Source: Jatrophihabitans sp. GAS493
Lineage (GTDB): Bacteria; Actinomycetota; Actinomycetes; Mycobacteriales; Jatrophihabitantaceae
Reading direction: 5' to 3'
Assembly (NCBI RefSeq): GCF_900230215.1
Contig: NZ_LT907982.1
Span: forward strand, 4,325,568-4,389,567
DNA length: 64,000 bases
This document shows, piece after piece, positions 1 through 64,000 of the stretch. Position numbers and translations under genes: made by a program. Within the stretch, counting starts at the first letter, position 1. The number at the start of each line of letters is the position of its first letter. The notes under the pieces are model-generated. The model ran no database searches. It was not told the origin of the DNA and saw nothing but the letters and a program-made list of their open reading frames with translations.

Positions 1-212
1 CCGGCCGGATGATGTGGCTCTTCTTCCTCACCACCGAGCTTGACCCGTTCGACGCCTACGACGGGCACCTGGAGATCTACCGGTCGATCGCGTCGGGGAA
101 CCAGCGGGTTGCCGAGGCGGTCGCCTATGCGCACATCGAGCGCGACCGCGACGAGTCGCTCGGCTTCCTCGATCAGCTCGGCGGCGGGGAGAGCTGCCGG
201 AACGCCGAATAG
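1..212 (+). CDS. GntR-family regulator, FCD domain (3' end only)
   Basis: Only the C-terminal ~69 codons are in the window; the gene enters from the left edge in the frame beginning at base 3 and stops with TAG at 210-212. The helical pattern HLEIYRSIASGN followed by a second helix AVAYAHIERDRDESL resembles the last helices of the FCD ligand-binding domain of GntR regulators, including the terminal metal-ligand-type His region. FCD regulators usually sense carboxylates or pathway intermediates and control neighbouring catabolic genes. The gene converges on the ureide/hydantoin operon and overlaps its last gene by 40 bases. It is the natural candidate to bind the palindrome at 3420-3435. The DNA-binding domain is outside the window, so the family call rests on a short stretch. 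Confidence 0.55.
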   Translation, partial: GRMMWLFFLTTELDPFDAYDGHLEIYRSIASGNQRVAEAVAYAHIERDRDESLGFLDQLGGGESCRNAE

Positions 213-1084
213 ATATGCCGCGGCTGGGTGAACCAGACCTCGGCGCTGTGCGCAGTCAGATGCTGCAGCGCCCGGGTCAGCCTCCGCAGCCGAAACGGCG
301 CACCGGAGATGAACGAGTGCACAACGATGCTCATCACCAGCGGCTGCTCCTGGGCCGCCAGCAGCAACTCATCGAACTCGTCGACGATCATCTCGGCGAA
401 CTCGCCGGCCGAGGCACCCCGTCCGATGATCGTCGAGCTGTCGTTGAGCTCCAGCGCGTACGGAATCGTCAGTAGCGGGCGCGAACCGGTAGACAGCCAC
501 ACCGGCTGATCATCCATCCGCAGGTCGAGCACGTACTCGTAGCCGGCTGCGACCAATGAATCAAGGGTGTTCGGAGTATGGGTCAACCACGGACTCGACC
601 AGCCGAGCGGGGGCACGCCCTCCTCCGCCGCGATCCGAGACGCGACCGCCCGAAGGTAGGCGAGTTCCTCATTCGGCGCGAAGTCGGCCAGCGAGTCGGA
701 GTTGGAGAGCCCATGCCCGACGACCTCGCTGCCGTGCCGCCGCGCGGCCGCCGTCACCGCAGCCGCCTCGTCGTACACATCGGTGTTGAGCAGCATCGTC
801 GAGGGGATGCCGAGTTCGGCCAGGCGATCGAGCAGCCGGAACGCGCCGACCCGATTGCCGTAGTCGCGCCACGACGTGTTCATCACGTCGGGCTCCCCGG
901 AGCTCGGCAGCAGGTTCTCGGTTAGCCCGTCGCCGAAACGGTAGGACTCCACGCCGAGCGCGACGTAGACCGCGAGCTTCTTTCCGCCGGGCCAGTGTCC
1001 GGCCGGTCGCTCGATGATCGGTGAGTAGCCGTACGGACTGCGATACCCAGCCGCCGCGGCGCTGCTCGCCGGTCGATCGCTCAT
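173..1084 (-). CDS. Polysaccharide deacetylase-fold (NodB/PuuE-like) hydrolase
   Basis: A 303-residue protein of the carbohydrate-esterase-4 / NodB fold, in the group that includes allantoinase-like PuuE proteins. Visible landmarks are AVYVALGVESYRFG near residues 38-51 (where classical NodB has the metal-binding TFDD), RVGAFRLLDRLAELGIPST near 78-96, the EVVGHGLSNSD segment (His-containing metal motif) and WSSPWLTHTPNT. The TFDD aspartates are absent, as in PuuE-type proteins that act on cyclic amides rather than sugars. It is the last gene of a three-gene minus-strand operon, its ATG overlapping the stop of the amidohydrolase by one base. With an amidohydrolase and a hydantoin-racemase homologue upstream, a role in hydantoin/allantoin-like ring opening is inferred. 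The substrate cannot be read from sequence. Confidence 0.75.
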   Translation of the reverse strand: MSDRPASSAAAAGYRSPYGYSPIIERPAGHWPGGKKLAVYVALGVESYRFGDGLTENLLPSSGEPDVMNTSWRDYGNRVGAFRLLDRLAELGIPSTMLLNTDVYDEAAAVTAAARRHGSEVVGHGLSNSDSLADFAPNEELAYLRAVASRIAAEEGVPPLGWSSPWLTHTPNTLDSLVAAGYEYVLDLRMDDQPVWLSTGSRPLLTIPYALELNDSSTIIGRGASAGEFAEMIVDEFDELLLAAQEQPLVMSIVVHSFISGAPFRLRRLTRALQHLTAHSAEVWFTQPRHIYSAFRQLSPPPS

Positions 1085-2619
1085 CAGCCGGTCACCCAGC
1101 GGTTCATCCCGACGTCGGTGGTACGGGCCCGATTGACCATCGCCTGGTAGTTCGGCAGCACTCGCTGCACGTCCTGGTAGGCCCCGGCTCGGGCACGCCG
1201 GGTCTTGGCGAAGAGCGCCCGGGCCTCATCCAGCAACGCCGGCTCATCCACGGTGACGATCTGCCCCTCCTCGAAGACGATCCGGCCGGCCACCATGGTC
1301 AGCACCACCGACTCGCCGGAGTGGCAGTAGACGAGCTGCTTCTCGATGTCGTTGAGCGGGGTAAAGGGCAGGGTATGCAGATCGAGCAACGCCAGATCGG
1401 CCAGATAGCCGGGGTGGATGGCCCCCAGTTGATGGGACTGCAGCAGCGCCCGGGCTCCCCCGTCGAAGAGGCAGTTCAACACCTCTCCGGCGGTTGGCCA
1501 CTGGTCACTCTCCAGGCCGCTGATGTTGTGGATCAGCCCGGCCATCTTCAGCACCGGCCACATGTTCACCGAGTCGTCGCAGATCGCCTCGTCCACGCCG
1601 AGGCAGATCGGGATACCCCGCTCGGCGACCCGGCGAAAGGGCATCACCCCGCTGCCCAGGCGCAGGTTGCTGATCGGATTGTGCGCGACGGTGGCCCCGG
1701 CGGCGGCGATCAGGTCAAGATCGGCGTCATCCACCCAGACGGCGTGGATGACGTTCATCCGGTTACTGAGCAGGCCGTGGTCGGCGGTGTACCGGACCAG
1801 GGAATGCCCGCCCATCCGTGGCAGTTCGCGGGCCAGCGTCCGCTGCAGCTTGGTCTCCAGCATGTGCGCGAACAACGGCAGATTGTGCCGGCGGCTGAGG
1901 TCGTCAATGGCTTCGAAGTATCCGACCGAGACGCGCTGCGGCGCCGAGACCGAGACGGCCGCGGTCAACCGTCCGGACTCCGCGCCGTGCCAGTTGCTGA
2001 TCAGATGGTCATACATCTTCAGCAACTCCCGGCTGTTCATCGGCGCGGGCGCGGTGAGAGCGCGCTGGAACTCCCGGTCGCCGGACATCACCGGCAGCTT
2101 CTCCGCTTCGGGTAGCTCCGGCTGGTCGAGCGCGACGCTGGCCCGGATTCCGGCGTCGGCATAGGCCTGCATCACCGCGTCGATGATCTCTGGCTCTGGG
2201 TACGGCATCAGGAAGGCATCGTCCTGCACCGCGGTGGTGCCGGTGCGCAGCATCTGCAGAATCGCCAGCATCGTGCGTAGATACGCCTCGCGCGGCGTAG
2301 CCCGGAACTCTGCTCCGGCTGGCGACTCCATGAGCATGAACAGCTCCAACGGCAGGCTGTCGAAGGAGCCCTTCAGGTGGTTGGCCGGCGAGTGGAAATG
2401 CGCGTTGATGAGCCCGGGTATCAGCAGGTGATGGCCGTGACCTTCGATGATCCGAGTGGATTCGCTGATCCACCGCCGGGCCTCAGCACCGATGGCCGCG
2501 ACGCGCTCGTCGTCGACCAGCACGTCCGTCGCCGCGGTGATGCTCCCGGCCACCGAGGCGTCGTAGACGAGCACGTCGCGGAACAGGATGCTCGACGAGC
2601 CACCGGTCACGCCCGTCAT
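1084..2619 (-). CDS. Amidohydrolase-superfamily deaminase/hydrolase
   Basis: A 511-residue metal-dependent hydrolase of the cytosine-deaminase/chlorohydrolase (AtzA/TrzN/SsnA) branch. The N-terminal beta-sandwich strand (LFRDVLVYD) leads to the metal motif LINAHFHSPANH near residues 69-80 (HxH). Further ligands appear as LPLFAHMLET, MNVIHAVWVDDADL (His) and CLGVDEAICDD (Asp). The C-terminal strand pair (HPGYLADLALLDLH) rebuilds the small beta domain, so the protein is complete. Its ATG overlaps the racemase stop in an ATGA arrangement, showing translational coupling. Inferred role: hydrolysis of a ring amide or amino group on a heterocyclic ureide, with the racemase and deacetylase-fold enzyme. 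Guanine deaminase-like or atrazine-type activity cannot be excluded. Confidence 0.85.
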   Translation of the reverse strand: MTGVTGGSSSILFRDVLVYDASVAGSITAATDVLVDDERVAAIGAEARRWISESTRIIEGHGHHLLIPGLINAHFHSPANHLKGSFDSLPLELFMLMESPAGAEFRATPREAYLRTMLAILQMLRTGTTAVQDDAFLMPYPEPEIIDAVMQAYADAGIRASVALDQPELPEAEKLPVMSGDREFQRALTAPAPMNSRELLKMYDHLISNWHGAESGRLTAAVSVSAPQRVSVGYFEAIDDLSRRHNLPLFAHMLETKLQRTLARELPRMGGHSLVRYTADHGLLSNRMNVIHAVWVDDADLDLIAAAGATVAHNPISNLRLGSGVMPFRRVAERGIPICLGVDEAICDDSVNMWPVLKMAGLIHNISGLESDQWPTAGEVLNCLFDGGARALLQSHQLGAIHPGYLADLALLDLHTLPFTPLNDIEKQLVYCHSGESVVLTMVAGRIVFEEGQIVTVDEPALLDEARALFAKTRRARAGAYQDVQRVLPNYQAMVNRARTTDVGMNRWVTG

Positions 2620-3341
2620 AGTTTCGGCTCCAGTTTCGGCTCCAGCCGCGACGGGCGGGCGAAAGTATTCGCCCGTGATGTCGTGAGTCCCTGGGCGAGC
2701 AACCCCTCCACCATCGTTACCGCGGCCAGCACGCCGTCGATCACCGGCACTCCCAAGCGATGCCGCAAAGGGGCTACCAGGTCGGTGAGTCCGGAGCAGC
2801 CGAGCACGATGGCCTCGGCGTCGTCGTCGGCGATCGCGGCCCGCGCCTCGTCGGCGAAGAGCTCGAGAAACTCCGTGGACCCCTCCTCCACCTCGGCGAC
2901 GGCAACCTCGACGGCCCGCACGCTGCAGCGATGATCCAATCCGAGCGTTCGGAGCACCCGATCGGACTGCTCCATCGTGCGGCGCGGCATGGTCACGATG
3001 CTGAACCGGTGGGCCAGCAGCGCGGCCGTCATCAGGGCCGCCTCCGTCATGCCGACGACCGGGCCGGTGGCTACTTCGCGGGCCGCCGGAACGCCGGTGT
3101 CACCGAAGCAGGCGACGACGTAGCCGTCCACGCCCAGTTCCTCGCCGCGGCGAATCTCCTCCAGCACTCCGACGGCACCCCATACCTCGTCGACGTGGCT
3201 CTCGACCGAGCTGACTCCTTTGGTCGGCGTCGCGCCCAGCAGTTCGGTGCCGGGGGCGGCGACGGATGCGGCGGCGGCCACCACCGCGTCGGTCATGGCC
3301 CGCGTCGTGTTCGGGTTCACGACCATGATCCGACGACTCAC
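2616..3341 (-). CDS. Asp/Glu/hydantoin racemase family protein
   Basis: A 241-residue member of the Asp/Glu/hydantoin racemase superfamily, which inverts a chiral carbon with two cysteines. The N-terminal RIMVVNPNTT signature is typical of hydantoin racemases. The catalytic cysteines are visible as VVACFGDTG (about residue 79) and IVLGCSGLTDL (about residue 179). It is the first gene of the operon and probably makes hydantoin-type substrates available to the downstream hydrolases irrespective of stereochemistry. The C-terminus ends in a short duplicated tail (LEPK LEPK L), a direct repeat at the DNA level (GTTTCGGCTCCA) that may have arisen by slippage. A maleate isomerase-like function is the main alternative. 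Confidence 0.85.
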   Translation of the reverse strand: MSRRIMVVNPNTTRAMTDAVVAAAASVAAPGTELLGATPTKGVSSVESHVDEVWGAVGVLEEIRRGEELGVDGYVVACFGDTGVPAAREVATGPVVGMTEAALMTAALLAHRFSIVTMPRRTMEQSDRVLRTLGLDHRCSVRAVEVAVAEVEEGSTEFLELFADEARAAIADDDAEAIVLGCSGLTDLVAPLRHRLGVPVIDGVLAAVTMVEGLLAQGLTTSRANTFARPSRLEPKLEPKL

Positions 3342-3419
3342 GCAGGCTCCTCGAACGACGGGCAGGCTAAGCGGGGAAGCTAAGCCGACAGGCTCGACCG
3401 GCGGCGAGACGCTGGGGGC

Positions 3420-3435
3420 AAACGGTATACCGTTT
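3420..3435. promoter_or_regulatory. Perfect 16-bp palindrome, candidate GntR/FCD operator
   Basis: The sequence AAACGGTATACCGTTT is a perfect 16-bp palindrome 79 bases upstream of the racemase start codon, between the kup stop and the catabolic operon. GntR/FCD regulators (FadR, VanR type) commonly bind palindromes centred on GTATAC, as here. The nearest regulator of that family is the partial gene at the left edge. The assignment is inferred. Confidence 0.55.
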
Positions 3436-3485
3436 CGTGTTTCCGGCGTGTGTCAGTTCGCGGGGCGCCGACAGGAGCAGCGCGG

Positions 3486-5519
3486 CTAGACCTCGACCTG
3501 CGATCCCATGATGACGGTCTGGTCCTCCGGCAGATCGAAGAAGCCGACCGGGTTCGCCGCGTTTCGGGCCAGCGTGATGAACAGCTTCTTGCGCCATCGC
3601 ATCATGCCCGGCGCGCGGGTGACGCTGAGGCTGGCCCGCGAGACGAAGTACGACGTGCGCTCAGGGTCCAACTCGAACTCCGGGTCGCCGGGCGTGCCGT
3701 AGCGGCCCAGCACCTCGGGGATGTTCGGCTCGTCGAAGAAGCCGTAGCGCATCGTCACGTGGACGATTCCATCGGTCGGTGACCCCAGATGATCGATCGT
3801 CACCTGATCGGTGGGATCGATATGCGGCACGTTCCGTGGCTCGGCCGAGAAGATGATGACGGTCTTGTGCAGCACCCCGTTGTGGGTGACGTTCGCCCGC
3901 AGGGCCAGCGGTGTGGTCTCCTTCGACGGATGCGGGAAGACCGCCGTCCCGGGGATCCGCAGCACCTTCTGCTCCTTCATCTCATCGATGAAGGACAGCA
4001 GCGGACCCTCCGAGGAGATCCGGTTGTCGGTGACGATGTCGCGTCCCCGTCGCCACGTCGTCATGACGGTGAAGACCAGCGCGGCGATCAGTAGCGGCAG
4101 CCAACCGCCGTGGCCGATCTTGGTCAGGTTGGCCGCGAAGAAGGTGAACTCGGTGCCGCCGAAGACCACCGCCATCAGCACCAGCTTCCAGGTGGCCCAG
4201 TGCCAGCGTCCGCGGGCGACGTAGAGCAGTAACACGGTGTCGATGAGTAGCGCCCCGGTGACCGACACCCCGTAGGCGGTGGCCAACCGAGCCGAGCTGC
4301 GGAAGAGCAGCATCAATACCAGAACACCCACGAAAAGCACGGCGTTGACCACCGGCAGGTACACCTGGCCGGCCGAGGCGTCGGAGGTCTGACGCACCGT
4401 CAACGGCGGCAGCAGCCCGAGTTGGCTGGCCTGCCGCGACACCGAGAAGGCGCCGGAGATGACGGCCTGAGAGGCGATCACGGTGGCCCCCGTCGCGAGG
4501 ATCACCATCGGCAGCCGGGCCCACCCCGGCAGCAGCAGGAAGAACGGGTTGGAGACCGCCGACGGATCGTGCAGGATCAGACCCCCCTGCCCGAGATACT
4601 GCAGGGTAAGCGCGGGGAAGACGATGAAGAACCAGGCCCGGCGGATCGGCGGCCGTCCGAAGTGCCCCATGTCGGCGTAGAGGGCCTCGGCCCCGGTGAT
4701 GCACAGGACGATCGCCCCCATGGCGATGAAAGTGGTCTTGGGGTGGCTGGTTATGAAGGCGAAGGCGTAGGTCGGCGAGATACCGCGGATGACGCTCGGC
4801 TCATGCGCCACCCCGCGCAGACCGGAGAGGGCCAGACAGGTGAACCAGACCAGCATGACCGGCCCGAAGAGGGCGCCGACCTTGTGGGTGCCGAAGCGCT
4901 GTACGGCGAAGAGGACCGTCAGGATGGTGATCGCGATCGGCAGCACCCAGTCGTGGAGGCTCGGTTGAACGACGGTGACACCCTCGACCGCGGAGAGCAC
5001 CGAGATGGCCGGCGTGATCACCGAGTCCCCGTAGAAGAGACTGGCCCCGATCACCGCCAGCAGCAGCACCTTCACCGTGCGCTTCGAATCGATACCGAAG
5101 GCGCGGCGGGCCAGTGCGGCCAGCGCCATCACCCCGCCCTCGCCGTCGTTGTCGGCGCGCATCACGATCATGACGTACTTGATCGACACGATCAGGGTCA
5201 CTGACCAGAAGACCATCGAGATGACGCCGAAGACGTCATCCGGGGTCGGCCGGACGGCGTGGTTGTCGATCGAGAAGACGGTCTGCAGGCCGTAGAGCGG
5301 GCTGGTGCCGATGTCGCCGAAGACGACGCCGAGGGCGGCCAGGGTGATCCCGGCCTGCATCTTGGAGCGCCGCCGGGACGGGTGCAGGGCGACTTCGGAC
5401 GAGGCCTTGGTCACTGTCTCCCCGGCCGGTGGCGCGGTCTCCGAACCAAAGACCGGCCCGTGATCACCAGCGCCGGTACTCGATCCATCGGCACCGGGCT
5501 GCACTGCGCTCTCGTCCAC
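3486..5519 (-). CDS. kup: Kup-type potassium uptake transporter
   Basis: A K+/H+ symporter of the Kup/HAK/KT family. The signature FGDIGTSPLYGLQTVF follows a basic N-terminus, then about twelve hydrophobic segments are visible (for example SMVFWSVTLIVSIKYV, KVLLLAVIGASLFYGDS, VILATGATVIASQAVIS) and a hydrophilic C-terminal domain of about 170 residues, as usual for the family. The open frame extends to a TTG at 5564, but a GTG at 5519 has a better ribosome-binding sequence (AGGATAGG, suitable spacing) and is preferred; about 50 non-conserved residues precede the first core motif either way. It is monocistronic, divergent from the DUF1206 gene and separated from the downstream catabolic operon by 144 bases. 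No c-di-AMP riboswitch was recognised upstream. Confidence 0.93.
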   Translation of the reverse strand: MDESAVQPGADGSSTGAGDHGPVFGSETAPPAGETVTKASSEVALHPSRRRSKMQAGITLAALGVVFGDIGTSPLYGLQTVFSIDNHAVRPTPDDVFGVISMVFWSVTLIVSIKYVMIVMRADNDGEGGVMALAALARRAFGIDSKRTVKVLLLAVIGASLFYGDSVITPAISVLSAVEGVTVVQPSLHDWVLPIAITILTVLFAVQRFGTHKVGALFGPVMLVWFTCLALSGLRGVAHEPSVIRGISPTYAFAFITSHPKTTFIAMGAIVLCITGAEALYADMGHFGRPPIRRAWFFIVFPALTLQYLGQGGLILHDPSAVSNPFFLLLPGWARLPMVILATGATVIASQAVISGAFSVSRQASQLGLLPPLTVRQTSDASAGQVYLPVVNAVLFVGVLVLMLLFRSSARLATAYGVSVTGALLIDTVLLLYVARGRWHWATWKLVLMAVVFGGTEFTFFAANLTKIGHGGWLPLLIAALVFTVMTTWRRGRDIVTDNRISSEGPLLSFIDEMKEQKVLRIPGTAVFPHPSKETTPLALRANVTHNGVLHKTVIIFSAEPRNVPHIDPTDQVTIDHLGSPTDGIVHVTMRYGFFDEPNIPEVLGRYGTPGDPEFELDPERTSYFVSRASLSVTRAPGMMRWRKKLFITLARNAANPVGFFDLPEDQTVIMGSQVEV

Positions 5520-5694
5520 GTGCCTATCCTGCACCCTCGCCTGCGGATAGGTGCTCAGGGTCAACGGCGAACTGACGTGTTGTTTCGGCGCTAGGGCTGC
5601 GGGGTAAACAACACAGCAGCAGGCTGGGCATGGGCGTCACCGGTACCGAGGTGCGCTCGCCAGCAGGGGACACCAAATCGATGAGGCAACCGCG

Positions 5695-6561
5695 ATGACC
5701 CAAGTTCGTGAATCCTTCACGGCGGCACACCGTGCCACCTCCAGTGTGGCCGATAGTGCCGCCGACAGCCGGACGATGACCGGGTTGGCGCGCTTCGGTC
5801 TCGTCGCCCACGGCTTCATCTACCTGCTCGTGGGCTGGATCGCCGCGCAGATCGCGCTCGGCCACGGTGGTCAGGAGGCCGATCAGCATGGGGCACTGGC
5901 CGAGGTGGCCAAGCACTCCTTCGGCATCGCACTGCTCTGGCTGCTGGCCGTCGGATTCGCCGCGTATGCCATCTGGCGCATCAGTGAGGCCATCTCGGGG
6001 AGCGGGGTCGACGGCGACAAGACCAAGGGCCGGCTGAAGTCGGCCGGTCGGGGTGTGATCTACGGAATTCTCTGCGTCTCCACGGTCACGTTCATCCTCG
6101 GTAGCTCCCGCCAGTCCCAGGATCAGAAGCACGCGACCCTGACGGCGCGGGTCATGCAGCACGACCTCGGCCGCTGGCTGGTCGGAGTGGTCGGGCTGGT
6201 GTTGATCGTCGCGGGCATCGTCATGGTGGTCGGCGGCCTGAAGAAGAAGTTCGAGAAGGAACTGCGCCTGGACGAACTCACCGGCGCCACCCGCACCTGG
6301 GTGCTGCGACTCGGCCTGGTGGGAACCGTCGCCCGTGGGGTCGTCTTCGTGATCACTGGCCTGCTGGTGCTCGACGCGGCGATCAGTTTCGACCCGAAGA
6401 AGGCAACCGGAATGGACGGGGCCCTGCGCACACTGGCCGATCGACCGTTCGGGGCCTGGCTGCTGGGCCTGGTCGCGCTAGGCCTGATCGCCTTCGGGCT
6501 CTTCGGTTTCGCTCAGGCCCGCTGGGCCAAGACCAGCCGGAGTGAGCCCATCGGCCGATAA
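5695..6561 (+). CDS. DUF1206 integral membrane protein
   Basis: A 288-residue protein made of three DUF1206 units, each a pair of transmembrane helices. Unit starts are recognisable as LARFGLVAHGFIYLLVGW (about residues 31-48), LKSAGRGVIYGILCVSTV and LRLGLVGTVARGVVFVITG, each with the family pattern of a basic residue, G and an (R/H)G pair ahead of a hydrophobic helix. The function of DUF1206 is unknown. The gene is common in actinobacteria and is often found alone. Its 3' end overlaps the 3' end of the gene on the other strand by 84 bases, which is long for a tail-to-tail overlap. Confidence 0.85.
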   Translation: MTQVRESFTAAHRATSSVADSAADSRTMTGLARFGLVAHGFIYLLVGWIAAQIALGHGGQEADQHGALAEVAKHSFGIALLWLLAVGFAAYAIWRISEAISGSGVDGDKTKGRLKSAGRGVIYGILCVSTVTFILGSSRQSQDQKHATLTARVMQHDLGRWLVGVVGLVLIVAGIVMVVGGLKKKFEKELRLDELTGATRTWVLRLGLVGTVARGVVFVITGLLVLDAAISFDPKKATGMDGALRTLADRPFGAWLLGLVALGLIAFGLFGFAQARWAKTSRSEPIGR

Positions 6562-9366
6562 ACCGCTGGATTCTCCGCCGACCCCGAGCCGGCGGATGAG
6601 GTGCTCACCGAGCTGGTTAGCTCGCACGTCGGCCCAGAAAGCGGTGTGGAACTGGGTCGGCGGGGGCGCCTGATCGAGATTGTGGGCGATCGTCACCGGG
6701 TCCCAGCAGGGCTGATCGACCTCCGGGCTGACGACGCTGAAATCTGGACGTGGCACCGGCGTGAACGGCTGGAAGATCCACGACCCGATGTAATCGGTAC
6801 GGCGGACCAGGTTCTTCCAGCGCGACTCGGCGGCACCCGCTCCAGAACCTGCGACGCCGAGGTGCGCGTTCAGCGTGCGGAGCTGAGACTCCCTGAAATA
6901 GGCGGGGAATGCCCTACCGTAGAGGCGTCGGGCCGGGCAGGCCAGCGTCATCAGCGACACCCGTTCCATCGTCTGCGCGGGCAGCTGCGCGATGACGGCG
7001 GGCGCGATGATCGAGCCCTGGCTGTACCCGGTGAGCAGTACCGTCCGGGCCGGGACGGTGGGCCCGATCGGCGGCTGCGCCTCGTTCTGCAGGTGGTCCT
7101 GCACCTGCCAGGTAGCCGGGTCGAGCTGCCCCTCCAGCGTGTTGATATTCGGCACCGTCTCGGTGAGGATGCGAATCCGGTCCACCAGTTCCGGGATGGC
7201 CCGCTCGGCATAGCAGGGTGGGGCGAACGGGTGCGTGGCCCGTGGCCAGAAGGTGGCCACGTCCCAGATGGCACCGATACTCTTGCGGCTCGATTCGCTC
7301 TTGAAATCGGCGCGGAGCATGGCGACCACCACCCCGGCCAGGAAGAGTCCGATGAGGCTCTCCGCGACCGCCAGGCCATGCAGGTGCGACCCAAACGGCG
7401 AGTCGCCCGCGGCGCCGGCGATCTCACCGATGAGCGTCGCCAGAACGCCTCCGATCACCGCGCAGACGCCGACCACCCCGGCCTGATCGACCAGCAGGCC
7501 GATGGCCCACGACTTGGCGGTCTGGGTCTTGTTGTCGCTGTGCCCGGAGTCGTCGACCCAGCTCATCGGTGCGTCGAGGGCAGGCTCAGCGGTCGGCGCC
7601 ACCGGCAGATGCGACTCGTAGAAGTCGGCGATCGCGGAGTACCTGGCCCGCTCGTTGCGCTTCGGCACCCGGTCGAAGGTCTTCCAATTACTCACGTACG
7701 TCCGCCAGACCCAGACGATCGCGATGAGGACCCCGATGAGGACCCCGATCGGCTCCAGCGCAAATGCGTAGATCGGCCACGGAATCTGCAGCGGATTGGT
7801 GGCACCGCTCGTCGCAGCGCCTCCGCTCGGAAGCGGGGTGCCCACGAGCCGGGTCGCGAAGAGCGTCACCAGCGCGCTGAAGGTGCCGCCGAGGCAGACG
7901 GCCAGGGTGGCGAAGACGGTGGCGAGATGGCCGTAGGCGAAGGGGCCGGTGAGTTGCCGACGCTCCGGCCCGTCGGTGCCGATCGGGCGTCCGAGCAGCC
8001 GCGGCCAGAAGGGATCCGAACCGGACGGCCGCCGCGTGCCCAGCACCGGTGCCGCCCGCTTCACCAGCACCACGACCACCCCGAGGACGACCAGCAGTCC
8101 GAGTTGCACCAGCAGCACGATGAGGCAGATGTTGGTGAGGCCGGGCAGCGTCGCCGCCTGAGTCGGCTCGTTCAGACTCGGCCAGCCAGTGGTGAAGACC
8201 GAGGCCAGCAGGGCCAGCGCGGCGGCCCCCAATAGCGTGCGGCAGACCCAGGTGGCCGGCGCGGCCTGGCTCCACTTGGTCACCGGCCGGTCGAAGGTGA
8301 GCGTCTCGGAGTGACGGTCGGCCAGGTTGAGGCAGAGCGTCACACTCACCGCGAGCAGTACGGCACCGGCGAAGAGGCAGACGAAGATGCGATAGCCACC
8401 CGGGCTGTGGGCGAAGGTCGGGCGCGCGGCGATGAGTGCGGTGCTGGCCGCGGCCGCAGCGGCGTGCAGGCTGCGCTGCCGGCGGACCAGTTCCAGGCCG
8501 TTCCAGAACCGGGTCTGGGATAGCAGCCAGTTGGACCGGACCTCCGATTGGTTCTCGGTGGTCCGCCGTTCGTAGGAGTGGGCGGTCTTCACACTGATGA
8601 GCCAGAGCAGCACGATCACCACGGCCACCGCGGCCAGCGCCGCGGCCATGCGCTCACCCACCGTCCAGCGGGTGAACCATCCCAGCCACGACGGGAAGTG
8701 AGCCAGTCGGGCCTGAAAGGCGAATGAATTGAGGAAGATCGCGGCCACCGCGACGATGAACTCGACCGTGGCGGTGAGGGCCAGCAGGCGAAGCAGGGTC
8801 TGGGCCACCGCATGCTTGCCGTCGCGGCTGAGCCGCTGCGCCGGCGGCGGCACCGTCGGGTCGGCCTTGGTGGTCACCTCAGCGACGTACTCCTTGGCCG
8901 GCGGGAGCGCGAAGTGGGCCAGGTTGTAGAGCATGAACGGTGCGAGCAGGATCCAGGAGGCCGAGGCCAGCGGTGATTCGGTGAGCCCGCCCCAGGAGTA
9001 GGCCTCCAACTTCCACGGCACGCTGAGACCGGCCGTCCGGCTCGGGCCGCTGCCGCTGGGCGACCAGCGCCGGTAGAACATCGTGGTGGCGTCGCCGCCG
9101 ACCTGAAGCGCGTGCGGATGTTCAAGGATTGTCGGGCCATCCGAGCCGGAGACCCCGTGGATGCGCAGTTCGGTGACGTTGTTGAGCCCATCGGTGAAGG
9201 TGCCGGCATCCGGCAGTGACCCGGCGAGTCCGGCCTTCACCGGGCTTGTCCGATCTGACTTGCTGAAGCCCCAGGCCCCACCCAGGCCCAGGTCGATGGG
9301 TCGCTCGACCGATGGGCCGGTGATCGGGACGACCGGTTGGTCGTCGCCCCGTAGTGAATGCGTCAT
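6478..9366 (-). CDS. Large membrane protein with serine-hydrolase-like domain
   Basis: A 962-residue protein in three parts. The N-terminal segment carries the motif LRIHGVSGSDGPTILEHPHA (about residues 67-86) followed by FYRRW; I recognise this as the start of an actinobacterial family of uncharacterised membrane proteins. The middle has about eight hydrophobic segments (for example LALTATVEFIVAVAAIFL, LVVLGVVVVLVK). The C-terminal cytosolic part contains VLLTGYSQGSII, which matches a GxSxG nucleophile elbow of alpha/beta hydrolases, then LMTLACPARRLYGRAF. A membrane-tethered esterase or lipase is inferred; no substrate can be proposed. The ATG at 9366 has a GGGAG ribosome-binding site. The gene diverges from the KAP NTPase gene, from which it is separated by 191 bases. 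Confidence 0.8.
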   Translation of the reverse strand: MTHSLRGDDQPVVPITGPSVERPIDLGLGGAWGFSKSDRTSPVKAGLAGSLPDAGTFTDGLNNVTELRIHGVSGSDGPTILEHPHALQVGGDATTMFYRRWSPSGSGPSRTAGLSVPWKLEAYSWGGLTESPLASASWILLAPFMLYNLAHFALPPAKEYVAEVTTKADPTVPPPAQRLSRDGKHAVAQTLLRLLALTATVEFIVAVAAIFLNSFAFQARLAHFPSWLGWFTRWTVGERMAAALAAVAVVIVLLWLISVKTAHSYERRTTENQSEVRSNWLLSQTRFWNGLELVRRQRSLHAAAAAASTALIAARPTFAHSPGGYRIFVCLFAGAVLLAVSVTLCLNLADRHSETLTFDRPVTKWSQAAPATWVCRTLLGAAALALLASVFTTGWPSLNEPTQAATLPGLTNICLIVLLVQLGLLVVLGVVVVLVKRAAPVLGTRRPSGSDPFWPRLLGRPIGTDGPERRQLTGPFAYGHLATVFATLAVCLGGTFSALVTLFATRLVGTPLPSGGAATSGATNPLQIPWPIYAFALEPIGVLIGVLIAIVWVWRTYVSNWKTFDRVPKRNERARYSAIADFYESHLPVAPTAEPALDAPMSWVDDSGHSDNKTQTAKSWAIGLLVDQAGVVGVCAVIGGVLATLIGEIAGAAGDSPFGSHLHGLAVAESLIGLFLAGVVVAMLRADFKSESSRKSIGAIWDVATFWPRATHPFAPPCYAERAIPELVDRIRILTETVPNINTLEGQLDPATWQVQDHLQNEAQPPIGPTVPARTVLLTGYSQGSIIAPAVIAQLPAQTMERVSLMTLACPARRLYGRAFPAYFRESQLRTLNAHLGVAGSGAGAAESRWKNLVRRTDYIGSWIFQPFTPVPRPDFSVVSPEVDQPCWDPVTIAHNLDQAPPPTQFHTAFWADVRANQLGEHLIRRLGVGGESSGLSADGLTPAGLGPAGLSETEEPEGDQA

Positions 9367-9557
9367 CGAGTCTCCCGGTCAGCGCAGCGGCTCTCCGCCG
9401 GCCGTCGATACGAGCCCGCTGTCGCTACTTCACGTCTGCGCTGTCGATACTTGTCCTGTATCGAGATGAGGGTCAACACCCGCAGCCAAATACCGATTCA
9501 TCGCACTGGAACTCGTGCGGCAATTTCGGTGGCCCGGGCCCGGTAGCGGAGTACCTT

Positions 9558-12527
9558 ATGGCAATGGCCGATCAGCCGGACCGGGAGTGGCAGGCCCTCT
9601 CACGCGAGGGGCGCAGCGTCTTCGAGTGGGCCGCTGCCGCCAGCCGTGACCAGCCGATCGGTACTAGAGCCATACTCGTCGGAATTCTGCAGGTCGGCGA
9701 CCACAAGGGCGTGGCCGACGATCTGCTGCGACGCTTCGACGCGTCAGCTCGCGACGTCCTCGATGTACTCGAGCGCAGTGAGGCACCGCTCGACGTCGCC
9801 CCCTCCGGCCCGCTATCGCTTACGAGCGAGCCGGAGCTCACCGGTGGGGCACATCGTATCCTCATCGACGCCGGCGGGCTGCGCGCCGAAACCAATCGCC
9901 CGCAGATCGACCTGGAGTGCCTGTTTGGAGCGGTTCTCCGTACCGAGAGCACTGCGCGCAGTCTACTGATGCACGCGCTACCCAACGTAAATCTGGACGA
10001 TATCGCCGAGCACTACCGGCATTGGCTGGCCGAAGGTCAGGGTAGCTACGCCAAGGCCCTCGACCGCGACTTCCCGAATCTCTCACCCCAGCCTGCCGTC
10101 CCGGTGCCCAGCGGCTCCGGCAGTTCCTCCCCGACGCCACCGACACCGACGCCACCGACGCCACCGACGCCACCGACGCCACCGACGCCATCGGCTCCCC
10201 CCGACCCTGATTCACCGGGGTGGGGTTTCTTGGCAATCGTCAACCGGCACGGTCGGCGCACGACTTCGCCGTTCCAGAGAGCCGGGCTCGGGTTCGTCGC
10301 CAGCGACGGCACGATCGTGACGACCGTATCGCCGTCGATGATCACCGACATCTCACTGGGCGAAGAGAGCTTCGTCGTGCTGGAGGGAGGTGTTGACTTC
10401 GTACGGACCGTCGGCACCATGGTCGCCGCTCGTCTGACTCCGGCTCCCGACCACGACGCAGCGCTGACACCGCCGATCGCGACCGCTGAGCCAGGTAGCC
10501 GCGTGCAGTTCGTCGCAGTCTCCGAAGGCTCCGTGAAGATCATGGCCTACCTGAGTGGAACGGTCGCCGAATCGGAACTCGGTACCAACCGCTCCTTCAC
10601 CGTCGTACTGGACGTTCCTCAACCTGACGACATGGTGTCGAACGGCTCCCCCATCGTCGACGCCGATGGTCAGGTCGTGGGGATTGTCGCGGCCCTTGAC
10701 TTGCAGGACTCAGCTGGACTCTTCGCGTTAGGTGCAGACGTCATCACCGAGGTCCTCACCGGTAGCCCCCCGGCGCCGGATGAGCCCGACCCCTCGACCG
10801 CAGAAGCATCGCCCACGCCCCCGCTGCTCACCGTCGGGAACTCGATCGGCGCGCGAAACGATACCGTCTCCGACGAGGATCAGCTGGGCTTCCAGGTCTA
10901 CGTGGATGCATTCGCGTCACTGATCATGTCCAAGGATGTCAGACCTCCTTTGACGATCGGCATCTTCGGCTCCTGGGGCATGGGTAAGTCGTTCCTGCTG
11001 GAGCACATCCGAACCACCATCGAAGAGCGCCAGCGCGAGTCGCAGCCCGGGCCCAGGATCCACAGCGTCCGGTTCAACGCTTGGGAGTACTCCTCGGCCG
11101 CGGCGATCTGGCCGGCGCTGGTGCGAAAGATCGTGAAGGAACTCGACGATCTCAGTAGCTGGCCACGGCGGAAGCGGATCTGGGCACGGATCAAGTGGAA
11201 CCTTGCCCGGGAATGGCATTCGGCCCGGATCAAGATCGCCTCTGCCGCTCTGGCTCTGGGCGCGGCGTTGGCCTTCGCCGTCGGCGGTAGCGGCGTCCGG
11301 GCCGGCGTACTGAGCTTCGTCGGCCTGCTCGGCATCGGCACCGTCATCAAGGCGGCCAACGATCCGATCGCCAAATGGATCACCGCACTCTTCGCCGACA
11401 GCGACTACGGGGCCGGCCTCCCGCTGATGGCCGAGATCAAACACGATTTGGATGAGTTGCAGCGACGTCTCTACGCGCCCGCAAACGGTGCGGATCACGA
11501 GCCTGAGCAGGTGGGGCGGATCCTGGTCATAATCGACGACCTCGATCGCTGCGAGCCGGAGAAGGCAGTCGAGGTCCTGCAGGCGGTCAACCTGTTGCTG
11601 AACTTCGAGAGCTTCATCGTCTGCCTGGGCATCGACGCCCGAATCATCACCGCCGCCGTCGAGAAGCACTACGCGGGGCTACTGGGTAAGGCCGGTGCCT
11701 CCGGCTACGAATACCTCGACAAGATCGTCCAGATCCCGTTCCGAATTCCCGAACCCAACACCGAAGAGATCCAGGCGTTCCTTCGAAGTCAGCTAGCGGT
11801 AGTCGCCGAGGCCCGGCCCGAGGGGTCGACGGGCGCCGAAGGCACGCCGCCGCCGGGGACGGGCACGTTCGTCCGTTCACCGGCTCCTCCGTTGCGGCGC
11901 GGCGCCACGTCATCAGCCCAGCCGGACCGCGACGCGAACCCGGAGTCGCCCCCGGTCGCCCGCAGCGATCCCGGAGGCGGCTCGGGAACCGACTATGCCG
12001 CGCCGCCGGCCGTCTCCTTTACCGCCGACGAGCTAGCCGCGTTCGAGCTCTTCAGCGTCTACCTGCGTCCGAACCCACGTCATCTCAAACGCCTGATCAA
12101 CGTCTATCGTCTGGTGCGAACACTCGGATTCGCCAAGCGGCAATCGCTTTTTCGGGAGCACCCGGCTGCGGTGATTCGCTGGCTCATCATGTGGGGCCAG
12201 TGGCCGTACACGTCTCTGACGATGCTGCGCGAGCTGGATCGCTGCAGCAGCGACGAGCGGAAGGCGATGGATGCGGCCGAGATCGATCCGATGTTGACGC
12301 TGCTGGCTCGGGTGTCGGGGTCGATCGACAAGTCGCTGGTGGGGGCCCATGACGACGACCTGGAGAAGTTGCGCGGGCTACTCAGCGTCGACGGGTGCCG
12401 TCTCTCGCTGGCCGAGATCGGGAAGGTCCGTGACTACACGCTGAACTTCAACCCGGCGGTCGAGGAGCAACTCGGCCGTGAGAGCGGACTGGCTCCGGTT
12501 GGCGACCAGATGATCTCGCCCGCGTAA
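9558..12527 (+). CDS. Clp-repeat / pseudo-trypsin / KAP P-loop NTPase
   Basis: A 989-residue multidomain protein. Residues ~5-155 resemble the double Clp N-terminal repeat (GRSVFEWAAAASRDQPIGT, then a second copy around GGAHRILIDAG). A Pro/Thr spacer (about 190-215) is encoded by a 9-base repeat. Residues ~220-400 have a trypsin fold in which the usual TxAH has become TTVS and the GNSGGP motif has become VSNGSP, so catalytic His and Ser appear lost while DHDAAL keeps the Asp. Residues ~440-960 are a KAP NTPase: Walker A GSWGMGKS (471-478), an inserted hydrophobic pair (about 558-597), Walker B VIIDDLDRC (D660, D661, D663) and LRPNPRHLKRLINVY. KAP NTPases with trypsin-like sensor domains are known from predicted biological-conflict systems. 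The chosen ATG has GGAG six bases upstream; the frame is open further up, but that stretch looks non-coding. Confidence 0.85.
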   Translation: MAMADQPDREWQALSREGRSVFEWAAAASRDQPIGTRAILVGILQVGDHKGVADDLLRRFDASARDVLDVLERSEAPLDVAPSGPLSLTSEPELTGGAHRILIDAGGLRAETNRPQIDLECLFGAVLRTESTARSLLMHALPNVNLDDIAEHYRHWLAEGQGSYAKALDRDFPNLSPQPAVPVPSGSGSSSPTPPTPTPPTPPTPPTPPTPSAPPDPDSPGWGFLAIVNRHGRRTTSPFQRAGLGFVASDGTIVTTVSPSMITDISLGEESFVVLEGGVDFVRTVGTMVAARLTPAPDHDAALTPPIATAEPGSRVQFVAVSEGSVKIMAYLSGTVAESELGTNRSFTVVLDVPQPDDMVSNGSPIVDADGQVVGIVAALDLQDSAGLFALGADVITEVLTGSPPAPDEPDPSTAEASPTPPLLTVGNSIGARNDTVSDEDQLGFQVYVDAFASLIMSKDVRPPLTIGIFGSWGMGKSFLLEHIRTTIEERQRESQPGPRIHSVRFNAWEYSSAAAIWPALVRKIVKELDDLSSWPRRKRIWARIKWNLAREWHSARIKIASAALALGAALAFAVGGSGVRAGVLSFVGLLGIGTVIKAANDPIAKWITALFADSDYGAGLPLMAEIKHDLDELQRRLYAPANGADHEPEQVGRILVIIDDLDRCEPEKAVEVLQAVNLLLNFESFIVCLGIDARIITAAVEKHYAGLLGKAGASGYEYLDKIVQIPFRIPEPNTEEIQAFLRSQLAVVAEARPEGSTGAEGTPPPGTGTFVRSPAPPLRRGATSSAQPDRDANPESPPVARSDPGGGSGTDYAAPPAVSFTADELAAFELFSVYLRPNPRHLKRLINVYRLVRTLGFAKRQSLFREHPAAVIRWLIMWGQWPYTSLTMLRELDRCSSDERKAMDAAEIDPMLTLLARVSGSIDKSLVGAHDDDLEKLRGLLSVDGCRLSLAEIGKVRDYTLNFNPAVEEQLGRESGLAPVGDQMISPA
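10131..10191 (+). repeat. 9-base tandem repeat encoding Pro-Thr linker
   Basis: A unit of the form GCCACCGAC is repeated about five times in tandem with small variants on the left side. It lies in frame inside the KAP NTPase gene and encodes a (PTP) spacer between the Clp-like and trypsin-like domains. Copy number is likely to vary between strains by slippage. Confidence 0.85.
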
Positions 12528-12539
12528 CACGCCTGAAAC

Positions 12540-12557
12540 CGAAGCTTCCGAGCTTCG
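12540..12557 (+). terminator. Short hairpin after the KAP gene
   Basis: CGAAGCT and AGCTTCG form a perfect 7-bp stem with a TCCG tetraloop, 13 bases after the KAP NTPase stop and ahead of the next promoter. No T-run follows, as is common in actinobacteria, so terminator function is only plausible. Confidence 0.4.
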
Positions 12558-12571
12558 AAACCGAACCGCCG

Positions 12572-12599
12572 TTGACTAGAGGTCGACCCATTCGATCAT
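12572..12599 (+). promoter_or_regulatory. Candidate promoter of the guanidine operon
   Basis: TTGACT (12572-12577) and GATCAT (12594-12599) are separated by 16 bases and would start transcription near 12606, just before the first conserved block of the riboswitch. The -35 is good and the -10 matches four of six consensus positions. Confidence 0.45.
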
Positions 12600-12605
12600 G
12601 ACTGG

Positions 12606-12703
12606 GGCGCGTCTAGGGTTCCGTCGCTCACGCGGGTCTGGTCCGAGAGACGCACGCACGCCGCACTCGGGGTGCGCCACGGCGGGAGAAAAGCCCGGGA
12701 GAT
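12606..12703 (+). promoter_or_regulatory. Guanidine-I (ykkC subtype 1) riboswitch aptamer
   Basis: The leader contains, in the right order and spacing, the conserved blocks I know from the ykkC/guanidine-I aptamer: CTAGGGTTCCG (12613-12623), CTGGTCCGAGAG (12638-12649), ACGGCGGGAG (12679-12688) and AAAAGCCCGGGAGA (12689-12702). Between the second and third blocks a variable stem is expected; GCAC and GTGC segments can pair there. The aptamer binds free guanidinium and turns on downstream genes. Related ykkC subtypes (ppGpp, PRPP, nucleoside diphosphates) share much of this scaffold, so the subtype should be confirmed with a covariance model; the blocks read as subtype 1. It is followed directly by alternative hairpins and a four-gene operon. 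Confidence 0.85.
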
Positions 12704-12736
12704 TCGACCTCCCGGTCCGAAGCACCGGACCGGGAG
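12695..12736 (+). promoter_or_regulatory. Riboswitch expression platform: mutually exclusive hairpins
   Basis: Two stems share the same central strand. Stem 1 pairs CCGGGAG (12695-12701, the 3' end of the aptamer) with CTCCCGG (12709-12715). Stem 2 pairs CTCCCGGTCCG (12709-12719) with CGGACCGGGAG (12726-12736), an 11-bp perfect hairpin with a 6-base loop. Ligand binding should hold the 12695-12701 strand inside the aptamer or release it. Stem 2 ends 20 bases before the start codon without a T-run, so it could act as a terminator or hide the ribosome-binding region. The direction of switching is not decided by sequence alone. Confidence 0.65.
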
Positions 12737-12756
12737 CCAGACGAATTGGATGGCGC

Positions 12757-13866
12757 ATGAGCACACTCAGTAACTTCCAGGCGATACCGGTGGTCGACGT
12801 CTCCGGCCTCTACGGAAGCACCGAAGAGCAACTGGCGGTCGCCGCCGAGCTGAGCACGGTGGCCCGCGAGGTCGGCTTCCTCTATGTCACCGGCAGTGGC
12901 GTCAGTCAGGAGCTCTTCGACGACCTGCTCGCGGTGACGAAGGAGTTCTTCGCCCTCCCACTGGAGGAGAAGATGAGGACCTATATCGGCAACTCCTCCA
13001 ACCACCGCGGCTACGTGCCGACCGGCGAGGAGGGTGGCTACGACGAGGCCACGAGTGAGGCCGAGCAGAAACCGGCCGACCTCAAAGAGGCTTTCGACCT
13101 CAGCCTCGACCTGCCGGTCGACGACCCGGACTACCTGGCCGGCAACCCGATGGTCGGTCCGAACCAGTGGCCGGAACTGCCTGAGATGGCCGAGACGGTC
13201 AACCGCTACTACAACGCCGTGCTGGCCTTCGGCAAGGTACTGCTGCGCGGCTTCGCCCTCGCCCTGGGCGAGGCGCCGGAGACCTTCGACGCCATGGTCA
13301 CCAAGGCGCCCAGCCAACTACGCCTCATCCACTACCCCTTTGACCCGTCCGCGGTCGACTCCCAGGGCATCGGCGCGCACACCGACTTCGAGGTCTTCAC
13401 CCTCCTGAAGCCGACCAAGCCCGGCCTGGAGGTCCTCAACGGAGCCGGTGAGTGGATCGACGCGCCACCGATGGACGGCGCCTTCATAGTCAACATCGCC
13501 GACATGCTCGAGATCTGGACCAACGGCGCCTTCATCTCCACCACCCACCGGGTGCGCAAAGTCGCCGAAGAACGTTACTCATTCCCGCTCTTCTTCAACG
13601 TCGACTACGACACGCTGGTCGCCCCGCTGGAGCGCTTCCAGCGGGCCGACGGCACCAACAAGCTGCCGCTGAAAGCGGGCGAACACCTCTATGCCCAGAC
13701 GGTGCAGGTCTTCGCCTACCTGCGCAAGCGCCTGGCCGCCGGGGAGATCTCGATGCCCGACGTGTGGCTTGAGACCGGCTCCTTCGGGCGCGAGGCCGAC
13801 CTCAACCGGGGGGCCACCGGCGCCGCCGACCCAACCCTGGTCAGCGCCGCCGCGACGAACGGATGA
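12757..13866 (+). CDS. 2-oxoglutarate/Fe(II)-dependent oxygenase (IPNS-like)
   Basis: A 369-residue oxygenase of the isopenicillin N synthase / ethylene-forming-enzyme fold. The N-terminal DIOX_N part begins IPVVDVSGLY. The iron-binding facial triad is complete: H208 and D210 in GAHTDFEV and H264 in TTHRV. R273 and S275 (RYS) form the 2-oxoglutarate carboxylate pocket. The ATG at 12757 is chosen because the frame upstream lies in the riboswitch. This is the first gene after the guanidine-I aptamer and its stop overlaps the next start (ATGA). Inferred role: hydroxylation of guanidine or of an N-alkylguanidine whose breakdown releases guanidine; oxygenases of this fold are known to act on arginine and homoarginine. 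The substrate is not established by sequence. Confidence 0.88.
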   Translation: MSTLSNFQAIPVVDVSGLYGSTEEQLAVAAELSTVAREVGFLYVTGSGVSQELFDDLLAVTKEFFALPLEEKMRTYIGNSSNHRGYVPTGEEGGYDEATSEAEQKPADLKEAFDLSLDLPVDDPDYLAGNPMVGPNQWPELPEMAETVNRYYNAVLAFGKVLLRGFALALGEAPETFDAMVTKAPSQLRLIHYPFDPSAVDSQGIGAHTDFEVFTLLKPTKPGLEVLNGAGEWIDAPPMDGAFIVNIADMLEIWTNGAFISTTHRVRKVAEERYSFPLFFNVDYDTLVAPLERFQRADGTNKLPLKAGEHLYAQTVQVFAYLRKRLAAGEISMPDVWLETGSFGREADLNRGATGAADPTLVSAAATNG

Positions 13867-14504
13867 TCCCGGCCGAACTGACCGGCGGTTGGGTGCGCAA
13901 CGGCATCGCCATCGACGGCGCCGACCCGATCGAGACCACGGTCGTCTGGTGGCTGCAGGCACCCTCCAAGCACTGCGACCTGCGCGTTCCCCAGGTCGGT
14001 ACCGAGGGGGTGATGTCCTTTGCCGGCACCACGACCTGGGACGATCCGGTCCTCACCTGGCACCCGGAGATCGAGTTGGATCCGAGCATCTTTGAAGACA
14101 TCGGCGTGATCAGCTGGGACGGCGAGGACATGATGGAGACCGGCTCCTTCGCCGAAGGTGGCCGGGATGTCAGCTACGTCGAACGCTGGCAGCGGCTGCC
14201 GGGCAGCGAGGGAGAGCAGTGGGCCCTCAGCTGCGCCAACGGGCGCCTGGTCCGCACCGGTTCGTATGCGCTGACCATCGTCGACGCTCGGCCGGAAGGC
14301 GGCGGTTTCGCCGCGGTCGCCTGGACGCTCGGCGGCGGCACGGACGGAATCGCCGGCTGGGCACCGCATCACAGTTGGCCGGCGCAGGCGACGCTGCCAC
14401 CGCCGCCGATCACCATTGCCGACGGCGAGACGAGCGTTCTCTTGGCCGACGGCATCCTCTGGAACATTGACGAGCACCGGAAGGCAGCTGGTATCAGTGG
14501 CTGA
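13863..14504 (+). CDS. Beta-rich protein of unknown function
   Basis: A 213-residue soluble protein with no signal peptide or membrane segment. It consists of alternating short strands rich in Trp and Gly (GGWVRNGIAIDG, TTVVWWLQAPSKHCDLRVPQ, MSFAGTTTWDD, MMETGSFAEGG, YVERWQRLPGS), a layout expected for a lipocalin-like or HRI1-like beta-barrel. This resemblance is by pattern only. It overlaps the oxygenase stop by four bases and the flavin monooxygenase start by eight, so it is translated as part of the guanidine operon. A role binding a small ligand or intermediate is a guess. No catalytic motif was recognised. Confidence 0.8.
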   Translation: MIPAELTGGWVRNGIAIDGADPIETTVVWWLQAPSKHCDLRVPQVGTEGVMSFAGTTTWDDPVLTWHPEIELDPSIFEDIGVISWDGEDMMETGSFAEGGRDVSYVERWQRLPGSEGEQWALSCANGRLVRTGSYALTIVDARPEGGGFAAVAWTLGGGTDGIAGWAPHHSWPAQATLPPPPITIADGETSVLLADGILWNIDEHRKAAGISG

Positions 14505-15810
14505 GAAATCGCAGGCTGACAAGTTTCATCTGGCCTGGTTCCTGAACTTCGTCACCGACGACTGGAACGGAACCTGGGGCAACGGCGGGCAGGACATGTC
14601 CGGCGACTTCTATGTGGAGATGGCGAAGGATCTGGAGCGGGCCTGCTTCGACTACGTCATCATCGAGGACAAGCTGATGGTCTCGACGGCCTGGGGCGGC
14701 ACGATGGAGGCCGACCTCAAGCACGGCGTGAATCCGAAGCACGACCCGGTGCCGCTGGCCGTGCTGATGGCCGCCGGCACATCCCGTCTGGGTGTGGTGC
14801 CGACGATGTCGACGTCCTTCTACCCGCCATTCCTGCTGGCCCGGCTCGCCGCCACCATCGACCACATCGCCCGTGGCCGCTTCGGCTGGAACATCGTCAC
14901 CTCGGCTGAGGACCGTTCGGCCCAGAACTTCGGTATGGAGAAGCTCTACGAGCACGACGAGCGATACGCAATGGCCAATGAATACCTGGAACTCGTCACC
15001 GCCCTCTGGGACTCATGGGAGCCGGACGCCATTGTCCGCGACCGGGATACCGGCACCTTCGCCGACCACAACAAGGTGCACACCATCGACTTCGAAGGCA
15101 AGTACTACAAGTCGCGGGGTCCGCTGAACACCGTCCGCTCGCCGCAGGGGCATCCAGTGCTCTGCCAGGCCGGCGCCTCCGCGCCCGGACGGGCCTTCGC
15201 CTCGCGCTTCGCCGACACCATCGTCGCGACGGCCAACACGCCGGAGCGGATGAAGGCGTTCCGCGACGACATCCGCGCCCGACTGGTCGAGCAGGGACGA
15301 AAGCCCGATGACTGCAAGGTGCTCTTCCTCATCGCGCCGATCGTGGCCGACACCGTCGAGGAGGCGCAGGCCAAGAAGCTGCGCTGGATGTCCGACCCGA
15401 TGTTCATCGAGTTGGTGCTGACCACGATGGCCTCGATCACCGAGATCGACTTCTCCGTCTTCGATCTGGATCAGCCGCTGCCCCCGGTGACCACCAATGG
15501 CGAGCGGGGTTTCCTGGAGGCGTTCGCCAAACGGGCCGAGGGGAAGACGCTGCGGCAGGCCGTTATCGACGACGGTATGGGTGGGGCCAACGACTTCGTC
15601 GGCACGCCGGAGACCGTCGCCGACAAGATGGCCGAGTTCATGGCCGAGGTGGGCGGGGACGGGTTTCTCATCACCAGCCCGGAGAAGAAGCTGAATCGCC
15701 GCTACGTCACCGAGATAACCGATGGCCTGGTCCCGGAGTTGCAGCGGCGCGGGCTGGTGCGAACGTCCTACACCCATGAGCAGTTCCGTGAGAATCTGTT
15801 GGAGTTCTGA
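14497..15810 (+). CDS. LLM-class flavin monooxygenase (DszA/NtaA/SnaA type)
   Basis: A 437-residue luciferase-like monooxygenase of the FMNH2-dependent NtaA/SnaA/DszA group. Features include the N-terminal strand KFHLAWFLNF, the flavin-site region YVIIEDKLM, the family segment IDHIARGRFGWNIVTS, AQNFGMEKLYEHDERYA, RSPQGHPVLCQAGASAPGR and the C-terminal PETVADKMAEF. Start: GTG at 14497, overlapping the preceding stop, with GGAAGG upstream; the open frame upstream lies inside the previous gene. Such enzymes insert oxygen next to N or S and split C-N or C-S bonds using flavin supplied by a separate reductase, here encoded next door. Under a guanidine riboswitch, oxidation of a guanidino-N bond or of the product of the 2OG oxygenase is inferred. 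Confidence 0.88.
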   Translation: MAEKSQADKFHLAWFLNFVTDDWNGTWGNGGQDMSGDFYVEMAKDLERACFDYVIIEDKLMVSTAWGGTMEADLKHGVNPKHDPVPLAVLMAAGTSRLGVVPTMSTSFYPPFLLARLAATIDHIARGRFGWNIVTSAEDRSAQNFGMEKLYEHDERYAMANEYLELVTALWDSWEPDAIVRDRDTGTFADHNKVHTIDFEGKYYKSRGPLNTVRSPQGHPVLCQAGASAPGRAFASRFADTIVATANTPERMKAFRDDIRARLVEQGRKPDDCKVLFLIAPIVADTVEEAQAKKLRWMSDPMFIELVLTTMASITEIDFSVFDLDQPLPPVTTNGERGFLEAFAKRAEGKTLRQAVIDDGMGGANDFVGTPETVADKMAEFMAEVGGDGFLITSPEKKLNRRYVTEITDGLVPELQRRGLVRTSYTHEQFRENLLEF

Positions 15811-15815
15811 GTAAG

Positions 15816-16349
15816 GTGCGGGCCTGCGTCGTAGTCGGCAATCCGAAGCTGGGGTCGCGGACGGCCGCCGCGGGTACAACCGTCGCCGCCGCGGTCCTGG
15901 AGTCGCTGGAGTCGCTTGACGTCGACGTAGATGTCGGCCTCGGGGTCTCGGTCATCGAGCTCGCCGAGCTGGGATCGTCCCTGTTTTCGTGGGGTGATCC
16001 CGGCATCGCCGCGGCCAAGTCGACGGTGCTCGGCAGCGATCTGATCGTCTTCGCCTCGCCGGTCTACAAGGCGTCCTACACCGGGTTGCTGAAGGCCTTC
16101 CTCGATCAATTCGGTCGCGACGAACTCGCCGCGCGGGCTGTGGTCCCGCTGATGGTCGGGGCGTCGCCCGCTCATTCACTGGCCGTCGAGACCCAGCTAC
16201 GACCGGTGCTGGTGGAGATCGGGGCCAGCTGCCCGACCCGGGGCCTGTACCTGCTGGAGTCGCAGATCGAGGATCTCGCCCCGATCATCGACGATTGGCT
16301 CGCGCTCTGGGGCGGCGCGCTCAGGGCGGTAGTCTCCGCCGCGAGCTGA
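15816..16349 (+). CDS. NAD(P)H-dependent FMN reductase (SsuE/MsuE-like)
   Basis: A 177-residue flavodoxin-fold reductase. The FMN-phosphate loop is GNPKLGSRT (about residues 8-16) and the isoalloxazine region is FASPVYKASYTGLLKAFLDQF, both typical of SsuE/MsuE reductases. The GTG start lies five bases after the monooxygenase stop. It is expected to feed reduced FMN to the LLM monooxygenase immediately upstream, making a two-component system. It is the last gene of the guanidine operon. A small hairpin follows before the lipoprotein gene. Confidence 0.88.
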   Translation: MRACVVVGNPKLGSRTAAAGTTVAAAVLESLESLDVDVDVGLGVSVIELAELGSSLFSWGDPGIAAAKSTVLGSDLIVFASPVYKASYTGLLKAFLDQFGRDELAARAVVPLMVGASPAHSLAVETQLRPVLVEIGASCPTRGLYLLESQIEDLAPIIDDWLALWGGALRAVVSAAS

Positions 16350-16391
16350 GGTCGTGTATCAATCGGAGCGTTACGCTCTCTGAGGCAGCAG

Positions 16392-16406
16392 GACCCGATC
16401 CGGGTC
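16392..16406 (+). terminator. Small hairpin after the guanidine operon
   Basis: GACCCG and CGGGTC pair across a 3-base ATC loop about 43 bases after the FMN reductase stop, followed by TT. It is weak, but it is the best terminator candidate before the lipoprotein gene start. Confidence 0.3.
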
Positions 16407-16433
16407 TTGATGTCGACCGATCGCGGAGCAGGG

Positions 16434-17435
16434 ATGACGGCACTTCCGTCACATCGATTTGCCATGGCACCAGTGGCTGGCCTGCTGGCGCTGGGTGTCG
16501 CTGTGCTTCTGATCGCCGGATGCAGTTCACCCGCTCCGAGGAGCAACTCGAATCGGCGCACCTTCACCTCGACCTCGGTCGCCTCGCTCAGCGCCGACCC
16601 GAGTAGCTCGGCCGCCGCCACGGAGACGGCGTCCAGACACACCGCGATCCCGCTCTCTCCCACTCCGGCGGGGACGACCACGCCGGCGGCCTCCCCGTCC
16701 CGGGGAGCCTCGACGAGCACCCCGCCGACCGGCCGGCGGTCGGCCGCCGCCACCCCGAAGCCGCCGCGCCACACCTCCGGCCCCGCCGTCGAGACCGGCT
16801 TCGCCCCGCCCGCCCGCGAACCGTCGCGGGTCGTCAACAAGCCGCACGGCGGTGCCTCATCGGTTACCGTTCTCGCCGGCCCGACCCTGCAGAACGACTA
16901 CCCACGGACGTGGGGCTTCATCGAGACCGAGCCGCCCGATCCGGCCCGGCAGTGCGCCGAGGTCAGCAACAGCGGCACCCCGCTCCCGGTGCGCCTGACG
17001 TTGACGATCGTGAACAGTGGCAGCACGTCGGATGCGAACAAGTTCAGTCTCTGGGACCCGTCCAGCGCCGACTTCAGCAACTCGCTGACCCCGGTCTGGG
17101 ACTGCTACCTTGGCTCCACCTTCACCTTGACCCAGCCCGCCTCCTGCCGCAGTGGGGTGACGCTGCCCGCCGCCTCCGCTGGGCGCCCAACAGCCTGTCT
17201 GCTCGGTATTCAGACGAGCGCGGCGGCCGGAACCGACGCCGAGGCGGCGCTGCGCTACAACCTGCAGGTCACCTGCACCGGCAAGCAGGTGAGCCCCTGT
17301 GATCAGGCCGCAGTGGTGGCCCCGTCGCCGAGCCATCCGGTGGTGGTCAGTTGGACGCATCAGGTGAAGCTGCAGGCCTGCTTCGCCGCGGTGCCCACGA
17401 TCGCCGACTGCCCGGCCCGGCACACCGTGCCGTGA
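16434..17435 (+). CDS. Putative lipoprotein of unknown function
   Basis: A 333-residue exported protein. A hydrophobic signal (GLLALGVAVLLIAG) ends in the lipobox LIAGC with lipidated Cys30. It is followed by about 100 residues of low-complexity Ser/Thr/Pro sequence and then a beta-rich domain from about residue 140 with four to six cysteines (PARQCAEVSNSGT, VWDCYLG, PASCRSGVTLP, LQVTCTGKQVSPC, KLQACFAAVPTIADC), probably disulfide-bonded outside the cell. The ATG at 16434 has GGAG five bases upstream and is preferred to an ATG at 16407. Its stop overlaps the GTG of the following membrane protein gene, so the two are probably co-translated. I do not recognise the family. Confidence 0.75.
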   Translation: MTALPSHRFAMAPVAGLLALGVAVLLIAGCSSPAPRSNSNRRTFTSTSVASLSADPSSSAAATETASRHTAIPLSPTPAGTTTPAASPSRGASTSTPPTGRRSAAATPKPPRHTSGPAVETGFAPPAREPSRVVNKPHGGASSVTVLAGPTLQNDYPRTWGFIETEPPDPARQCAEVSNSGTPLPVRLTLTIVNSGSTSDANKFSLWDPSSADFSNSLTPVWDCYLGSTFTLTQPASCRSGVTLPAASAGRPTACLLGIQTSAAAGTDAEAALRYNLQVTCTGKQVSPCDQAAVVAPSPSHPVVVSWTHQVKLQACFAAVPTIADCPARHTVP

Positions 17436-18349
17436 CCCCGACTCGGGCCGCCGGAACCCGCCGGCACGTCACGAATGCACCCGCGGCTGAGGACGGGCCG
17501 CCACCGCTGAGCGTGATCCTGCGCAAGGTCGCCGGTGTCATCGCCCCGACGACGCTGGTGGCGGCCCTGCTCTACTACTTCGGCTACGTCACCACCTACG
17601 CTCGCTACGCCTACTTCAACGTCGACATCTCCTCGCTGAACTTCTCCAACCAGGAACTGGCGCTGCAGAGTGTGGGGGCGCTCTACGTGCCGGCCGCGGC
17701 GCTCGCCGTCGGGGCGCTGCTGGCCTACATGGCCCGCGATGCCGTCCGGGCGGCGATCGAGAGCGAGACCCACCGACGGGCGGTCCGGTCCGCCGGGTAC
17801 GCGCTGCAGCTTGCCGGTCTGCTGCTGCTGGTACGCGCCGTCGTCGGCATCCTCAGCCCGGCGCTGGCCGAACGGGAGCCGATCGGTACGACGCCGGCCT
17901 GCCTGGGATTGGGTCCGGTACTGCTGCTGGTCGGGATCCGCCTCGTTCTGGGGGCCCGGGGACGCCCGGTGCCGCCGCTGGCCGAGCGGTACCTGCGGGC
18001 CACCGCGTTCTTCGTGGTGACGGTCGCGGTGCTCAGCCTCTTCTGGCTCACCAACAGCTTCGCCGGGTACTACGGCAAGGGGCAGGCCGAGGATCTCAGC
18101 CTGCACCTGAGCCGTCGCCCGAGCGTCGTGCTGGACACGGTGGAGCCGCTCTGGTTGCACGATTCAGGCGTCGTCGAGACGCAGCTGCCCCCGTCGGCCG
18201 GGCAGCAGTTCAGGTTTCGCTACCGCGGTCTGCGGCTGCTCGTCGAGGCCGATTCGAAGCTGTTCCTCATCCCGGATCAGTGGCGATCCGGGGGGACGGT
18301 GCTGGTGCTGCCACACGACGGGTCGGTGCGTGTTCAGTTCGACACGTGA
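17432..18349 (+). CDS. Membrane protein of unknown function
   Basis: About 305 residues with four or five transmembrane segments (APTTLVAALLYYFGYVT, LYVPAAALAVGALLAYM, YALQLAGLLLLVRAVVGIL, GLGPVLLLVGIRLVLG, AFFVVTVAVLSLFWLT) and a C-terminal extracytoplasmic or cytoplasmic domain of about 100 residues that looks beta-rich. The GTG at 17432 overlaps the stop of the lipoprotein gene (GTGA). The phrase YARYAYFNVDISSLNFS after the first segment recalls actinobacterial membrane proteins of unknown role. Pairing with a lipoprotein suggests a cell-envelope complex, which is inference. Confidence 0.72.
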   Translation: MTPTRAAGTRRHVTNAPAAEDGPPPLSVILRKVAGVIAPTTLVAALLYYFGYVTTYARYAYFNVDISSLNFSNQELALQSVGALYVPAAALAVGALLAYMARDAVRAAIESETHRRAVRSAGYALQLAGLLLLVRAVVGILSPALAEREPIGTTPACLGLGPVLLLVGIRLVLGARGRPVPPLAERYLRATAFFVVTVAVLSLFWLTNSFAGYYGKGQAEDLSLHLSRRPSVVLDTVEPLWLHDSGVVETQLPPSAGQQFRFRYRGLRLLVEADSKLFLIPDQWRSGGTVLVLPHDGSVRVQFDT

Positions 18350-18401
18350 GCAATCAGACGCCGGTCGTGACTGGGCGGCCCGGCCGTTGGAGAATTGATC
18401 C

Positions 18402-18785
18402 GTGCGCAGGAGAGATCAGGGCTTCGAGAACATGGCCACGGTGCTGGTGAACCCAGCCGTGCTCAATGATCTGGAGCTGGCCCTGATGGCCCTGGACTTC
18501 CGGCTCTGGCGCGTCCACACGGTCGAGACGTTCGCCGACGCGCCGCAGGCCGCCTTCCAGATCCGCCGCAATCTCATCGAGTGGAGCAACGGCCGCTGGG
18601 AGATCGCCGCCGAGTGGACGCTGGTCTGGATCACCTTCGGGGAGAGCTGGCTGGATGGCGAAAATCCCATACCGTGGCCGGCTCATGCCGCTCTGTGGGA
18701 TGAACTGGCCAAGTACTCGGAGCACGTCCGCTACAACCTGGGGCTGGGCGGCGTACCCAAGCTAGGCGTGCCCCGGGAGCCCTAG
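18402..18785 (+). CDS. Hypothetical protein
   Basis: A 127-residue soluble protein, acidic and Trp-rich in its middle (EWSNGRWEIAAEWTLVWITFGESWLDG). No family was recognised. The GTG at 18402 has GGAG nine bases upstream; an in-frame ATG at 18432 starts a version ten residues shorter and has no clear ribosome-binding site. The gene follows the membrane protein gene by 52 bases and ends before a long inverted repeat. Confidence 0.6.
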   Translation: MRRRDQGFENMATVLVNPAVLNDLELALMALDFRLWRVHTVETFADAPQAAFQIRRNLIEWSNGRWEIAAEWTLVWITFGESWLDGENPIPWPAHAALWDELAKYSEHVRYNLGLGGVPKLGVPREP

Positions 18786-18796
18786 CGTCGTCGCGG

Positions 18797-18860
18797 CCCG
18801 CTTTGTCTCCCGAAGTTCCGCCTGCTCGCCAGATCTCGGATGCTCGAAGGACAAAGCGGG
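18797..18860. terminator. Long inverted repeat between convergent genes
   Basis: CCCGCTTTGTC (18797-18807) and GACAAAGCGGG (18850-18860) are perfect 11-base inverted arms separated by 42 bases. They sit between the stops of the hypothetical gene and the S53 peptidase gene. A second pair (CCGCCTGC and GCAGGCGG) overlaps it, allowing an alternative or pseudoknotted fold. A bidirectional terminator is likely. Confidence 0.5.
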
Positions 18861-18913
18861 GGCAGGCGGGTACTTAGGACAGTGCTGCGGTCCGGGACAC
18901 GCCGCCAGGCGGG

Positions 18914-21900
18914 TCAGCGCTTGATCGTGATCGAGACTCGGGGCGAGGTGGAGGCCAGGATCCCGGCCTTGGCCCGCACCACCGCGGTGAGGGTGGCCTG
19001 CTGCCGCAGCGCCACCTTCGCGGCGAAGGTGCCGTTGGCCGCGGTCACCACCGTCGTCAGATAAACGTTCTGCCCCTTGGAATTGCGGCCGTAGATGGCC
19101 ACCGAGACCCCAGCGGCCGGCCGCACCACGCTGCCGTACCGCTTTGTCACCGAGCCGGTGTAGAGGCTGCGGACGCCGGCGGCCACCTGGGTGTGCTGAG
19201 CCTTCAGTTTGGCCGCGGTGCTCCAATTGCCGACGATCAGCGAGCCCAGCGACACCGCCGCCGCCGGTTGGGCCGTCACGCCGGCGTAGCGCGCGGTCAG
19301 GCTCATCGACGCGGTTCCGGTCAGGCTCACCGACCAGGCCCCGGTTCCGTGGACGATCGTGGTGGCCACGACCCGGGCCGCGGCGTGGGGCGGCGTTCCG
19401 TAGATGTTGACTCGGGAGGCCGGAAGGGCAGTCAGGACGCCTCCGAGCGATCGCTGTAGGTACCCGGAGAAGGTGACCACCGTGCCGTAGCCGACGTTGT
19501 GCGAACTGATGCCGGCGGTCATCCGGGTCAGGATCGGGTTCACCGTCACCGCCGTCGCCGCCGAATGGGCGGCCGTCCACGAAGCGGTCGCCGGCAGCGC
19601 TGCCGACAGCGTCCCACTGGCCTTCGGGGTGACGTTCACGCTGAAAGCGCCGGTTGCCGAGCTGATCGCGGTGGCCAGCACCGTCGCGTGACCGGCCACC
19701 GTCGCGATGATCTGCACACTGGCGACGGGAAGCGGGACACTCCCGTTGGCGCCGGCCCGGGTGACCACCCCGCTCACCGTGACCGCGACGCCGGGATTGA
19801 CGACCACCCGGCTGACACTCGACGTCAATGTGGGCGCGCACAGCACGGCGGTGGCGTTGACGCTGGTGCTGCCGGCGGCGAAGGCGCCGGTTGCTTGCAC
19901 ATCGGCCGCGTAGATTACCGAGACGGCGCTGGTCGACGATGTGGCGGCAACACCGTCCGCCCCGGTGAGCAGGACCGAGGAGATGTCGGTCGCGGCGTCC
20001 AGGCCGATCTGCTGGCTAAAGCTCATCGCCACCCCGCGCACCGGTGTGCCGGTCAGGTGGTCGGTCACGGTGGCCCGCAGGGCGGTCGGGGCGGAGAGGC
20101 AGATCGACTGGTCGGCACCAGTCTGCCCGGCCGCGGAGAGCGTGACGTCGACGTCTCGCGGTATCGAGGGCTGGTCGAAGGCCACCGTGGCGGAGGCGGT
20201 CACGCTCGACCCGTTGCGGTCGTTGACCTGAGCCGTGATCACCGGGTCGGCCGATCCCGCGTTGCAGGTGAGCGTCGTGCTGGCCACGGTCGGCGAGCTG
20301 AACTGGCAGCCGGCATTGTCGGCGGTCCAGCGAATCGAGGTGACTGTGTCCCCGGACGGCAGGGTGACGGCGACCGAAACATCACTCGGCAGTCCGGCGA
20401 CCGGCGTCCCGCTCACCGTGACCGAGGCGCTCAGCGGCACCGGGGTCGGCGTTGGAACCGGGGTTGGCGTTGGAACCGGGGTCGGCGTCGGCACGACACT
20501 GCTGCTGAAACCGGCGCTGCCATTGGGTGAACCGAGCCCGGTCGGCCCGTCCCAGCCGGTGGTCGCGGTGCAGAGCTGCGAGCCGCCGCAGCTGCCGTTG
20601 TTGCCCGACGTGACGTCGTAGAAGTTGGTGCTGTGGGCGTATGGGTAGGCATTGGCGTAGTCCGAGGCGGCGGGGGGACCGGCCAGCGCGTAGACCGCGG
20701 CAACGATCGGGGACGCGACGCTGGTCCCTCCGAAGACCCCCCATCCCCCGTAATACACGGCGACTCCGGTTGCCGGGTTCGCGACGGCCGAGACATCGGC
20801 GACGGCCCGTCCGGTGCAGCCGGTGGCGATGCCGGACTGGAACGTGGGCTTGGCCTCGTAGAGGGTGCAGCCGCTGCCGGCCCCCGACCAGGCCGACTCG
20901 CCCCAGCCCCGAGCGGAGTTCGCCGTGGTCAGGGTGGTGCCGCCGACTGCGGTGACATAGGCAGAACTGGCCGGATAATTCGTCTCGTAGCCGTCGTCAC
21001 CGGTGCTGGCGGTGATCACGACACCCGCCTGCTTGTAGAAGTTGGTGTCGTAGTAGGAATCGGAGCCGGAGTCCGGACCGCCGTAGCTGTTCGAGACGTA
21101 CTTCGCCCCCAACCGGACGGCGGTCTTCACTCCCGCACCCAGGCTGCTGATGTAGGAATCATTGGCCTCGACCAGGAGAATCTTGCAGTTCGGGCAGACC
21201 GCCGAGACCATCTGCACGTCGAGGGTCGTCTCCTGGGCCCAACCGCTGTCGGCGGCCGGCAGCGGAGTGGCGACACCAGTCTGGTTCACCTTCTTGAAGC
21301 AGCCATTGGCCGTCGTGCAGGCCGGCAGGCCGTACTGCGCGCGGTAGACCGCAAGGTCGGACTCGACATAGGGAGCGTCGTAGGCGTCGATGAGCGCTAC
21401 CGTCTGGCCGGTTCCGCTGGTCGAGTTCAGGTTGTAGGCCGACGCGAGATCGGCCGGGCTCAGGCCGCCCGGGGCACTGGCCGGCTGCGCACTCGCAGCC
21501 GGTTGGGTGCCGTCGACCCGCACGCTCAGGCAGCGGGCCTGCCCCGGAGATGAGGCGATGGCACAGTTCGGCGTCGTCGGGACGTCGGCGACCGGCCGAG
21601 CCGGCGCGGTCAGGGCGCCCGTCGCCGAGTTGTGAGCGGGTGCAGGCGCCGGGGTGGGGTGAGCGGCCGCCGGCTGCGGCGCCGAACTGAGAGCGGGGCT
21701 GGCTTTCGGCGCTGCCGTTACGGCGGACGGCGAGGTCTCGGTCGAGCCCGACGTTGCGGTTGTCGCGGGTGGATCGGAGCTCGTCGATCCGGCAGCCGCC
21801 GTGGTCTTCGTCGGTTTCGTAGGCCCGGGGCCAAAACCGCTAGCCACGACCGATACGAGCGCGGCAACGGCGATCAGGACGATGACAGCGCGCCGCGTAC

Positions 21901-21928
21901 GGGACGGTGCTGAGATGAATCGCAACAA
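18914..21928 (-). CDS. Secreted S53 (sedolisin-type) peptidase with Ig-like repeats
   Basis: A 1004-residue exported serine-carboxyl peptidase. A signal segment (VIVLIAVAALVSVVASG) is followed by ~110 residues of Ala/Pro/Thr-rich linker, then the catalytic domain. The sedolisin residues are present: E233 and D237 (AQETTLDVQ), the oxyanion Asp near D311/D312 (STGDDGYE) and S403 (GGTSVASP). A PTPVPTPTP spacer then leads to about 500 residues of bacterial Ig-like beta domains (VTVSGTPVAGLPSDVSVAV and others), probably for cell-surface or substrate binding. The usual pro-kumamolisin propeptide domain is not visible; the linker takes its place. The start is TTG at 21928 with AGGAG nine bases upstream. 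A hairpin lies in the leader. Confidence 0.88.
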   Translation of the reverse strand: MLRFISAPSRTRRAVIVLIAVAALVSVVASGFGPGPTKPTKTTAAAGSTSSDPPATTATSGSTETSPSAVTAAPKASPALSSAPQPAAAHPTPAPAPAHNSATGALTAPARPVADVPTTPNCAIASSPGQARCLSVRVDGTQPAASAQPASAPGGLSPADLASAYNLNSTSGTGQTVALIDAYDAPYVESDLAVYRAQYGLPACTTANGCFKKVNQTGVATPLPAADSGWAQETTLDVQMVSAVCPNCKILLVEANDSYISSLGAGVKTAVRLGAKYVSNSYGGPDSGSDSYYDTNFYKQAGVVITASTGDDGYETNYPASSAYVTAVGGTTLTTANSARGWGESAWSGAGSGCTLYEAKPTFQSGIATGCTGRAVADVSAVANPATGVAVYYGGWGVFGGTSVASPIVAAVYALAGPPAASDYANAYPYAHSTNFYDVTSGNNGSCGGSQLCTATTGWDGPTGLGSPNGSAGFSSSVVPTPTPVPTPTPVPTPTPVPLSASVTVSGTPVAGLPSDVSVAVTLPSGDTVTSIRWTADNAGCQFSSPTVASTTLTCNAGSADPVITAQVNDRNGSSVTASATVAFDQPSIPRDVDVTLSAAGQTGADQSICLSAPTALRATVTDHLTGTPVRGVAMSFSQQIGLDAATDISSVLLTGADGVAATSSTSAVSVIYAADVQATGAFAAGSTSVNATAVLCAPTLTSSVSRVVVNPGVAVTVSGVVTRAGANGSVPLPVASVQIIATVAGHATVLATAISSATGAFSVNVTPKASGTLSAALPATASWTAAHSAATAVTVNPILTRMTAGISSHNVGYGTVVTFSGYLQRSLGGVLTALPASRVNIYGTPPHAAARVVATTIVHGTGAWSVSLTGTASMSLTARYAGVTAQPAAAVSLGSLIVGNWSTAAKLKAQHTQVAAGVRSLYTGSVTKRYGSVVRPAAGVSVAIYGRNSKGQNVYLTTVVTAANGTFAAKVALRQQATLTAVVRAKAGILASTSPRVSITIKR

Positions 21929-21950
21929 GATCGAGGGCTCCTGCCGGGTT

Positions 21951-21971
21951 ATCCGCCGATCCTCGGCGGAT
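21951..21971 (-). promoter_or_regulatory. Perfect hairpin in the S53 peptidase leader
   Basis: ATCCGCCGA and TCGGCGGAT form a 9-bp perfect stem with a 3-base loop, starting 23 bases upstream of the peptidase start codon and ending just before its AGGAG. It could modulate translation or be an operator; the sequence does not decide. Confidence 0.45.
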
Positions 21972-22155
21972 GAGACGACGCTAAATTATCAGGATTCTGG
22001 GCGTACATCGACTTGAAAACGGGTCATTCGACGGTCGTATGAGTTCTCTCGGGACCTCAGCTCACCGCGACCTGAGTCACTTGAGCTCGTTTCCGTGGAC
22101 CGGACGCCGATTGGCAGGTGCCGGCCACTCCGATCAGAGAGCAGTTGACCACCCA

Positions 22156-22422
22156 GTGACCACGCTGCTGCTAGTCGCCGCCATCACCGCGTTCGTCGTC
22201 GGCGCCATGCGTTTTCTCCTCAAGGACGCCTACCGGCAGGCGGCCGCCGTGATCGACGACGCCAGAAGAGACACCGGCGAGGCGGAGTGGGAGGCGACGG
22301 CCAGCGAGGTGTCTGCCCTCACCCACGATATTGGCGCCGAGCCAGACCGGGCGCCGTTCCTCGGCTGGACCGAGATCGACGACCTTCAACTTGAACGACT
22401 GCTTCGCCAGAACAAGCCCTGA
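22156..22422 (+). CDS. Small membrane-anchored hypothetical protein
   Basis: About 88 residues from a GTG at 22156. One N-terminal transmembrane helix (TLLLVAAITAFVVGAMRFLL) is followed by a charged, mostly helical cytoplasmic tail ending in LQLERLLRQNKP. The frame is open upstream to an ATG at 22039, but the extra 39 residues look non-coding. No family was recognised. A strong hairpin terminator follows at once. Confidence 0.55.
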   Translation: MTTLLLVAAITAFVVGAMRFLLKDAYRQAAAVIDDARRDTGEAEWEATASEVSALTHDIGAEPDRAPFLGWTEIDDLQLERLLRQNKP

Positions 22423-22435
22423 CGGGTATTTATCC

Positions 22436-22463
22436 GCCATACCTACCGGACGGTAGGTATGGC
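22436..22463 (+). terminator. Perfect 12-bp hairpin terminator
   Basis: GCCATACCTACC and GGTAGGTATGGC pair perfectly over 12 bp with a GGAC loop, 14 bases after the small membrane protein stop and 63 bases before the lectin/propeller gene. Position and stability fit an intrinsic terminator of the actinobacterial type without a T-run. Confidence 0.75.
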
Positions 22464-22526
22464 GTTCGGAAATGTCGGATCGCCTGCTACAGTGCCCGAG
22501 CCGATCTACTTAAGGAACTCACATCA

Positions 22527-25500
22527 ATGGCTCGTCGGGTTACGCACGGTGCACGATCTCTCCTAGTTTTGCTGGTGTCAGCGGCTGTTGCCGTGGTGGG
22601 GCTGGGCGCACCTAGCCCGGCTGGCGCTTCGGTGCCGAGTGTTCTGAGCGCCGGTCAGAGCCTCGCTACGGGAGCCTCCTTGGGCTCCCCGAACGGGGCC
22701 TACACCGCGACGATGCAGACCGACGGAAACTTCGTCGTCTACGCCGGCACCAAAGCGCTGTGGTCCACCCACACCAAAGCCACCAACGCCAGCCTCAGCA
22801 TGCAGACCGACGGCAACCTCGTCATCTACAACGCCGGCAAAGCCCTCTGGTCGACCCACACCACCGGCACCTCAGCCACCCTCACCATCCAAAACGACGG
22901 CAACCTCGTCATCTACGTCGCCGGCAAAGCCCTCTGGTCCTGGCGCACCGGCCTCATCGCCCCACCCACACCCGCATCCCTCACCGCCGGGCACACACTG
23001 CCCCGCGGCGGATCACTCCTGTCGCCCAACCACGCCTACCGCACCACAATCCAGACCGACGGAAACTTCGTCGTCTACGCCGGCACCAAAGCGCTGTGGT
23101 CCACCCACACTAAAGCCACCAACGCCAGCCTCAGCATGCAGACCGACGGCAACCTCGTCATCTACAACGCCGGCAAAGCCCTCTGGTCGACCCACACCAC
23201 CGGCACCTCAGCCACCCTCACCATCCAAAACGACGGCAACCTCGTCATCTACGTCGCCGGCAAAGCCCTCTGGTCCTGGCGCACCGGCCTCATCGCCCCA
23301 CCCACACCCGCATCCCTCACCGCCGGGCACACACTGCCCCGCGGCGGATCACTCCTGTCGCCCAACCACGCCTACCGCACCACCATCCAGACCGACGGAA
23401 ACTTCGTCGTCTACGCCGGCACCAAAGCGCTGTGGTCCAGCCACACCAAAGCCACCAACGCCAGCCTCAGCATGCAGACCGACGGCAACCTCGTCATCTA
23501 CAACGCCGGCAAAGCCCTCTGGTCGACCCACACCACCGGCACCTCAGCCACCCTCACCATCCAAAACGACGGCAACCTCGTCATCTACGTCGCCGGCAAA
23601 GCCCTCTGGTCCTGGCGCACCGGCCTCATCCCACCGCCGGTCCTGACCGCGAAACCCCTAGCTTCAGCTGCGATCGTGTACACCGACGAGACCACCATCG
23701 TCGTCGCGTGGCTGCTGCGGACCGGGGTCACCAGCGGCCAGGTGATGGTCCGCCGAGCAGTCGGCGCGGTCGCCCCGACCAGCCCGACATCGGGCACTCT
23801 TATCGGCGATGTAACGGCGACCGAGGGGTACGTCACCGACACCTCAGTCGCCCATAACGTCACCTACTCCTACGCCCTCTTCCCGCACGACGCGAGCGGA
23901 TACGCAGCACGCTCCACCGTCACCGGCACCACAGCACTGAGCTGGAACCAGACCGCAACGATGTATCCGGATAACTACAACGACATCTCCTGCCCGTCCA
24001 CCACGCTCTGCGTCGGCGTCGACACCAAGGGTTCAGCCGCGACCACCACCGACAACGGCGTCACCTGGTCGACCCCGGTCCAGGTCGACTCCAACGACGG
24101 CGGCCTCAGCTCCGTCTCCTGCGCCACCACCACGTTCTGCGTTGCCGTCGATTTCTACGGCAACGCCTTCATCTACAACGGAACCAACTGGAGCGGCGCC
24201 CAGGACATCGACGGCGACAACGCGATCAGTAGCGTCTCCTGCCCGACGACAACGTTCTGCCAGGTTGTGGACTTCAACAGCAACGCCGTCGTGTACCACA
24301 GCGGCACCTGGTCGAGCCCGACACTTATCTCGGCAAACAAGAGTTTCATCACCGTCTCCTGCGCTACTGCCAGCTTCTGCGCGGCGGTCGACTACACCGG
24401 CGACGCAACGATCTACAACGGCTCCGCCTGGGGCACCCTCAAGAACATCGATGGAACCCACCGCGTCACCACCGTCTCCTGCACGACGGATCTCTTCTGC
24501 GCCGCGGTCGACGACTCCGGGAATGCGATTATCTACAAGAGCGGTCAGTGGGGTCAGGTGACCGACGTCGAAGGCCCGTCACGCCCGAACTACGAGATCT
24601 ACGAGGTTTCCTGCAAGAGCTCGACGTTCTGTGTCGGCATCGACTTCGATGGCAGCCCCTACGATTCGAGCACGGCCTGGGCCTTCAACGGCACCACGTG
24701 GACGAACGCGGGTAGCGGGCTGACCTTGGACGGCGCCACCACCATCGACTGCGCGTCGACGACGTCCTGTATCGCGTCGGACTACAAGGGGCACACCGCG
24801 ACTTACAATGGCGCCTCGTGGTCAGCGGCCCATCTCGCCTGGATGCCATCGGCCCCGCAGCGAGGGGTAACCGATATTTCCTGCTCGTCAGCCGCGTTCT
24901 GCATGGCGGTAGACGACACCACCACCGCCTACACCTTCGTCAACGGCCACCTCGATGGATCCACGACGGCTCCTACGGCGGACGGTCTCACGTCCGTCTC
25001 GTGCAAGTCAGCGACCTTCTGCCTCGCCATCACCGGCACGATCTCGAGCCCAATGTCGACGATCTACAACGGCAGCACATGGAGCACTCCGGTGTCCGTC
25101 GGAAACACCTCGGACGATTCGGTCTCCTGTGTCTCGACATCCTTCTGTGTCGCGGCCGGTCCGAACCAGACAGATATCCGGGTCTTCAACGGCAGTAGCT
25201 GGGCGAATGTGCCGGGCTACACCGGCAGCCCGGTTTCATGCGTCTCGTCGACGTTCTGCGCCACCGTGACGTCGGGCGACGTCGGCTTCTACATCGACGG
25301 GACCTGGTACGGCGGCAACGTCGATGGATCCAATCTCACCGGAATCTCCTGTGCCTCCGCAACGTTCTGCGTCGCGGTCGACCAAGAGGGGAACGCCCTT
25401 GCGTTCAACGGCGATTCGTGGAGCAGCCAGGAGGTCACCGGCGACCAGAGCGTCGCGTTGGTGTCCGTCTCCTGCGCATCAACCACGTTCTGCTCGGCGG

Positions 25501-25655
25501 TCGACGGCAGCGGAGCGGTCTACGGCTTTAACGGAACGTACTGGGTTAGCTACGCGGACGTCTCCTACGGCCTGACCGTTAAGGCAATCTCGTGCCCGTC
25601 ACCGACGTTCTGCGCGATGGCCGACACGGCCGGGAACTTCTACATCGGCAACTAA
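22527..25655 (+). CDS. Secreted bulb-type lectin and beta-propeller protein
   Basis: A 1042-residue exported protein. Signal peptide residues 1-~33 (LLVLLVSAAVAVVGLGAP). Residues ~40-370 are three bulb-type (B-lectin, GNA-like) units of about 112 residues with the sugar-site motif QTDGNFVVYA / QTDGNLVIYN / QNDGNLVIYV repeated in each. A fibronectin-like stretch follows (~375-470). The C-terminal ~570 residues contain fourteen copies of a ~40-residue repeat with the core SCxSxxFCxAVD, where the paired cysteines could form a disulfide within each blade; fourteen blades would make two seven-bladed propellers. Likely a carbohydrate-binding surface or secreted protein. The repeats at DNA level are almost identical, which makes assembly and copy number uncertain. 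Confidence 0.85.
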   Translation: MARRVTHGARSLLVLLVSAAVAVVGLGAPSPAGASVPSVLSAGQSLATGASLGSPNGAYTATMQTDGNFVVYAGTKALWSTHTKATNASLSMQTDGNLVIYNAGKALWSTHTTGTSATLTIQNDGNLVIYVAGKALWSWRTGLIAPPTPASLTAGHTLPRGGSLLSPNHAYRTTIQTDGNFVVYAGTKALWSTHTKATNASLSMQTDGNLVIYNAGKALWSTHTTGTSATLTIQNDGNLVIYVAGKALWSWRTGLIAPPTPASLTAGHTLPRGGSLLSPNHAYRTTIQTDGNFVVYAGTKALWSSHTKATNASLSMQTDGNLVIYNAGKALWSTHTTGTSATLTIQNDGNLVIYVAGKALWSWRTGLIPPPVLTAKPLASAAIVYTDETTIVVAWLLRTGVTSGQVMVRRAVGAVAPTSPTSGTLIGDVTATEGYVTDTSVAHNVTYSYALFPHDASGYAARSTVTGTTALSWNQTATMYPDNYNDISCPSTTLCVGVDTKGSAATTTDNGVTWSTPVQVDSNDGGLSSVSCATTTFCVAVDFYGNAFIYNGTNWSGAQDIDGDNAISSVSCPTTTFCQVVDFNSNAVVYHSGTWSSPTLISANKSFITVSCATASFCAAVDYTGDATIYNGSAWGTLKNIDGTHRVTTVSCTTDLFCAAVDDSGNAIIYKSGQWGQVTDVEGPSRPNYEIYEVSCKSSTFCVGIDFDGSPYDSSTAWAFNGTTWTNAGSGLTLDGATTIDCASTTSCIASDYKGHTATYNGASWSAAHLAWMPSAPQRGVTDISCSSAAFCMAVDDTTTAYTFVNGHLDGSTTAPTADGLTSVSCKSATFCLAITGTISSPMSTIYNGSTWSTPVSVGNTSDDSVSCVSTSFCVAAGPNQTDIRVFNGSSWANVPGYTGSPVSCVSSTFCATVTSGDVGFYIDGTWYGGNVDGSNLTGISCASATFCVAVDQEGNALAFNGDSWSSQEVTGDQSVALVSVSCASTTFCSAVDGSGAVYGFNGTYWVSYADVSYGLTVKAISCPSPTFCAMADTAGNFYIGN
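22717..23630 (+). repeat. 336-bp near-identical tandem repeats in the lectin gene
   Basis: The block beginning CAGACCGACGGAAACTTCG recurs at about 22717, 23053 and 23389, a period of 336 bases (112 codons), with only a few differences between copies (for example ACCCAC versus AGCCAC near 23440). Identity at third codon positions shows recent duplication or gene conversion. The first copy has a different left flank from the other two. Confidence 0.92.
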
Positions 25656-25689
25656 CCGCTGCCCCTCCGTCCCGCGACGGCGTGCCCGC

Positions 25690-26328
25690 TCAGAGCACGC
25701 CCCGCGGTCGGAACTGCACGCTGATCCGCGGACCGATGGGGCGGGTCGTCTTCGGGACGGCATGCTCCCAGGTGCGCTGGCAACTGCCGCCCATCACCAC
25801 CAGATCGCCGTGCCCGACCTCGTAGCGACGCGACGCCCCACCCCCGCAGGGACGCAGCATGAGCGCCCGGGGCGCGCCGAGCGACAGGATCGCCACCATG
25901 GTGTCCTCGGTGTTGCCCCGGCCGATCCGGTCGCCGTGCCAGGCCACGCTGTCCCGCCCGTCCCGGTAGAGGCAGAGGCCGGCAGTGCGGAACGGCTCCC
26001 CCAGTTCGGCGATGTAGTGCTCGTCGAGAACGCACTTCGCCAGGTTCAGCGACTCGTCCGGCAATGCGTCATCCTCGCCGAAGAAGGCCAGCAGTCGCGG
26101 CACATCCACGACCCGCTCGTACATGACCCGACGCTCCTCGTGCCACTCCACGTCGCGCCGGAGCCGTTCGAAGAGCAGGTCGGCCCCACCCAGCCAGGAG
26201 CGCCGAATATCAAGCCAGGCGCCATTGCCGAGCTGGTCGCGCTCGACGGCCCGACCCAGCGCCCGCACACTGACCTCCTCCTCGCCGCCGAAGAGGGAGC
26301 TCTGAAAGCACTCAGCCGCTGCCGTCAT
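25690..26328 (-). CDS. AlkB-like 2-oxoglutarate/Fe(II) dioxygenase
   Basis: A 212-residue member of the AlkB family, which removes alkyl groups from damaged nucleic acid bases by oxidative demethylation. The iron site is visible as HGD in VAWHGDRIGR and a distal His in WEHAVPK; the 2-oxoglutarate/substrate arginines are in PRISVQFRPR. LCLYRDGRDSVAWHGD is the usual nucleotide-recognition plus metal segment. Length and motifs are those of a complete enzyme. It stands alone, convergent with the lectin gene, so no operon context helps. A role in alkylation repair is expected from the family. Confidence 0.9.
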   Translation of the reverse strand: MTAAAECFQSSLFGGEEEVSVRALGRAVERDQLGNGAWLDIRRSWLGGADLLFERLRRDVEWHEERRVMYERVVDVPRLLAFFGEDDALPDESLNLAKCVLDEHYIAELGEPFRTAGLCLYRDGRDSVAWHGDRIGRGNTEDTMVAILSLGAPRALMLRPCGGGASRRYEVGHGDLVVMGGSCQRTWEHAVPKTTRPIGPRISVQFRPRGVL

Positions 26329-26395
26329 GCCGGTAGCCTACCGCAGATCTAGCACGTACGTTCGAAATGTTGGGCGGGTGTGTCGCTGACCGACC

Positions 26396-29300
26396 TCAGT
26401 TCTCGGTGAAGGTGAGTTGCGCTCCGGTCGTCGCGGTGATGGTCGCCGGCGCGCTGGCCGGCGTGAAGGTCTTCCCCGACAGCGTCGGAGTGACCGTGTA
26501 GGTGCCGGCCGAGAGCGCCGAGAAGGCATAGTTTCCATGCACATTCGTGGTAGCCGTCGATGTGATCGGTCCGCTCGCGGTGACCGTCGCCGTCGTCACC
26601 TCCACGCCCCCCGGCCCCACCAGCTTGACCGTGATGTAGGGCGCCTTAACCAGGAAGAAACTGTCGGAGGTGACGGCGGTCGCGGCGATGTTCGTCGTGT
26701 ACGACGCCGGCGCCGAGGCCGCATATCCGCTCAGCGCCGCCGTCATGGTGTACGCACCCGCGGTGGTGGCCGGGACGGCGTAGTAACCGAGCGAGTTGCT
26801 CGTCACCGTGACCGTCGGCAGCCCACCGCCGGCCCGGGTGATGGTCGCCCCGGCCAGGGCCGCCCCGGCGGAGCTGATCTTGCCGCCGATGATCACGCCC
26901 GTGTAGCCGATGATCGACTGGCTGCCGATCGACTTGCCGGCCACCGTCACCGGCACCGAAGCCGGTAGATAGGTACGTCCGAGACCGGAAGGGGTCAGCG
27001 TGTACGAACCCGAGACCGCGTTCGGTATCGAGTACGTCCCATCGGCCGCCGTCGTCACCGCGACCGTGGGCTGGTTGTTGCCGGTGCGGGTGACCGTGGC
27101 TCCGGAGACGGCCGCGCCGGCCTGGTCGCGCACGGTGCCGGTGATGGAGAAGGTGTCGATCGGATCCAGGTAGCCGTAGGCGTAACTGCTGTACGGCGCG
27201 ACGCCGACCGGTGACGGATTCTCCAGCAGCAGCCCGAAGTACTTGGTCGCGCTGGCCGTGTGATCACCCTTGACCGTCGTCGAGACCGTCGCGCTGGTCT
27301 GGCCCGGGGCGAAGGTGAGCGAGCCGGTAATCGGCGCGTAGTCCTTCCCGGCGATCGCCGACTCGTCGACCGTGCGGTAGTCCACGGTGACCGGCACCAG
27401 CTGCGCCGGGATCAGGGAGACCTTGAACGTCATGGTGGTCGAGCCCGAGGTGCCGCGGACCACTGACTTGTCGGCACCCGAGGTGATGACACCACCCGGC
27501 TGCGGGTCGAGGATCACCCCGTAGCCGTAGGAGCGTTGCAGGGTAACCGGGCCGCTGGTCTGCGAGACCCCGAGCGTGAAACTCTGCGGGGCCGACGCGT
27601 ACTGCTGCGCCAACACCGGCACGGTCACCGTCTTACTCGTCTGGCCGGGGGTGAAGGTGAGCGTTCCCCGTACCGGTGTGTAGTCGTGCTCGGCGAGCGC
27701 ACTCGAGTCCGCGGTGGCGTAGGACATGGTCACGGTGCTGGTGGCGGCCGGCAGCAGCGAGACGGTGAAGGTGGCCGTCGTCGTGCCACTCACCGGCGCG
27801 ATCACCGTCGCGTCGCTCACCGTCGCGTAGGAGAGGCCGCTGGTCGGAGCCACCGTGTCGACGATCTCGCCGTAGCCGGTTGCGCGCAGAATGCTGGCGT
27901 TCACCGCGGATCCCAGGCTGAAGTAGTAGTAGCGATCGGCCGTGCTGGACGCATTCGCCGTGATCGGCACGGTGACCGTCTGGCTGGTCGTGCCGGGGGC
28001 GAAGGTGAGCGTTCCGGAGGTCGCAGTGAAGTCGGTGCCGGCGACCGCGCTGCCGTTGCTCGTCGAGTAGTTGACCGTCACGGTGGTCGTACTGGCCGGC
28101 GAGAGGGTCACGGTGTACGTCGCGTTCTTGGTGCCGGTCGCCTGCCGGGTCACCGTCGAGTCGCCGACCGAGAGCTGCGGCGTGACCGCCTGGTAGAGGA
28201 TCGTGGCGGTGGATGTAGCGCGGCCGACGTAGGCATTTGTCGGCGTGTTCAGTGAGAGGTAGAAATACGACGACCCGACCGAGACGGTATTCGCCGCGAC
28301 CGGCACCGAGACGGTGAGACTGGTGACGCCGGCTGCGAAGGTGGCGATGCCGCTGGTCGCGGTGTAGTCGGTGCCGCTGACCGCGCTGCCGTTCGAGGTC
28401 GCGTACTTCACCGTCACGGCGTTGCTGTTCGGGGCCCCCAGACCGATGGTGAAGACGGCGTTGGTCGCGGCCGCCGAGGCGACCACCGCGGTGTCAGTCA
28501 CCGAGACCACGGGCACCACCGTGTTACTGATGATGTAGCCGTAACCGTAGTTGTTCGACAGCAGCGCATTGGTGGCTGAGGAGATGTTCAAGTAGAAGTA
28601 GAGCTGCGCGGAGTAGACGGCCAACTTCGGGATCGACACCTTCACGCTCGCCGTCGTGGCCCCGGCGGGGATGGTCAGGGTGCCGCTGGCCGCGGTGTAG
28701 TCGGTGCCGGCGACGGCCGAACCGTTGGAGGTCGAGTAGGTGACGACAACCGGATTCACCGACGGAGCCGAGAGGGTGATCGGGAAGGTCATCGTCGCCG
28801 TACCGAGGGCTGAGCGGTAGGCCGACGCGTCACCGATGGCCAGCACCGGCGGGTAGTTCTGGTTGCGAATGGTGCCGTAGGCCGAGGCGGTGTCGATCCG
28901 GCTGTTGGTCGGCGACGAGATGGTGAGCCCGAATGACTTGTCCGCGCCTGGCAACTTGCTGGCGATGAGCGGAACGCTGATCACCTTCGAGGTCTCCCCC
29001 GGGGCGAAGGTCAGCGTGCCGGCCTGGGCGGTGTAGTCGGTGCCGGCGACCGCGGAGTTGTTGAAGGTCGCGTACTGGACGGTGGCCGTGCTGCCACTGG
29101 CCGGCGACAGCGTGACCGTGTAGTTCATCGTGGCGCTGCCAGTGGACGGGAGAATCGCACTGGAGGTGTTGACCGACAACCACGGCGACTGCTGGCTGGC
29201 GGCGGCCGCCTCGATGACGCCCTTGTTGTAGCTGTTGGTCAGCGTCCCCGCTGAGTTGTTGCTGATGTTCAGGTAGAAGAACGGGTCACCGGTCGGGATC

Positions 29301-30670
29301 TGGTTGCCAAGCACCGGGACGGTGACGGTGGTCGAGGTCGCACCGGCGGCGATGGTCGCCGTTCCCGAGGTCGCCGTGTAGTCGGTGCCGGCGATCGCCG
29401 AGCTGTTCGAGGTCGCGTAGGACATGGTGAGGGCGGTCGTGGGGGCAGGCTGCGCGGTGATGGTGAAGCTCATCGTCGCGGTCCCGCTGGTCGGCTTGAT
29501 GATGCCGGCCGCACGCACCGCGATCTGCGGCGTCGACGCACCGGGGCTCACGATCGTCACGTAGGCGTTGGCCAGTACCGCCGCCCCGGCTGACGGGTTG
29601 TTGATGTTCACCGAGAAGTACTTCGGAGTGCTCGTCGTCGCGTTGCCGTTGATCGTCACCGGGATAGTGGCGCTGGTGACCCCGGCGGCGAAGGTGATGG
29701 TGCCACGGGTGCCGACGTAGTCCGTCCCGGCGACGGCGCTGCCGTCGGAGGTGTAGTAGTCGAAGGTCGCAGCCACCGTGGAGGCGGTGATGAGGCGCAC
29801 CGGCACCGAGACGACCGAGGTACCCGAGGCCGGCTTGCTGACGCCGACGTTGTCGACGACCGCCTGGGCGACCCGGTCCGGGTTGGTGATGTAGCCGTAG
29901 CCCGTCCCGTCCAGCACGGTGGCGTTGGTCGGCGAGCTGAGCCCGAGACTCAAGTACCAGGACTGCTCCGGCGGCACGTGCCCGAGCAGCGCCACGCTGA
30001 CCACCTGGCTCGTGGTGCCGGGGCTGAAGGAGAGCGTCCCGTTCTGCGCGGTGTACTCGAGCCCGGCCCGCGCGTTTCCGTTCGCGGTGCGGTAGCGGAC
30101 GGTCACGATATTGGTGCTGGCCTGGCTCAGAGTGACGGTGAACGTGATCGAGCCCGCCGCGCCGGTCGCGTTGTTGGCCGCCGTGTCGGCCACGCTGACG
30201 AACGGGGCGGGGGTGTCGTCGATGATCGTGCCGTAGGCGGTGCCGCGGATGATCGTGCCGTAGGAGGCGCTGGTCAGCTGGAAATTGAAGTAGCGATTGC
30301 CGCTGGCGATCGCGTTGCCGGTGATGGTCACCGTCACGACGGAACTGACGACGCCCGGCGAGAAGCTCGCGACCCCGGTCCGGGCGGTGTAGTCCCGTCC
30401 GGCGATGGCGGTGCCGTCAGCGGTCGCCCAGTTCACCGTGACGGTGTTGGTGGAGGGGTGAGTCAGCCGGATGGTGAACGCGACCGTGGTGGTACCCGTC
30501 GTGGGCTTCAGCACGCCGGTGTCGGCGACCGTCACCTGCACCGGCGAGTCGGCGCCGGCCGGCGTCGTCCCGGCGAAGAGGGGCAGTAGCAACGCGACAA
30601 CGGCGGTGAGCAGGAACGAGAGGCGCGTGAATCTCTTCGACGAGCGGCGGGACGAACGGTGGCGCGACAT
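26396..30670 (-). CDS. Giant secreted Calx-beta repeat protein
   Basis: A 1424-residue exported protein. A signal peptide (FLLTAVVALLLPLFAG, cleavage near AGA) leads into ten Calx-beta domains of about 105-115 residues, each recognisable by the core YxTxxGSAVAGTDYTATSGT and the GxTS strand; they run from about residue 45 to 1150. Three carboxypeptidase-regulatory-like beta domains follow (ITGTVRDQAGAAVSGATVT, GGKISSAGAALAGATITRA, VKLVGPGGVEVTTATVTAS). There is no sorting signal or membrane anchor at the C-terminus. Calx-beta domains bind calcium in other proteins and commonly form extended adhesins. An adhesive or matrix function is inferred. Divergent repeat copies suggest old duplications, unlike the lectin gene. 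Confidence 0.88.
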   Translation of the reverse strand: MSRHRSSRRSSKRFTRLSFLLTAVVALLLPLFAGTTPAGADSPVQVTVADTGVLKPTTGTTTVAFTIRLTHPSTNTVTVNWATADGTAIAGRDYTARTGVASFSPGVVSSVVTVTITGNAIASGNRYFNFQLTSASYGTIIRGTAYGTIIDDTPAPFVSVADTAANNATGAAGSITFTVTLSQASTNIVTVRYRTANGNARAGLEYTAQNGTLSFSPGTTSQVVSVALLGHVPPEQSWYLSLGLSSPTNATVLDGTGYGYITNPDRVAQAVVDNVGVSKPASGTSVVSVPVRLITASTVAATFDYYTSDGSAVAGTDYVGTRGTITFAAGVTSATIPVTINGNATTSTPKYFSVNINNPSAGAAVLANAYVTIVSPGASTPQIAVRAAGIIKPTSGTATMSFTITAQPAPTTALTMSYATSNSSAIAGTDYTATSGTATIAAGATSTTVTVPVLGNQIPTGDPFFYLNISNNSAGTLTNSYNKGVIEAAAASQQSPWLSVNTSSAILPSTGSATMNYTVTLSPASGSTATVQYATFNNSAVAGTDYTAQAGTLTFAPGETSKVISVPLIASKLPGADKSFGLTISSPTNSRIDTASAYGTIRNQNYPPVLAIGDASAYRSALGTATMTFPITLSAPSVNPVVVTYSTSNGSAVAGTDYTAASGTLTIPAGATTASVKVSIPKLAVYSAQLYFYLNISSATNALLSNNYGYGYIISNTVVPVVSVTDTAVVASAAATNAVFTIGLGAPNSNAVTVKYATSNGSAVSGTDYTATSGIATFAAGVTSLTVSVPVAANTVSVGSSYFYLSLNTPTNAYVGRATSTATILYQAVTPQLSVGDSTVTRQATGTKNATYTVTLSPASTTTVTVNYSTSNGSAVAGTDFTATSGTLTFAPGTTSQTVTVPITANASSTADRYYYFSLGSAVNASILRATGYGEIVDTVAPTSGLSYATVSDATVIAPVSGTTTATFTVSLLPAATSTVTMSYATADSSALAEHDYTPVRGTLTFTPGQTSKTVTVPVLAQQYASAPQSFTLGVSQTSGPVTLQRSYGYGVILDPQPGGVITSGADKSVVRGTSGSTTMTFKVSLIPAQLVPVTVDYRTVDESAIAGKDYAPITGSLTFAPGQTSATVSTTVKGDHTASATKYFGLLLENPSPVGVAPYSSYAYGYLDPIDTFSITGTVRDQAGAAVSGATVTRTGNNQPTVAVTTAADGTYSIPNAVSGSYTLTPSGLGRTYLPASVPVTVAGKSIGSQSIIGYTGVIIGGKISSAGAALAGATITRAGGGLPTVTVTSNSLGYYAVPATTAGAYTMTAALSGYAASAPASYTTNIAATAVTSDSFFLVKAPYITVKLVGPGGVEVTTATVTASGPITSTATTNVHGNYAFSALSAGTYTVTPTLSGKTFTPASAPATITATTGAQLTFTEN

Positions 30671-30687
30671 GACAGGACCCCTGACCT

Positions 30688-30726
30688 AGAACATGAGAGC
30701 AGAACATGAGAGCAGAACATGAGAGT
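30688..30726. repeat. Three tandem 13-base repeats upstream of the Calx-beta gene
   Basis: AGAACATGAGAGC occurs three times head to tail (the third copy ends in T). The array lies 18-56 bases upstream of the Calx-beta start codon, in the region where a leader or promoter would lie. It may be a phase-variable or regulatory tract; copy-number change would alter spacing ahead of the gene. Confidence 0.8.
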
Positions 30727-31180
30727 TCGGAACGAATGGCGCGCTGGGCGCGCGGAAGTATGGCGAGTCCGGCGAGGACCGGAAATCGTTTAGCGTATGG
30801 AGCGCGCGTTGGGGGTTACGCACCAGGATGCACGCGGTCGCGGGGTGGAGATCGAATCCATTCGCATGGCGACTGCGAAACGCAACATCTCACGAATAGC
30901 ACCTGCGCACAAGGCATGAATTAAATACCATCGCGTCGAGTGGATTCCGCGACGCCGGGAATTCCGGCCACGATTTCAACAATTTGTTAAGTCTGTGTTA
31001 TGACGAAATTGGCGGACGAAATTTACGTCCCTTTAACGACGCGCCCTCGAATCACTTGCAGTGATCGCCCATCTCTATGGGTAGTTGAGCGCTAGACCAC
31101 TTACCCTCGCACAAGCGGACGTACCGCTGTGACTAAGAACGCCCGGCGTGGGGCATTGCCTAATCAAGTAAGCCAAATCA
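30727..31180. other. Intergenic region with no gene seen
   Basis: This 454-base stretch between the Calx-beta gene start and the end of the exonuclease gene has lower GC than its neighbours near 30900-31060. It should hold the promoter of the Calx-beta gene on the minus strand. A short palindrome AACAATTTGTT lies at 30978-30988. I could not assign a riboswitch or an RNA gene to it. Confidence 0.5.
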
Positions 31181-32047
31181 TCAGTGGCGAGATTGCGGAA
31201 GCTTGATCGTCTTCTTTGCGCCGCGAGCCGCTGACGGTGGTGGCACCATCGGCCCGATATCGCCGTCCGGTGCCTCATCCAGGTCGACGATCACCGGCGC
31301 GTGGTCACTCGGCCCGGTCCCCTTGCGGGCCTGCCGGTCGATCCAGGCCGCCACGGTCCGTCCGGCGACCGGGGGTGAGGCCAGAACCAGGTCGATGCGC
31401 ATTCCCAAGTTCTGATGGAACATTCCAGCCCGGTAATCCCAGTAGCTAAAGACCTTCTCGTCCGGCCAGCGCTCGCGCACGACGTCATGCAGGCCCAGCT
31501 TCAGCAGTTCTCCCAGCGCTGCCCGCTCCGGTGCGGTGACATGGGTCTGGTCGACGTAGGCCCCCGGGTCGAAGACGTCGGCATCGGTCGGAGCGATGTT
31601 CATGTCGCCGCAGACGAGTGCAGCATCAGGACCCTCCGCAACGTCCTCCCGCAGAGCCGCGAGCCAGGCCAGCTTGTACTCGTAGTGATCGGAGCCGACG
31701 CTGCGACCGTTCGGAACGTAGAGCGAATGCACGCGGATGCCGCCGCAGGTGCCGGAGATGGCCCGGGCCTCCGGATCGGGGAAACCCGGCGCGCCGGGGA
31801 TGCCACGGACGACGTCATCGAGGCCGACCTTGGACAGCAGCGCCACGCCGTTCCACTGCGCCTGCCCGTAGTAGGCGCCCTGATAGCCGCGAGCGGCCAG
31901 CTCGTCGTCGAGGAGCTCCGCGATTGCTGCGTCGTTCAGCTTCGTCTCCTGCAGGCAGACGATGTCCGGCTGCCGTTCGTCCAGCCACGGCAGGAATCTC
32001 GGCATGCGCTGTTTGATCGAGTTGACGTTCCAGGTCGCTATCCGCAC
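31181..32047 (-). CDS. xth: Exodeoxyribonuclease III (AP endonuclease)
   Basis: A 288-residue exonuclease III-family enzyme that cuts at abasic sites and removes blocked 3' ends in base-excision repair. The family motifs are complete: RIATWNVNSIKQR (N-terminal metal site), CLQETKLND (catalytic Glu), GGIRVHSLYVPNGR, ALVCGDMNIAPTD (Asp/Asn), DYRAGMFHQNLGMRIDLVL and the C-terminal GPSDHAPVIVDLD with the catalytic His. The GTG at 32047 gives the usual N-terminus MRIATWN; a TTG one codon earlier is also possible. It diverges from an Fpg/Nei glycosylase gene with 64 bases between, a sensible repair-gene pairing. Confidence 0.94.
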   Translation of the reverse strand: MRIATWNVNSIKQRMPRFLPWLDERQPDIVCLQETKLNDAAIAELLDDELAARGYQGAYYGQAQWNGVALLSKVGLDDVVRGIPGAPGFPDPEARAISGTCGGIRVHSLYVPNGRSVGSDHYEYKLAWLAALREDVAEGPDAALVCGDMNIAPTDADVFDPGAYVDQTHVTAPERAALGELLKLGLHDVVRERWPDEKVFSYWDYRAGMFHQNLGMRIDLVLASPPVAGRTVAAWIDRQARKGTGPSDHAPVIVDLDEAPDGDIGPMVPPPSAARGAKKTIKLPQSRH

Positions 32048-32111
32048 CAATCCAACCTAGTCCGACCGCCGTCGCCACGACCCCGGGGACGCACCCACTA
32101 CGTTGGACACC

Positions 32112-32930
32112 GTGCCCGAACTACCTGAGGTCGAGTCCGCCCGCAGCGTCATCGAACGGGCCGCGTTGCATCGCGTGATCGTCGACGTGGACGATTCGGA
32201 CACCTACGAATGCCGCCCGCACTCGCCGGGAGAGATCCGCAGCGCGCTCCTGGGCCGCAGCCTGACGGTCGCCCATCGCCAAGGCAAGAGCATGTGGTGT
32301 GACACCTCCGGCGTCGGCCGGTCGAAGTCGCCCGGTCCGACCTTGGGGATCCACCTCGGCATGTCGGGCAAGATCGTCATCGCCGACGGCCAGGGCAGCG
32401 AGGTCGACGGAGGCGACTACTGGGAGCGCGGACGGGCGGCCGGCGACTACCGATTCTCCCGCTTTTCATTGGCGTTCGCCGACGGTGGCCGACTGCTACT
32501 CATCGACCCGCGCCGCCTGGGACGGGTTCGTCTCGATCCACCCGTCGAGCGCCTCGGACCGGACGCCCGCCAGATCACCGGCCCGCAGTTTCGCGCCATG
32601 CTGGCTCGGGGCAGCGCGCCGGTGAAGGCGCGGCTGCTCGATCAGGAGGCGGTCGCCGGCATCGGCAACCTGCTGGCCGATCAGGCCCTCTGGCTGGCCA
32701 AGCTCAACCCGTCCCGTCCGGTGAACACGCTGGATCGTTCCGAGACCGACCGTCTCTACCGGGCGGTGCGTCGCGCAGTTGGTGCGGCCATCGACGGCGG
32801 CGGCGTGCACACACTCTCGATCATTCCGTTCCGCACGCATGATGCGCACTGCCCGCGGTGCGGATCGGTCATGAAACGCGGGACGGTGGGCGGCCGCACC
32901 ACCTGGTGGTGTGCCCGCGAGCAGGCGTGA
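32112..32930 (+). CDS. Fpg/Nei-family DNA glycosylase
   Basis: A 272-residue bifunctional glycosylase/AP lyase. The GTG at 32112 is chosen because it yields MPELPEVE: the exposed Pro2 is the catalytic nucleophile and must follow the start. The helix-two-turn-helix (GIGNLLADQALWLAKLNPSRP) and the beta-hairpin lysine region (AHRQGKSMW) are present. The C-terminal zinc finger reads CPRC, 16 residues, then CARE, so the fourth cysteine is replaced by Glu, which would weaken or change zinc binding. The enzyme repairs oxidised bases and works with the divergent AP endonuclease. Fpg versus Nei specificity cannot be set from sequence here. Confidence 0.9.
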   Translation: MPELPEVESARSVIERAALHRVIVDVDDSDTYECRPHSPGEIRSALLGRSLTVAHRQGKSMWCDTSGVGRSKSPGPTLGIHLGMSGKIVIADGQGSEVDGGDYWERGRAAGDYRFSRFSLAFADGGRLLLIDPRRLGRVRLDPPVERLGPDARQITGPQFRAMLARGSAPVKARLLDQEAVAGIGNLLADQALWLAKLNPSRPVNTLDRSETDRLYRAVRRAVGAAIDGGGVHTLSIIPFRTHDAHCPRCGSVMKRGTVGGRTTWWCAREQA

Positions 32931-32950
32931 GCTAGGCCTTCGGGGGTTTC

Positions 32951-33772
32951 TTACGCCCGCTGCGCGACGACGAGCAGGTACTCCCACTCCATGACTCCAC
33001 TGGCGGCTCCGAAGCGCTCGGCGAGTTCGATCAGGGCTCGATCCAGGTCGGCTGTGCGCTGCGGGTCGTCGGCGACGTTGCGATAGGCGGCGATGGTCGG
33101 ACCGTAGAAGGTCGCGAAGAACTCTCGGAATATCGCGGCGGAGGCGAAGCGGTCGACTCTCAGCACCCGCCGCTCGGCCTGCAGATCAGTGGCCTCCGCA
33201 CCCAGTAGCGACCGGATATGCTCCTCGTCGCCCCACAGCGGGCCCGGCGTGGCACCCGGAGGCGGGGCCGCCGCGAAGGGCTTCAGGGCGGCGAACATCT
33301 GACCGATGAAGCCGCTGGGCGTCCAGTTGATCAGCCCGATCCGGCCACCGGGACGGCAGACCCGAAGGAGCTCGTCGGCCACCGGCTGGTGGAACGGCGC
33401 GAACATGACTCCGAGGCAGGAGAGCACCACGTCGAACGCGGCGTCTTCGAATGGCAGGTGTTCGGCGTCGGCCTCCTGCCACTGCACCGGCAACGAAAGT
33501 CCGGCGGCGCGTTCCCGTCCGATCTGCAGTAGTTCCGGGGTGAGGTCGGTTGCCAGCACCTGAGCCCCGGCCCGGGCCGCGGGAAGGCTGGCGTTGCCGG
33601 AACCGGCCGCGACATCCAACACCGTCTCGCCCGGTTGCACCGCGGCTGACTCGACGAGGACACCGCCGAGCTCACCGACCACCTCGGTGGCTACCCGGTC
33701 GTAGTCCCCCATTGCCCACATTGCCCGGTGCTTGGCCTTGATCGGGTCCAGCACCATTGCCGCCTGCTCCAT
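32951..33772 (-). CDS. Class I SAM-dependent methyltransferase
   Basis: A 273-residue methyltransferase with a Rossmann-type SAM fold. Motif I is VLDVAAGSGNASLPAA, the acidic loop is VLATDLTPELL, motif II/III region is WQEADAEHLPFEDAAFDVVLS and post-motif is ELLRVCRPGGRIGLINW, as in UbiE/Coq5-like small-molecule methyltransferases. The start at 33772 has AGGAG upstream and gives MEQAAMVLDPIKAKHRAMW; an extension to 33847 is unlikely. It converges on the glycosylase gene. The acceptor is unknown. Confidence 0.88.
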   Translation of the reverse strand: MEQAAMVLDPIKAKHRAMWAMGDYDRVATEVVGELGGVLVESAAVQPGETVLDVAAGSGNASLPAARAGAQVLATDLTPELLQIGRERAAGLSLPVQWQEADAEHLPFEDAAFDVVLSCLGVMFAPFHQPVADELLRVCRPGGRIGLINWTPSGFIGQMFAALKPFAAAPPPGATPGPLWGDEEHIRSLLGAEATDLQAERRVLRVDRFASAAIFREFFATFYGPTIAAYRNVADDPQRTADLDRALIELAERFGAASGVMEWEYLLVVAQRA

Positions 33773-33975
33773 CGTCGTACTCCTCAGCTCGAATCCGGCC
33801 GCCGATCGGCGACGTATCCGAACGCTAAGGCTGGGGCAGGCACCCATACATCGGTGTCACTACGCATCTTCCGTCACGCTCGGCGCCTCAGTTGGCGGTC
33901 AACGCGTAGTGCTTACCGGGTGTGTCCCATTTGTTTGGGACTGCGGTGGCCGGCGTCGACGGCATCGTAGGCCGC

Positions 33976-34202
33976 ATGCCGTACTCAAATGACCTGACAG
34001 ACGAGCAGTGGGCGCTGCTGGAACCGGTGTTCAACACGCCTGGCAAGCGCGGGCCTCAGCACGCACCGGACCTGCGGCGGGTGGTGGACGCGCGGTGCCT
34101 CCAACGGCGGGCTCACCTTCCACGCCCGAGGATGCCCCTACGGCCGCACGAAGGGCGCCAAGCGCCTCGTGGCGGTCGAGGCGCACTCCCTGCCGCAGCG
34201 TG
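33976..34202 (+). pseudogene. IS5-family transposase remnant (internal deletion and frameshift)
   Basis: The first part, MPYSNDLTDEQWALLEPVF followed by RGPQHAPDLRRVVDA, is the N-terminal domain of IS5-type transposases. It is joined out of frame to a later segment, GGLTFHARGCPYGRTKGAKR then LVAVEAHSLP, which matches the middle of the same transposase family. Most of the catalytic domain is missing, so the gene is dead. Confidence 0.8.
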
Positions 34203-34364
34203 ACTGCGCACGGAATGCGGCAGAAGAGTGCGTTGGCTGTGCTATGACTGAAGGTGGATCTGGCGGTCCGCATGATCCGGCGAAGGATGATGGCGAAGGA
34301 TCGCCGATCTCCATCCCCCGCATGCAACAGCCCACTGTTCAGCCCTCGCGAAAGAGACCACATC

Positions 34365-34688
34365 ATGGCCTTCAAGGACCAGCCTTCATACATCATCAAG
34401 ATGCGCGCGAAGCCCGGAAAGGGCGACCGCCTATTCGAACTGGCGACCATCGGCATGACGAAGTCGGACTCGTCCGACCGGTTCATCATGCTTCGCGAGG
34501 ACGCCGACCCCGACGTGCTCTGGAACATCGAGGTATTCCGCTCCGTCGAAGCCAAAGACGCTTACGAGTCCAGCGACATGGCCGACGAACTTCGCGACGA
34601 GATCATCGACCTGCTCGCCGAGCCGCCGGTCCGGATCGAAGCACACCCATACGCGGCCATCCCGGCCCTGCCGGGCGACACCGAGTAG
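34365..34688 (+). CDS. Antibiotic-biosynthesis-monooxygenase (ABM) domain protein
   Basis: A 107-residue single-domain protein of the dimeric alpha+beta barrel ABM/YgiN family. The pattern SYIIKMRAKPGKGDRLFELA, FIMLREDADPDVLWNIEVFR and KDAYESSDMADELRDEIIDLL follows the family order of strand, helix, strand and helix. Members oxidise quinols or act as small heme/quinol monooxygenases. The ATG at 34365 is chosen because the upstream frame runs through the IS remnant. It lies inside the inverted ends of a decayed IS, apparently as a passenger. Its own promoter was not recognised. Confidence 0.8.
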   Translation: MAFKDQPSYIIKMRAKPGKGDRLFELATIGMTKSDSSDRFIMLREDADPDVLWNIEVFRSVEAKDAYESSDMADELRDEIIDLLAEPPVRIEAHPYAAIPALPGDTE

Positions 34689-34867
34689 GCGATACCGGCG
34701 GACCTGCCCGAGTCCGCACACGCTCATCGGCATGAGAGTGCGTTTGGGCTTCATGGCCCGAGCCGGTCCCGAAATGGGACACGCCCAGTTAGCCCCCACT
34801 CGCCTCGGTGCGTGCGCTATCGGTGCGCTGGCCTCGCGCTGTCGTTGCCCTGTCCTCGCGCTGTCGT

Positions 34868-36010
34868 TCAGACCGGCGTGAGCAGGCGGGCGGCGGCGAT
34901 GCGGGCCGAGCGGCCCTGGAGACCGAGCTTGCCGTAGATGTTCTGCAGGTGCCGCTCCACGGTGCGCCGGCTCAACTGCAGGGCGACCGCAATCTCCTCG
35001 TTCTCCCGCCCGTCGGCCACCAACCGCAGCACGTCAAGTTCGCGAGGCGACAGGAGGGAGTCAACCGAGCCGTTGAGTGGCGGACGCCGTTCACGGCCGC
35101 TGTCGCCCGCCCTGCTACCCATCCCGCCGTCCACCCGGTCGACCACCCCGTCGGCGGCCAGGAACTGGCGAACCTCCGCCACGAAGACCGGCCACGCCGC
35201 ATCCTCCTCGAGCACGATGTGGTTCTCCCCCTCCAGCGCGACCAGTCTCGCTCCGGCGATGCTGGCCGCCAGGTGCCGGCCGTACTCGAAGGAGTTCATC
35301 CGGTCCCCGACCGAGTGCAGGATCAGTGTCGGCAACGACAACTGCGGTAACAGCGCGTCGGCGTCGGCCGCGAAGCGTTGCTGCCGGGCTGTATAGGCAG
35401 TGCCGGCCGAGACCGCGACCCGCTGCAGGTCATCCAGCCAGCACATCTGCTCCTCGGTTGCCCCGGGAATCATCAGCGAGGTGAAGACGCGGCGGAAGGT
35501 CGAATCGGGGCGCGCCCATCCGACCTTGATCAGCTGCCCGAAGGTGTCCTCGAGGGCGAAGTCCTCGGCGCTCAGTCCCTGGGATGCACTGGAGTAGCTG
35601 CCGTAGAAGATCAGGCGCGACACCCGCTCGGGATGGCGTGCCGTGTAGCTGATGGCGACCGGGCCGCCCTGAGCCATCGCCATCAAGGCGAACGTCGGGA
35701 AGCCGGCGGCGTCGGCCACCGCCTCGAGGTCACCGATGCGTGCCTGAAGGCTGTGGTCGGTGACGTCCCAATCGGATAGGCCATGCCCGCGCTCGTCGAA
35801 GCGGATGACAGTGGCGAACTGGCCGAGATCGCGCAGGAAATGCCGCCAGACCGGGCTCTCCCAGTCGAACTGGAGGTGGCTCAGCCAGCAGGTGGAGATC
35901 AGCAGGGGCGGCCCCTGGCCGTGAACGGCGTAGGCGATCCGCACCCCGTCCGGTGCCTGACAGAACTGCACCTGCTGCTGCGGCAAGTGCGACCGGCCCT
36001 GGCTCGCCAT
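34868..36010 (-). CDS. LuxR-type regulator with alpha/beta-hydrolase sensor domain
   Basis: A 380-residue fusion. Residues ~20-285 are an alpha/beta-hydrolase fold (HGQGPPLLISTCW, RFDERGHGLSDWD, and the late LILHSVGDRMN with Asp and GENHIVLEED with His). The nucleophile elbow, normally GxSxGG, reads AMAQGG, so the serine is replaced by alanine and the domain is probably a ligand sensor without hydrolase activity. Residues ~315-380 are a LuxR/GerE helix-turn-helix (LSPRELDVLRLVADGRENEE and SRRTVERHLQNIYGKLG). The gene stands alone, so its target cannot be inferred. Confidence 0.88.
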   Translation of the reverse strand: MASQGRSHLPQQQVQFCQAPDGVRIAYAVHGQGPPLLISTCWLSHLQFDWESPVWRHFLRDLGQFATVIRFDERGHGLSDWDVTDHSLQARIGDLEAVADAAGFPTFALMAMAQGGPVAISYTARHPERVSRLIFYGSYSSASQGLSAEDFALEDTFGQLIKVGWARPDSTFRRVFTSLMIPGATEEQMCWLDDLQRVAVSAGTAYTARQQRFAADADALLPQLSLPTLILHSVGDRMNSFEYGRHLAASIAGARLVALEGENHIVLEEDAAWPVFVAEVRQFLAADGVVDRVDGGMGSRAGDSGRERRPPLNGSVDSLLSPRELDVLRLVADGRENEEIAVALQLSRRTVERHLQNIYGKLGLQGRSARIAAARLLTPV

Positions 36011-36249
36011 ACAGAAATCCTAACGCCGAACTCGCCGCTGCTGCGCCTGCGTCGTCGAGCGGCGCGACGCCGTCCAGCTCCGGTGTCGATGCGCTCGCCC
36101 AGACGGCGGACCCGGGTCCCTCAAGCGCCGACGAGCAGCCGCTGGCCGCCACCGGCGGCGACGAAGCGATGACAGCAATTATCGGGGCATTGCTGCTGGC
36201 TGCGGGCGGGTTGGCGGTGCTGGCGGCTCGGCGGTTCAAGGCGCGGTGA
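35953..36249 (+). pseudogene. Orphan C-terminal LAxTG cell-wall sorting signal (likely gene remnant)
   Basis: A 98-residue frame ends in LAATGG, then a hydrophobic helix (AIIGALLLAAGGLAVLAA) and a basic tail RRFKAR, the three parts of a class E (LAxTG) sortase signal. The preceding ~60 residues are Ala/Ser/Pro-rich stalk sequence. There is no signal peptide and the first 58 bases overlap the LuxR gene on the other strand. It is best read as the 3' remnant of a wall-anchored protein gene whose front was lost. A short functional gene is possible but would lack export information. Confidence 0.5.
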
Positions 36250-36252
36250 GAC

Positions 36253-36286
36253 TTCGCTTCGCTCGGGCTGCGCTCAGCGAAGCGAA
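36253..36286. terminator. 11-bp inverted repeat, bidirectional terminator candidate
   Basis: TTCGCTTCGCT and AGCGAAGCGAA pair perfectly across a 12-base loop. The hairpin lies between the sorting-signal remnant and the end of sppA and overlaps the sppA stop codon region. It probably ends transcription from both sides. Confidence 0.55.
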
Positions 36287-37953
36287 ATCTCCGGCATTCT
36301 CAGGGCGATCTCCATCGGCAGGCCGAGATCAGCGGCCAGATCGCTGGTGATCCCACCCAGGCGCGGCAGCCGGGTGGTGAGCTGTGCCCGGGGATCCTCG
36401 CTATTGCGCGGACGTCCCAGCCGCTCGATGGCCGGCACGTGCCCCGGATGCCGCACCGGAGCCCGCTTGGGCAATCCACCGCGCTCCCGGGCGATGCGCA
36501 CCGCGTCGCGCAGCCCACCGAGCTCGTCGACCAGCCCCACGTCCAAGGCGTCGGCGCCGGTCCACACCCGCCCACGAGCCAGGCCTTCGATCTCGGCCGC
36601 CGGACGCCTGCGCCCGGAGGCCACCTTGGCGACGAAGTCGTCGTAGATGCCGTCGATCATCGCGGCCAGCCGCTCCAGTTCGGCGTCACTGAAGCGGCGT
36701 CGGCTGGAGAACATCAATGACCGGTCTCCGTGCTGCACCGAGTCAGAGGTCAGGCCGATACGCTCCCTCAGCTCCCGGGTGACGAACTTGCCGCCGAAGA
36801 CACCGATGGAGCCGGTGAGCGTGGCGGGCTGAGCGACGATCACATCGGCCGGGCAGGCGATGTAGTAGCCACCCGACGCGGCGGCCTCCCCCATCGAGAC
36901 GATCACCGGTTTGCCCGCGTCGCCAAGCAGGCAGACCTCCCGCCAGATCACCTCAGACGCCACCGCCGACCCGCCCGGGGAATCGACCCGCAGCACGACG
37001 GCCTTCGCCTGCTCGTCGCGGGCCGCTGAACGCAGCGCCATGGCGATCGAATCGCTACCGGTCTGGCGCCCCATCGGCGAGCGGCGCGAGCGCCCGGAGG
37101 CGATGCCACCGCGCACCTCGACCAGCGCCACGTGTCCCCGGCGCCGTCCGGGCAGCGTCGGCGGACGACGCCGGGGACGCCACCGGTCGGCGAAGAGCAG
37201 CTCAGCGTCCGCCCCCGCCTGCGACCGGATCGCGGCGTACGCCTCGTCGCGGTAGCCGAGGCGATCGACCAGACCGGCGTCGCGGGCCTCCGGCGCGGTC
37301 CGGGGTCCGCCGTCGATCAGCCGGCGCAACTCGTCCGCGCCGACCGAGCGATCGGCGGCGATCGCCTCCAGCGCGGTGTCGAAGATCGACTCGGCCAGTC
37401 GGTCCAGCGCCAGGCGATGCTCGTCGGTGTAGCCGGTTCGCATGATCCGGTCGGCGGCGTTCTTGAACTCGTAGCGCTGCTCGAGCTGGGGCTCCACCCC
37501 GAGCCGGTCGAGGAGCCCGCGAACGAAGGTCGTCTCGATGCCGACCCCGAGCAGGCCCAGGCCACCGCCGGGTTGTAGCCAGACCTCCCCGCAGGCCGCG
37601 GCCAGCATGTAGGCGGCCATGTCGGCACCGTCGGCGAAGCTCTCAGCCCAGGCCAGCGTCGGCTTGCCGCTGCTGACGAACCGGCGAACGCCCTGTCGCA
37701 GCTCGTGCGCCATCGCCCAGGGCAGCCGTCCTCCGACCTTGACGATCAGTCCGCCGACTCGCGGGTCCTCCCCCGCCTCATGCAGTGCACGCAGGGTCGG
37801 CGAGAGCAAAGGCCGTCCCCGCAGCAGCAGCCCGGCCAGCCGATCCCCCGGTTCCGGTGAGGCCGGTGGCGAGGTGAGGTCGAGTTCCAGGATGAGCGAC
37901 GCGCGGTGGGTGAAGCCGGCCAGTGGGCCGGGAAGGGCAGGCAGCGAAGGCAT
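36274..37953 (-). CDS. sppA: Signal peptide peptidase SppA, long form
   Basis: A 559-residue protease IV / SppA with two tandem crotonase-like halves, as in the 67-kDa form that cleaves remnant signal peptides. The N-terminal half carries GGLIVKVGGRLPWAMAHEL and SSGKPTLAWAESFADGADM. The C-terminal half carries VVLRVDSPGGSAVASEV, VIVSMGEAAASGGYYIACPA with the nucleophile Ser, and LTGSIGVFGGKF. The start at 37953 has GAGGTG just upstream; the frame runs on to 38244 but that part overlaps the opposite gene. No N-terminal membrane anchor is visible, unlike the E. coli enzyme. It stands alone. Confidence 0.9.
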   Translation of the reverse strand: MPSLPALPGPLAGFTHRASLILELDLTSPPASPEPGDRLAGLLLRGRPLLSPTLRALHEAGEDPRVGGLIVKVGGRLPWAMAHELRQGVRRFVSSGKPTLAWAESFADGADMAAYMLAAACGEVWLQPGGGLGLLGVGIETTFVRGLLDRLGVEPQLEQRYEFKNAADRIMRTGYTDEHRLALDRLAESIFDTALEAIAADRSVGADELRRLIDGGPRTAPEARDAGLVDRLGYRDEAYAAIRSQAGADAELLFADRWRPRRRPPTLPGRRRGHVALVEVRGGIASGRSRRSPMGRQTGSDSIAMALRSAARDEQAKAVVLRVDSPGGSAVASEVIWREVCLLGDAGKPVIVSMGEAAASGGYYIACPADVIVAQPATLTGSIGVFGGKFVTRELRERIGLTSDSVQHGDRSLMFSSRRRFSDAELERLAAMIDGIYDDFVAKVASGRRRPAAEIEGLARGRVWTGADALDVGLVDELGGLRDAVRIARERGGLPKRAPVRHPGHVPAIERLGRPRNSEDPRAQLTTRLPRLGGITSDLAADLGLPMEIALRMPEISLR

Positions 37954-38070
37954 GCACCTCACGGTAGGCCCCGGCCGCACTTGCCGTCGATTGGGGAGTT
38001 GAATGCCCGGATTCCGGGCATTTAACTCCCCAGACGCGTGGATCGCGCCGATTCTGGGAAGGAACTCTGC

Positions 38071-39267
38071 ATGGCCGATCCCATTCCCGGCGCCCGCGCC
38101 GATCTCGATGCCGACTTCTTCGCCTATCGCAGTCTGCTGGAGAAGGAGGAGATCGAACGGCTGGAGACGCTGCGGGGGTGGCTGGAGCGCGAACTCGCAC
38201 CGATCGCCGACGAGCAGTGGGCCCAGGCCGAGTTTCCGTTCCAACTCATCCCCGGGTTCGCCGCGCTCGACCTCGCGAGCGTCCCGTATGACCTCCCGGG
38301 TAGCCCCGGCGCGGGACGGCTGCTAGCCGGATTCATCAGTCTTGAGCTCTCCCGCATCGACCCGTCTTTCTCATCTTTCTATGGCATTCACAGCGGGCTG
38401 GCGATGGGGAGCATCTACCACTGCGGCTCGGACGAGCAGCGCGACCGCTGGCTGCCGGCGATGCGACGTTTCGAGAAGATCGGCGCCTTCGGGCTAACCG
38501 AACCGCACGGCGGCTCGGACGTGGCCGGCGGCTTGGAGACGACGGCCCGCCGTGACGGTGACGATTGGGTGCTCGACGGCGCGAAGCGCTGGATCGGCAA
38601 TGGGACCTTCGCCGACCTGATCATCGTCTGGGCCCGCGACGTCGCCGACGACTCGGTGAAGGGCTTCGTCGTAGAGAAGGAGATGCCGGGCTTCACGGCG
38701 ACCAAGATGGAGGGGAAGCTTGCGTTGCGGACGGTGCAGAACGCCGACCTTGGCTTCGAGGGCGTCCGGGTGCCGGAGGCGAACCGCCTGCAGCATGCGG
38801 ACTCCTTCGCCGACACCAACACCGTGCTACGTCAGACTCGCGGCGGGGTGGCCTGGGGCGCCGTCGGGGCCATGATGGCCGTCTACGAGATCGCCGTGCA
38901 GTACGCGCAGGACCGCGAACAGTTCGGCAAGCCGATCGCCAGCTTCGAGCTGATCCAGGACCTGCTGTCGCGGATGCTGGGCAATCTCACCGCGTCCTTC
39001 GGGATGGCGGTACGGGTGGCTCAGCTGCAGGACCAGGGTGTGTTCCAGGACGAGCAGGGGGCGCTGGCCAAGTCCTATTGCACGACCCGGCTGCGCGAGT
39101 CGGTGGCCTGGGCCCGCGAGCTCCTGGGAGGTAACGGGATTCTCCTCGAATACGGGATCGCCCGCTTCTTCAACGACGCCGAAGCGCTGTATTCCTATGA
39201 GGGAACTCGCGACATCAACTCATTGATGGTCGGCCGCTCCATCACCGGCATCAGTGCCTTCACCTGA
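38071..39267 (+). CDS. Acyl-CoA dehydrogenase (glutaryl-CoA dehydrogenase-like)
   Basis: A 398-residue FAD acyl-CoA dehydrogenase. Motifs: GAFGLTEPHGGSDVAGGLET (FAD and substrate contacts), WVLDGAKRWIGNGTFADL, AVQYAQDREQFGKPIASFEL, ARELLGGNGILLEYGIARFF and the catalytic-Glu region YSYEGTRDINSLMVGRSITG. The last two are closest to the glutaryl-CoA dehydrogenase group. Start at 38071 with GGAAGGA seven bases upstream. It diverges from sppA and ends before a 21-bp hairpin. The exact acyl substrate is not fixed by sequence; a role in lysine/tryptophan or dicarboxylate breakdown is possible. Confidence 0.9.
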   Translation: MADPIPGARADLDADFFAYRSLLEKEEIERLETLRGWLERELAPIADEQWAQAEFPFQLIPGFAALDLASVPYDLPGSPGAGRLLAGFISLELSRIDPSFSSFYGIHSGLAMGSIYHCGSDEQRDRWLPAMRRFEKIGAFGLTEPHGGSDVAGGLETTARRDGDDWVLDGAKRWIGNGTFADLIIVWARDVADDSVKGFVVEKEMPGFTATKMEGKLALRTVQNADLGFEGVRVPEANRLQHADSFADTNTVLRQTRGGVAWGAVGAMMAVYEIAVQYAQDREQFGKPIASFELIQDLLSRMLGNLTASFGMAVRVAQLQDQGVFQDEQGALAKSYCTTRLRESVAWARELLGGNGILLEYGIARFFNDAEALYSYEGTRDINSLMVGRSITGISAFT

Positions 39268-39300
39268 TGCCGGAAGAGGCCGGAAGAGGCCGGAAGACGG

Positions 39301-39350
39301 CGAACCTCCTGCAGTATGTGCGTCGGAGTGCACATACTGCAGGAGGTTCG
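39301..39350. terminator. 21-bp perfect hairpin between convergent genes
   Basis: The arms 39301-39321 and 39330-39350 are perfect reverse complements over 21 bp with an 8-base loop (GTCGGAGT). The structure lies between the acyl-CoA dehydrogenase stop and the glutamine synthetase stop and will work on either strand. Three near-copies of CGGAAGAGGC precede it at 39271-39298. Confidence 0.85.
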
Positions 39351-39365
39351 GGCCCGACTCGTGCG

Positions 39366-41543
39366 CTAGAGGATGAAGAGCATCTCCTGGTAAGTGGGCA
39401 GCGGCCAGAGGTCATCAGCCACGATGCCTTCCAGCTGGTCGGCGGCGGCCCGAACCGCCGCCATCGCCGGAAGCAGCTCCTTCTGGGCGTGGGTGGCCTC
39501 CTCCAGCGGAGCCAATCCGGAGCCTTCGACCAGCGCCGCCTTCAGCGAGTCAAGCCCGTTGCGCAGGTCGGTCACCAGGGCCGAGACGTCCTCCAGCGGG
39601 CCCTTGTCGACATGCAGGCCGGCCCCCTTGAGCGCCTTCAAGTTCAGCGCCATCTCGGTCTGATAACGCACCGCCGCCGGGAGAACGGCCGTGTTCCCCA
39701 TCTCGAGCGTTGTGCGCGCCTCGACGGAGATGTTCTGCGCGTACTGTTCGAGGCCGATCTCGTAGCGGCTGTGCATCTCGCGGTGGCTGAAGACGCCGTA
39801 CTTGGAGAAGAGCTCCATAGCGTCTTCGGAGATCAGCTCCGGCAGGGCGTCGATCGTGGTCCGCAGGTTCGGCAGGCCGCGAGCCTCAGCCTCGACCTGC
39901 CAGTCGTCGGAGTACCCGTTGCCCCCGAAGACGGCGGCACCGTGGTTGGTGATGATCTCGCCGAGAATGCTCTGCACGGCGACGTTGAACTCGGTGCCGC
40001 TGGCCACGTCGGCCTCCAGCACCGAGGCGATGTAGTCCAGTGCCTCAGCCATGATGGTGTTGATGGTGACCATCGGGCCGGCCACTGACTGCAGCGAGCC
40101 CGGTGCGCGGAACTCGAAGCGGTTGCCGGTAAAGGCGAACGGACTGGTGCGGTTACGATCACCCGGGTCGGTCGGCAGCACGGGCAGGGTGTCGACGCCG
40201 ATCATCAGCGTCCCCTTCTCCTTCGACGACGTAGCCCCGCCCTTGGCGATCTGGTCGAAGACGTCGGAGAGCTGATCACCCAGGAAAATCGAGATGATCG
40301 CCGGCGGGGCCTCGTTGGCGCCCAGGCGGTGATCGTTGCTGGCCGAGGCTACCGACGCCCGCAGCAGGCCACCGTACTTGTGCACGGCGCGGATGACCGC
40401 GGCACAGAAGACGAGGAACTGGGCATTCTCGTGCGGGGTGTCACCCGGCAGCAGCAGGTTGCCCTCGGTCGAGTTGCCGAGCGAGAAGTTGACGTGCTTG
40501 CCCGAGCCGTTGACGCCCTCGAACGGCTTCTCGTGGAAGAGGCACTCCATGCCGTGCTTGTTGGCCAGCCGCTTGAGCGTGGTCATGATCAGCTGCTGGT
40601 GGTCGGCGGCCTGGTTGGCCCGCTCGAACATCGGGGCCAGTTCGAACTGTCCGGGTGCGACCTCCTGGTGGCGAGTCTTGGCCGGGATGCCGAGTTTGAA
40701 CAGCTCCCGCTCGCAATCCATCATGTAGCCCAGGACGCGCTCCGGAATGGCGCCGAAGTAGTGGTCGTCGAACTCCTGCCCCTTCGGCGGCTTCGCGCCG
40801 AAGAGCGTGCGGCCGGAGTTGAGCAGGTCAGGACGGGCCAGGAAGAAGTGCCGGTCGACCAGGAAGTACTCCTGCTCGGCGCCACAGAAGGAGACGACGT
40901 GGTCCGGGTTCTCGTGACCGAAGAGACGCAGCACCCGCTCGGCGTGCTTGGCCATCGACTGCTGGGAGCGCAGCAGCGGGGTCTTGTGGTCGAGGGCGTC
41001 ACCGAACATGGAGACGAAGACGGTCGGAATACAGAGCGTCTTGCCGTTCGGGTTGTCGAGAATGTAGGCGGGGCTGGTCGGGTCCCAGCCGGTGTAGCCA
41101 CGGGCCTCGAAGGTGTTGCGCAGGCCGCCACTCGGGAAGCTGGAACCGTCGGACTCGCCCTGGGCCAGAGTCTTGCCGGCGAATTCGGCCAGTGAGAGGC
41201 CGCCGCCGGCCGGCTCGAAGAAGCTGTCGTGCTTCTCGGCGGTGAGGCCGGTGAGCGGGTAGAAGACGTGCGAGTAGTGGGTCGCACCCTTCTCCATTGC
41301 CCAGTCTTTCATTGCTGATGCGACGGCATCGGCCACCATCGGGTCGAGCGGCTCGGAGTGTTCGATCGTCGCGACGATGGACTTGTAGACGAGCTTCGGC
41401 AGTCGCTTCTGCATGACCGCGAGGCTGAAGACATTCTCGCCGAAGACTGAACCCGGCGCCTCTTCCGTTACGTAGGAGGGCGCTGGCGGGACGTAGGCCT
41501 GGACGTCCTTGATCGCCTGGAGTCGAACGTTGTTTCCACTCAT
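39366..41543 (-). CDS. glnN: Glutamine synthetase type III
   Basis: A 725-residue glutamine synthetase of the GSIII class, which condenses glutamate and ammonia with ATP. The long length and sequence are those of GSIII rather than the ~470-residue [100 protein letters not shown] and [20 protein letters not shown]. The ATG at 41543 has GGGGAC five bases upstream; an ATG four codons earlier is the alternative. It is monocistronic. Regulation probably lies in the 369-base upstream region, but no clear GlnR box was found. Confidence 0.94.
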
Positions 41544-41912
41544 GTGAGTCCCCATTCAACGGCGGATGTGCCGTGTCAGCCGGGAGCTGACGTCTCCTGG
41601 CCGAACGACCGTAGCGGCGAACCCCACCCTGGGCGTTACGCGAAGATGAACGCAGCAATGCGCGGCGTGTCGTCGAACGCTCTTGACGACAGGTATTGCG
41701 AGGGGACGCGTAGCGCTTCGTACCGCTTATTACCAGCGAGCCTCCCGGGCCTGCCCACCGGGTCAATAGCCAAGAGGAGATCCCAGCACTCAAGTTACCG
41801 AGGGGTTGTCAACGGTGAGTAATCGTGATGAGATATTTGAGTAACTATTGTAATCAGATCTAACAGGGATCTGAGAAAGCTACTGGCTTTCAGCGACACA
41901 AAGGAGAACTGC
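41544..41912. other. Intergenic region between divergent genes
   Basis: The 369 bases hold the promoters of the glutamine synthetase gene (minus) and of the small secreted protein (plus). On the plus side a short hairpin CAGATC/GATCTG lies near 41857-41875, and the ribosome-binding site AAAGGAG precedes the ATG at 41913. No gene or known RNA motif was recognised. Confidence 0.5.
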
Positions 41913-42233
41913 ATGAAGACCGTTTCTCGGCCTGCGGGCACCAAGCGTCGGACTCGTCTGGCGGTCGCAACCGTCGCACTGGGCGCCGCCGTAGTCGCCC
42001 CACTGGTGGCGGCTACCCCCGCGCATGCAGCCCAGCCGAACCAGCTGTGCCGCACCAACAGCGTCGCCCCGCTATACACCAGTCCGACCACGATCGTCTT
42101 CTACATCCCGGCCGGCGCACTGGTTCGCGTCCTCGACTACGCGGATTCGTATCACTACCTAGCCCGTTACAGCGGCACCGTCGGCCAGGTCGAGCGCAGC
42201 CGTATCGACCAGGGGAGTTGCTACTACTCGTAG
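41913..42233 (+). CDS. Small secreted protein
   Basis: A 106-residue exported protein. A Sec signal peptide (basic KRRTR, hydrophobic LAVATVALGAAVVAPLVAA, cleavage after PAHA) leaves a mature part of about 66 residues with two cysteines (QLCRTNS near its start and GSCYYS at its end) that likely form a disulfide. The strand pattern APLYTSPT, IPAGALVRVLDYADSYHYLA, GTVGQVERSRI resembles a bacterial SH3-like domain. The AAAGGAG ribosome-binding site is strong. The function is unknown; it may bind cell wall. Confidence 0.75.
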   Translation: MKTVSRPAGTKRRTRLAVATVALGAAVVAPLVAATPAHAAQPNQLCRTNSVAPLYTSPTTIVFYIPAGALVRVLDYADSYHYLARYSGTVGQVERSRIDQGSCYYS

Positions 42234-42253
42234 CCCGCAATAACTACCTGAGG

Positions 42254-42292
42254 CGTGCCGTGGGCTGCGACCCAGTCAGAGCCCACGGCACG
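42254..42292 (+). terminator. 13-bp perfect hairpin terminator
   Basis: CGTGCCGTGGGCT and AGCCCACGGCACG pair perfectly across a 13-base loop, 20 bases after the small secreted protein stop and 47 bases before the end of the convergent aminotransferase gene. It likely serves both. Confidence 0.75.
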
Positions 42293-42339
42293 TCCTCCCC
42301 CACCGACGGCGATGCGCAATGACCCTGTTGTCTGCTTCG

Positions 42340-44064
42340 TTAGCCGGCCGGCTCCAGGCAGGCGGCCGGCAGATCGAACCAGCGCAGATGATCGAAATCG
42401 TCGGAGACCACCCCGCCGCCGGTCGCGTCGCCGTCCGCCGCCGTCGCGGCCGCGAAGATTCGAGCCGCCTCCTGGAGATAGACGGCGAGTTCGGACTCAG
42501 CGGCGGTGTCGTCACGATCGGGGTACTGCATCGAGCCGTCCGGGCCGTACCCGACCTGACTCAGCCGCAGCGGCGGCTCGACCAACCCGTCCCGGTGGCG
42601 CCAGAGACCGCTGGCCGGGTCGAAGGTGTAGTCGGTGAGCAGCGCGACTCCGTGGCGAGCCACCATCCGCACCGCTTCGATGATGTAGTCGAAGACCGTG
42701 TCGGAGATGAAGTAGTTGAAGTTGACCCGCACCCAACCCGGCTTGATCCCCTCGCAGCCATGGGCAATCTCGCGTTCGAACTCGTGCGAACGCTCCAGGT
42801 CGATGCCGAGCAGTCGATGCCCGTACGGCCCCGCGCAGGAACAGCCGCCACGGGATTGGATGCCGAAGAGGTCGTTCAGCAGCGAAACGACGTAGTTGTG
42901 ATGCAGATACCGACCGCTCGGCGCCTTGACGACGAAGGAGACGATGGACAGCCGCTCGGCATCCAGGTTGCCGAGGATCTCGATGCCCGGTTCCTGCTGC
43001 CACGCAGCCACCGCGCGTCGCAGGAAGCCCTCCTCGCGGGCCCGGATGAGGTCGATGCCGACCGCCTCCTTCAACTGGAACACCAACCCGGCCCGGATTG
43101 AGCCGATGATCTCCGGCGTTCCGCCCTCCTCGCGCTGCACCGGGTCGGCGAGGTAGCGATGATCGGTCGGGTTGACGTAGGCCACCGTGCCACCCCCGGG
43201 AACATCCGGCACGCGATTTCGCATCAGCTCGCGACGCAGCACCAGGATGCCCGGGGTACTCGGGCCGCCGATGAACTTGTGCGGGCTCAGGAAGATCGCG
43301 TCCTTGTAGGCCAGCGGGTCATGGTCGGCACGGTTGGGGTCGTCGTACATCTGGATCTCGACGTACGGCGCGGCGGCGGCGAAGTCCCAGAAGGAGAGGG
43401 CCCCGTGACGGTGCAGCAGCGCCGAGATCCGATGGGTGTCGCTGACGATCCCCGTCACATTGCTGGCCGCGGAGAATGAGCCTATCTTTACGGCACGATC
43501 TGCGTAGTTGCCCAGCTCGCGCTCCAGTTCTGCCGCGTCGATGTGACCGTCGACGTCCTGCGGGATGACGACGACGTCGGCGATCGACTCACGCCACGGC
43601 AGTTCGTTCGAGTGGTGCTCGAACGGGCCGATGAAGATCACCGGCCGCTCGACGCTCGGGATCTTCTCGCTCAGGTGATAGCGATCGTCGAGCCCGGCCG
43701 GGATTCGCAGTCCCAGGATGCCGATCAGCTTGTCGATCGCACCGGTACACCCCGAGCCTGCGAAGATGACGACGGTGTCGTCGTCCCCGCCCACGGCGTC
43801 GCGGATGATCGTGCGAGCGTCTTCGCGCAGCCGGCTGGTCTGCAGACCGGTTCCGCTGGACTCGGTGTGTGTGTTGGCGTAGCGAGGCAGCACCTCGTCG
43901 CGGAGGAACTCCTCCAGAAAGCTGAGCGCGCGGCCGGAGGCGGTGTAGTCGGCGTAGGTGACGCGGCGGCGGCCGTAGGGGCCAGGCATCACCTGGTCGT
44001 CGCCGATGACCGAGGCCCGGATGCGTTCGAGGAGGGCGGTCTGCTGCTTCGCTTCACTACTCAC
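42340..44064 (-). CDS. Class V aminotransferase (cysteine-desulfurase-like)
   Basis: A 574-residue PLP enzyme of the class V fold. Landmarks: YADYTASGRALSFLEEFL and YANTHTESSGTGLQT near the N-terminus, VVIFAGSGCTGAIDKLI, FDFA-like LSFWDFAAAAPYVEI, the PLP lysine in FLSPHKFIGGPSTPGIL and a cysteine-rich loop QSRGGCSCAGPYGH at the place where cysteine desulfurases carry the persulfide cysteine. It is about 160 residues longer than SufS, mostly at the C-terminus. No Suf or Isc genes are near. Persulfide transfer or C-S lysis on an unknown substrate is inferred. It is separate from the SAM-IV-regulated desulfurase at 55009-56385. Confidence 0.85.
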   Translation of the reverse strand: MSSEAKQQTALLERIRASVIGDDQVMPGPYGRRRVTYADYTASGRALSFLEEFLRDEVLPRYANTHTESSGTGLQTSRLREDARTIIRDAVGGDDDTVVIFAGSGCTGAIDKLIGILGLRIPAGLDDRYHLSEKIPSVERPVIFIGPFEHHSNELPWRESIADVVVIPQDVDGHIDAAELERELGNYADRAVKIGSFSAASNVTGIVSDTHRISALLHRHGALSFWDFAAAAPYVEIQMYDDPNRADHDPLAYKDAIFLSPHKFIGGPSTPGILVLRRELMRNRVPDVPGGGTVAYVNPTDHRYLADPVQREEGGTPEIIGSIRAGLVFQLKEAVGIDLIRAREEGFLRRAVAAWQQEPGIEILGNLDAERLSIVSFVVKAPSGRYLHHNYVVSLLNDLFGIQSRGGCSCAGPYGHRLLGIDLERSHEFEREIAHGCEGIKPGWVRVNFNYFISDTVFDYIIEAVRMVARHGVALLTDYTFDPASGLWRHRDGLVEPPLRLSQVGYGPDGSMQYPDRDDTAAESELAVYLQEAARIFAAATAADGDATGGGVVSDDFDHLRWFDLPAACLEPAG

Positions 44065-44153
44065 TGCCGAAGGCTCCTATCGCGCAAGCCGTCTCTGCTG
44101 ATCGAGATCGTGCCCCTTCGAGCTTCCCACGCCTATCGGCTGGCTGCCTAACC

Positions 44154-45173
44154 TCAGGTGGCAGAGCGTTCGCTGGCGGCCTTCAGCTGCCGTCCGAACT
44201 CCGGATTCTCCCGTTTCGGACGGGTCGCCCCGCGCCCCTCCCGCAGCAGCTCCCGCCAGTCCTCCTGGCTGAATTCGGTCGGCTTGGTGGTCGAGACGAA
44301 GTCCTCCAGTAGCTGGGTGAAGCGGATCGGGTCGGAGCGGAACGGAAAGTGCCCGGCCCCCTCGAAGATCTCCAACCGGCTGCCGGGCATCGCGGCCTGC
44401 GCGGTGTACGCGTGCCCGATCGGCAGCACACTGTCGCGCGAACCCCACATGAGTTGGGTTGGCATACCGGCCACCAGATAGCAGCGGTCGAGCATCGTGA
44501 CGACCTGGCCCCGCCAGTCCACCACCGCGCGCAGGGTCCGGATGAACGCCGCCCGCGCGGTGGCGTCCGGGAGCGCGTCGACGACCCGACGCAGATCACC
44601 GGCGTCGACTCCGAGGCCGGTGTCCAGGCGCTGCAGAATCCCGACTCCGGCCGACACGATGCTCCGGGTGCCCGGGAACCGCAGCGATGAGAGCGCCCAT
44701 TCGGCCCCCGGAAGGGTGGCCGCCCGCAGCACCGGCGAGACGCTCTGGCCCAATCCGCCGCTGGCCACGAGCACCAGGCGCTCAGTGCGCTCCGGGTACT
44801 GGTAGGCGAATTGCATGGCTACGCCGCCACCCAGCGAATGCCCGACCAGGGTGACCGAATCGATGCCGAGGACGCCCAGAAGGTCACGCATTCCGTTGGC
44901 GTAGGCGGGGACGGAGTAGTCGGCTCGGGGCTTGGCCGACTGACCGTGGCCGAGCAGATCCGGGGCGATGACCAGGTGATTTCGGGCGAGGGCCGGTATG
45001 ACCGCCTCCCAGGTACGGCTGCTGTCACCGATCCCGTGGATCAACAGCAACGGTGGCCCAGAACCGGCGATCCGGTAGACGCGGCGGTATCCATGGATGA
45101 CGTGGGAAGCCACCTCGACCACCGGATCTCGTCGCGCGCCGATGCGGGTCGGTTGACGCTCTCGTCGGGGCAC
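44154..45173 (-). CDS. Alpha/beta hydrolase
   Basis: A 339-residue alpha/beta-fold hydrolase. Oxyanion region LLLIHGIGDSSRTWE, APDLLGHGQSAKPRADYS, the nucleophile elbow LVGHSLGGGVAMQ, a cap domain, then VLPIGHAYTA and the catalytic His in EGAGHFPFRSD. The GTG start at 45173 lies 26 residues before the conserved region. A charged Arg/Lys-rich C-terminus (~40 residues) extends beyond the fold. It follows nothing in operon on the minus strand apart from the aminotransferase gene 90 bases downstream. The substrate is unknown. Confidence 0.88.
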   Translation of the reverse strand: MPRRERQPTRIGARRDPVVEVASHVIHGYRRVYRIAGSGPPLLLIHGIGDSSRTWEAVIPALARNHLVIAPDLLGHGQSAKPRADYSVPAYANGMRDLLGVLGIDSVTLVGHSLGGGVAMQFAYQYPERTERLVLVASGGLGQSVSPVLRAATLPGAEWALSSLRFPGTRSIVSAGVGILQRLDTGLGVDAGDLRRVVDALPDATARAAFIRTLRAVVDWRGQVVTMLDRCYLVAGMPTQLMWGSRDSVLPIGHAYTAQAAMPGSRLEIFEGAGHFPFRSDPIRFTQLLEDFVSTTKPTEFSQEDWRELLREGRGATRPKRENPEFGRQLKAASERSAT

Positions 45174-45332
45174 GGCGCTCCTCGGTGTATCCGTCGGCTA
45201 CCTCCGCGTCGACCGAGTTCCCTTGACGGGCTGTCTCAGTCAACGGAACCGCAGAATACGACCGCTACGAGACAACGATGTTTCGTGATCCGTCGCTGCG
45301 GGATTCCCGGCCAAATGGCCAGAAGCGGAGAG

Positions 45333-46268
45333 TCAGCGCTCGGAGACGTCCCAGAGTTGCTCGGCCGCCTGCGGGTCGAGTGCGAACGGGGCCACCCCGG
45401 CAGCGTCCGTCCCGCAGGCACCGGGGTCGCCCACGACCGCCTGCTGACTGTTCTCGAAGTAGCGGCCGCCGATCCCGTCCAACTGCGGGGCGGTCGCGAC
45501 GAAGACACTGGTGGCCGCCCCCTGCTGCAGCGTCTTGAAGGTGTACCGCCCGGACGCCCGAAGTGCGTCCAGTACTCCCGGTTCGTAGTGACGGGAGAGG
45601 TTGGAGTCGGCGATCGCACCCGGATGCAGAGCATTGACGAAGATCCCATCCTCGGCCCAGCGACGAGTCGCGCCAACGGCGAAGAGAACATTGGCCGTCT
45701 TCGACTGCGCGTAGGCCAGGGCGGCGTCGTAGGGGCGGTGCGCGAAGTCGATATCGTCGAAGACGACCGGGGAATTCAGGTGCGCCCGCGAGCTGACCGA
45801 CACCACCCGGGCCCCCTGCGCCGCCCGGAGCGCCGGCAGCAGCGCGACGGTAAGGCGGAAATGCCCGAGGTGATTGGTCGCGAACTGCTGCTCATGCCCC
45901 TCCGGACTCAGCCGCAGCTCCGGCAGCGCCATGACACCCGCGTTGTTGACCAGGATGTGCAGCGCGCCGGTGACCTCGGCGGCCAGCCGATCCACACTGG
46001 TGCGATCAAGCAGGTCGAGTTGGGCGTTCTGCACGTCCGGATTTCCGGTGGTGGCCCGGATGTCGACGGCGGTCCGTTCAGCGGCGTCATGGTCGCGAGC
46101 CGCGATGATCACGCTCGCACCGGCGGCGGCCATTGCCCGAGCCGTCTCGACGCCGATCCCGCTGGCCGCGCCGGTGACCAGCGCCCGGCGCCCGCTCAGG
46201 TCGAGGCCGGCGACGACGTCGGCCGCCGTGCTGTGGAAGTCGAAGGGTGATGCGACGCGTGTACTCAT
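45333..46268 (-). CDS. Short-chain dehydrogenase/reductase
   Basis: A 311-residue SDR of the retinol-dehydrogenase/protochlorophyllide-reductase-like branch. Cofactor motif TGAASGIGVETARA, NNAGVMALPE, the catalytic serine region VVSVSSRAHL, the YAQSKTANVLFA active site (Tyr-x3-Lys) and LHPGAIADSNLSRH. The start at 46268 overlaps the stop of the MerR gene (ATGA), so the regulator and enzyme are one operon; the regulator probably senses the enzyme's substrate. Specificity is unknown. Confidence 0.9.
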   Translation of the reverse strand: MSTRVASPFDFHSTAADVVAGLDLSGRRALVTGAASGIGVETARAMAAAGASVIIAARDHDAAERTAVDIRATTGNPDVQNAQLDLLDRTSVDRLAAEVTGALHILVNNAGVMALPELRLSPEGHEQQFATNHLGHFRLTVALLPALRAAQGARVVSVSSRAHLNSPVVFDDIDFAHRPYDAALAYAQSKTANVLFAVGATRRWAEDGIFVNALHPGAIADSNLSRHYEPGVLDALRASGRYTFKTLQQGAATSVFVATAPQLDGIGGRYFENSQQAVVGDPGACGTDAAGVAPFALDPQAAEQLWDVSER

Positions 46269-46711
46269 GAGCTCTTCTCTCGTGGGTTGATGGCCCGGAT
46301 GACCGGGCCGAGTTCGGCCGCGATCTCTGCTGCCGCCGCCAGGTCTCGCCGCTCGCGCGCGTCCCAGTAGCGAACCTTCAGGGCCAGGTAGGTCTGCCGC
46401 AGTTGCAGGGCTGCGAGCTCCGACTCGAGCTTCTGGGCATGCGCTTGAAACAACGCCCGCTGCTCGGCCGCCGCCTCGTCTCCACGGTGATGCTGAGCGA
46501 GGTAGACCCGCATGTCCTCGATACTCAGGCCAACGGCGCGGAGATTGGCCAGCGTCTCCAGCAGCGTGACCTCCTCCGGGGAGTAGCGGCGGTGGCCACT
46601 GGACTCCTCGCGCTGGACGGGTCGCAGTAGCCCGATGCGCTCCCAATAGCGCAGCGTGCTCTCCGGCAGGCCCGAGCGTGCGGCCGCAGCGGAAATTGTC
46701 AGATCAGGCAC
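46265..46711 (-). CDS. MerR-family transcriptional regulator
   Basis: A 148-residue MerR regulator. The winged helix-turn-helix has the standard order: ISAAAARSGLPESTLRYWER, GLLRP, GHRRYSPEEVTLLETLANLR, GLSIEDMRVYL. A coiled-coil dimerisation helix follows (LFQAHAQKLESELAALQLRQ). There is no cysteine-based metal site, so an organic ligand is likely. Its GTG start lies at the predicted transcription start, which suggests a leaderless message. The next gene is the SDR it overlaps. Confidence 0.9.
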   Translation of the reverse strand: MPDLTISAAAARSGLPESTLRYWERIGLLRPVQREESSGHRRYSPEEVTLLETLANLRAVGLSIEDMRVYLAQHHRGDEAAAEQRALFQAHAQKLESELAALQLRQTYLALKVRYWDARERRDLAAAAEIAAELGPVIRAINPREKSS

Positions 46712-46717
46712 TCCATG

Positions 46718-46748
46718 AGTATGGAGAACTTGAAGCGCTTCAAGTCAA
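46718..46748 (-). promoter_or_regulatory. MerR-type promoter with 19-bp spacer and palindromic operator
   Basis: On the minus strand TTGACT (46743-46748) and CATACT (46718-46723) are separated by 19 bases, the overlong spacer typical of MerR-activated promoters. The spacer holds the perfect 18-bp palindrome ACTTGAAGCGCTTCAAGT (46728-46745), a classic MerR operator layout. The MerR gene starts about seven bases past the -10, so it is autoregulated. Confidence 0.8.
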
Positions 46749-46817
46749 GGCGGCGACACCGAGCGCCGCGGTGTTGGGTTAGGGTCAGCTACTGCCCCGA
46801 CCCAGAAGGCACCGCCA

Positions 46818-47693
46818 GTGGAAACAGATCGACTTGCCCGCCTCCGCCAGACGGCCCAGCAGCGCGCGATCAGACTCGAGGCGGGACGACGGACCGGCTT
46901 GTTTGTCGCAATCGGGCGACGCTTCGTCGAGATCGACGGTGCCACCTACGGCGCGCTGATGGCCATCGAGCTCTTCACCACCGTGCTCCCGCTGATGATC
47001 CTCAGCTTCGGGTACTTCAGTGACTTCGCCAGCGACGCCAGCATCGGTAACCTGGTCGACCGGCAGCTCGATCTCACCGGAGCGACCGAGGAGAACGTCA
47101 GGCAAGCCTTCGGCAGCGCCGACGCTCTGCGCTCCACCTGGACCGTCCTCGGGTTGGCCGGATTCCTGATCTGGGGCATCCCGATGGCGATCACCGTCGC
47201 CGGCATGTTCGCCAAAGCGTGGCGGCGGGAGCAGTACTCGATTCTGGAGCGCCTCTGGCGCGGGGCCATCTGGTTCGTGGTGTACCTGTCGATGCTGATC
47301 GTCCGCGAGCGGATCAGCTTCGGAATCAACCACAAGGGCCTGCTGGAACCAGTCTTCTTCGCACTCTCGCTAGTGCCCGTGTGGCTCTTCTGGACGCTGA
47401 CTCCGGTGCTGCTCGTGCGCGACGGCGCCCGCGGTAAGCGAGTCCTGGCCGAGGCGGGACTAGCCGGAGTGTTGATCGACGGAGTGGTGCTGGCCCTGGC
47501 GACCCGCCTCATCTTCCCCTACCTGCTCGCCGGTTGGACCAGCTTCGGCCCGATCGGGGTTGCGATGGGACTGATGACCTGGTGTGCGGTCCTCGGCTAC
47601 GGGTGGGTCACCATCGCCTGCTTCAGCGGCGTGGTCTGGGAGCGCTCCGCGCCGCTCCCGACGGTTATGCAGACGCAGACGGACGAGGGTTAA
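46818..47693 (+). CDS. YihY/BrkB-like inner membrane protein
   Basis: A 291-residue membrane protein with about six transmembrane helices. The segment TYGALMAIELFTTVLPLMIL fits the start of the YihY/UPF0761 (formerly BrkB/RNase BN) fold, followed by VLGLAGFLIWGIPMAITVAG, AIWFVVYLSMLIV, FFALSLVPVWLFWTLTPVLL and LIFPYLLAGWTSFGPIGVA. The function of this family is unsettled. It is transcribed away from the MerR promoter with 70 bases between. Confidence 0.7.
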   Translation: METDRLARLRQTAQQRAIRLEAGRRTGLFVAIGRRFVEIDGATYGALMAIELFTTVLPLMILSFGYFSDFASDASIGNLVDRQLDLTGATEENVRQAFGSADALRSTWTVLGLAGFLIWGIPMAITVAGMFAKAWRREQYSILERLWRGAIWFVVYLSMLIVRERISFGINHKGLLEPVFFALSLVPVWLFWTLTPVLLVRDGARGKRVLAEAGLAGVLIDGVVLALATRLIFPYLLAGWTSFGPIGVAMGLMTWCAVLGYGWVTIACFSGVVWERSAPLPTVMQTQTDEG

Positions 47694-47729
47694 AACCGGC
47701 CGCAGAGCGCTCCTATAACGTCATGACTC

Positions 47730-48641
47730 GTGGAGACGAGGACCGACGTTCGCACCGACCTGGATTTCGCTAGCAGCACGCTGGCCGTAGCCGCGCCCGG
47801 CGCCGGCGACGGCTACTGGGCCGGCGGTCCAAGCGCGATCCAGGGCGGCGATGCGATCTACCTGGCCTACCGCCTGCGCCGTCCGGTCAATGAGGGGCGT
47901 GGCTACGCCAACGTCGTCGCCCGTTCCGTCGACGGAGTTCGGTTCGAGACGCTCTGCACGCTGACCCGAGACGACCTCGTCTGCGCGTCACTGGAGCGCC
48001 CGGCGCTGGTGCGGCGCCCGGACGGCGGTTGGCGCATCTACGTCAGCCTCTCGACGCCGGGCTCCAAGCACTGGTGGATCGACGCCTTCGACGCCGAAGA
48101 CCCGGCCGATCTCGCCGACGGTCAGCGGGTCACCGCCTGGCCGGGCGACGCGTTGACCGCGGTGAAGGATCCGGTCGTGATCGTCGACGCGGACGGTAAC
48201 TGGCACGCCTGGATCTGCTGCCATCCACTGGACGAGGCGGGCGCGGAGGATCGCATGACCACCCGCTACGCGTCAAGCATCGACGGGCTCACCTGGACCT
48301 GGGGCGATGTCGTGCTTTCGCCACCGAGGACGGGGTGGGATCGGCGCGGCCGACGGGTCGCCGCGATCCTTCCCCGCGCCGACGGCTCGGTGACCGGTTT
48401 CTACGACGGCCGCGCCGACGCCAGTGAGAACTGGTACGAGCGGACGAGCACCCTCACCGGCCCGTCGATCGGCGCCGCCCTCACGGCATCGTCAGCTGAG
48501 ATCGCCGAGTCTCCGCATGGACGGCACACGCTGCGCTACGCCAGCGTCGTCGACCTCGGCGACGGAACCGGCCGGGCCTACTTCGAAGCCGCATCCGACG
48601 ACGGCTCGAACCAGATCCGTACGCAACTGATCAGCCTGTAA
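47730..48641 (+). CDS. GH43-like five-bladed beta-propeller protein
   Basis: About 303 residues from a GTG. No signal peptide is seen, so it is probably cytoplasmic. The repeated strands GGDAIYLAYRLRRPVNEG, NVVARSVDGVRFE, LERPALVRRPDGGWRIYVS, KDPVVIVDADGNWHAWICCH and SVTGFYDGRAD fit a glycosyl-hydrolase-family-43/62-like or sialidase-like propeller. The acidic residues in KDPVVIVD match the GH43 central Asp by position, but catalytic function is not proven. It is next to a sulfotransferase gene on the opposite strand. Confidence 0.65.
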   Translation: METRTDVRTDLDFASSTLAVAAPGAGDGYWAGGPSAIQGGDAIYLAYRLRRPVNEGRGYANVVARSVDGVRFETLCTLTRDDLVCASLERPALVRRPDGGWRIYVSLSTPGSKHWWIDAFDAEDPADLADGQRVTAWPGDALTAVKDPVVIVDADGNWHAWICCHPLDEAGAEDRMTTRYASSIDGLTWTWGDVVLSPPRTGWDRRGRRVAAILPRADGSVTGFYDGRADASENWYERTSTLTGPSIGAALTASSAEIAESPHGRHTLRYASVVDLGDGTGRAYFEAASDDGSNQIRTQLISL

Positions 48642-48642
48642 C

Positions 48643-49599
48643 TCAGCCCCGCCAGCGCTGGCTGAACTCGCCCCGGCCGGCGTCGCTGCGCCAGTCGTCG
48701 AAGGAGCGTCCCAGCACGTCCTCCAGTAACCCGATGTCATCGGCGAATCGGGTGAGCGCATCCCGCCGCTGTTCGACCGTCAGCTGCGGGCGGCGACCAC
48801 CGCCGGCGTGTAGCGCCGACCGTAGCGGCCCTTCGACGCTGCGCCAGATCTGCGGGGGCGCGTAGGAGCCGACGGCGGCTCCGGCTCGAATCGTGGAGCT
48901 CAGGAGTCGCTGCCGGATGCCCGGCGATACGTAGGGATGCACGTTGTCCGGCTTCGACTTGGCGGCTGGATGCTGTTTGACGCCGAGGAAGTCGCAGACC
49001 GCGGCTATCGTCCGGTCCGGCTCCTCAGCCAGCTCGCGGTAGCGCAGCACAAGCACCTGCTCCCGTGGGAAGAGCTCGTACAGATTCTTCAACTGCGCGC
49101 CGTAGTGCCCCACCCGGGCGTAGTGCCAGAACGGTGCGTAGCCCGCCGCGACGCGCGAATCCTCCTTCGCGAGCGCCTCGTTGAAGTCGGCGACCGGTTC
49201 CAGGCCGTCGGACCACAGGTGCGTCCAGTTGCTGTAGGCCCGGTCGACCGGGTCGCGGATCACGGCGATGAGGCGGGCATCCGGAGTCGTCGTCGCGATG
49301 CGCCGCTGGGCATCCTGGTCGTAGAGGTAGAAGGGCGTGGACTCACCGGTCAGCGTGCCGGCCGGCGCGTCGGCGAATAGCCGCAGGTAGTCCGATTCAC
49401 GCCACACCCACTCCCGGGCACTGTGCGCATCACCGGGGCCGACCTGATTCGATCGAGCCGGTCGCCGGCCGTCGCAGAGGAAGAATTTCGGCTCTTTGAC
49501 CGACGATAGGTAGAGCTGCGGGTGACCGACCAGGGCCGAGTGCAGCGCCGTCGTACCACCCTTGGGGGTGCCGATGAGAAAGAAGTCTGGCCAGCTCAT
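48643..49599 (-). CDS. PAPS-dependent sulfotransferase
   Basis: A 318-residue sulfotransferase of the NST/carbohydrate type. The 5'-phosphosulfate loop is GTPKGGTTALHSAL (residues ~10-23) and the 3'-phosphate motif is VIRDPVDRAYSNWTHLW (~118-134). LTGESTPFYLYDQ and LRYRELAEEPDRTIAAVCDF are also typical. It moves sulfate from PAPS to a hydroxyl or amine, often on glycans or lipids. It overlaps nothing and converges on the GH43-like gene with one base between stops. Confidence 0.88.
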   Translation of the reverse strand: MSWPDFFLIGTPKGGTTALHSALVGHPQLYLSSVKEPKFFLCDGRRPARSNQVGPGDAHSAREWVWRESDYLRLFADAPAGTLTGESTPFYLYDQDAQRRIATTTPDARLIAVIRDPVDRAYSNWTHLWSDGLEPVADFNEALAKEDSRVAAGYAPFWHYARVGHYGAQLKNLYELFPREQVLVLRYRELAEEPDRTIAAVCDFLGVKQHPAAKSKPDNVHPYVSPGIRQRLLSSTIRAGAAVGSYAPPQIWRSVEGPLRSALHAGGGRRPQLTVEQRRDALTRFADDIGLLEDVLGRSFDDWRSDAGRGEFSQRWRG

Positions 49600-49646
49600 C
49601 CGGGGAGTCTACCTAACTATTTCTGTCTACGGAGTAGAGATTACGT

Positions 49647-50363
49647 TCAGGCCACTTGAGCGGTTTCGGGAACCTGCACGCCGACGAACGTCGTGCTGCG
49701 ACGGAGACGGAAGCCGAGCGACTCGTAGAGCCGGATCGCGTTGACATTGCTGGCCGCGGCGTGCATGAAGGGGGTCTCACCGCGGTCGCGGATTCCGGCC
49801 GCGACGGCCAGCACCAGCCGTGAGGCCAGCCCCTGTCCGCGGTAGTCGGCATCGGTGCATACGGCGCTGATCTCGGTCCAGCCGGGCGGGTGCAGTCGCT
49901 CGCCGGCCATGGCGATGAGGGCACCGTTTCGCCGGATCCCCAGATAGGTGCCGAGCTCCACCGTGCGCTGGAGGAAGGGTCCCGGCTTGGTGCGCTCGAC
50001 CAGAGCCAGCATCTCGGGAACGTCGGCCGCAGTGAGACGAACCGCCTCGTCGTCGAAGGCCGGGGTGATCCCGTCATCGACCAACTGCACTCCCGCGCCG
50101 CGCGACACGACGTTCCAATCCTCGGGCGGTGCGACGGAGAGGCCGGCGACCGGAAAGATGCCCCCCGGGCCGACCAGGTCAGCGACGTCCCGCCAGTCCT
50201 GATCGGTCGGCTCGTCGGGCAGGGCGAGGAAGGGGCTCACGTCGACCGGATAGCGCAGCACCTCCCCGCGCCGTTCGGCGAAGTGCGCATGCGGGCCGAG
50301 GAGCGCGGCTCGGGCCGGATTGTCCAGCAGATGGGCCAGCTCTGGGGCAGCCGGATGGGACAT
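49647..50363 (-). CDS. GNAT N-acetyltransferase
   Basis: A 238-residue acetyltransferase with a C-terminal GNAT fold. The acetyl-CoA site is DYRGQGLASRLVLAVAAGI (Q/R-x-x-G-x-G/A type), followed by AAASNVNAIRLYESLGFRL. The N-terminal ~100 residues are less conserved. The ATG at 50363 has GGAG at a good distance. It follows the FAD oxidase gene by 43 bases and is the last gene of the operon led by the SAM-IV riboswitch at 54839-54917. In sulfur-amino-acid operons, acetylation may protect or activate a thiol or amine; this is inference. Confidence 0.85.
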   Translation of the reverse strand: MSHPAAPELAHLLDNPARAALLGPHAHFAERRGEVLRYPVDVSPFLALPDEPTDQDWRDVADLVGPGGIFPVAGLSVAPPEDWNVVSRGAGVQLVDDGITPAFDDEAVRLTAADVPEMLALVERTKPGPFLQRTVELGTYLGIRRNGALIAMAGERLHPPGWTEISAVCTDADYRGQGLASRLVLAVAAGIRDRGETPFMHAAASNVNAIRLYESLGFRLRRSTTFVGVQVPETAQVA

Positions 50364-50406
50364 GTATTGCTCCAGTTCAATGGGTTGGTCGGGCGAGCTG
50401 AGGAGT

Positions 50407-51504
50407 TCAGCGCGGCCCGAGGGCGAAGCGGGCGATCCCGGGTTTGCCGTCGATCAGATCGGCGGCCAGTTCGCCGATCACCGAGCCGAACTTGAAGCCA
50501 TGACCGGAGAAGCCGGCCAGCACCGTGATCGGGCCCTGACGGTCGATGACGAAGTTGTGATCGGGAGTGGTGGTGTACAGGCAGGTGAGGCCCTCGGCGC
50601 TGGCGGCGTCGACGCCCGGTAGCCAGCGTTCGGCGTAGGCCTGCAGCTGGGCCAATGCGGCCGGGTCGATGCTCCGGTCCCGGAGGTAGGCATCCTCGAC
50701 CACCGGCCCGACCGCGTGGAAGCCGACCTTGACGCCATCGTCGCTGCCGAGCCCGTACACGCCACCGGCGACACCGAACCCCGCCCCCGGATGATGAATG
50801 AAACTCGGCCAGTCCAGAGCGTCCGCGGCCGTGAAGTGAGCGGGCTGCTCCTGCGTGACCCGCAGCGCCGGCAGGCCGTTGACCAGCGGGGCGGCCGTCT
50901 GCGGGGCCCAGCCTCCGACGGCCACCACCGCCGCGTCGGCGATGAGCACCTCCTGCTCGCGGGTCACGATCTGCACGCGGTCGGTCTCGGTGGTCGAGAT
51001 GTGATTGACCTGCACGCCGTGCTGGATCGAGGCTCCGTGTAGCTCGGCCGCCGTCTGCAGCGCCTCGACGGCACGGTCGGCGTGCAGCCGCCCGGCATCG
51101 GGGTGGAAGAGTGCGGTCGAGTCGATCCGTAGTCCGGGCCACCGTTCGGCTGCCTCGGCCGCGCCGAGTTGGTAGGAGCGAGCGCCGGCCGCGGAGAGTT
51201 CGTCATGCAGCGCCCCGGTGGCCTCGGCCGGCCCGTGGTCGACGGCGCCGGTCAGGGTGAGGAGCGAGGTGTTGGTCTGCTCCTCCAGGGTGCGCCACAG
51301 CGGCAGGGCGCGCTGGGCCAGACCGACGTAGAGGTCGTCGGGGTAGGCCAGCCGGAAAATGCGCGAGCTTCCGTGGGAACTGCCCCGGTCATGGCCGGGC
51401 GGGTACTGCTCCAGCAGCGTCACGTCGGCACCCCGGGCGGCGAGATGCCACGCCGCCGAGGAGCCCATGACTCCGCCGCCCACCACCGCTACTCGTAACG
51501 CCAT
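50407..51504 (-). CDS. FAD-dependent amine oxidase (sarcosine/N-methyltryptophan oxidase-like)
   Basis: A 365-residue oxidase of the monomeric sarcosine oxidase / SolA family. The FAD dinucleotide motif is VAVVGGGVMGSSAAWHLAAR at the N-terminus. RGSSHGSSRIFRLAYP is the family signature. GLTCLYTTTPDHNFVID carries the cysteine that holds FAD covalently. The C-terminal LAGFSGHGFKF closes the site. It oxidises a secondary or methylated amine to imine plus hydrogen peroxide. The start at 51504 follows GGGAAAG; the frame upstream is non-coding. It lies 75 bases after the ABC binding-protein gene in a SAM-IV-regulated operon, so its substrate may be an imported sulfur amine. Confidence 0.9.
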   Translation of the reverse strand: MALRVAVVGGGVMGSSAAWHLAARGADVTLLEQYPPGHDRGSSHGSSRIFRLAYPDDLYVGLAQRALPLWRTLEEQTNTSLLTLTGAVDHGPAEATGALHDELSAAGARSYQLGAAEAAERWPGLRIDSTALFHPDAGRLHADRAVEALQTAAELHGASIQHGVQVNHISTTETDRVQIVTREQEVLIADAAVVAVGGWAPQTAAPLVNGLPALRVTQEQPAHFTAADALDWPSFIHHPGAGFGVAGGVYGLGSDDGVKVGFHAVGPVVEDAYLRDRSIDPAALAQLQAYAERWLPGVDAASAEGLTCLYTTTPDHNFVIDRQGPITVLAGFSGHGFKFGSVIGELAADLIDGKPGIARFALGPR

Positions 51505-51579
51505 GGGGTACTTTCCCTTCATTCCGTGGGTGGTGGGGGCGACGCTGCTGGCCGCCCCCACCCTGTTCTGCAGCTACCG

Positions 51580-52626
51580 TCAGGAGTTGGTCAGCGGCAG
51601 TCCCGGCGGGTTGACCTCGGAGGTCGTGACGGCCTCGTTCGACAGACCCCAGGCCGCGAGCCACTTCGTATACTGCCCGTTCTTGATGAGGTAGTTGATC
51701 GCGTCGGCGATGGGCTTGGCCAGCCCACTGCCCTTCTTCGTAGTCGCCGCGATCAATCCCTGCAACGTGGTGCCGGCACCTGAGTACTTGCCGGCACTGC
51801 GGGTCGGGCTCGGCGTGTTCGCCGTCTGAGTGATGTGGTACGCGATGGACGGGTTCGGCGTGAAGTACGCATCGATCTTGCCCGAGCTCAGGGCGAGGTA
51901 GGTGGTGTTCTGGTCCGGGAAATACTTGACGGTCAGGGTCTTGCCCTCCCCCTTGAGCTGGGTCTGCCACTGCAGCAGGATCTTCTCCTGGTTGGTTCCG
52001 GACCCCACGGCGACCGTCTTACCGGCCAGGTTCTCGTAGTTGCCGTCGAAGTTCCAGCTGCTCGACTTGAGCACCTCGAAACCGAGGTTGTCCTCGCGGT
52101 AGGAGGCGAAGTCGTACTTGGTCTTGCGCTGCTCGGTGTCGGTGATGTTGGAGAAGCCGGCATCGGTCTTTCCCGAGTCGATACCGACGAAGAGGTTGTC
52201 CCAGGTTGCGTTGTCGAGCACCGGCTTCAGGCCGAAGACGGCCGCGACCAGCCGGCCCAGATCCGCCTCGGAGCCGGTCAGCGTCTTCTGATCAGACCCG
52301 ATGTAGCCCAACGGTGGAGCACCGGAGGGCAGCAGTCCGAGACCGATGACCAGCTGGCCCCGGCCGAGAACGGCAGCCGGGACCTCGGAGCGGATCGAGT
52401 CGACCTGGTCGACCTTCAGGTCGACCTCCGTCGCGGCTCCGTTGGAGAGCGCCCCAACGGCGACGGTGGTGCCCGACCCACCGGTGGTGGAGGTGTCCGC
52501 CGCATTGGTGGATGCCGACGAACCGCTTGAGCAGGCGCTGAGGCCCGCCGCGAGAGCGACCAGTGCGGTACCGGTCGCGATAGCTCTCGTCAGGTTGGTC
52601 GTGAACTTCGATGTTGCCGTGGACAT
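51580..52626 (-). CDS. ABC transporter substrate-binding lipoprotein (family 3)
   Basis: A 348-residue binding protein. The signal peptide ends in the lipobox GLSAC with lipidated Cys32, so it is membrane-tethered outside. The fold is the amino-acid/polar family 3: GYIGSDQKTLTGSEADLGRL, NTTYLALSSGKIDAYFTPNP, and a C-terminal helix GLAKPIADAINYLI. AGGAGA lies just upstream of the ATG. Under SAM-IV control it probably captures a sulfur-containing amino acid or related molecule. Specificity cannot be read directly. Confidence 0.88.
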   Translation of the reverse strand: MSTATSKFTTNLTRAIATGTALVALAAGLSACSSGSSASTNAADTSTTGGSGTTVAVGALSNGAATEVDLKVDQVDSIRSEVPAAVLGRGQLVIGLGLLPSGAPPLGYIGSDQKTLTGSEADLGRLVAAVFGLKPVLDNATWDNLFVGIDSGKTDAGFSNITDTEQRKTKYDFASYREDNLGFEVLKSSSWNFDGNYENLAGKTVAVGSGTNQEKILLQWQTQLKGEGKTLTVKYFPDQNTTYLALSSGKIDAYFTPNPSIAYHITQTANTPSPTRSAGKYSGAGTTLQGLIAATTKKGSGLAKPIADAINYLIKNGQYTKWLAAWGLSNEAVTTSEVNPPGLPLTNS

Positions 52627-52704
52627 GCTTCTCCTAATTGATATAGCGGAAGGGTGGATCGATCCGGCGTTACGGGCCGGTGGCCGAGACGAACTGCTGG
52701 CTGG

Positions 52705-53514
52705 TCAGAGGACCCTGCTCAGAAACTCCTTGGTGCGCGGGTGCTGCGGGCGGTCCAGAACCTCTTCGGGCGGCCCCTGCTCGACGATGCGGCCGGAGTC
52801 CAGGAAGACGACCTGATTGGCAACCTCGCGCGCGAATCCGATCTCATGGGTCACGACGACGAGCGTCGTGCCGGTCGAGGTCAGGTCCTTGATCACCGCG
52901 AGGACCTCGCCGACCAGTTCAGGGTCGAGCGCCGAGGTGGGCTCATCGAAGAGGATGACTCCGGGGTGCAGGGCCAGGGCCCGGGCGATCGCGACCCGTT
53001 GTTGCTGGCCACCGGAGAGCTGCCGTGGGTAGGCATCGGCCTTGTCGGCCAGCCCAACCCGATCGAGCAGGGAACGAGCCGTCTCGGTCGCCTCGACCTT
53101 CGACGCCCGTCCGGTCGCGATCGGTGCCGCGGAGACGTTCTCCAGCGCGGTGAGGTGCGGGAAGAGGTTGAAGCTCTGGAAAACAAAGCCGATCTTCTCC
53201 CGCTGACGCAGAATCGTGCGCTCGCTCAGCTCTTTCAAGCGGGCGCCGTGGCGCCGCACCCCGATCAGCTCGCCGTTGATGCTGACGTAGCCGACATCCA
53301 GTTTCTCCAGGTGGTTGATGGCGCGCAGCAGCGTCGATTTGCCGGAGCCCGATCGCCCCAGGATCACCGTCACCTGCCCGGCCGGGATCGTCAGGTCGAC
53401 GCCGTCGAGGACGCGATGGTTTCCGTACCACTTGTGCGCGTCGTGGATCTCTACCACCGCCGGCTGAACCGTCGTGATCGCCGCGGTTCGACCGGCTTCC
53501 GTCGTGACGCTCAT
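52705..53514 (-). CDS. Polar amino acid ABC transporter ATPase
   Basis: A 269-residue ATP-binding subunit of the GlnQ/HisP type. Walker [19 protein letters not shown]-loop [13 protein letters not shown], signature [19 protein letters not shown], Walker [15 protein letters not shown] and switch His in VVTHEIGFA. Its ATG overlaps the stop of the permease gene by four bases. It energises the uptake system formed with the permease and the binding protein. Confidence 0.93.
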
Positions 53515-54494
53515 CGTCCCATCCCGATCTCCAGGCGCGAATCGCTGTTGGTGACTGCGCGTCGTAGCTTCTGCAGTGGTGTCAGCGGCATCGTCCGCAG
53601 CGCGCCCCGCGAGTAATACCGCTCGACGTAGAACTGCGCGATCGATACGACGCTGGTCAGAATCACGTACCAGACGGTGGCCACCAGTAGCAGCGGGACG
53701 ACGTCGCCGGGGTAGGTACTGCCCATGCTCTGAACCTCTCCGAAGAGATCGAGGAGCGAAACGTAGAAGACCAGCGAGCTTGCCTTGATCAGACCGATGA
53801 GCTGGTTGACGTAGGCCGGCACGATCGCGCGCAGCGCCTGGGGAAGCACGATCCGACGAAATTGAAAGCCCTTCGGCAACCCCAGCGCGGCGGCCGCCTC
53901 CTGCTGACCCTGATCAACGGAGAGAATCCCGGCTCGCACCACCTCGGCGGCGTAGGCCGCCTCGCTCAGGCTCAGACCGATGACCGCGATGACCATGTCG
54001 CTGGCCAGGTGGGACTCCTGGAATCGCAGGAAGGACGGCCCAAAGGGCACTCCGACGCTCATCGTCTTGTAAAGGGCACCAAAGTTGTAAAGGATCAGCA
54101 GGACGACGATCAGTGGAATCGAGCGGAAGAGCCAGATGTAGATCCAGCTGACCGCGCGCAGCACCGGGCTCTTCGAGAGTCGCCCGAGTGCGAGGACGAT
54201 ACCGCCGAGCAACCCGAAGACCGCGCTCCAGGCGGTCACCTTCAGAGTGATCACCAGTCCGCGCAGGATGACGGGGCGCAGGAACCAGTACTGGAAGCGA
54301 TCCCACTGGTAGAACGGATTGGTAACGAGCCCGTGCACGACCTGGGCCAATACCACCAGCACGACGATCGTCGCGATCCAGCGGAACGGATGACGTAGCG
54401 GGATCACCCGTTGCGCCGCGAGTGGGCGCGGTGGCGATTCCTGCGTCGACGACGGCGGGGGCACCGAGGTCGTCGGGGCGAGGGAATTGGTCAT
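53511..54494 (-). CDS. Polar amino acid ABC transporter permease
   Basis: A 327-residue permease of the HisM/GlnP type. About five transmembrane helices are visible; the central part has [40 protein letters not shown] and the EAA coupling loop [20 protein letters not shown]. An ~80-residue N-terminal extension precedes the core, with a single early helix ([19 protein letters not shown]). The ATG has AGGAG upstream. It is the first structural gene behind the leader peptide and SAM-IV riboswitch. Confidence 0.92.
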
Positions 54495-54670
54495 GGATTA
54501 CTCCTACAGAGTCGCGAGCGCCCGATGGCAGCGCACGGTCAGACTTCAACAAGATGTGGATGATTGGTGGCAGCACTCAGCCTCAGCTCTGCCATCCAGC
54601 GCAACTGACTAGCGCTAGCTGGTCCTGGCTCGAAGCGTGGAGCGGACTGGCAACTACGAGGGAGACGGAG

Positions 54671-54784
54671 CTACCGGCGACACAGCGCGCTGGCGACGCG
54701 CGCAAGGTCGATGTGTCGCCGCTCAATGAGGCAACCAAGAGAATGCGGCTGGGCCTGGCCAGCGGCAAGCTTCTCGCTTCGCAC
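54671..54784 (-). CDS. Cysteine-type leader peptide (copy A)
   Basis: A 37-residue frame starting at a GTG with a strong AAGGAGA and ending RRHIDLARVASALCRR-stop. The core RRH(I/V)DLxRVxxALC is the hallmark of actinobacterial leader peptides upstream of sulfur and cysteine operons, where translation of terminal cysteine codons is linked to attenuation. It lies between the SAM-IV riboswitch (54839-54917) and the permease gene. It would report cysteinyl-tRNA supply. The codons for Cys are TGT near the end and one TGC in the middle. Confidence 0.8.
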   Translation of the reverse strand: MRSEKLAAGQAQPHSLGCLIERRHIDLARVASALCRR

Positions 54785-54838
54785 GAGTTATCTCCTTGAT
54801 CGTCAGTCGCACTTGTCGAAACATCTTTGTTTTGACCT

Positions 54839-54917
54839 GGTCGTCACCCGGGGCACCCCACCGCGACGCGAGGGTTGCCAGCCAGCAAGCCGGGGCTATC
54901 TACTGGCGTTCATGACC
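54839..54917 (-). promoter_or_regulatory. SAM-IV riboswitch (copy A)
   Basis: Read on the minus strand this starts GGTCATGAACGCC, has AGCCCCGGCTTGCTGGC, the invariant GGCAACCCTC, then GGTGGGGTGCCCCGGGTGA and closes with CGACC pairing to the start. These are the conserved blocks and order of the SAM-IV class, a SAM-binding RNA found in Actinomycetales. High SAM should repress the downstream leader, ABC transporter, oxidase and acetyltransferase genes. Confidence 0.93.
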
Positions 54918-54988
54918 GTGAGAAGAAGCTATCACCTTTAGTTGCAAAGAGAAAGACTCTATTGTCTACTTCACACATAGACATTGAT

Positions 54989-55005
54989 CCATTGCTTGGC
55001 AATGG
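54989..55005 (-). terminator. Hairpin after the cysteine-desulfurase-like gene
   Basis: CCATTGC and GCAATGG form a 7-bp stem with a TTG loop starting four bases after the aminotransferase stop codon on the minus strand. It separates that gene from the next SAM-IV-controlled operon. Confidence 0.5.
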
Positions 55006-55008
55006 GCG

Positions 55009-56385
55009 CTAGCCGGTGACGCAGGGCGATGCCGGGCCGCCGGCATCGTCCGGCTCGAGCCAACTCGGGAGCTCTCTCGGATCGGGCGACGGAGCCAGAT
55101 AGCCATTGATTCGTTCATAAGTCCAGGCCGGGCCGTCGGCTCGCAGCTGGGCCAGGGCCGAGATGAGCCGATCGATGTCGGCTAACCGGGAGCCCAGACC
55201 AACACTGGCCCGCACCGCCCCGTCGGTGGCATTGAATCGGGTTAGAAGCGGGTGAGCACAGAACTTTCCATCCCGGACTCCGATGCCGTGTTCGGCTGAT
55301 AGGTATTGGGCGACCAGCTCAGCGGTGAAGCCAGGGAGTACGAAAGTCACTACGGCGATTCGCTCCGTCTCCGCCGCCCAGAGTCGCAGGGGGACTGCCC
55401 CCACTGCGGCAAGCCCCTCGTCCAGCCGGCGCAGCAGCGCCTCCTCGTGGCGTTCTACGGCGTCGGCCGGGAGCTCCCGCACCGCCCGGCAGGCTGCGGC
55501 CAGTGCCACCGCGCCGACGACGTTGGGGGTCCCGGCCTCGTGCCGAGCCGGCGCGTCGGTCCAGACGGTTGCCTCGAGACTTACGCTGCGCACCGCTCCG
55601 CCACCGGCCAGGTGAGGCGCAGCGGCGTCCAACCAGTCCCGCCGGCCGACGAGTACGCCCGCGCCGAACGGCGCGTAGATCTTGTGCCCGGAGAAGGCGA
55701 GATAGTCGATGCCTGCGGCTTCGATGTCGACGCGGCGATGCGGCACCAACTGCGCTCCGTCGACGGCGATTCGGGCGCCGTAGCGGTGAGCCAGGTCGGC
55801 TAGCTCGGCCAGCGGCAGCAGTTCGCCGGTGACGTTCGAGGCCCCGGTGACTGCGAGCAGCGCGGCCGGCGATCGGGCGAGTTCGACCTCCAACGCGGCG
55901 ACGGTCTGCGCCAGCGTCTCCCGGGCCGGCACCACCCGCCCGTCCCGGGCCTGCCATGGAAGGAGGTTGGCGTGGTGTTCGATGTCCAGGTAGACAACGG
56001 CCGAAGTCGGCGTCTCCGGGATCGCCGACGCGAGGAGGTTGAGCGCGTCCGTGGTGTTACGGGTGAAGATCACCACGTCGCCCTCCCTCGCTCCCACGAA
56101 GTCGGCCACCGTGCTGCGGGCCGCCTCGTAGGCGGCGGTACAGACCTGCGAGGCGTATCCGGCCCCGCGGTGGACGCTCGAATAGAGCGGGAGGATGGCG
56201 CTCACCTGGTCGGCAACGACCTGCAGCGACGGCGCGCTCGCGGCGTAGTCGAGGTTGGCGTAGCGGACCCGCGGCCCGTCTATGAGCGGGACCAGCTGAT
56301 CGGCCCCGACCAGTGCCGCCAGCGCGGCCTCTGCGTCGGCGCCGGTCGGCGCGGGGTGACTAGTGGGGTCGAGAAGTGTCGTCAT
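55009..56385 (-). CDS. Cysteine-desulfurase-like class V aminotransferase
   Basis: A 458-residue PLP enzyme of the SufS/CsdA-like branch. RYANLDYAASAPSLQVVADQ, SSVHRGAGYASQVCTAAYE, DVVIFTRNTTDALNLLASAI, the EHHANLLPW segment, AVDGAQLVPHRRVDIEA, the PLP lysine in AFSGHKIYAPFGAGVL and the later loop GVRDGKFCAHPLL with the probable persulfide cysteine. It mobilises sulfur (or selenium) from cysteine or cleaves C-S bonds. It is preceded by a SAM-IV riboswitch with no leader peptide and forms a one-gene unit, placing it firmly in the SAM-responsive sulfur regulon. Confidence 0.9.
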   Translation of the reverse strand: MTTLLDPTSHPAPTGADAEAALAALVGADQLVPLIDGPRVRYANLDYAASAPSLQVVADQVSAILPLYSSVHRGAGYASQVCTAAYEAARSTVADFVGAREGDVVIFTRNTTDALNLLASAIPETPTSAVVYLDIEHHANLLPWQARDGRVVPARETLAQTVAALEVELARSPAALLAVTGASNVTGELLPLAELADLAHRYGARIAVDGAQLVPHRRVDIEAAGIDYLAFSGHKIYAPFGAGVLVGRRDWLDAAAPHLAGGGAVRSVSLEATVWTDAPARHEAGTPNVVGAVALAAACRAVRELPADAVERHEEALLRRLDEGLAAVGAVPLRLWAAETERIAVVTFVLPGFTAELVAQYLSAEHGIGVRDGKFCAHPLLTRFNATDGAVRASVGLGSRLADIDRLISALAQLRADGPAWTYERINGYLAPSPDPRELPSWLEPDDAGGPASPCVTG

Positions 56386-56409
56386 TCCGAGGTGCTCCAG
56401 ATACTCAGG

Positions 56410-56427
56410 GGATCTGAAGTCAGATCC
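56410..56427 (-). promoter_or_regulatory. Hairpin in the expression platform of SAM-IV copy B
   Basis: GGATCTG and CAGATCC pair over 7 bp with a four-base loop, between the riboswitch and the ribosome-binding GGAGC of the class V aminotransferase gene. It may compete with a structure that hides the ribosome-binding site. Confidence 0.45.
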
Positions 56428-56458
56428 TGCGCTTGCCGGCTCCGATTGGGGTCGGCCT

Positions 56459-56536
56459 TGTCGTCACCCGGGGCACCCCACCGCGGAGGAGGGTTGCCGG
56501 CCAGCTAGCCGGGGCTTGACGCTGGCGCTCGTGACA
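56459..56536 (-). promoter_or_regulatory. SAM-IV riboswitch (copy B)
   Basis: Minus-strand blocks: TGTCACGAGCGCCAGCGTCA, AGCCCCGGCTAGCTGGCC, GGCAACCCTCC, GCGGTGGGGTGCCCCGGGTG and closing GACGACA. This is the closest of the four to the SAM-IV sequences I know. It controls the cysteine-desulfurase-like gene 74 bases downstream. Confidence 0.93.
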
Positions 56537-56632
56537 GCAGAGAAACTATCAAGTTTTGGCGGAGTTCGCCTGATGACTTGCCGCTAGGCGGCCGCCCGGT
56601 CGCGGATTGTGACCGGACGACCGCGAGAGGGC

Positions 56633-57469
56633 TTACTTTCGTTCGTTCGGGATCTTCTCGCCGGCTTCGACCGCCACGGGCAGCCGGTTCTCAGCTGGCG
56701 GAAGTGGGCAGGTGGCCAGATCCGTATATGCGCAAGGCAGATTCGCCGCCCGGTTGAAGTCCAACTGGACAACCCCGTCAGAATCCGGACGATCGACCGA
56801 GAGCGAGCGGTTGGCCGCGTAGGTGGTCACCCCGGACGTGGCGTCGGTGAAGAGCACGTGCAGGCTCCCGGGGGCCTTGCCGTTGAACGCCGTCAGCGTC
56901 AGTGACTGGCCATCGAGCTCGAACTCGATCTGTCCCGATGCGTCGTACACATGCTGCAACCCCTCGACCGCGGCACCGACCGTCGTCGGACGGGGCTCAT
57001 CGAAGGGCACGAAGCGACCCGGTACCACCCAGCGTGGGCTCGGCGCGTAGGCCGGCGTCTCGACGAACTCGGTGCGCAGCCGGTTGCCCGGATGGCGTGG
57101 ACGCAGAATGTCATGGCCGCCCCGTTTGGCGACCTCGACAACCGCATCACCGAAGGCCGGATAGAGACTGTCACGCTCGGCGATCACTCCGAAGTCGTGC
57201 TCTCCGGTGATGGTGACGCCATCGAGCTCGAGGCTCTCGCCGGCGGCAAGTGTGACCCGGACGCCGTCTTCTCCGGTGCTCCACTCACCGGGCGCGTCGG
57301 GGAATCGCTGGGGCGACTCCTCCAGCCAGTGCAGGTTCGTGATGGCCAGGAATCCATGGGGGTCAGCCAGTGCCTTCTCATGCGCGGCGTGCCAATCGCG
57401 CCACTGCTGGGCGAAGGCCGTCTCCTCCGATGGGCCGGGCTGGATCTCGGTGATCTCTTGAATGGTCAT
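56633..57469 (-). CDS. DUF1684 protein
   Basis: A 278-residue protein of the DUF1684 family. The family's C-terminal signature is intact: VQLDFNRAANLPCAYTDLA followed by TCPLPPAENRLPVAVEAGEK. The N-terminal half contains FLAITNLHWLEESPQRFPD and a beta-rich domain. It is the last gene of the second SAM-IV ABC operon; AAGGAG precedes the ATG. The role is unknown, although the two conserved cysteines (LPCAYT and ATCPLP) and this regulation suggest a part in sulfur chemistry. Confidence 0.9.
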   Translation of the reverse strand: MTIQEITEIQPGPSEETAFAQQWRDWHAAHEKALADPHGFLAITNLHWLEESPQRFPDAPGEWSTGEDGVRVTLAAGESLELDGVTITGEHDFGVIAERDSLYPAFGDAVVEVAKRGGHDILRPRHPGNRLRTEFVETPAYAPSPRWVVPGRFVPFDEPRPTTVGAAVEGLQHVYDASGQIEFELDGQSLTLTAFNGKAPGSLHVLFTDATSGVTTYAANRSLSVDRPDSDGVVQLDFNRAANLPCAYTDLATCPLPPAENRLPVAVEAGEKIPNERK

Positions 57470-57527
57470 GTCATCTCCTTCTCGGGACGTTCGCGAACGC
57501 CCGGGTCGACGCTACGGGAATTGGTGG

Positions 57528-58544
57528 CTAGAAGGTGGGCGTCGGATTGACCTCCGACTTTGTGATCCCCGAACCTTCGAGTACTCCCCACTTGGTGAGG
57601 ATCTTGGTGTAGTCGCCGTTGGCGATCAGTTCGTTGACCGCGTCGCTGAGCGCCTTGGCCGTCGGTGAACCCTTAGCCGTGACGAAGCCGACCACCGTCG
57701 AGCTGATCTGTCCGAGGTACTTGGTGTTCGGCACGTGCGTCGCGTCGTACTGCAGGCTCAGGGTCGGACCGAAGTAGACGTCGACCTTGCCGTTGGCCAG
57801 GCCGAGGAAGATCGGCGCGGAGTCGGCGAAGTACTGCACCTTGAAGTCCGGCTTGCCGGCCGCGGCGCACTTCCCGGCCGCTCCGGTGAGGATCTGCTGG
57901 AAGGTCGAGCCGGGGCTCGTGGCCACCGTGAGCCCGCAGATGTCGGTGATGTCGGTGACCTTGTCGACCTTCACGCTCGACGAGCCGAGGAAGGACTGGC
58001 CGTCGGTGAGGTAGCTGGCGAAGTCGACTACCTTCTCACGGGCTTTGGTGGCGCCGAAGTTGTCCTGGCCGACGTCGTACTTTCCGTTCTGCACCCCGGG
58101 AATGATCGTGGCGAAGGTTCCGTTCTGGACGGCAAATGTCACCCCTAGGACCTTGGCGACGGCGTTGCGCAGATCGACGTCCAGGCCGATGTAGTTGCCG
58201 TCCACCTGGCCTCCGTGCGGCAACCCCGACACCCCGGGGGCCAGCGTCGTGCCCAGGGTGAGCTTTCCACTGGCCTGGGTGGCATCCGACAGCTCAGCCT
58301 TCAGCTTGGGGTCTGCCGCAATGCCGGAGACCACATCCTGGGTCGGAATCGCCGTCGAGGCCGCCGTCCCGGCCGCGGTCTTCGCGGAGTTCTCCGTCGC
58401 CGATGTGGAGCTGCAGGCGGCCAGCGAGAGGGCCACGGCGGCGGCGAGAGCCACCCCACCGCCGACGCGGGTCAGCGAGCGGGCGACACGGGAGTGCAGG
58501 CGGGCGCTAGCTTCGTCGCTAGCGTCGGGTCCGTCGGTGTTCAC
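57528..58544 (-). CDS. ABC transporter substrate-binding lipoprotein (family 3)
   Basis: About 338 residues. The GTG at 58544 has AGGAAC six bases upstream and is preferred; the frame continues to 58634. A lipobox SLAAC (Cys44) ends a long signal. The family 3 fold shows DGNYIGLDVDLRNAVAKVLG, VDFASYLTDGQSFLG, GLTVATSPGSTFQQIL and ANGKVDVYFGPTLSLQYDAT. It is the paralogue of the protein at 51580-52626 and probably binds a different sulfur-related ligand. Confidence 0.88.
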   Translation of the reverse strand: MNTDGPDASDEASARLHSRVARSLTRVGGGVALAAAVALSLAACSSTSATENSAKTAAGTAASTAIPTQDVVSGIAADPKLKAELSDATQASGKLTLGTTLAPGVSGLPHGGQVDGNYIGLDVDLRNAVAKVLGVTFAVQNGTFATIIPGVQNGKYDVGQDNFGATKAREKVVDFASYLTDGQSFLGSSSVKVDKVTDITDICGLTVATSPGSTFQQILTGAAGKCAAAGKPDFKVQYFADSAPIFLGLANGKVDVYFGPTLSLQYDATHVPNTKYLGQISSTVVGFVTAKGSPTAKALSDAVNELIANGDYTKILTKWGVLEGSGITKSEVNPTPTF

Positions 58545-58645
58545 AACTGTTCCTTTCGAGGTGGTCGACCCCTGTGGTCGAACCTGGTTGAGAGAGCAAG
58601 TACGGATGAGTTCGCTGCCGTGGGGCCAGCGCACGGCGGCGAGAT

Positions 58646-59464
58646 TCAGAGAACGGCCGCTAAGAATGCGCGGGCCCGCTCGTTGCGCGGGTTGCTCAGC
58701 ACTTCGCTGGGCGGACCCGACTCGACGATCTGTCCGCCGTCGAGAAAGACGACGGTGTCCGCCACCTCTCGGGCGAACCCGATCTCGTGGGTGACGACGA
58801 TCATCGTCATGCCGTCATTGGCGAGATCCTTCATGACCGCGAGCACCTCGCCGACGAGTTCCGGATCGAGTGCACTGGTCGGCTCGTCGAAGAGGAGTAA
58901 CTCGGGCTCCATCGCCAGCGCGCGGGCGATGGCCACCCGCTGCTGCTGCCCTCCGGAGAGCTGACGCGGATACGACTTCTCCCGGCCGGCCAGGCCGACG
59001 CGCTCCAGCAGCTCATGGGCTCGTCCGACTGCATCGCGCTTTGGTTTGCCCTTGACCGCGACCGGCGCCTCGATGATGTTCTCCAGCACGGTGAGGTGCG
59101 GGAAGAGATTGAACTGCTGGAACACCATTCCGACCTTTGTGCGCTGGCGGGTAACCGACTTCGCCGGCAGTTCGTGCAGGCTGCCGCCGCGAAAGCGGTA
59201 GCCGACTACTTCGCCGTCGAGCTCCACGAACCCCGCATCGGGCTTCTCCAGGTGATTGACGCAGCGCAGCAGGGTCGATTTCCCGGAGCCGGATGGCCCG
59301 AGCAGCACAGCCACCTCGCCCTGCCTCACATCGAGATTGACGCCGTCGAGAACCAGATTGGTACCGAAACTCTTACGCAGTCCCCGGATCCGCACGAGTG
59401 GACGACTCCGCTCGTCACTCAGGACCTCGCCGGCGCTAAGGACGTCGCTCAGGGCCTCGCTCAT
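58646..59464 (-). CDS. Polar amino acid ABC transporter ATPase
   Basis: A 272-residue GlnQ/HisP-type ATPase: Walker [19 protein letters not shown]-loop [14 protein letters not shown], signature [19 protein letters not shown], Walker [15 protein letters not shown] and [13 protein letters not shown]. Its ATG overlaps the permease stop by four bases. It is a paralogue of the ATPase at 52705-53514. Confidence 0.93.
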
Positions 59465-60501
59465 GACAGTCCCGCCAGATCGGTGCGGGTCCGCCCGAAG
59501 AGCGGCAGGTTACTGCGGGCCAGCTCCCAGAGGCCACGGTCAGCGTGCCGCTTGCTGCCGCGCGCGTAGTGACGTTCGACGTAGTACTGCCCGATTGACA
59601 GCAGCGTCGTCAGGATGATGTACCAGATGGTGGCTACCAGCAGCAGCGGCATGATCAGGTAGTTCTGGTTGTAGATCAGCTGCACGGAGTAGAGCAGGTC
59701 GGTGACCGCGATGACACTCACGATCGAGGTCGCCTTCAACATACCGATGAGCAGGTTTCCCGAGGCCGGAATGATCGCCGGCATGGCCTGGGGCAGCACG
59801 ATGCGCCGGAAGATTCGGCCCCGGCCCAGACCCAGTGCCTGCGCGGCCTCGGTCTGGCCAGGTTCCACGGCCAGGATCCCACCGCGCACGATCTCGGCCG
59901 AGAATGCGGCGACGTCCAGGGTGAGGGCGACGAACGCCGCCAGCAGCCCGGTGAAGAGATGAGCCGTCTTTACCGTCACAAACTCGTGTCCGAACGGGAT
60001 CCCCAAGGACAGCGTCGGGTAGAGCGACGCCAGCTCGTACCAGAAGAGCAGTTGCACCAGCGGCGGGACCGAGCGGACGAGCCACACGTATCCGAAGCTC
60101 AGAGTGCGCAGGATGGGGTTCGTCGACAGACGCATCGCGGCCAGCCCGATGCCGAGCAGGTAGCCGCAGACCATGACCGAAGCGGTGAGCCAGAGCGTCA
60201 GCAGCAGGCCGTGCAGGATCGAAGCCTGGGTGAAGTAGTCACCGACAACGTCCCATTGAAAGCGGTGATTGGTCAGCAGGGTGTGCACCAGCATGGCGAA
60301 GAGCACCAGCACGATCGCCGCGGAGATCCACTGACCGGGGCGCCGCAGCGGCACCAGCTTCGCCGCCAGGAGTTGATCATCGTCGCCACGTCGATCAAGG
60401 CTGGTCAGCGATCGGGCATACGCCGGCGATGCAACGGCGTCGTCAGGTTCGACAGCGGGATAGGCGGTGGCGATGCTGGCGATGGGGGGCGAATGAGTCA
60501 T
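59461..60501 (-). CDS. Polar amino acid ABC transporter permease
   Basis: A 346-residue HisM/GlnP-type permease. Helices include [38 protein letters not shown] and [17 protein letters not shown]; the EAA loop is [20 protein letters not shown]. As in the other operon an N-terminal hydrophilic part of ~55 residues precedes the first helix. It is the first structural gene after the leader peptide and SAM-IV riboswitch copy C. Confidence 0.92.
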
Positions 60502-60688
60502 CTATGTCGTCTCCGTGGTGGGTGCGTACGGATGGGCTGAACCGGGATCTGCGGCTGTGTTCGGCGGCGGAATACCCATGCGGCTAGGCCAGTTCGCGTT
60601 CTGATCAGGCTGTTTCGGCGAGCGTTGAACCGGCAACCGGGTGCGACGGCAGGACTAGCTGTGAGGGCAGCGCGCAGCTTCCGAGCGA

Positions 60689-60817
60689 CTAGCGGGCCGG
60701 ACAGAGCGCGCTGCTGACCCGCTGCAGATCGACGTGGCGTCGGGCGACCCACCGGACTACCGGGAGCCGGAGCGAGCCACACGTGAAGCAGTGCCCACTA
60801 CTCTGGGGCGACGTCAT
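60689..60817 (-). CDS. Cysteine-type leader peptide (copy C)
   Basis: A 42-residue frame from an ATG with AAGGTGG upstream, ending ARRHVDLQRVSSALCPAR-stop, the same conserved tail as copies A and D. It holds three cysteines (HCFTC in the middle and ALC near the end). It sits between SAM-IV copy C and the permease gene, leaving about 190 bases for attenuator structures before the first structural gene. Confidence 0.8.
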   Translation of the reverse strand: MTSPQSSGHCFTCGSLRLPVVRWVARRHVDLQRVSSALCPAR

Positions 60818-60885
60818 GTTCTGTTCCACCTTGAGATGTTCGGCCGTGTACGGCCTCGCGCTTACGCCGACGATTGTCGATGTCC

Positions 60886-60962
60886 GGTCGTCACCTGGAG
60901 CACCCCACCGCGCGGAGGGTTGCCGGTCAGCAAGCCAGGGCTTGATGCTGACGCTCATAACC
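60886..60962 (-). promoter_or_regulatory. SAM-IV riboswitch (copy C)
   Basis: Minus-strand blocks: GGTTATGAGCGTCAGCATCA, AGCCCTGGCTTGCTGACC, GGCAACCCTCC, GCGGTGGGGTGCTCCAGGTG and closing ACGACC. Paired changes relative to copies A and B (CCCTGG with CCAGG instead of CCCCGG with CCGGG) show that base pairing is conserved. Confidence 0.93.
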
Positions 60963-60969
60963 AGAACCC

Positions 60970-60998
60970 ACCGTAGCCGACGAACTTCTTGTTCGCAA
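60970..60998 (-). promoter_or_regulatory. Candidate promoter for riboswitch copy C
   Basis: On the minus strand TTGCGA (60993-60998) and TACGGT (60970-60975) are 17 bases apart. Transcription would begin about at the first base of the riboswitch. Confidence 0.55.
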
Positions 60999-61271
60999 TC
61001 TCTATGGTCCCGATAGGGATAGTGCTTGCCGTCACGTCGTTCGGAATGGAAGATGAATACGGCCTGTTGAGGAGAGATCCAGGGAGTTTCGCCCCGACAA
61101 CACAGCCACACATCGCAATACCTGTCACCCAGAACGCGATACCTGTCACCGTCGGCGACAGTGCTCCCGTCCCCTTGCTGAACCGGGAGGCACTGGCGGA
61201 TATCGGCTCATCCCGAGACGGCCGCGGCTCAGGTCCAGCTCGAAAAGCTATGTCGATCACATCTGTAGGGA
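60999..61271. other. Divergent intergenic region between two riboswitches
   Basis: This stretch separates the promoters for copies C and D. Long frames cross it on both strands (about 96 and 135 codons), but they overlap the riboswitches or lack ribosome-binding sites and family signal. It contains the paired direct repeats at 61114-61150. I consider it non-coding. Confidence 0.55.
61114..61150. promoter_or_regulatory. Two 16-base direct repeats 21 bp apart, candidate operator
   Basis: CGCAATACCTGTCACC (61114-61129) and CGCGATACCTGTCACC (61135-61150) differ at one base and are in phase at 21 bp, two helical turns. They lie midway between divergent SAM-IV-controlled promoters, a good position for a regulator of both operons. 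The regulator is unknown. Confidence 0.6.
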
Positions 61272-61301
61272 TTGCATGAATTGCTGAGATCGAGTTAGAG
61301 T
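61272..61301 (+). promoter_or_regulatory. Candidate promoter for riboswitch copy D
   Basis: TTGCAT (61272-61277) and TAGAGT (61296-61301) with an 18-base spacer. Transcription would start near the first base of SAM-IV copy D at 61309. Confidence 0.55.
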
Positions 61302-61308
61302 CGAGAAA

Positions 61309-61387
61309 GGTTATGAGCGTCAGCGACAAGCCCTGGCTTGCTGACCGGCAACCCTCCTCCACTGGCGGGGTGCTCCAGGTGACGACC
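61309..61387 (+). promoter_or_regulatory. SAM-IV riboswitch (copy D)
   Basis: Blocks in order: GGTTATGAGCGTCAGCGACA, AGCCCTGGCTTGCTGACC, GGCAACCCTCC, GGCGGGGTGCTCCAGGTGAC and closing GACC. The same compensatory CCCTGG/CCAGG pairing as copy C is present. A GCGGGC/GCCCGC hairpin follows at 61390-61409 and may be the expression platform. It governs the leader peptide and two flavin monooxygenases. Confidence 0.93.
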
Positions 61388-61462
61388 AGGCGGGCTGATC
61401 ACGGCCCGCAAGCGTGGACGTCGGTGCAGCTACGCCTGTCCGACCCGAAGAAGGAGAGAAGC

Positions 61463-61600
61463 GTGCGGCCAGCTCTGCAGATGCGTCGAAGCCGTCCCAT
61501 GGCTGGTCCGCCGGCCCTCCTCCCCCGCTACCGCGCCTACTCCCGGCGCCACATCGACCTGCAGCGCGTCTGCGCCGCACTCTGTCCCGCCTGCCGCTAA
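61463..61600 (+). CDS. Cysteine-type leader peptide (copy D)
   Basis: A 45-residue frame from a GTG behind AAGGAGA, ending SRRHIDLQRVCAALCPACR-stop with three cysteines in the last ten residues. It is the clearest of the three leaders. It precedes a hairpin and the monooxygenase genes. Confidence 0.82.
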   Translation: MRPALQMRRSRPMAGPPALLPRYRAYSRRHIDLQRVCAALCPACR

Positions 61601-61605
61601 GCCCG

Positions 61606-61622
61606 CCGCGGGTTTCCCGCGG
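61606..61622 (+). terminator. Hairpin directly after leader peptide D (possible attenuator)
   Basis: CCGCGGG and CCCGCGG form a 7-bp perfect stem with a TTT loop starting six bases after the leader stop. A ribosome paused on the terminal cysteine codons would cover or free this region, so it is a candidate attenuator stem. Confidence 0.55.
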
Positions 61623-61694
61623 TCCCACGCAATGCCCCCGGTCTCCTCCGAGACTGTGAACACCATCCAACCCGTAGAGAGTTGATATTTCGTC

Positions 61695-62897
61695 ATGCCC
61701 GAACCAGTCGTACCCGTCCATCTCGCCGCCGCCCTCGACGGAGCCGGCTGGCACCCGGCCGCCTGGCGTGAGCCGAACGCCCGCCCAACCGAGCTTCTCG
61801 ACGCCCGCTACTGGGCCGATCTGGCGGGCGAGGCCGAACGGGGTCTGCTTGACTTCATTACCCTGGAAGACTCCTTGGGTCTGCAGACCGGTCGCTACCT
61901 GGAGCCCGACCGGCGCACCGACCAGGTACGCGGACGTCTGGACGCGGTGCTCACCGCGGCCCGGATTGCGCCACTGAGCAAGCACATCGGCATCATTGCG
62001 ACGGCACTCGTCACGCATACGGAGCCGTTTCATCTCTCCAAGGCGATCGCCACCCTGGACTACGTCAGCACCGGCCGGGCCGGGGTACAGGTGAAGGTCT
62101 CGGGTCGGGCCGACGAGGCGGCGCTCTTCGGGCGGCGGGAGATCCCGGCCATCCGCTTCGAGGACTTCCAGCAGCCAGCGGCCCAGCGCCTGATCGCGGA
62201 ACTCTTCGACGAGGCCGAGGACTACGTCGAGGTGCTGCGCCGGCTCTGGGACAGCTGGGAGGACGACGCGGAGATCCGCGATGTCGCCACTGGTCGGTTC
62301 GTTGACCGCGAAAAGCTGCATTACATCGACTTCGCCGGGCGTCGCTTCAGCGTCAAGGGGCCCTCGATCACGCCGCGTCCACCGCAGGGGCAGCCGATCG
62401 TGAGTGCCCTGGCCCACCAGGAGCGCCCGTACCAACTGGTCGCCACCTCGGCCGACATCGGCTATATCACGCCGACCGACGCGGCGGATGCCGCCCGGAT
62501 CGTCAAGCACATCCGTTCGCTGCAGGTCGCCGCTGGGCGTGAGCATGAGACGGTCCACGTCTTCGCCGATCTGGTGGTCTTCCTCGACGGCGACTCCGAG
62601 ACCGGGTCCAATCGGCGCGAGCGCCTGGACGCCGCCGCCGGCGAGGAGTACCGAAGCGATGCCCAGATCTTCACCGGCTCCGCGGCCCAGCTGGCCGACC
62701 TCGTGGCTGAGTGGCAGCAGGCCGGCATCGCCGGGTTCCGGCTGCGGCCGGCGGTCCTTCCCGACGATCTGGAATCGATTGGGCGCCGCCTGGTTCCCGA
62801 ACTACAGCGCCGCGGCCTCTTCCGCACCGAGTATCAGGGCAGCAGCCTGCGTGACCTCCTCGGTCTACCCCGCGCCGCCAATCGCTACGCCGCGTAG
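61695..62897 (+). CDS. LLM-class flavin monooxygenase (DszA/NtaA type)
   Basis: A 400-residue FMNH2-dependent monooxygenase. VPVHLAAALDGAGWHPAAW, LLDFITLEDSLGLQTG, FHLSKAIATLDYVSTGRAGV, YVEVLRRLWDSWEDDAEIRD, FSVKGPSITPRPPQGQPIVS and a C-terminal VPELQRRGLFRTEYQGSSLR place it in the group that opens C-S or C-N bonds. It is the first structural gene of the SAM-IV copy D operon. Oxidative release of sulfur (sulfite or thiol) from an organosulfur compound is inferred. No flavin reductase is present in the visible part of the operon. Confidence 0.9.
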   Translation: MPEPVVPVHLAAALDGAGWHPAAWREPNARPTELLDARYWADLAGEAERGLLDFITLEDSLGLQTGRYLEPDRRTDQVRGRLDAVLTAARIAPLSKHIGIIATALVTHTEPFHLSKAIATLDYVSTGRAGVQVKVSGRADEAALFGRREIPAIRFEDFQQPAAQRLIAELFDEAEDYVEVLRRLWDSWEDDAEIRDVATGRFVDREKLHYIDFAGRRFSVKGPSITPRPPQGQPIVSALAHQERPYQLVATSADIGYITPTDAADAARIVKHIRSLQVAAGREHETVHVFADLVVFLDGDSETGSNRRERLDAAAGEEYRSDAQIFTGSAAQLADLVAEWQQAGIAGFRLRPAVLPDDLESIGRRLVPELQRRGLFRTEYQGSSLRDLLGLPRAANRYAA

Positions 62898-62941
62898 CCA
62901 AGCCCGACCACCAGCCTGAACCAGATAAGGACCACGAGACA

Positions 62942-64000
62942 ATGAGCAAGCCTGTCAAGCAGATCCACCTCGCCGCCCACTTCCCCGGCGTCAACAACAC
63001 CACCGTCTGGAGCGACCCGGCAGCCGGAAGCCACATAGATTTCAGCTCCTTCGCCCACCTGGCGCAGACCGCCGAGCGGGCCAAGTTCGACTTCCTGTTC
63101 CTGGCCGAGGGGCTGCGTCTACGTGAGCAGAACGGCAAGATCTACGACCTCGACGTGGTCGGGCGCCCGGACACCTTCACCGTGCTGGCCGCGCTGGCTG
63201 CGGTCACCGAGCGCCTGGGATTGGCCGGAACGATCAACTCGACGTTCAACGAGCCTTACGAGGTGGCCCGGCAGTTTGCCAGCCTGGACCACCTCTCGGC
63301 CGGACGCGCCGCCTGGAACGTCGTCACGTCCTGGGATGCCTTCACCGGCGAGAACTTCCGCCGGGGCGGGTTCCTGGCTCAGGAGGATCGATACTCCCGG
63401 GCCGAGCAATTCATGCGCACCACCTGGGAGCTCTTCGACTCCTGGCGCGGCGATGAGATTCTCGCCGACAAGGCCAGCGGGCAGTTCCTCGGCGACCCGG
63501 ATGCCGGCGCCTTCAGCCACCAGGACGAGCACTTCGACATCACCGGCCAGTTCAACGTCCCGCGCAGCCCACAGGGGCGGCCGGTCATCTTCCAGGCCGG
63601 CGACTCCGACCAGGGACGCGAGTTCGCCGCCTCCTCGGCCGACGCGATCTTCAGCCGGCACGGCACGTTCGACGACGGGCAGGCGTTCTACGCCGACGTG
63701 AAGCGACGCCTCTCCCGCTATGGGCGCCGCTCTGAGCAGCTTCTCATCCTGCCGGCGGCCACCTTCGCCCTGGGAGATACCGACGCCGAGGCCCAGGACC
63801 TGGCCCACGAGGTGCGGCTGCAGCAGGTGAGCGGCCAGACCGCGATCAACTTCCTCGAGCAGCTCTGGAACCGCGACCTCTCCGACTACGACCCCGACGG
63901 CCCGCTGCCGGAGATCGACCCGGAGCTGGGCGATCCCAAGATCGCCCGCGGCACCGCGCGGGCCCGGCAGTTCACCGACCGGCTGGCCACCGCCAACGAA
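62942..64000 (+). CDS. LLM-class flavin monooxygenase (DszA/NtaA type), 3' end outside window
   Basis: The first 353 residues of a second monooxygenase, open to the window end, in the same operon 44 bases after the previous gene. KQIHLAAHFPGVNNTTVW, TAERAKFDFLFLAEGLRLRE, LDHLSAGRAAWNVVTSWDAF, AEQFMRTTWELFDSWRGDEI and VPRSPQGRPVIFQAGDSDQG are standard for NtaA/SnaA/DszA enzymes. The two enzymes are distant paralogues, so they probably act on different compounds or on successive steps. Confidence 0.92.
   Translation, partial: MSKPVKQIHLAAHFPGVNNTTVWSDPAAGSHIDFSSFAHLAQTAERAKFDFLFLAEGLRLREQNGKIYDLDVVGRPDTFTVLAALAAVTERLGLAGTINSTFNEPYEVARQFASLDHLSAGRAAWNVVTSWDAFTGENFRRGGFLAQEDRYSRAEQFMRTTWELFDSWRGDEILADKASGQFLGDPDAGAFSHQDEHFDITGQFNVPRSPQGRPVIFQAGDSDQGREFAASSADAIFSRHGTFDDGQAFYADVKRRLSRYGRRSEQLLILPAATFALGDTDAEAQDLAHEVRLQQVSGQTAINFLEQLWNRDLSDYDPDGPLPEIDPELGDPKIARGTARARQFTDRLATANE

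Follow-up and report, generated by a model that had tools for sequence, protein, structure and literature searches.

A guanidine-I riboswitch operon in Jatrophihabitans with an MgdH/MgdL-type gene pair and a flavin monooxygenase module

The demethylation of methylguanidine was described in 2025 in Vreelandella boliviensis, where the 2-oxoglutarate (2OG) oxygenase MgdH hydroxylates methylguanidine and MgdL, a small beta-barrel protein, splits the resulting hemiaminal by means of its catalytic residues D49 and R51 (PMC12508155). The mgdH and mgdL genes lie between gca and atzF, in a guanidine-carboxylase operon that also includes an ABC transporter and a further riboswitch, of class II, and the class-I RNA of this organism binds guanidine and not methylguanidine (PMC12508155). 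Guanidine can also be hydrolyzed by a nickel guanidine hydrolase (GdmH, or comammox guanidinase), for which four diagnostic positions (Thr, His, Trp and Glu) have been named (PMC11410670). When the Nitrospira enzyme was assayed on guanidino compounds including methylguanidine, only agmatine, beyond guanidine, gave trace urea (PMC11410670), so that a demethylation step ahead of a guanidinase makes sense.

In this study, we examine a 64,000-nucleotide stretch of the Jatrophihabitans sp. GAS493 genome, called the window throughout, in which four genes follow a guanidine-I RNA, all on the + strand. ORF1 and ORF2 overlap by 4 nt, ORF2 and ORF3 overlap by 8 nt, and ORF3 and ORF4 are separated by 5 nt, which upholds the single operon of overlapping or nearly touching genes proposed in a preliminary description of this DNA. 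The locus shares with V. boliviensis its guanidine-I control and the adjacency of a 2OG oxygenase to a beta-barrel D-x-R lyase. Unlike the V. boliviensis pair, the pair in the window stands with a flavin monooxygenase and an FMN reductase, and the route available in the genome is that of guanidinase and urease. As a whole, the locus is best explained as an operon, induced by guanidine, for the catabolism of N-alkylated guanidines, a reading that we consider probable. The system is real and is largely explained by the 2025 discovery, and the flavin monooxygenase and FMN reductase module is its new part.

The riboswitch aptamer occupies positions 12602-12703 (+) and matches Rfam RF00442 over its full length (1-107) with 82.9 bits and an E-value of 2.9e-13, against a gathering score of 63; no other family came close in the Rfam scan of this segment. 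The covariance model therefore supports the earlier guanidine-I call, with the start corrected from 12606 to 12602. This leader is the sole RF00442 copy detected across the 4.88-Mb genome, and a control scan of 14 genomes gave a match in Bacillus subtilis only. A hairpin with arms CUCCCGGUCCG and CGGACCGGGAG lies 3' of the aptamer at 12709-12736 (+) and is retained in the leaders of two relatives (L065 and L029), with an apparent compensatory G-C to A-U change. Its 5' arm is also able to pair with aptamer bases 12694-12701 (CCCGGGAG); as the arm can pair with either partner, two states would compete, and the hairpin is the probable expression platform. Folding of the leader alone was uninformative (z -1.34). 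The sequence has no U-tract after the hairpin, so that the riboswitch may possibly act by translational or Rho-type control. Guanidine would bind the aptamer, as is known for this riboswitch class, and turn the operon on; by analogy with V. boliviensis, induction would be product-driven.

ORF1 (12757-13866, +) is a candidate methylguanidine hydroxylase of the MgdH type. Pfam assigns it to DIOX_N (1.4e-29) and 2OG-FeII_Oxy (7.8e-21), and by alignment it has a complete facial triad (H208, D210 and H264) and the 2OG-binding RxS motif (R273/S275). ORF1 and ORF2 were compared with homologues in the published gene arrangement rather than with the V. boliviensis MgdH and MgdL sequences themselves. 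On this basis, ORF1 is 58% identical over 343 aa to the MgdH of the L203 operon, in which the order CgdA, CgdB, Gca, MgdH, MgdL is as described for V. boliviensis, and its homologues in L065 and L029 are 77-81% identical. The best PDB relative of ORF1 is 9ovh (E 9e-61), annotated as an "ethylene/succinate-forming enzyme", and guanidine release is known for such enzymes (PMC12508155), as would suit an ORF1 of the ethylene-forming-enzyme or homoarginine-hydroxylase type that frees guanidine from arginine or homoarginine. We consider this assignment very improbable, because homologues 57-64% identical to ORF1 accompany MgdL, and often guanidine-carboxylase genes too, and because 9ovh, in the alignment, lacks the GEE and HTD[FY]E residues that almost every member of the MgdH set shares.

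ORF2 (13863-14504, +), a predicted beta-barrel protein, is a candidate N-(hydroxymethyl)guanidine lyase of the MgdL type. It is only approximately 30% identical to the gammaproteobacterial MgdL found in the published arrangement and carries the motif WLQ...D39-L-R41, with E92, Y105, E107 and W109. Alignment and motif scan of ten MgdL homologues show no variation in the D-x-R or in the W, E and Y residues around it, and D39-L-R41 corresponds to the published D49-x-R51 of V. boliviensis MgdL. The fold was examined through an AlphaFold model of one ORF2 homologue (the first alignment row). This model has a pLDDT of 90.5, and its best Foldseek match is yeast HRI1 (3rby; E 2e-5, prob 1.00), with lipocalin-like barrels lower down. 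Together with a weak Pfam match of ORF2 to HRI1 (1.4e-6), the Foldseek result indicates a likeness of the MgdL family to the yeast HRI1 (YLR301w) fold, but the TM-score with the homologue model is only about 0.5, at 12% identity. The product of ORF2, earlier listed as a beta-rich unknown, is indeed beta-rich but is no longer without a match, given its agreement with MgdL and the catalytic D-x-R motif.

Since ORF1 and ORF2 match MgdH and MgdL, and homologous pairs occur in carboxylase operons (L203, plus L035 and L036, where CgdA, CgdB, Gca and AtzF lie together with MgdL and MgdH), the oxidative step is already known and its substrate would be a methylated guanidine. The first oxidation is thus not the new route that it had been taken for (PMC12508155). 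In mycobacteria-like genomes, the MgdL/MgdH pair adjoins allantoicase-like and hydantoin-racemase-like genes at loci with no guanidine-I RNA, so that other substrates are possible. Hydantoin-type genes are apparently also present at 173-3341 of the window. These contexts would fit a pair acting on a ureide-type hemiaminal of the allantoin pathway instead of methylguanidine. For the window we regard this as quite improbable, since the operon is under guanidine-I control and the homologous pairs of L035, L036 and L203 belong to carboxylase operons.

The fate of the released guanidine can be predicted from the rest of the genome. An arginase-family protein of 387 aa is encoded at G000:C1:1044360, outside the window and away from the riboswitch, and among PDB entries it is closest to the guanidinases of Nitrospira and Synechocystis (9FEK/7OI1; E 6e-161 and 1e-151). 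It keeps all of the diagnostic residues, namely Thr105, His222, Trp313 and Glu344 in N. inopinata numbering, as read from the 9FEK alignment with an assumed chain offset of 2. Another genome from this genus carries a GdmH orthologue (77%) whose neighbors are a guanidine-I RNA and a permease of the APC type, the latter read from its sequence. The host also encodes urease, at C1:756350. The carboxylase route was rejected for the host, as its genome has no TIGR03425 match for CgdA or CgdB and no full-length Gca, the sole CT_A_B protein being PxpC-like, 274 aa in length and located beside PxpA/PxpB-like genes. A full-length allophanate hydrolase of the host was likewise rejected as part of guanidine carboxylation, its neighbors being isochorismatase-like genes and a transporter and not CgdAB. 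The earlier statement that no known guanidine route is present here therefore holds for the operon but not for the genome.

The predicted path in the host runs from methylguanidine through guanidine and urea to ammonia. By analogy with the characterized homologues, MgdH (ORF1) would hydroxylate the methyl group of methylguanidine with O2 and 2-oxoglutarate, and MgdL (ORF2) would split the hemiaminal into guanidine and formaldehyde. Guanidine would then be taken up by the nickel guanidine hydrolase and urea by urease. The demethylation pair of 2025 is now extended into actinobacteria, with the full path to ammonia predicted to proceed via guanidinase and urease rather than carboxylation.

ORF3 (14497-15810, +; GTG start) is an NtaA/DmoA-family FMN-dependent monooxygenase, which matches TIGR03860 at 1e-125 with 419.9 bits against a curated cut-off of 279.7, and its PDB relatives are YtnJ/MoxC, DszA/BdsA, DmoA and NtaA. 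The NtaA, DmoA and DszA relatives hydroxylate or cleave adjacent to a heteroatom. ORF4 (15816-16349, +) is an SsuE/MsuE-like NAD(P)H:FMN reductase (PF03358, FMN_red, 6.2e-22; SsuE model 5.2e-27, below the SsuE equivalog cut-off) with a 60% identical homologue in L029, and presumably supplies FMNH2 to ORF3. The family model and the paired SsuE-like reductase are shared with the NtaA/DmoA/DszA two-component flavin monooxygenases. Pfam and TIGR03860 thus agree with the earlier gene calls of a 2OG oxygenase with a full triad, a flavin monooxygenase and an FMN reductase. No characterized NtaA/DmoA/DszA member tied to guanidine metabolism was found in the literature searched, and no paper linking a flavin monooxygenase to guanidine riboswitches was found in a search made largely without subscription literature.

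The four-gene arrangement is present elsewhere. A guanidine-I RNA also precedes the full set of four genes in G449, a genome of another family, with identities of 81, 61, 87 and 60%. In G551 (locus L065), a guanidine-I RNA is followed by MgdH (77%) and ORF3 (91%) with no MgdL between them, and the contig ends just after ORF3. The closest clade of ORF3 (window, L065 and G449) occurs exclusively downstream of a guanidine-I RNA and MgdH, in three of three genomes from two families. The nearest clade outside this group (73%), from Mycobacterium and Streptomyces, has no guanidine neighbors and offers no substrate clue.

Among 70 ORF3 relatives surveyed from approximately 85,000 genomes, two further loci have guanidine genes. 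L092 holds MgdL, MgdH and the ORF3 relative together, and L094, from Acidocella facilis, holds MgdL, ORF3, an ABC transporter, AtzF, Gca, CgdB and CgdA with a guanidine-I RNA of 89.7 bits. Both relatives fall in a tree branch separate from the window clade, with varying support at the inner forks, so that the association of ORF3 with guanidine genes probably arose twice. The rough chance expectation is about 0.01 such loci among 70, calculated by taking a 20-kb interval in each 5-Mb genome and the occurrence of MgdL in 16 of 399 genomes from the order; the MgdL rate is that of the order, and the rate in Alphaproteobacteria may differ. This second, separate association, and the overlapping gene order kept in two families, argue against the view that ORF3 and ORF4 act on a non-guanidine substrate (a sulfone, sulfide, alkane or iminodiacetate) and are linked to the other genes only by their promoter, or clear a by-product. 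That view draws on the many xenobiotics taken by the NtaA/DmoA families and on the sister Mycobacterium/Streptomyces clade, and we regard it as unlikely, with a modest chance of being correct.

In line with the preliminary description, ORF3 and ORF4 might oxidize guanidine itself in a new O2-dependent degradation route, as the guanidine-I control and the lack of any known guanidine-degrading enzyme within the operon might imply. Two observations make this proposal improbable: the host encodes a urease and a guanidinase that retains the diagnostic residues, and G449, which shares the four-gene set, encodes CgdAB, a Gca-type protein and AtzF. ORF3 coexists with the guanidinase in the host and with the carboxylase route in G449 and L094, which makes a role upstream of guanidine most likely. 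The idea of an O2-dependent pathway is supported for an alkylguanidine, and guanidine itself is unlikely as the oxygenase substrate. Of the two successive oxidations envisaged earlier, the first is the known MgdH/MgdL-type step, and a second by the flavin monooxygenase is still plausible and would be the new part. From its gene context, ORF3 is probably an N-dealkylating oxygenase acting on a substituted guanidine. On another substituted guanidine, ORF3 and ORF4 would most likely hydroxylate a carbon adjoining one of the guanidine nitrogens; candidate substrates include N,N-dimethylguanidine and N-carboxymethyl compounds such as creatine or guanidinoacetate. The product, methylguanidine or guanidine, would join the path through MgdH/MgdL and guanidinase.

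The oxygenase that accompanies MgdL varies. Several MgdL loci lack MgdH but have another oxygenase close by: a Rieske oxygenase in L204 and FA_desaturase-family membrane proteins in L094, L198 and L201. This gene adjacency, no proof by itself, suggests one constant lyase with exchangeable oxygenases. A search of plasmids gave no match to MgdL. We tentatively propose, at somewhat less than even odds, that ORF3 and ORF4 represent a new guanidine-releasing class, a two-component flavin-dependent alkylguanidine N-dealkylase, and that MgdL is a general hemiaminal lyase with interchangeable oxygenases (2OG, flavin, Rieske and membrane di-iron), each of which would make nitrogen available from a different N-substituted guanidine. 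The ORF3 flavin monooxygenase is the next enzyme candidate for guanidine release from alkylated precursors, and such enzymes bear on the question of natural guanidine sources. Distant ORF3 relatives in guanidine gene clusters, which they probably entered separately from the window clade, were observed in Acetobacteraceae and in Acidocella.

The methylguanidine hydroxylase MgdH was not found at four loci in other genomes that carry a homologue of the N-(hydroxymethyl)guanidine lyase MgdL. Near the homologue, three of these loci encode a membrane desaturase-family protein (L094, 8909-9916; L198, 5947-6945; L201, 14889-15965), and the fourth encodes a Rieske oxygenase (L204, 14728-15909). At a further locus, L035, MgdL and the allophanate hydrolase AtzF occupy a single open frame (7615-10296, plus strand), a possible AtzF-MgdL fusion, and MgdH comes after this shared frame. 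The MgdL lyase family is similar in structure, and weakly in sequence, to yeast HRI1 (PDB 3rby), which might share a related chemistry.

In the window, judging by sequence only, the minus-strand genes at 173-3341 seem to encode an allantoinase of the polysaccharide-deacetylase type, together with an amidohydrolase-like protein and one resembling a hydantoin racemase. A racemase similar to this last one adjoins MgdL/MgdH at the mycobacteria-like loci L003 and L004. Upstream of the riboswitch operon lies a large KAP-family P-loop NTPase (9354-12527, plus strand; PF07693, 2.1e-43), whose PifA/QatA matches by PADLOC are confined to the NTPase region.

At the far end of the window, 7 kb holds four SAM-IV riboswitches (92.7-109.5 bits), three on the minus strand (54804-54917, 56424-56536, and 60853-60962) and one on the plus strand (61309-61420). 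These surround ABC-transporter-like genes, and past the last riboswitch lie two genes, at 61695 and 62942, that resemble monooxygenases of the luciferase family.
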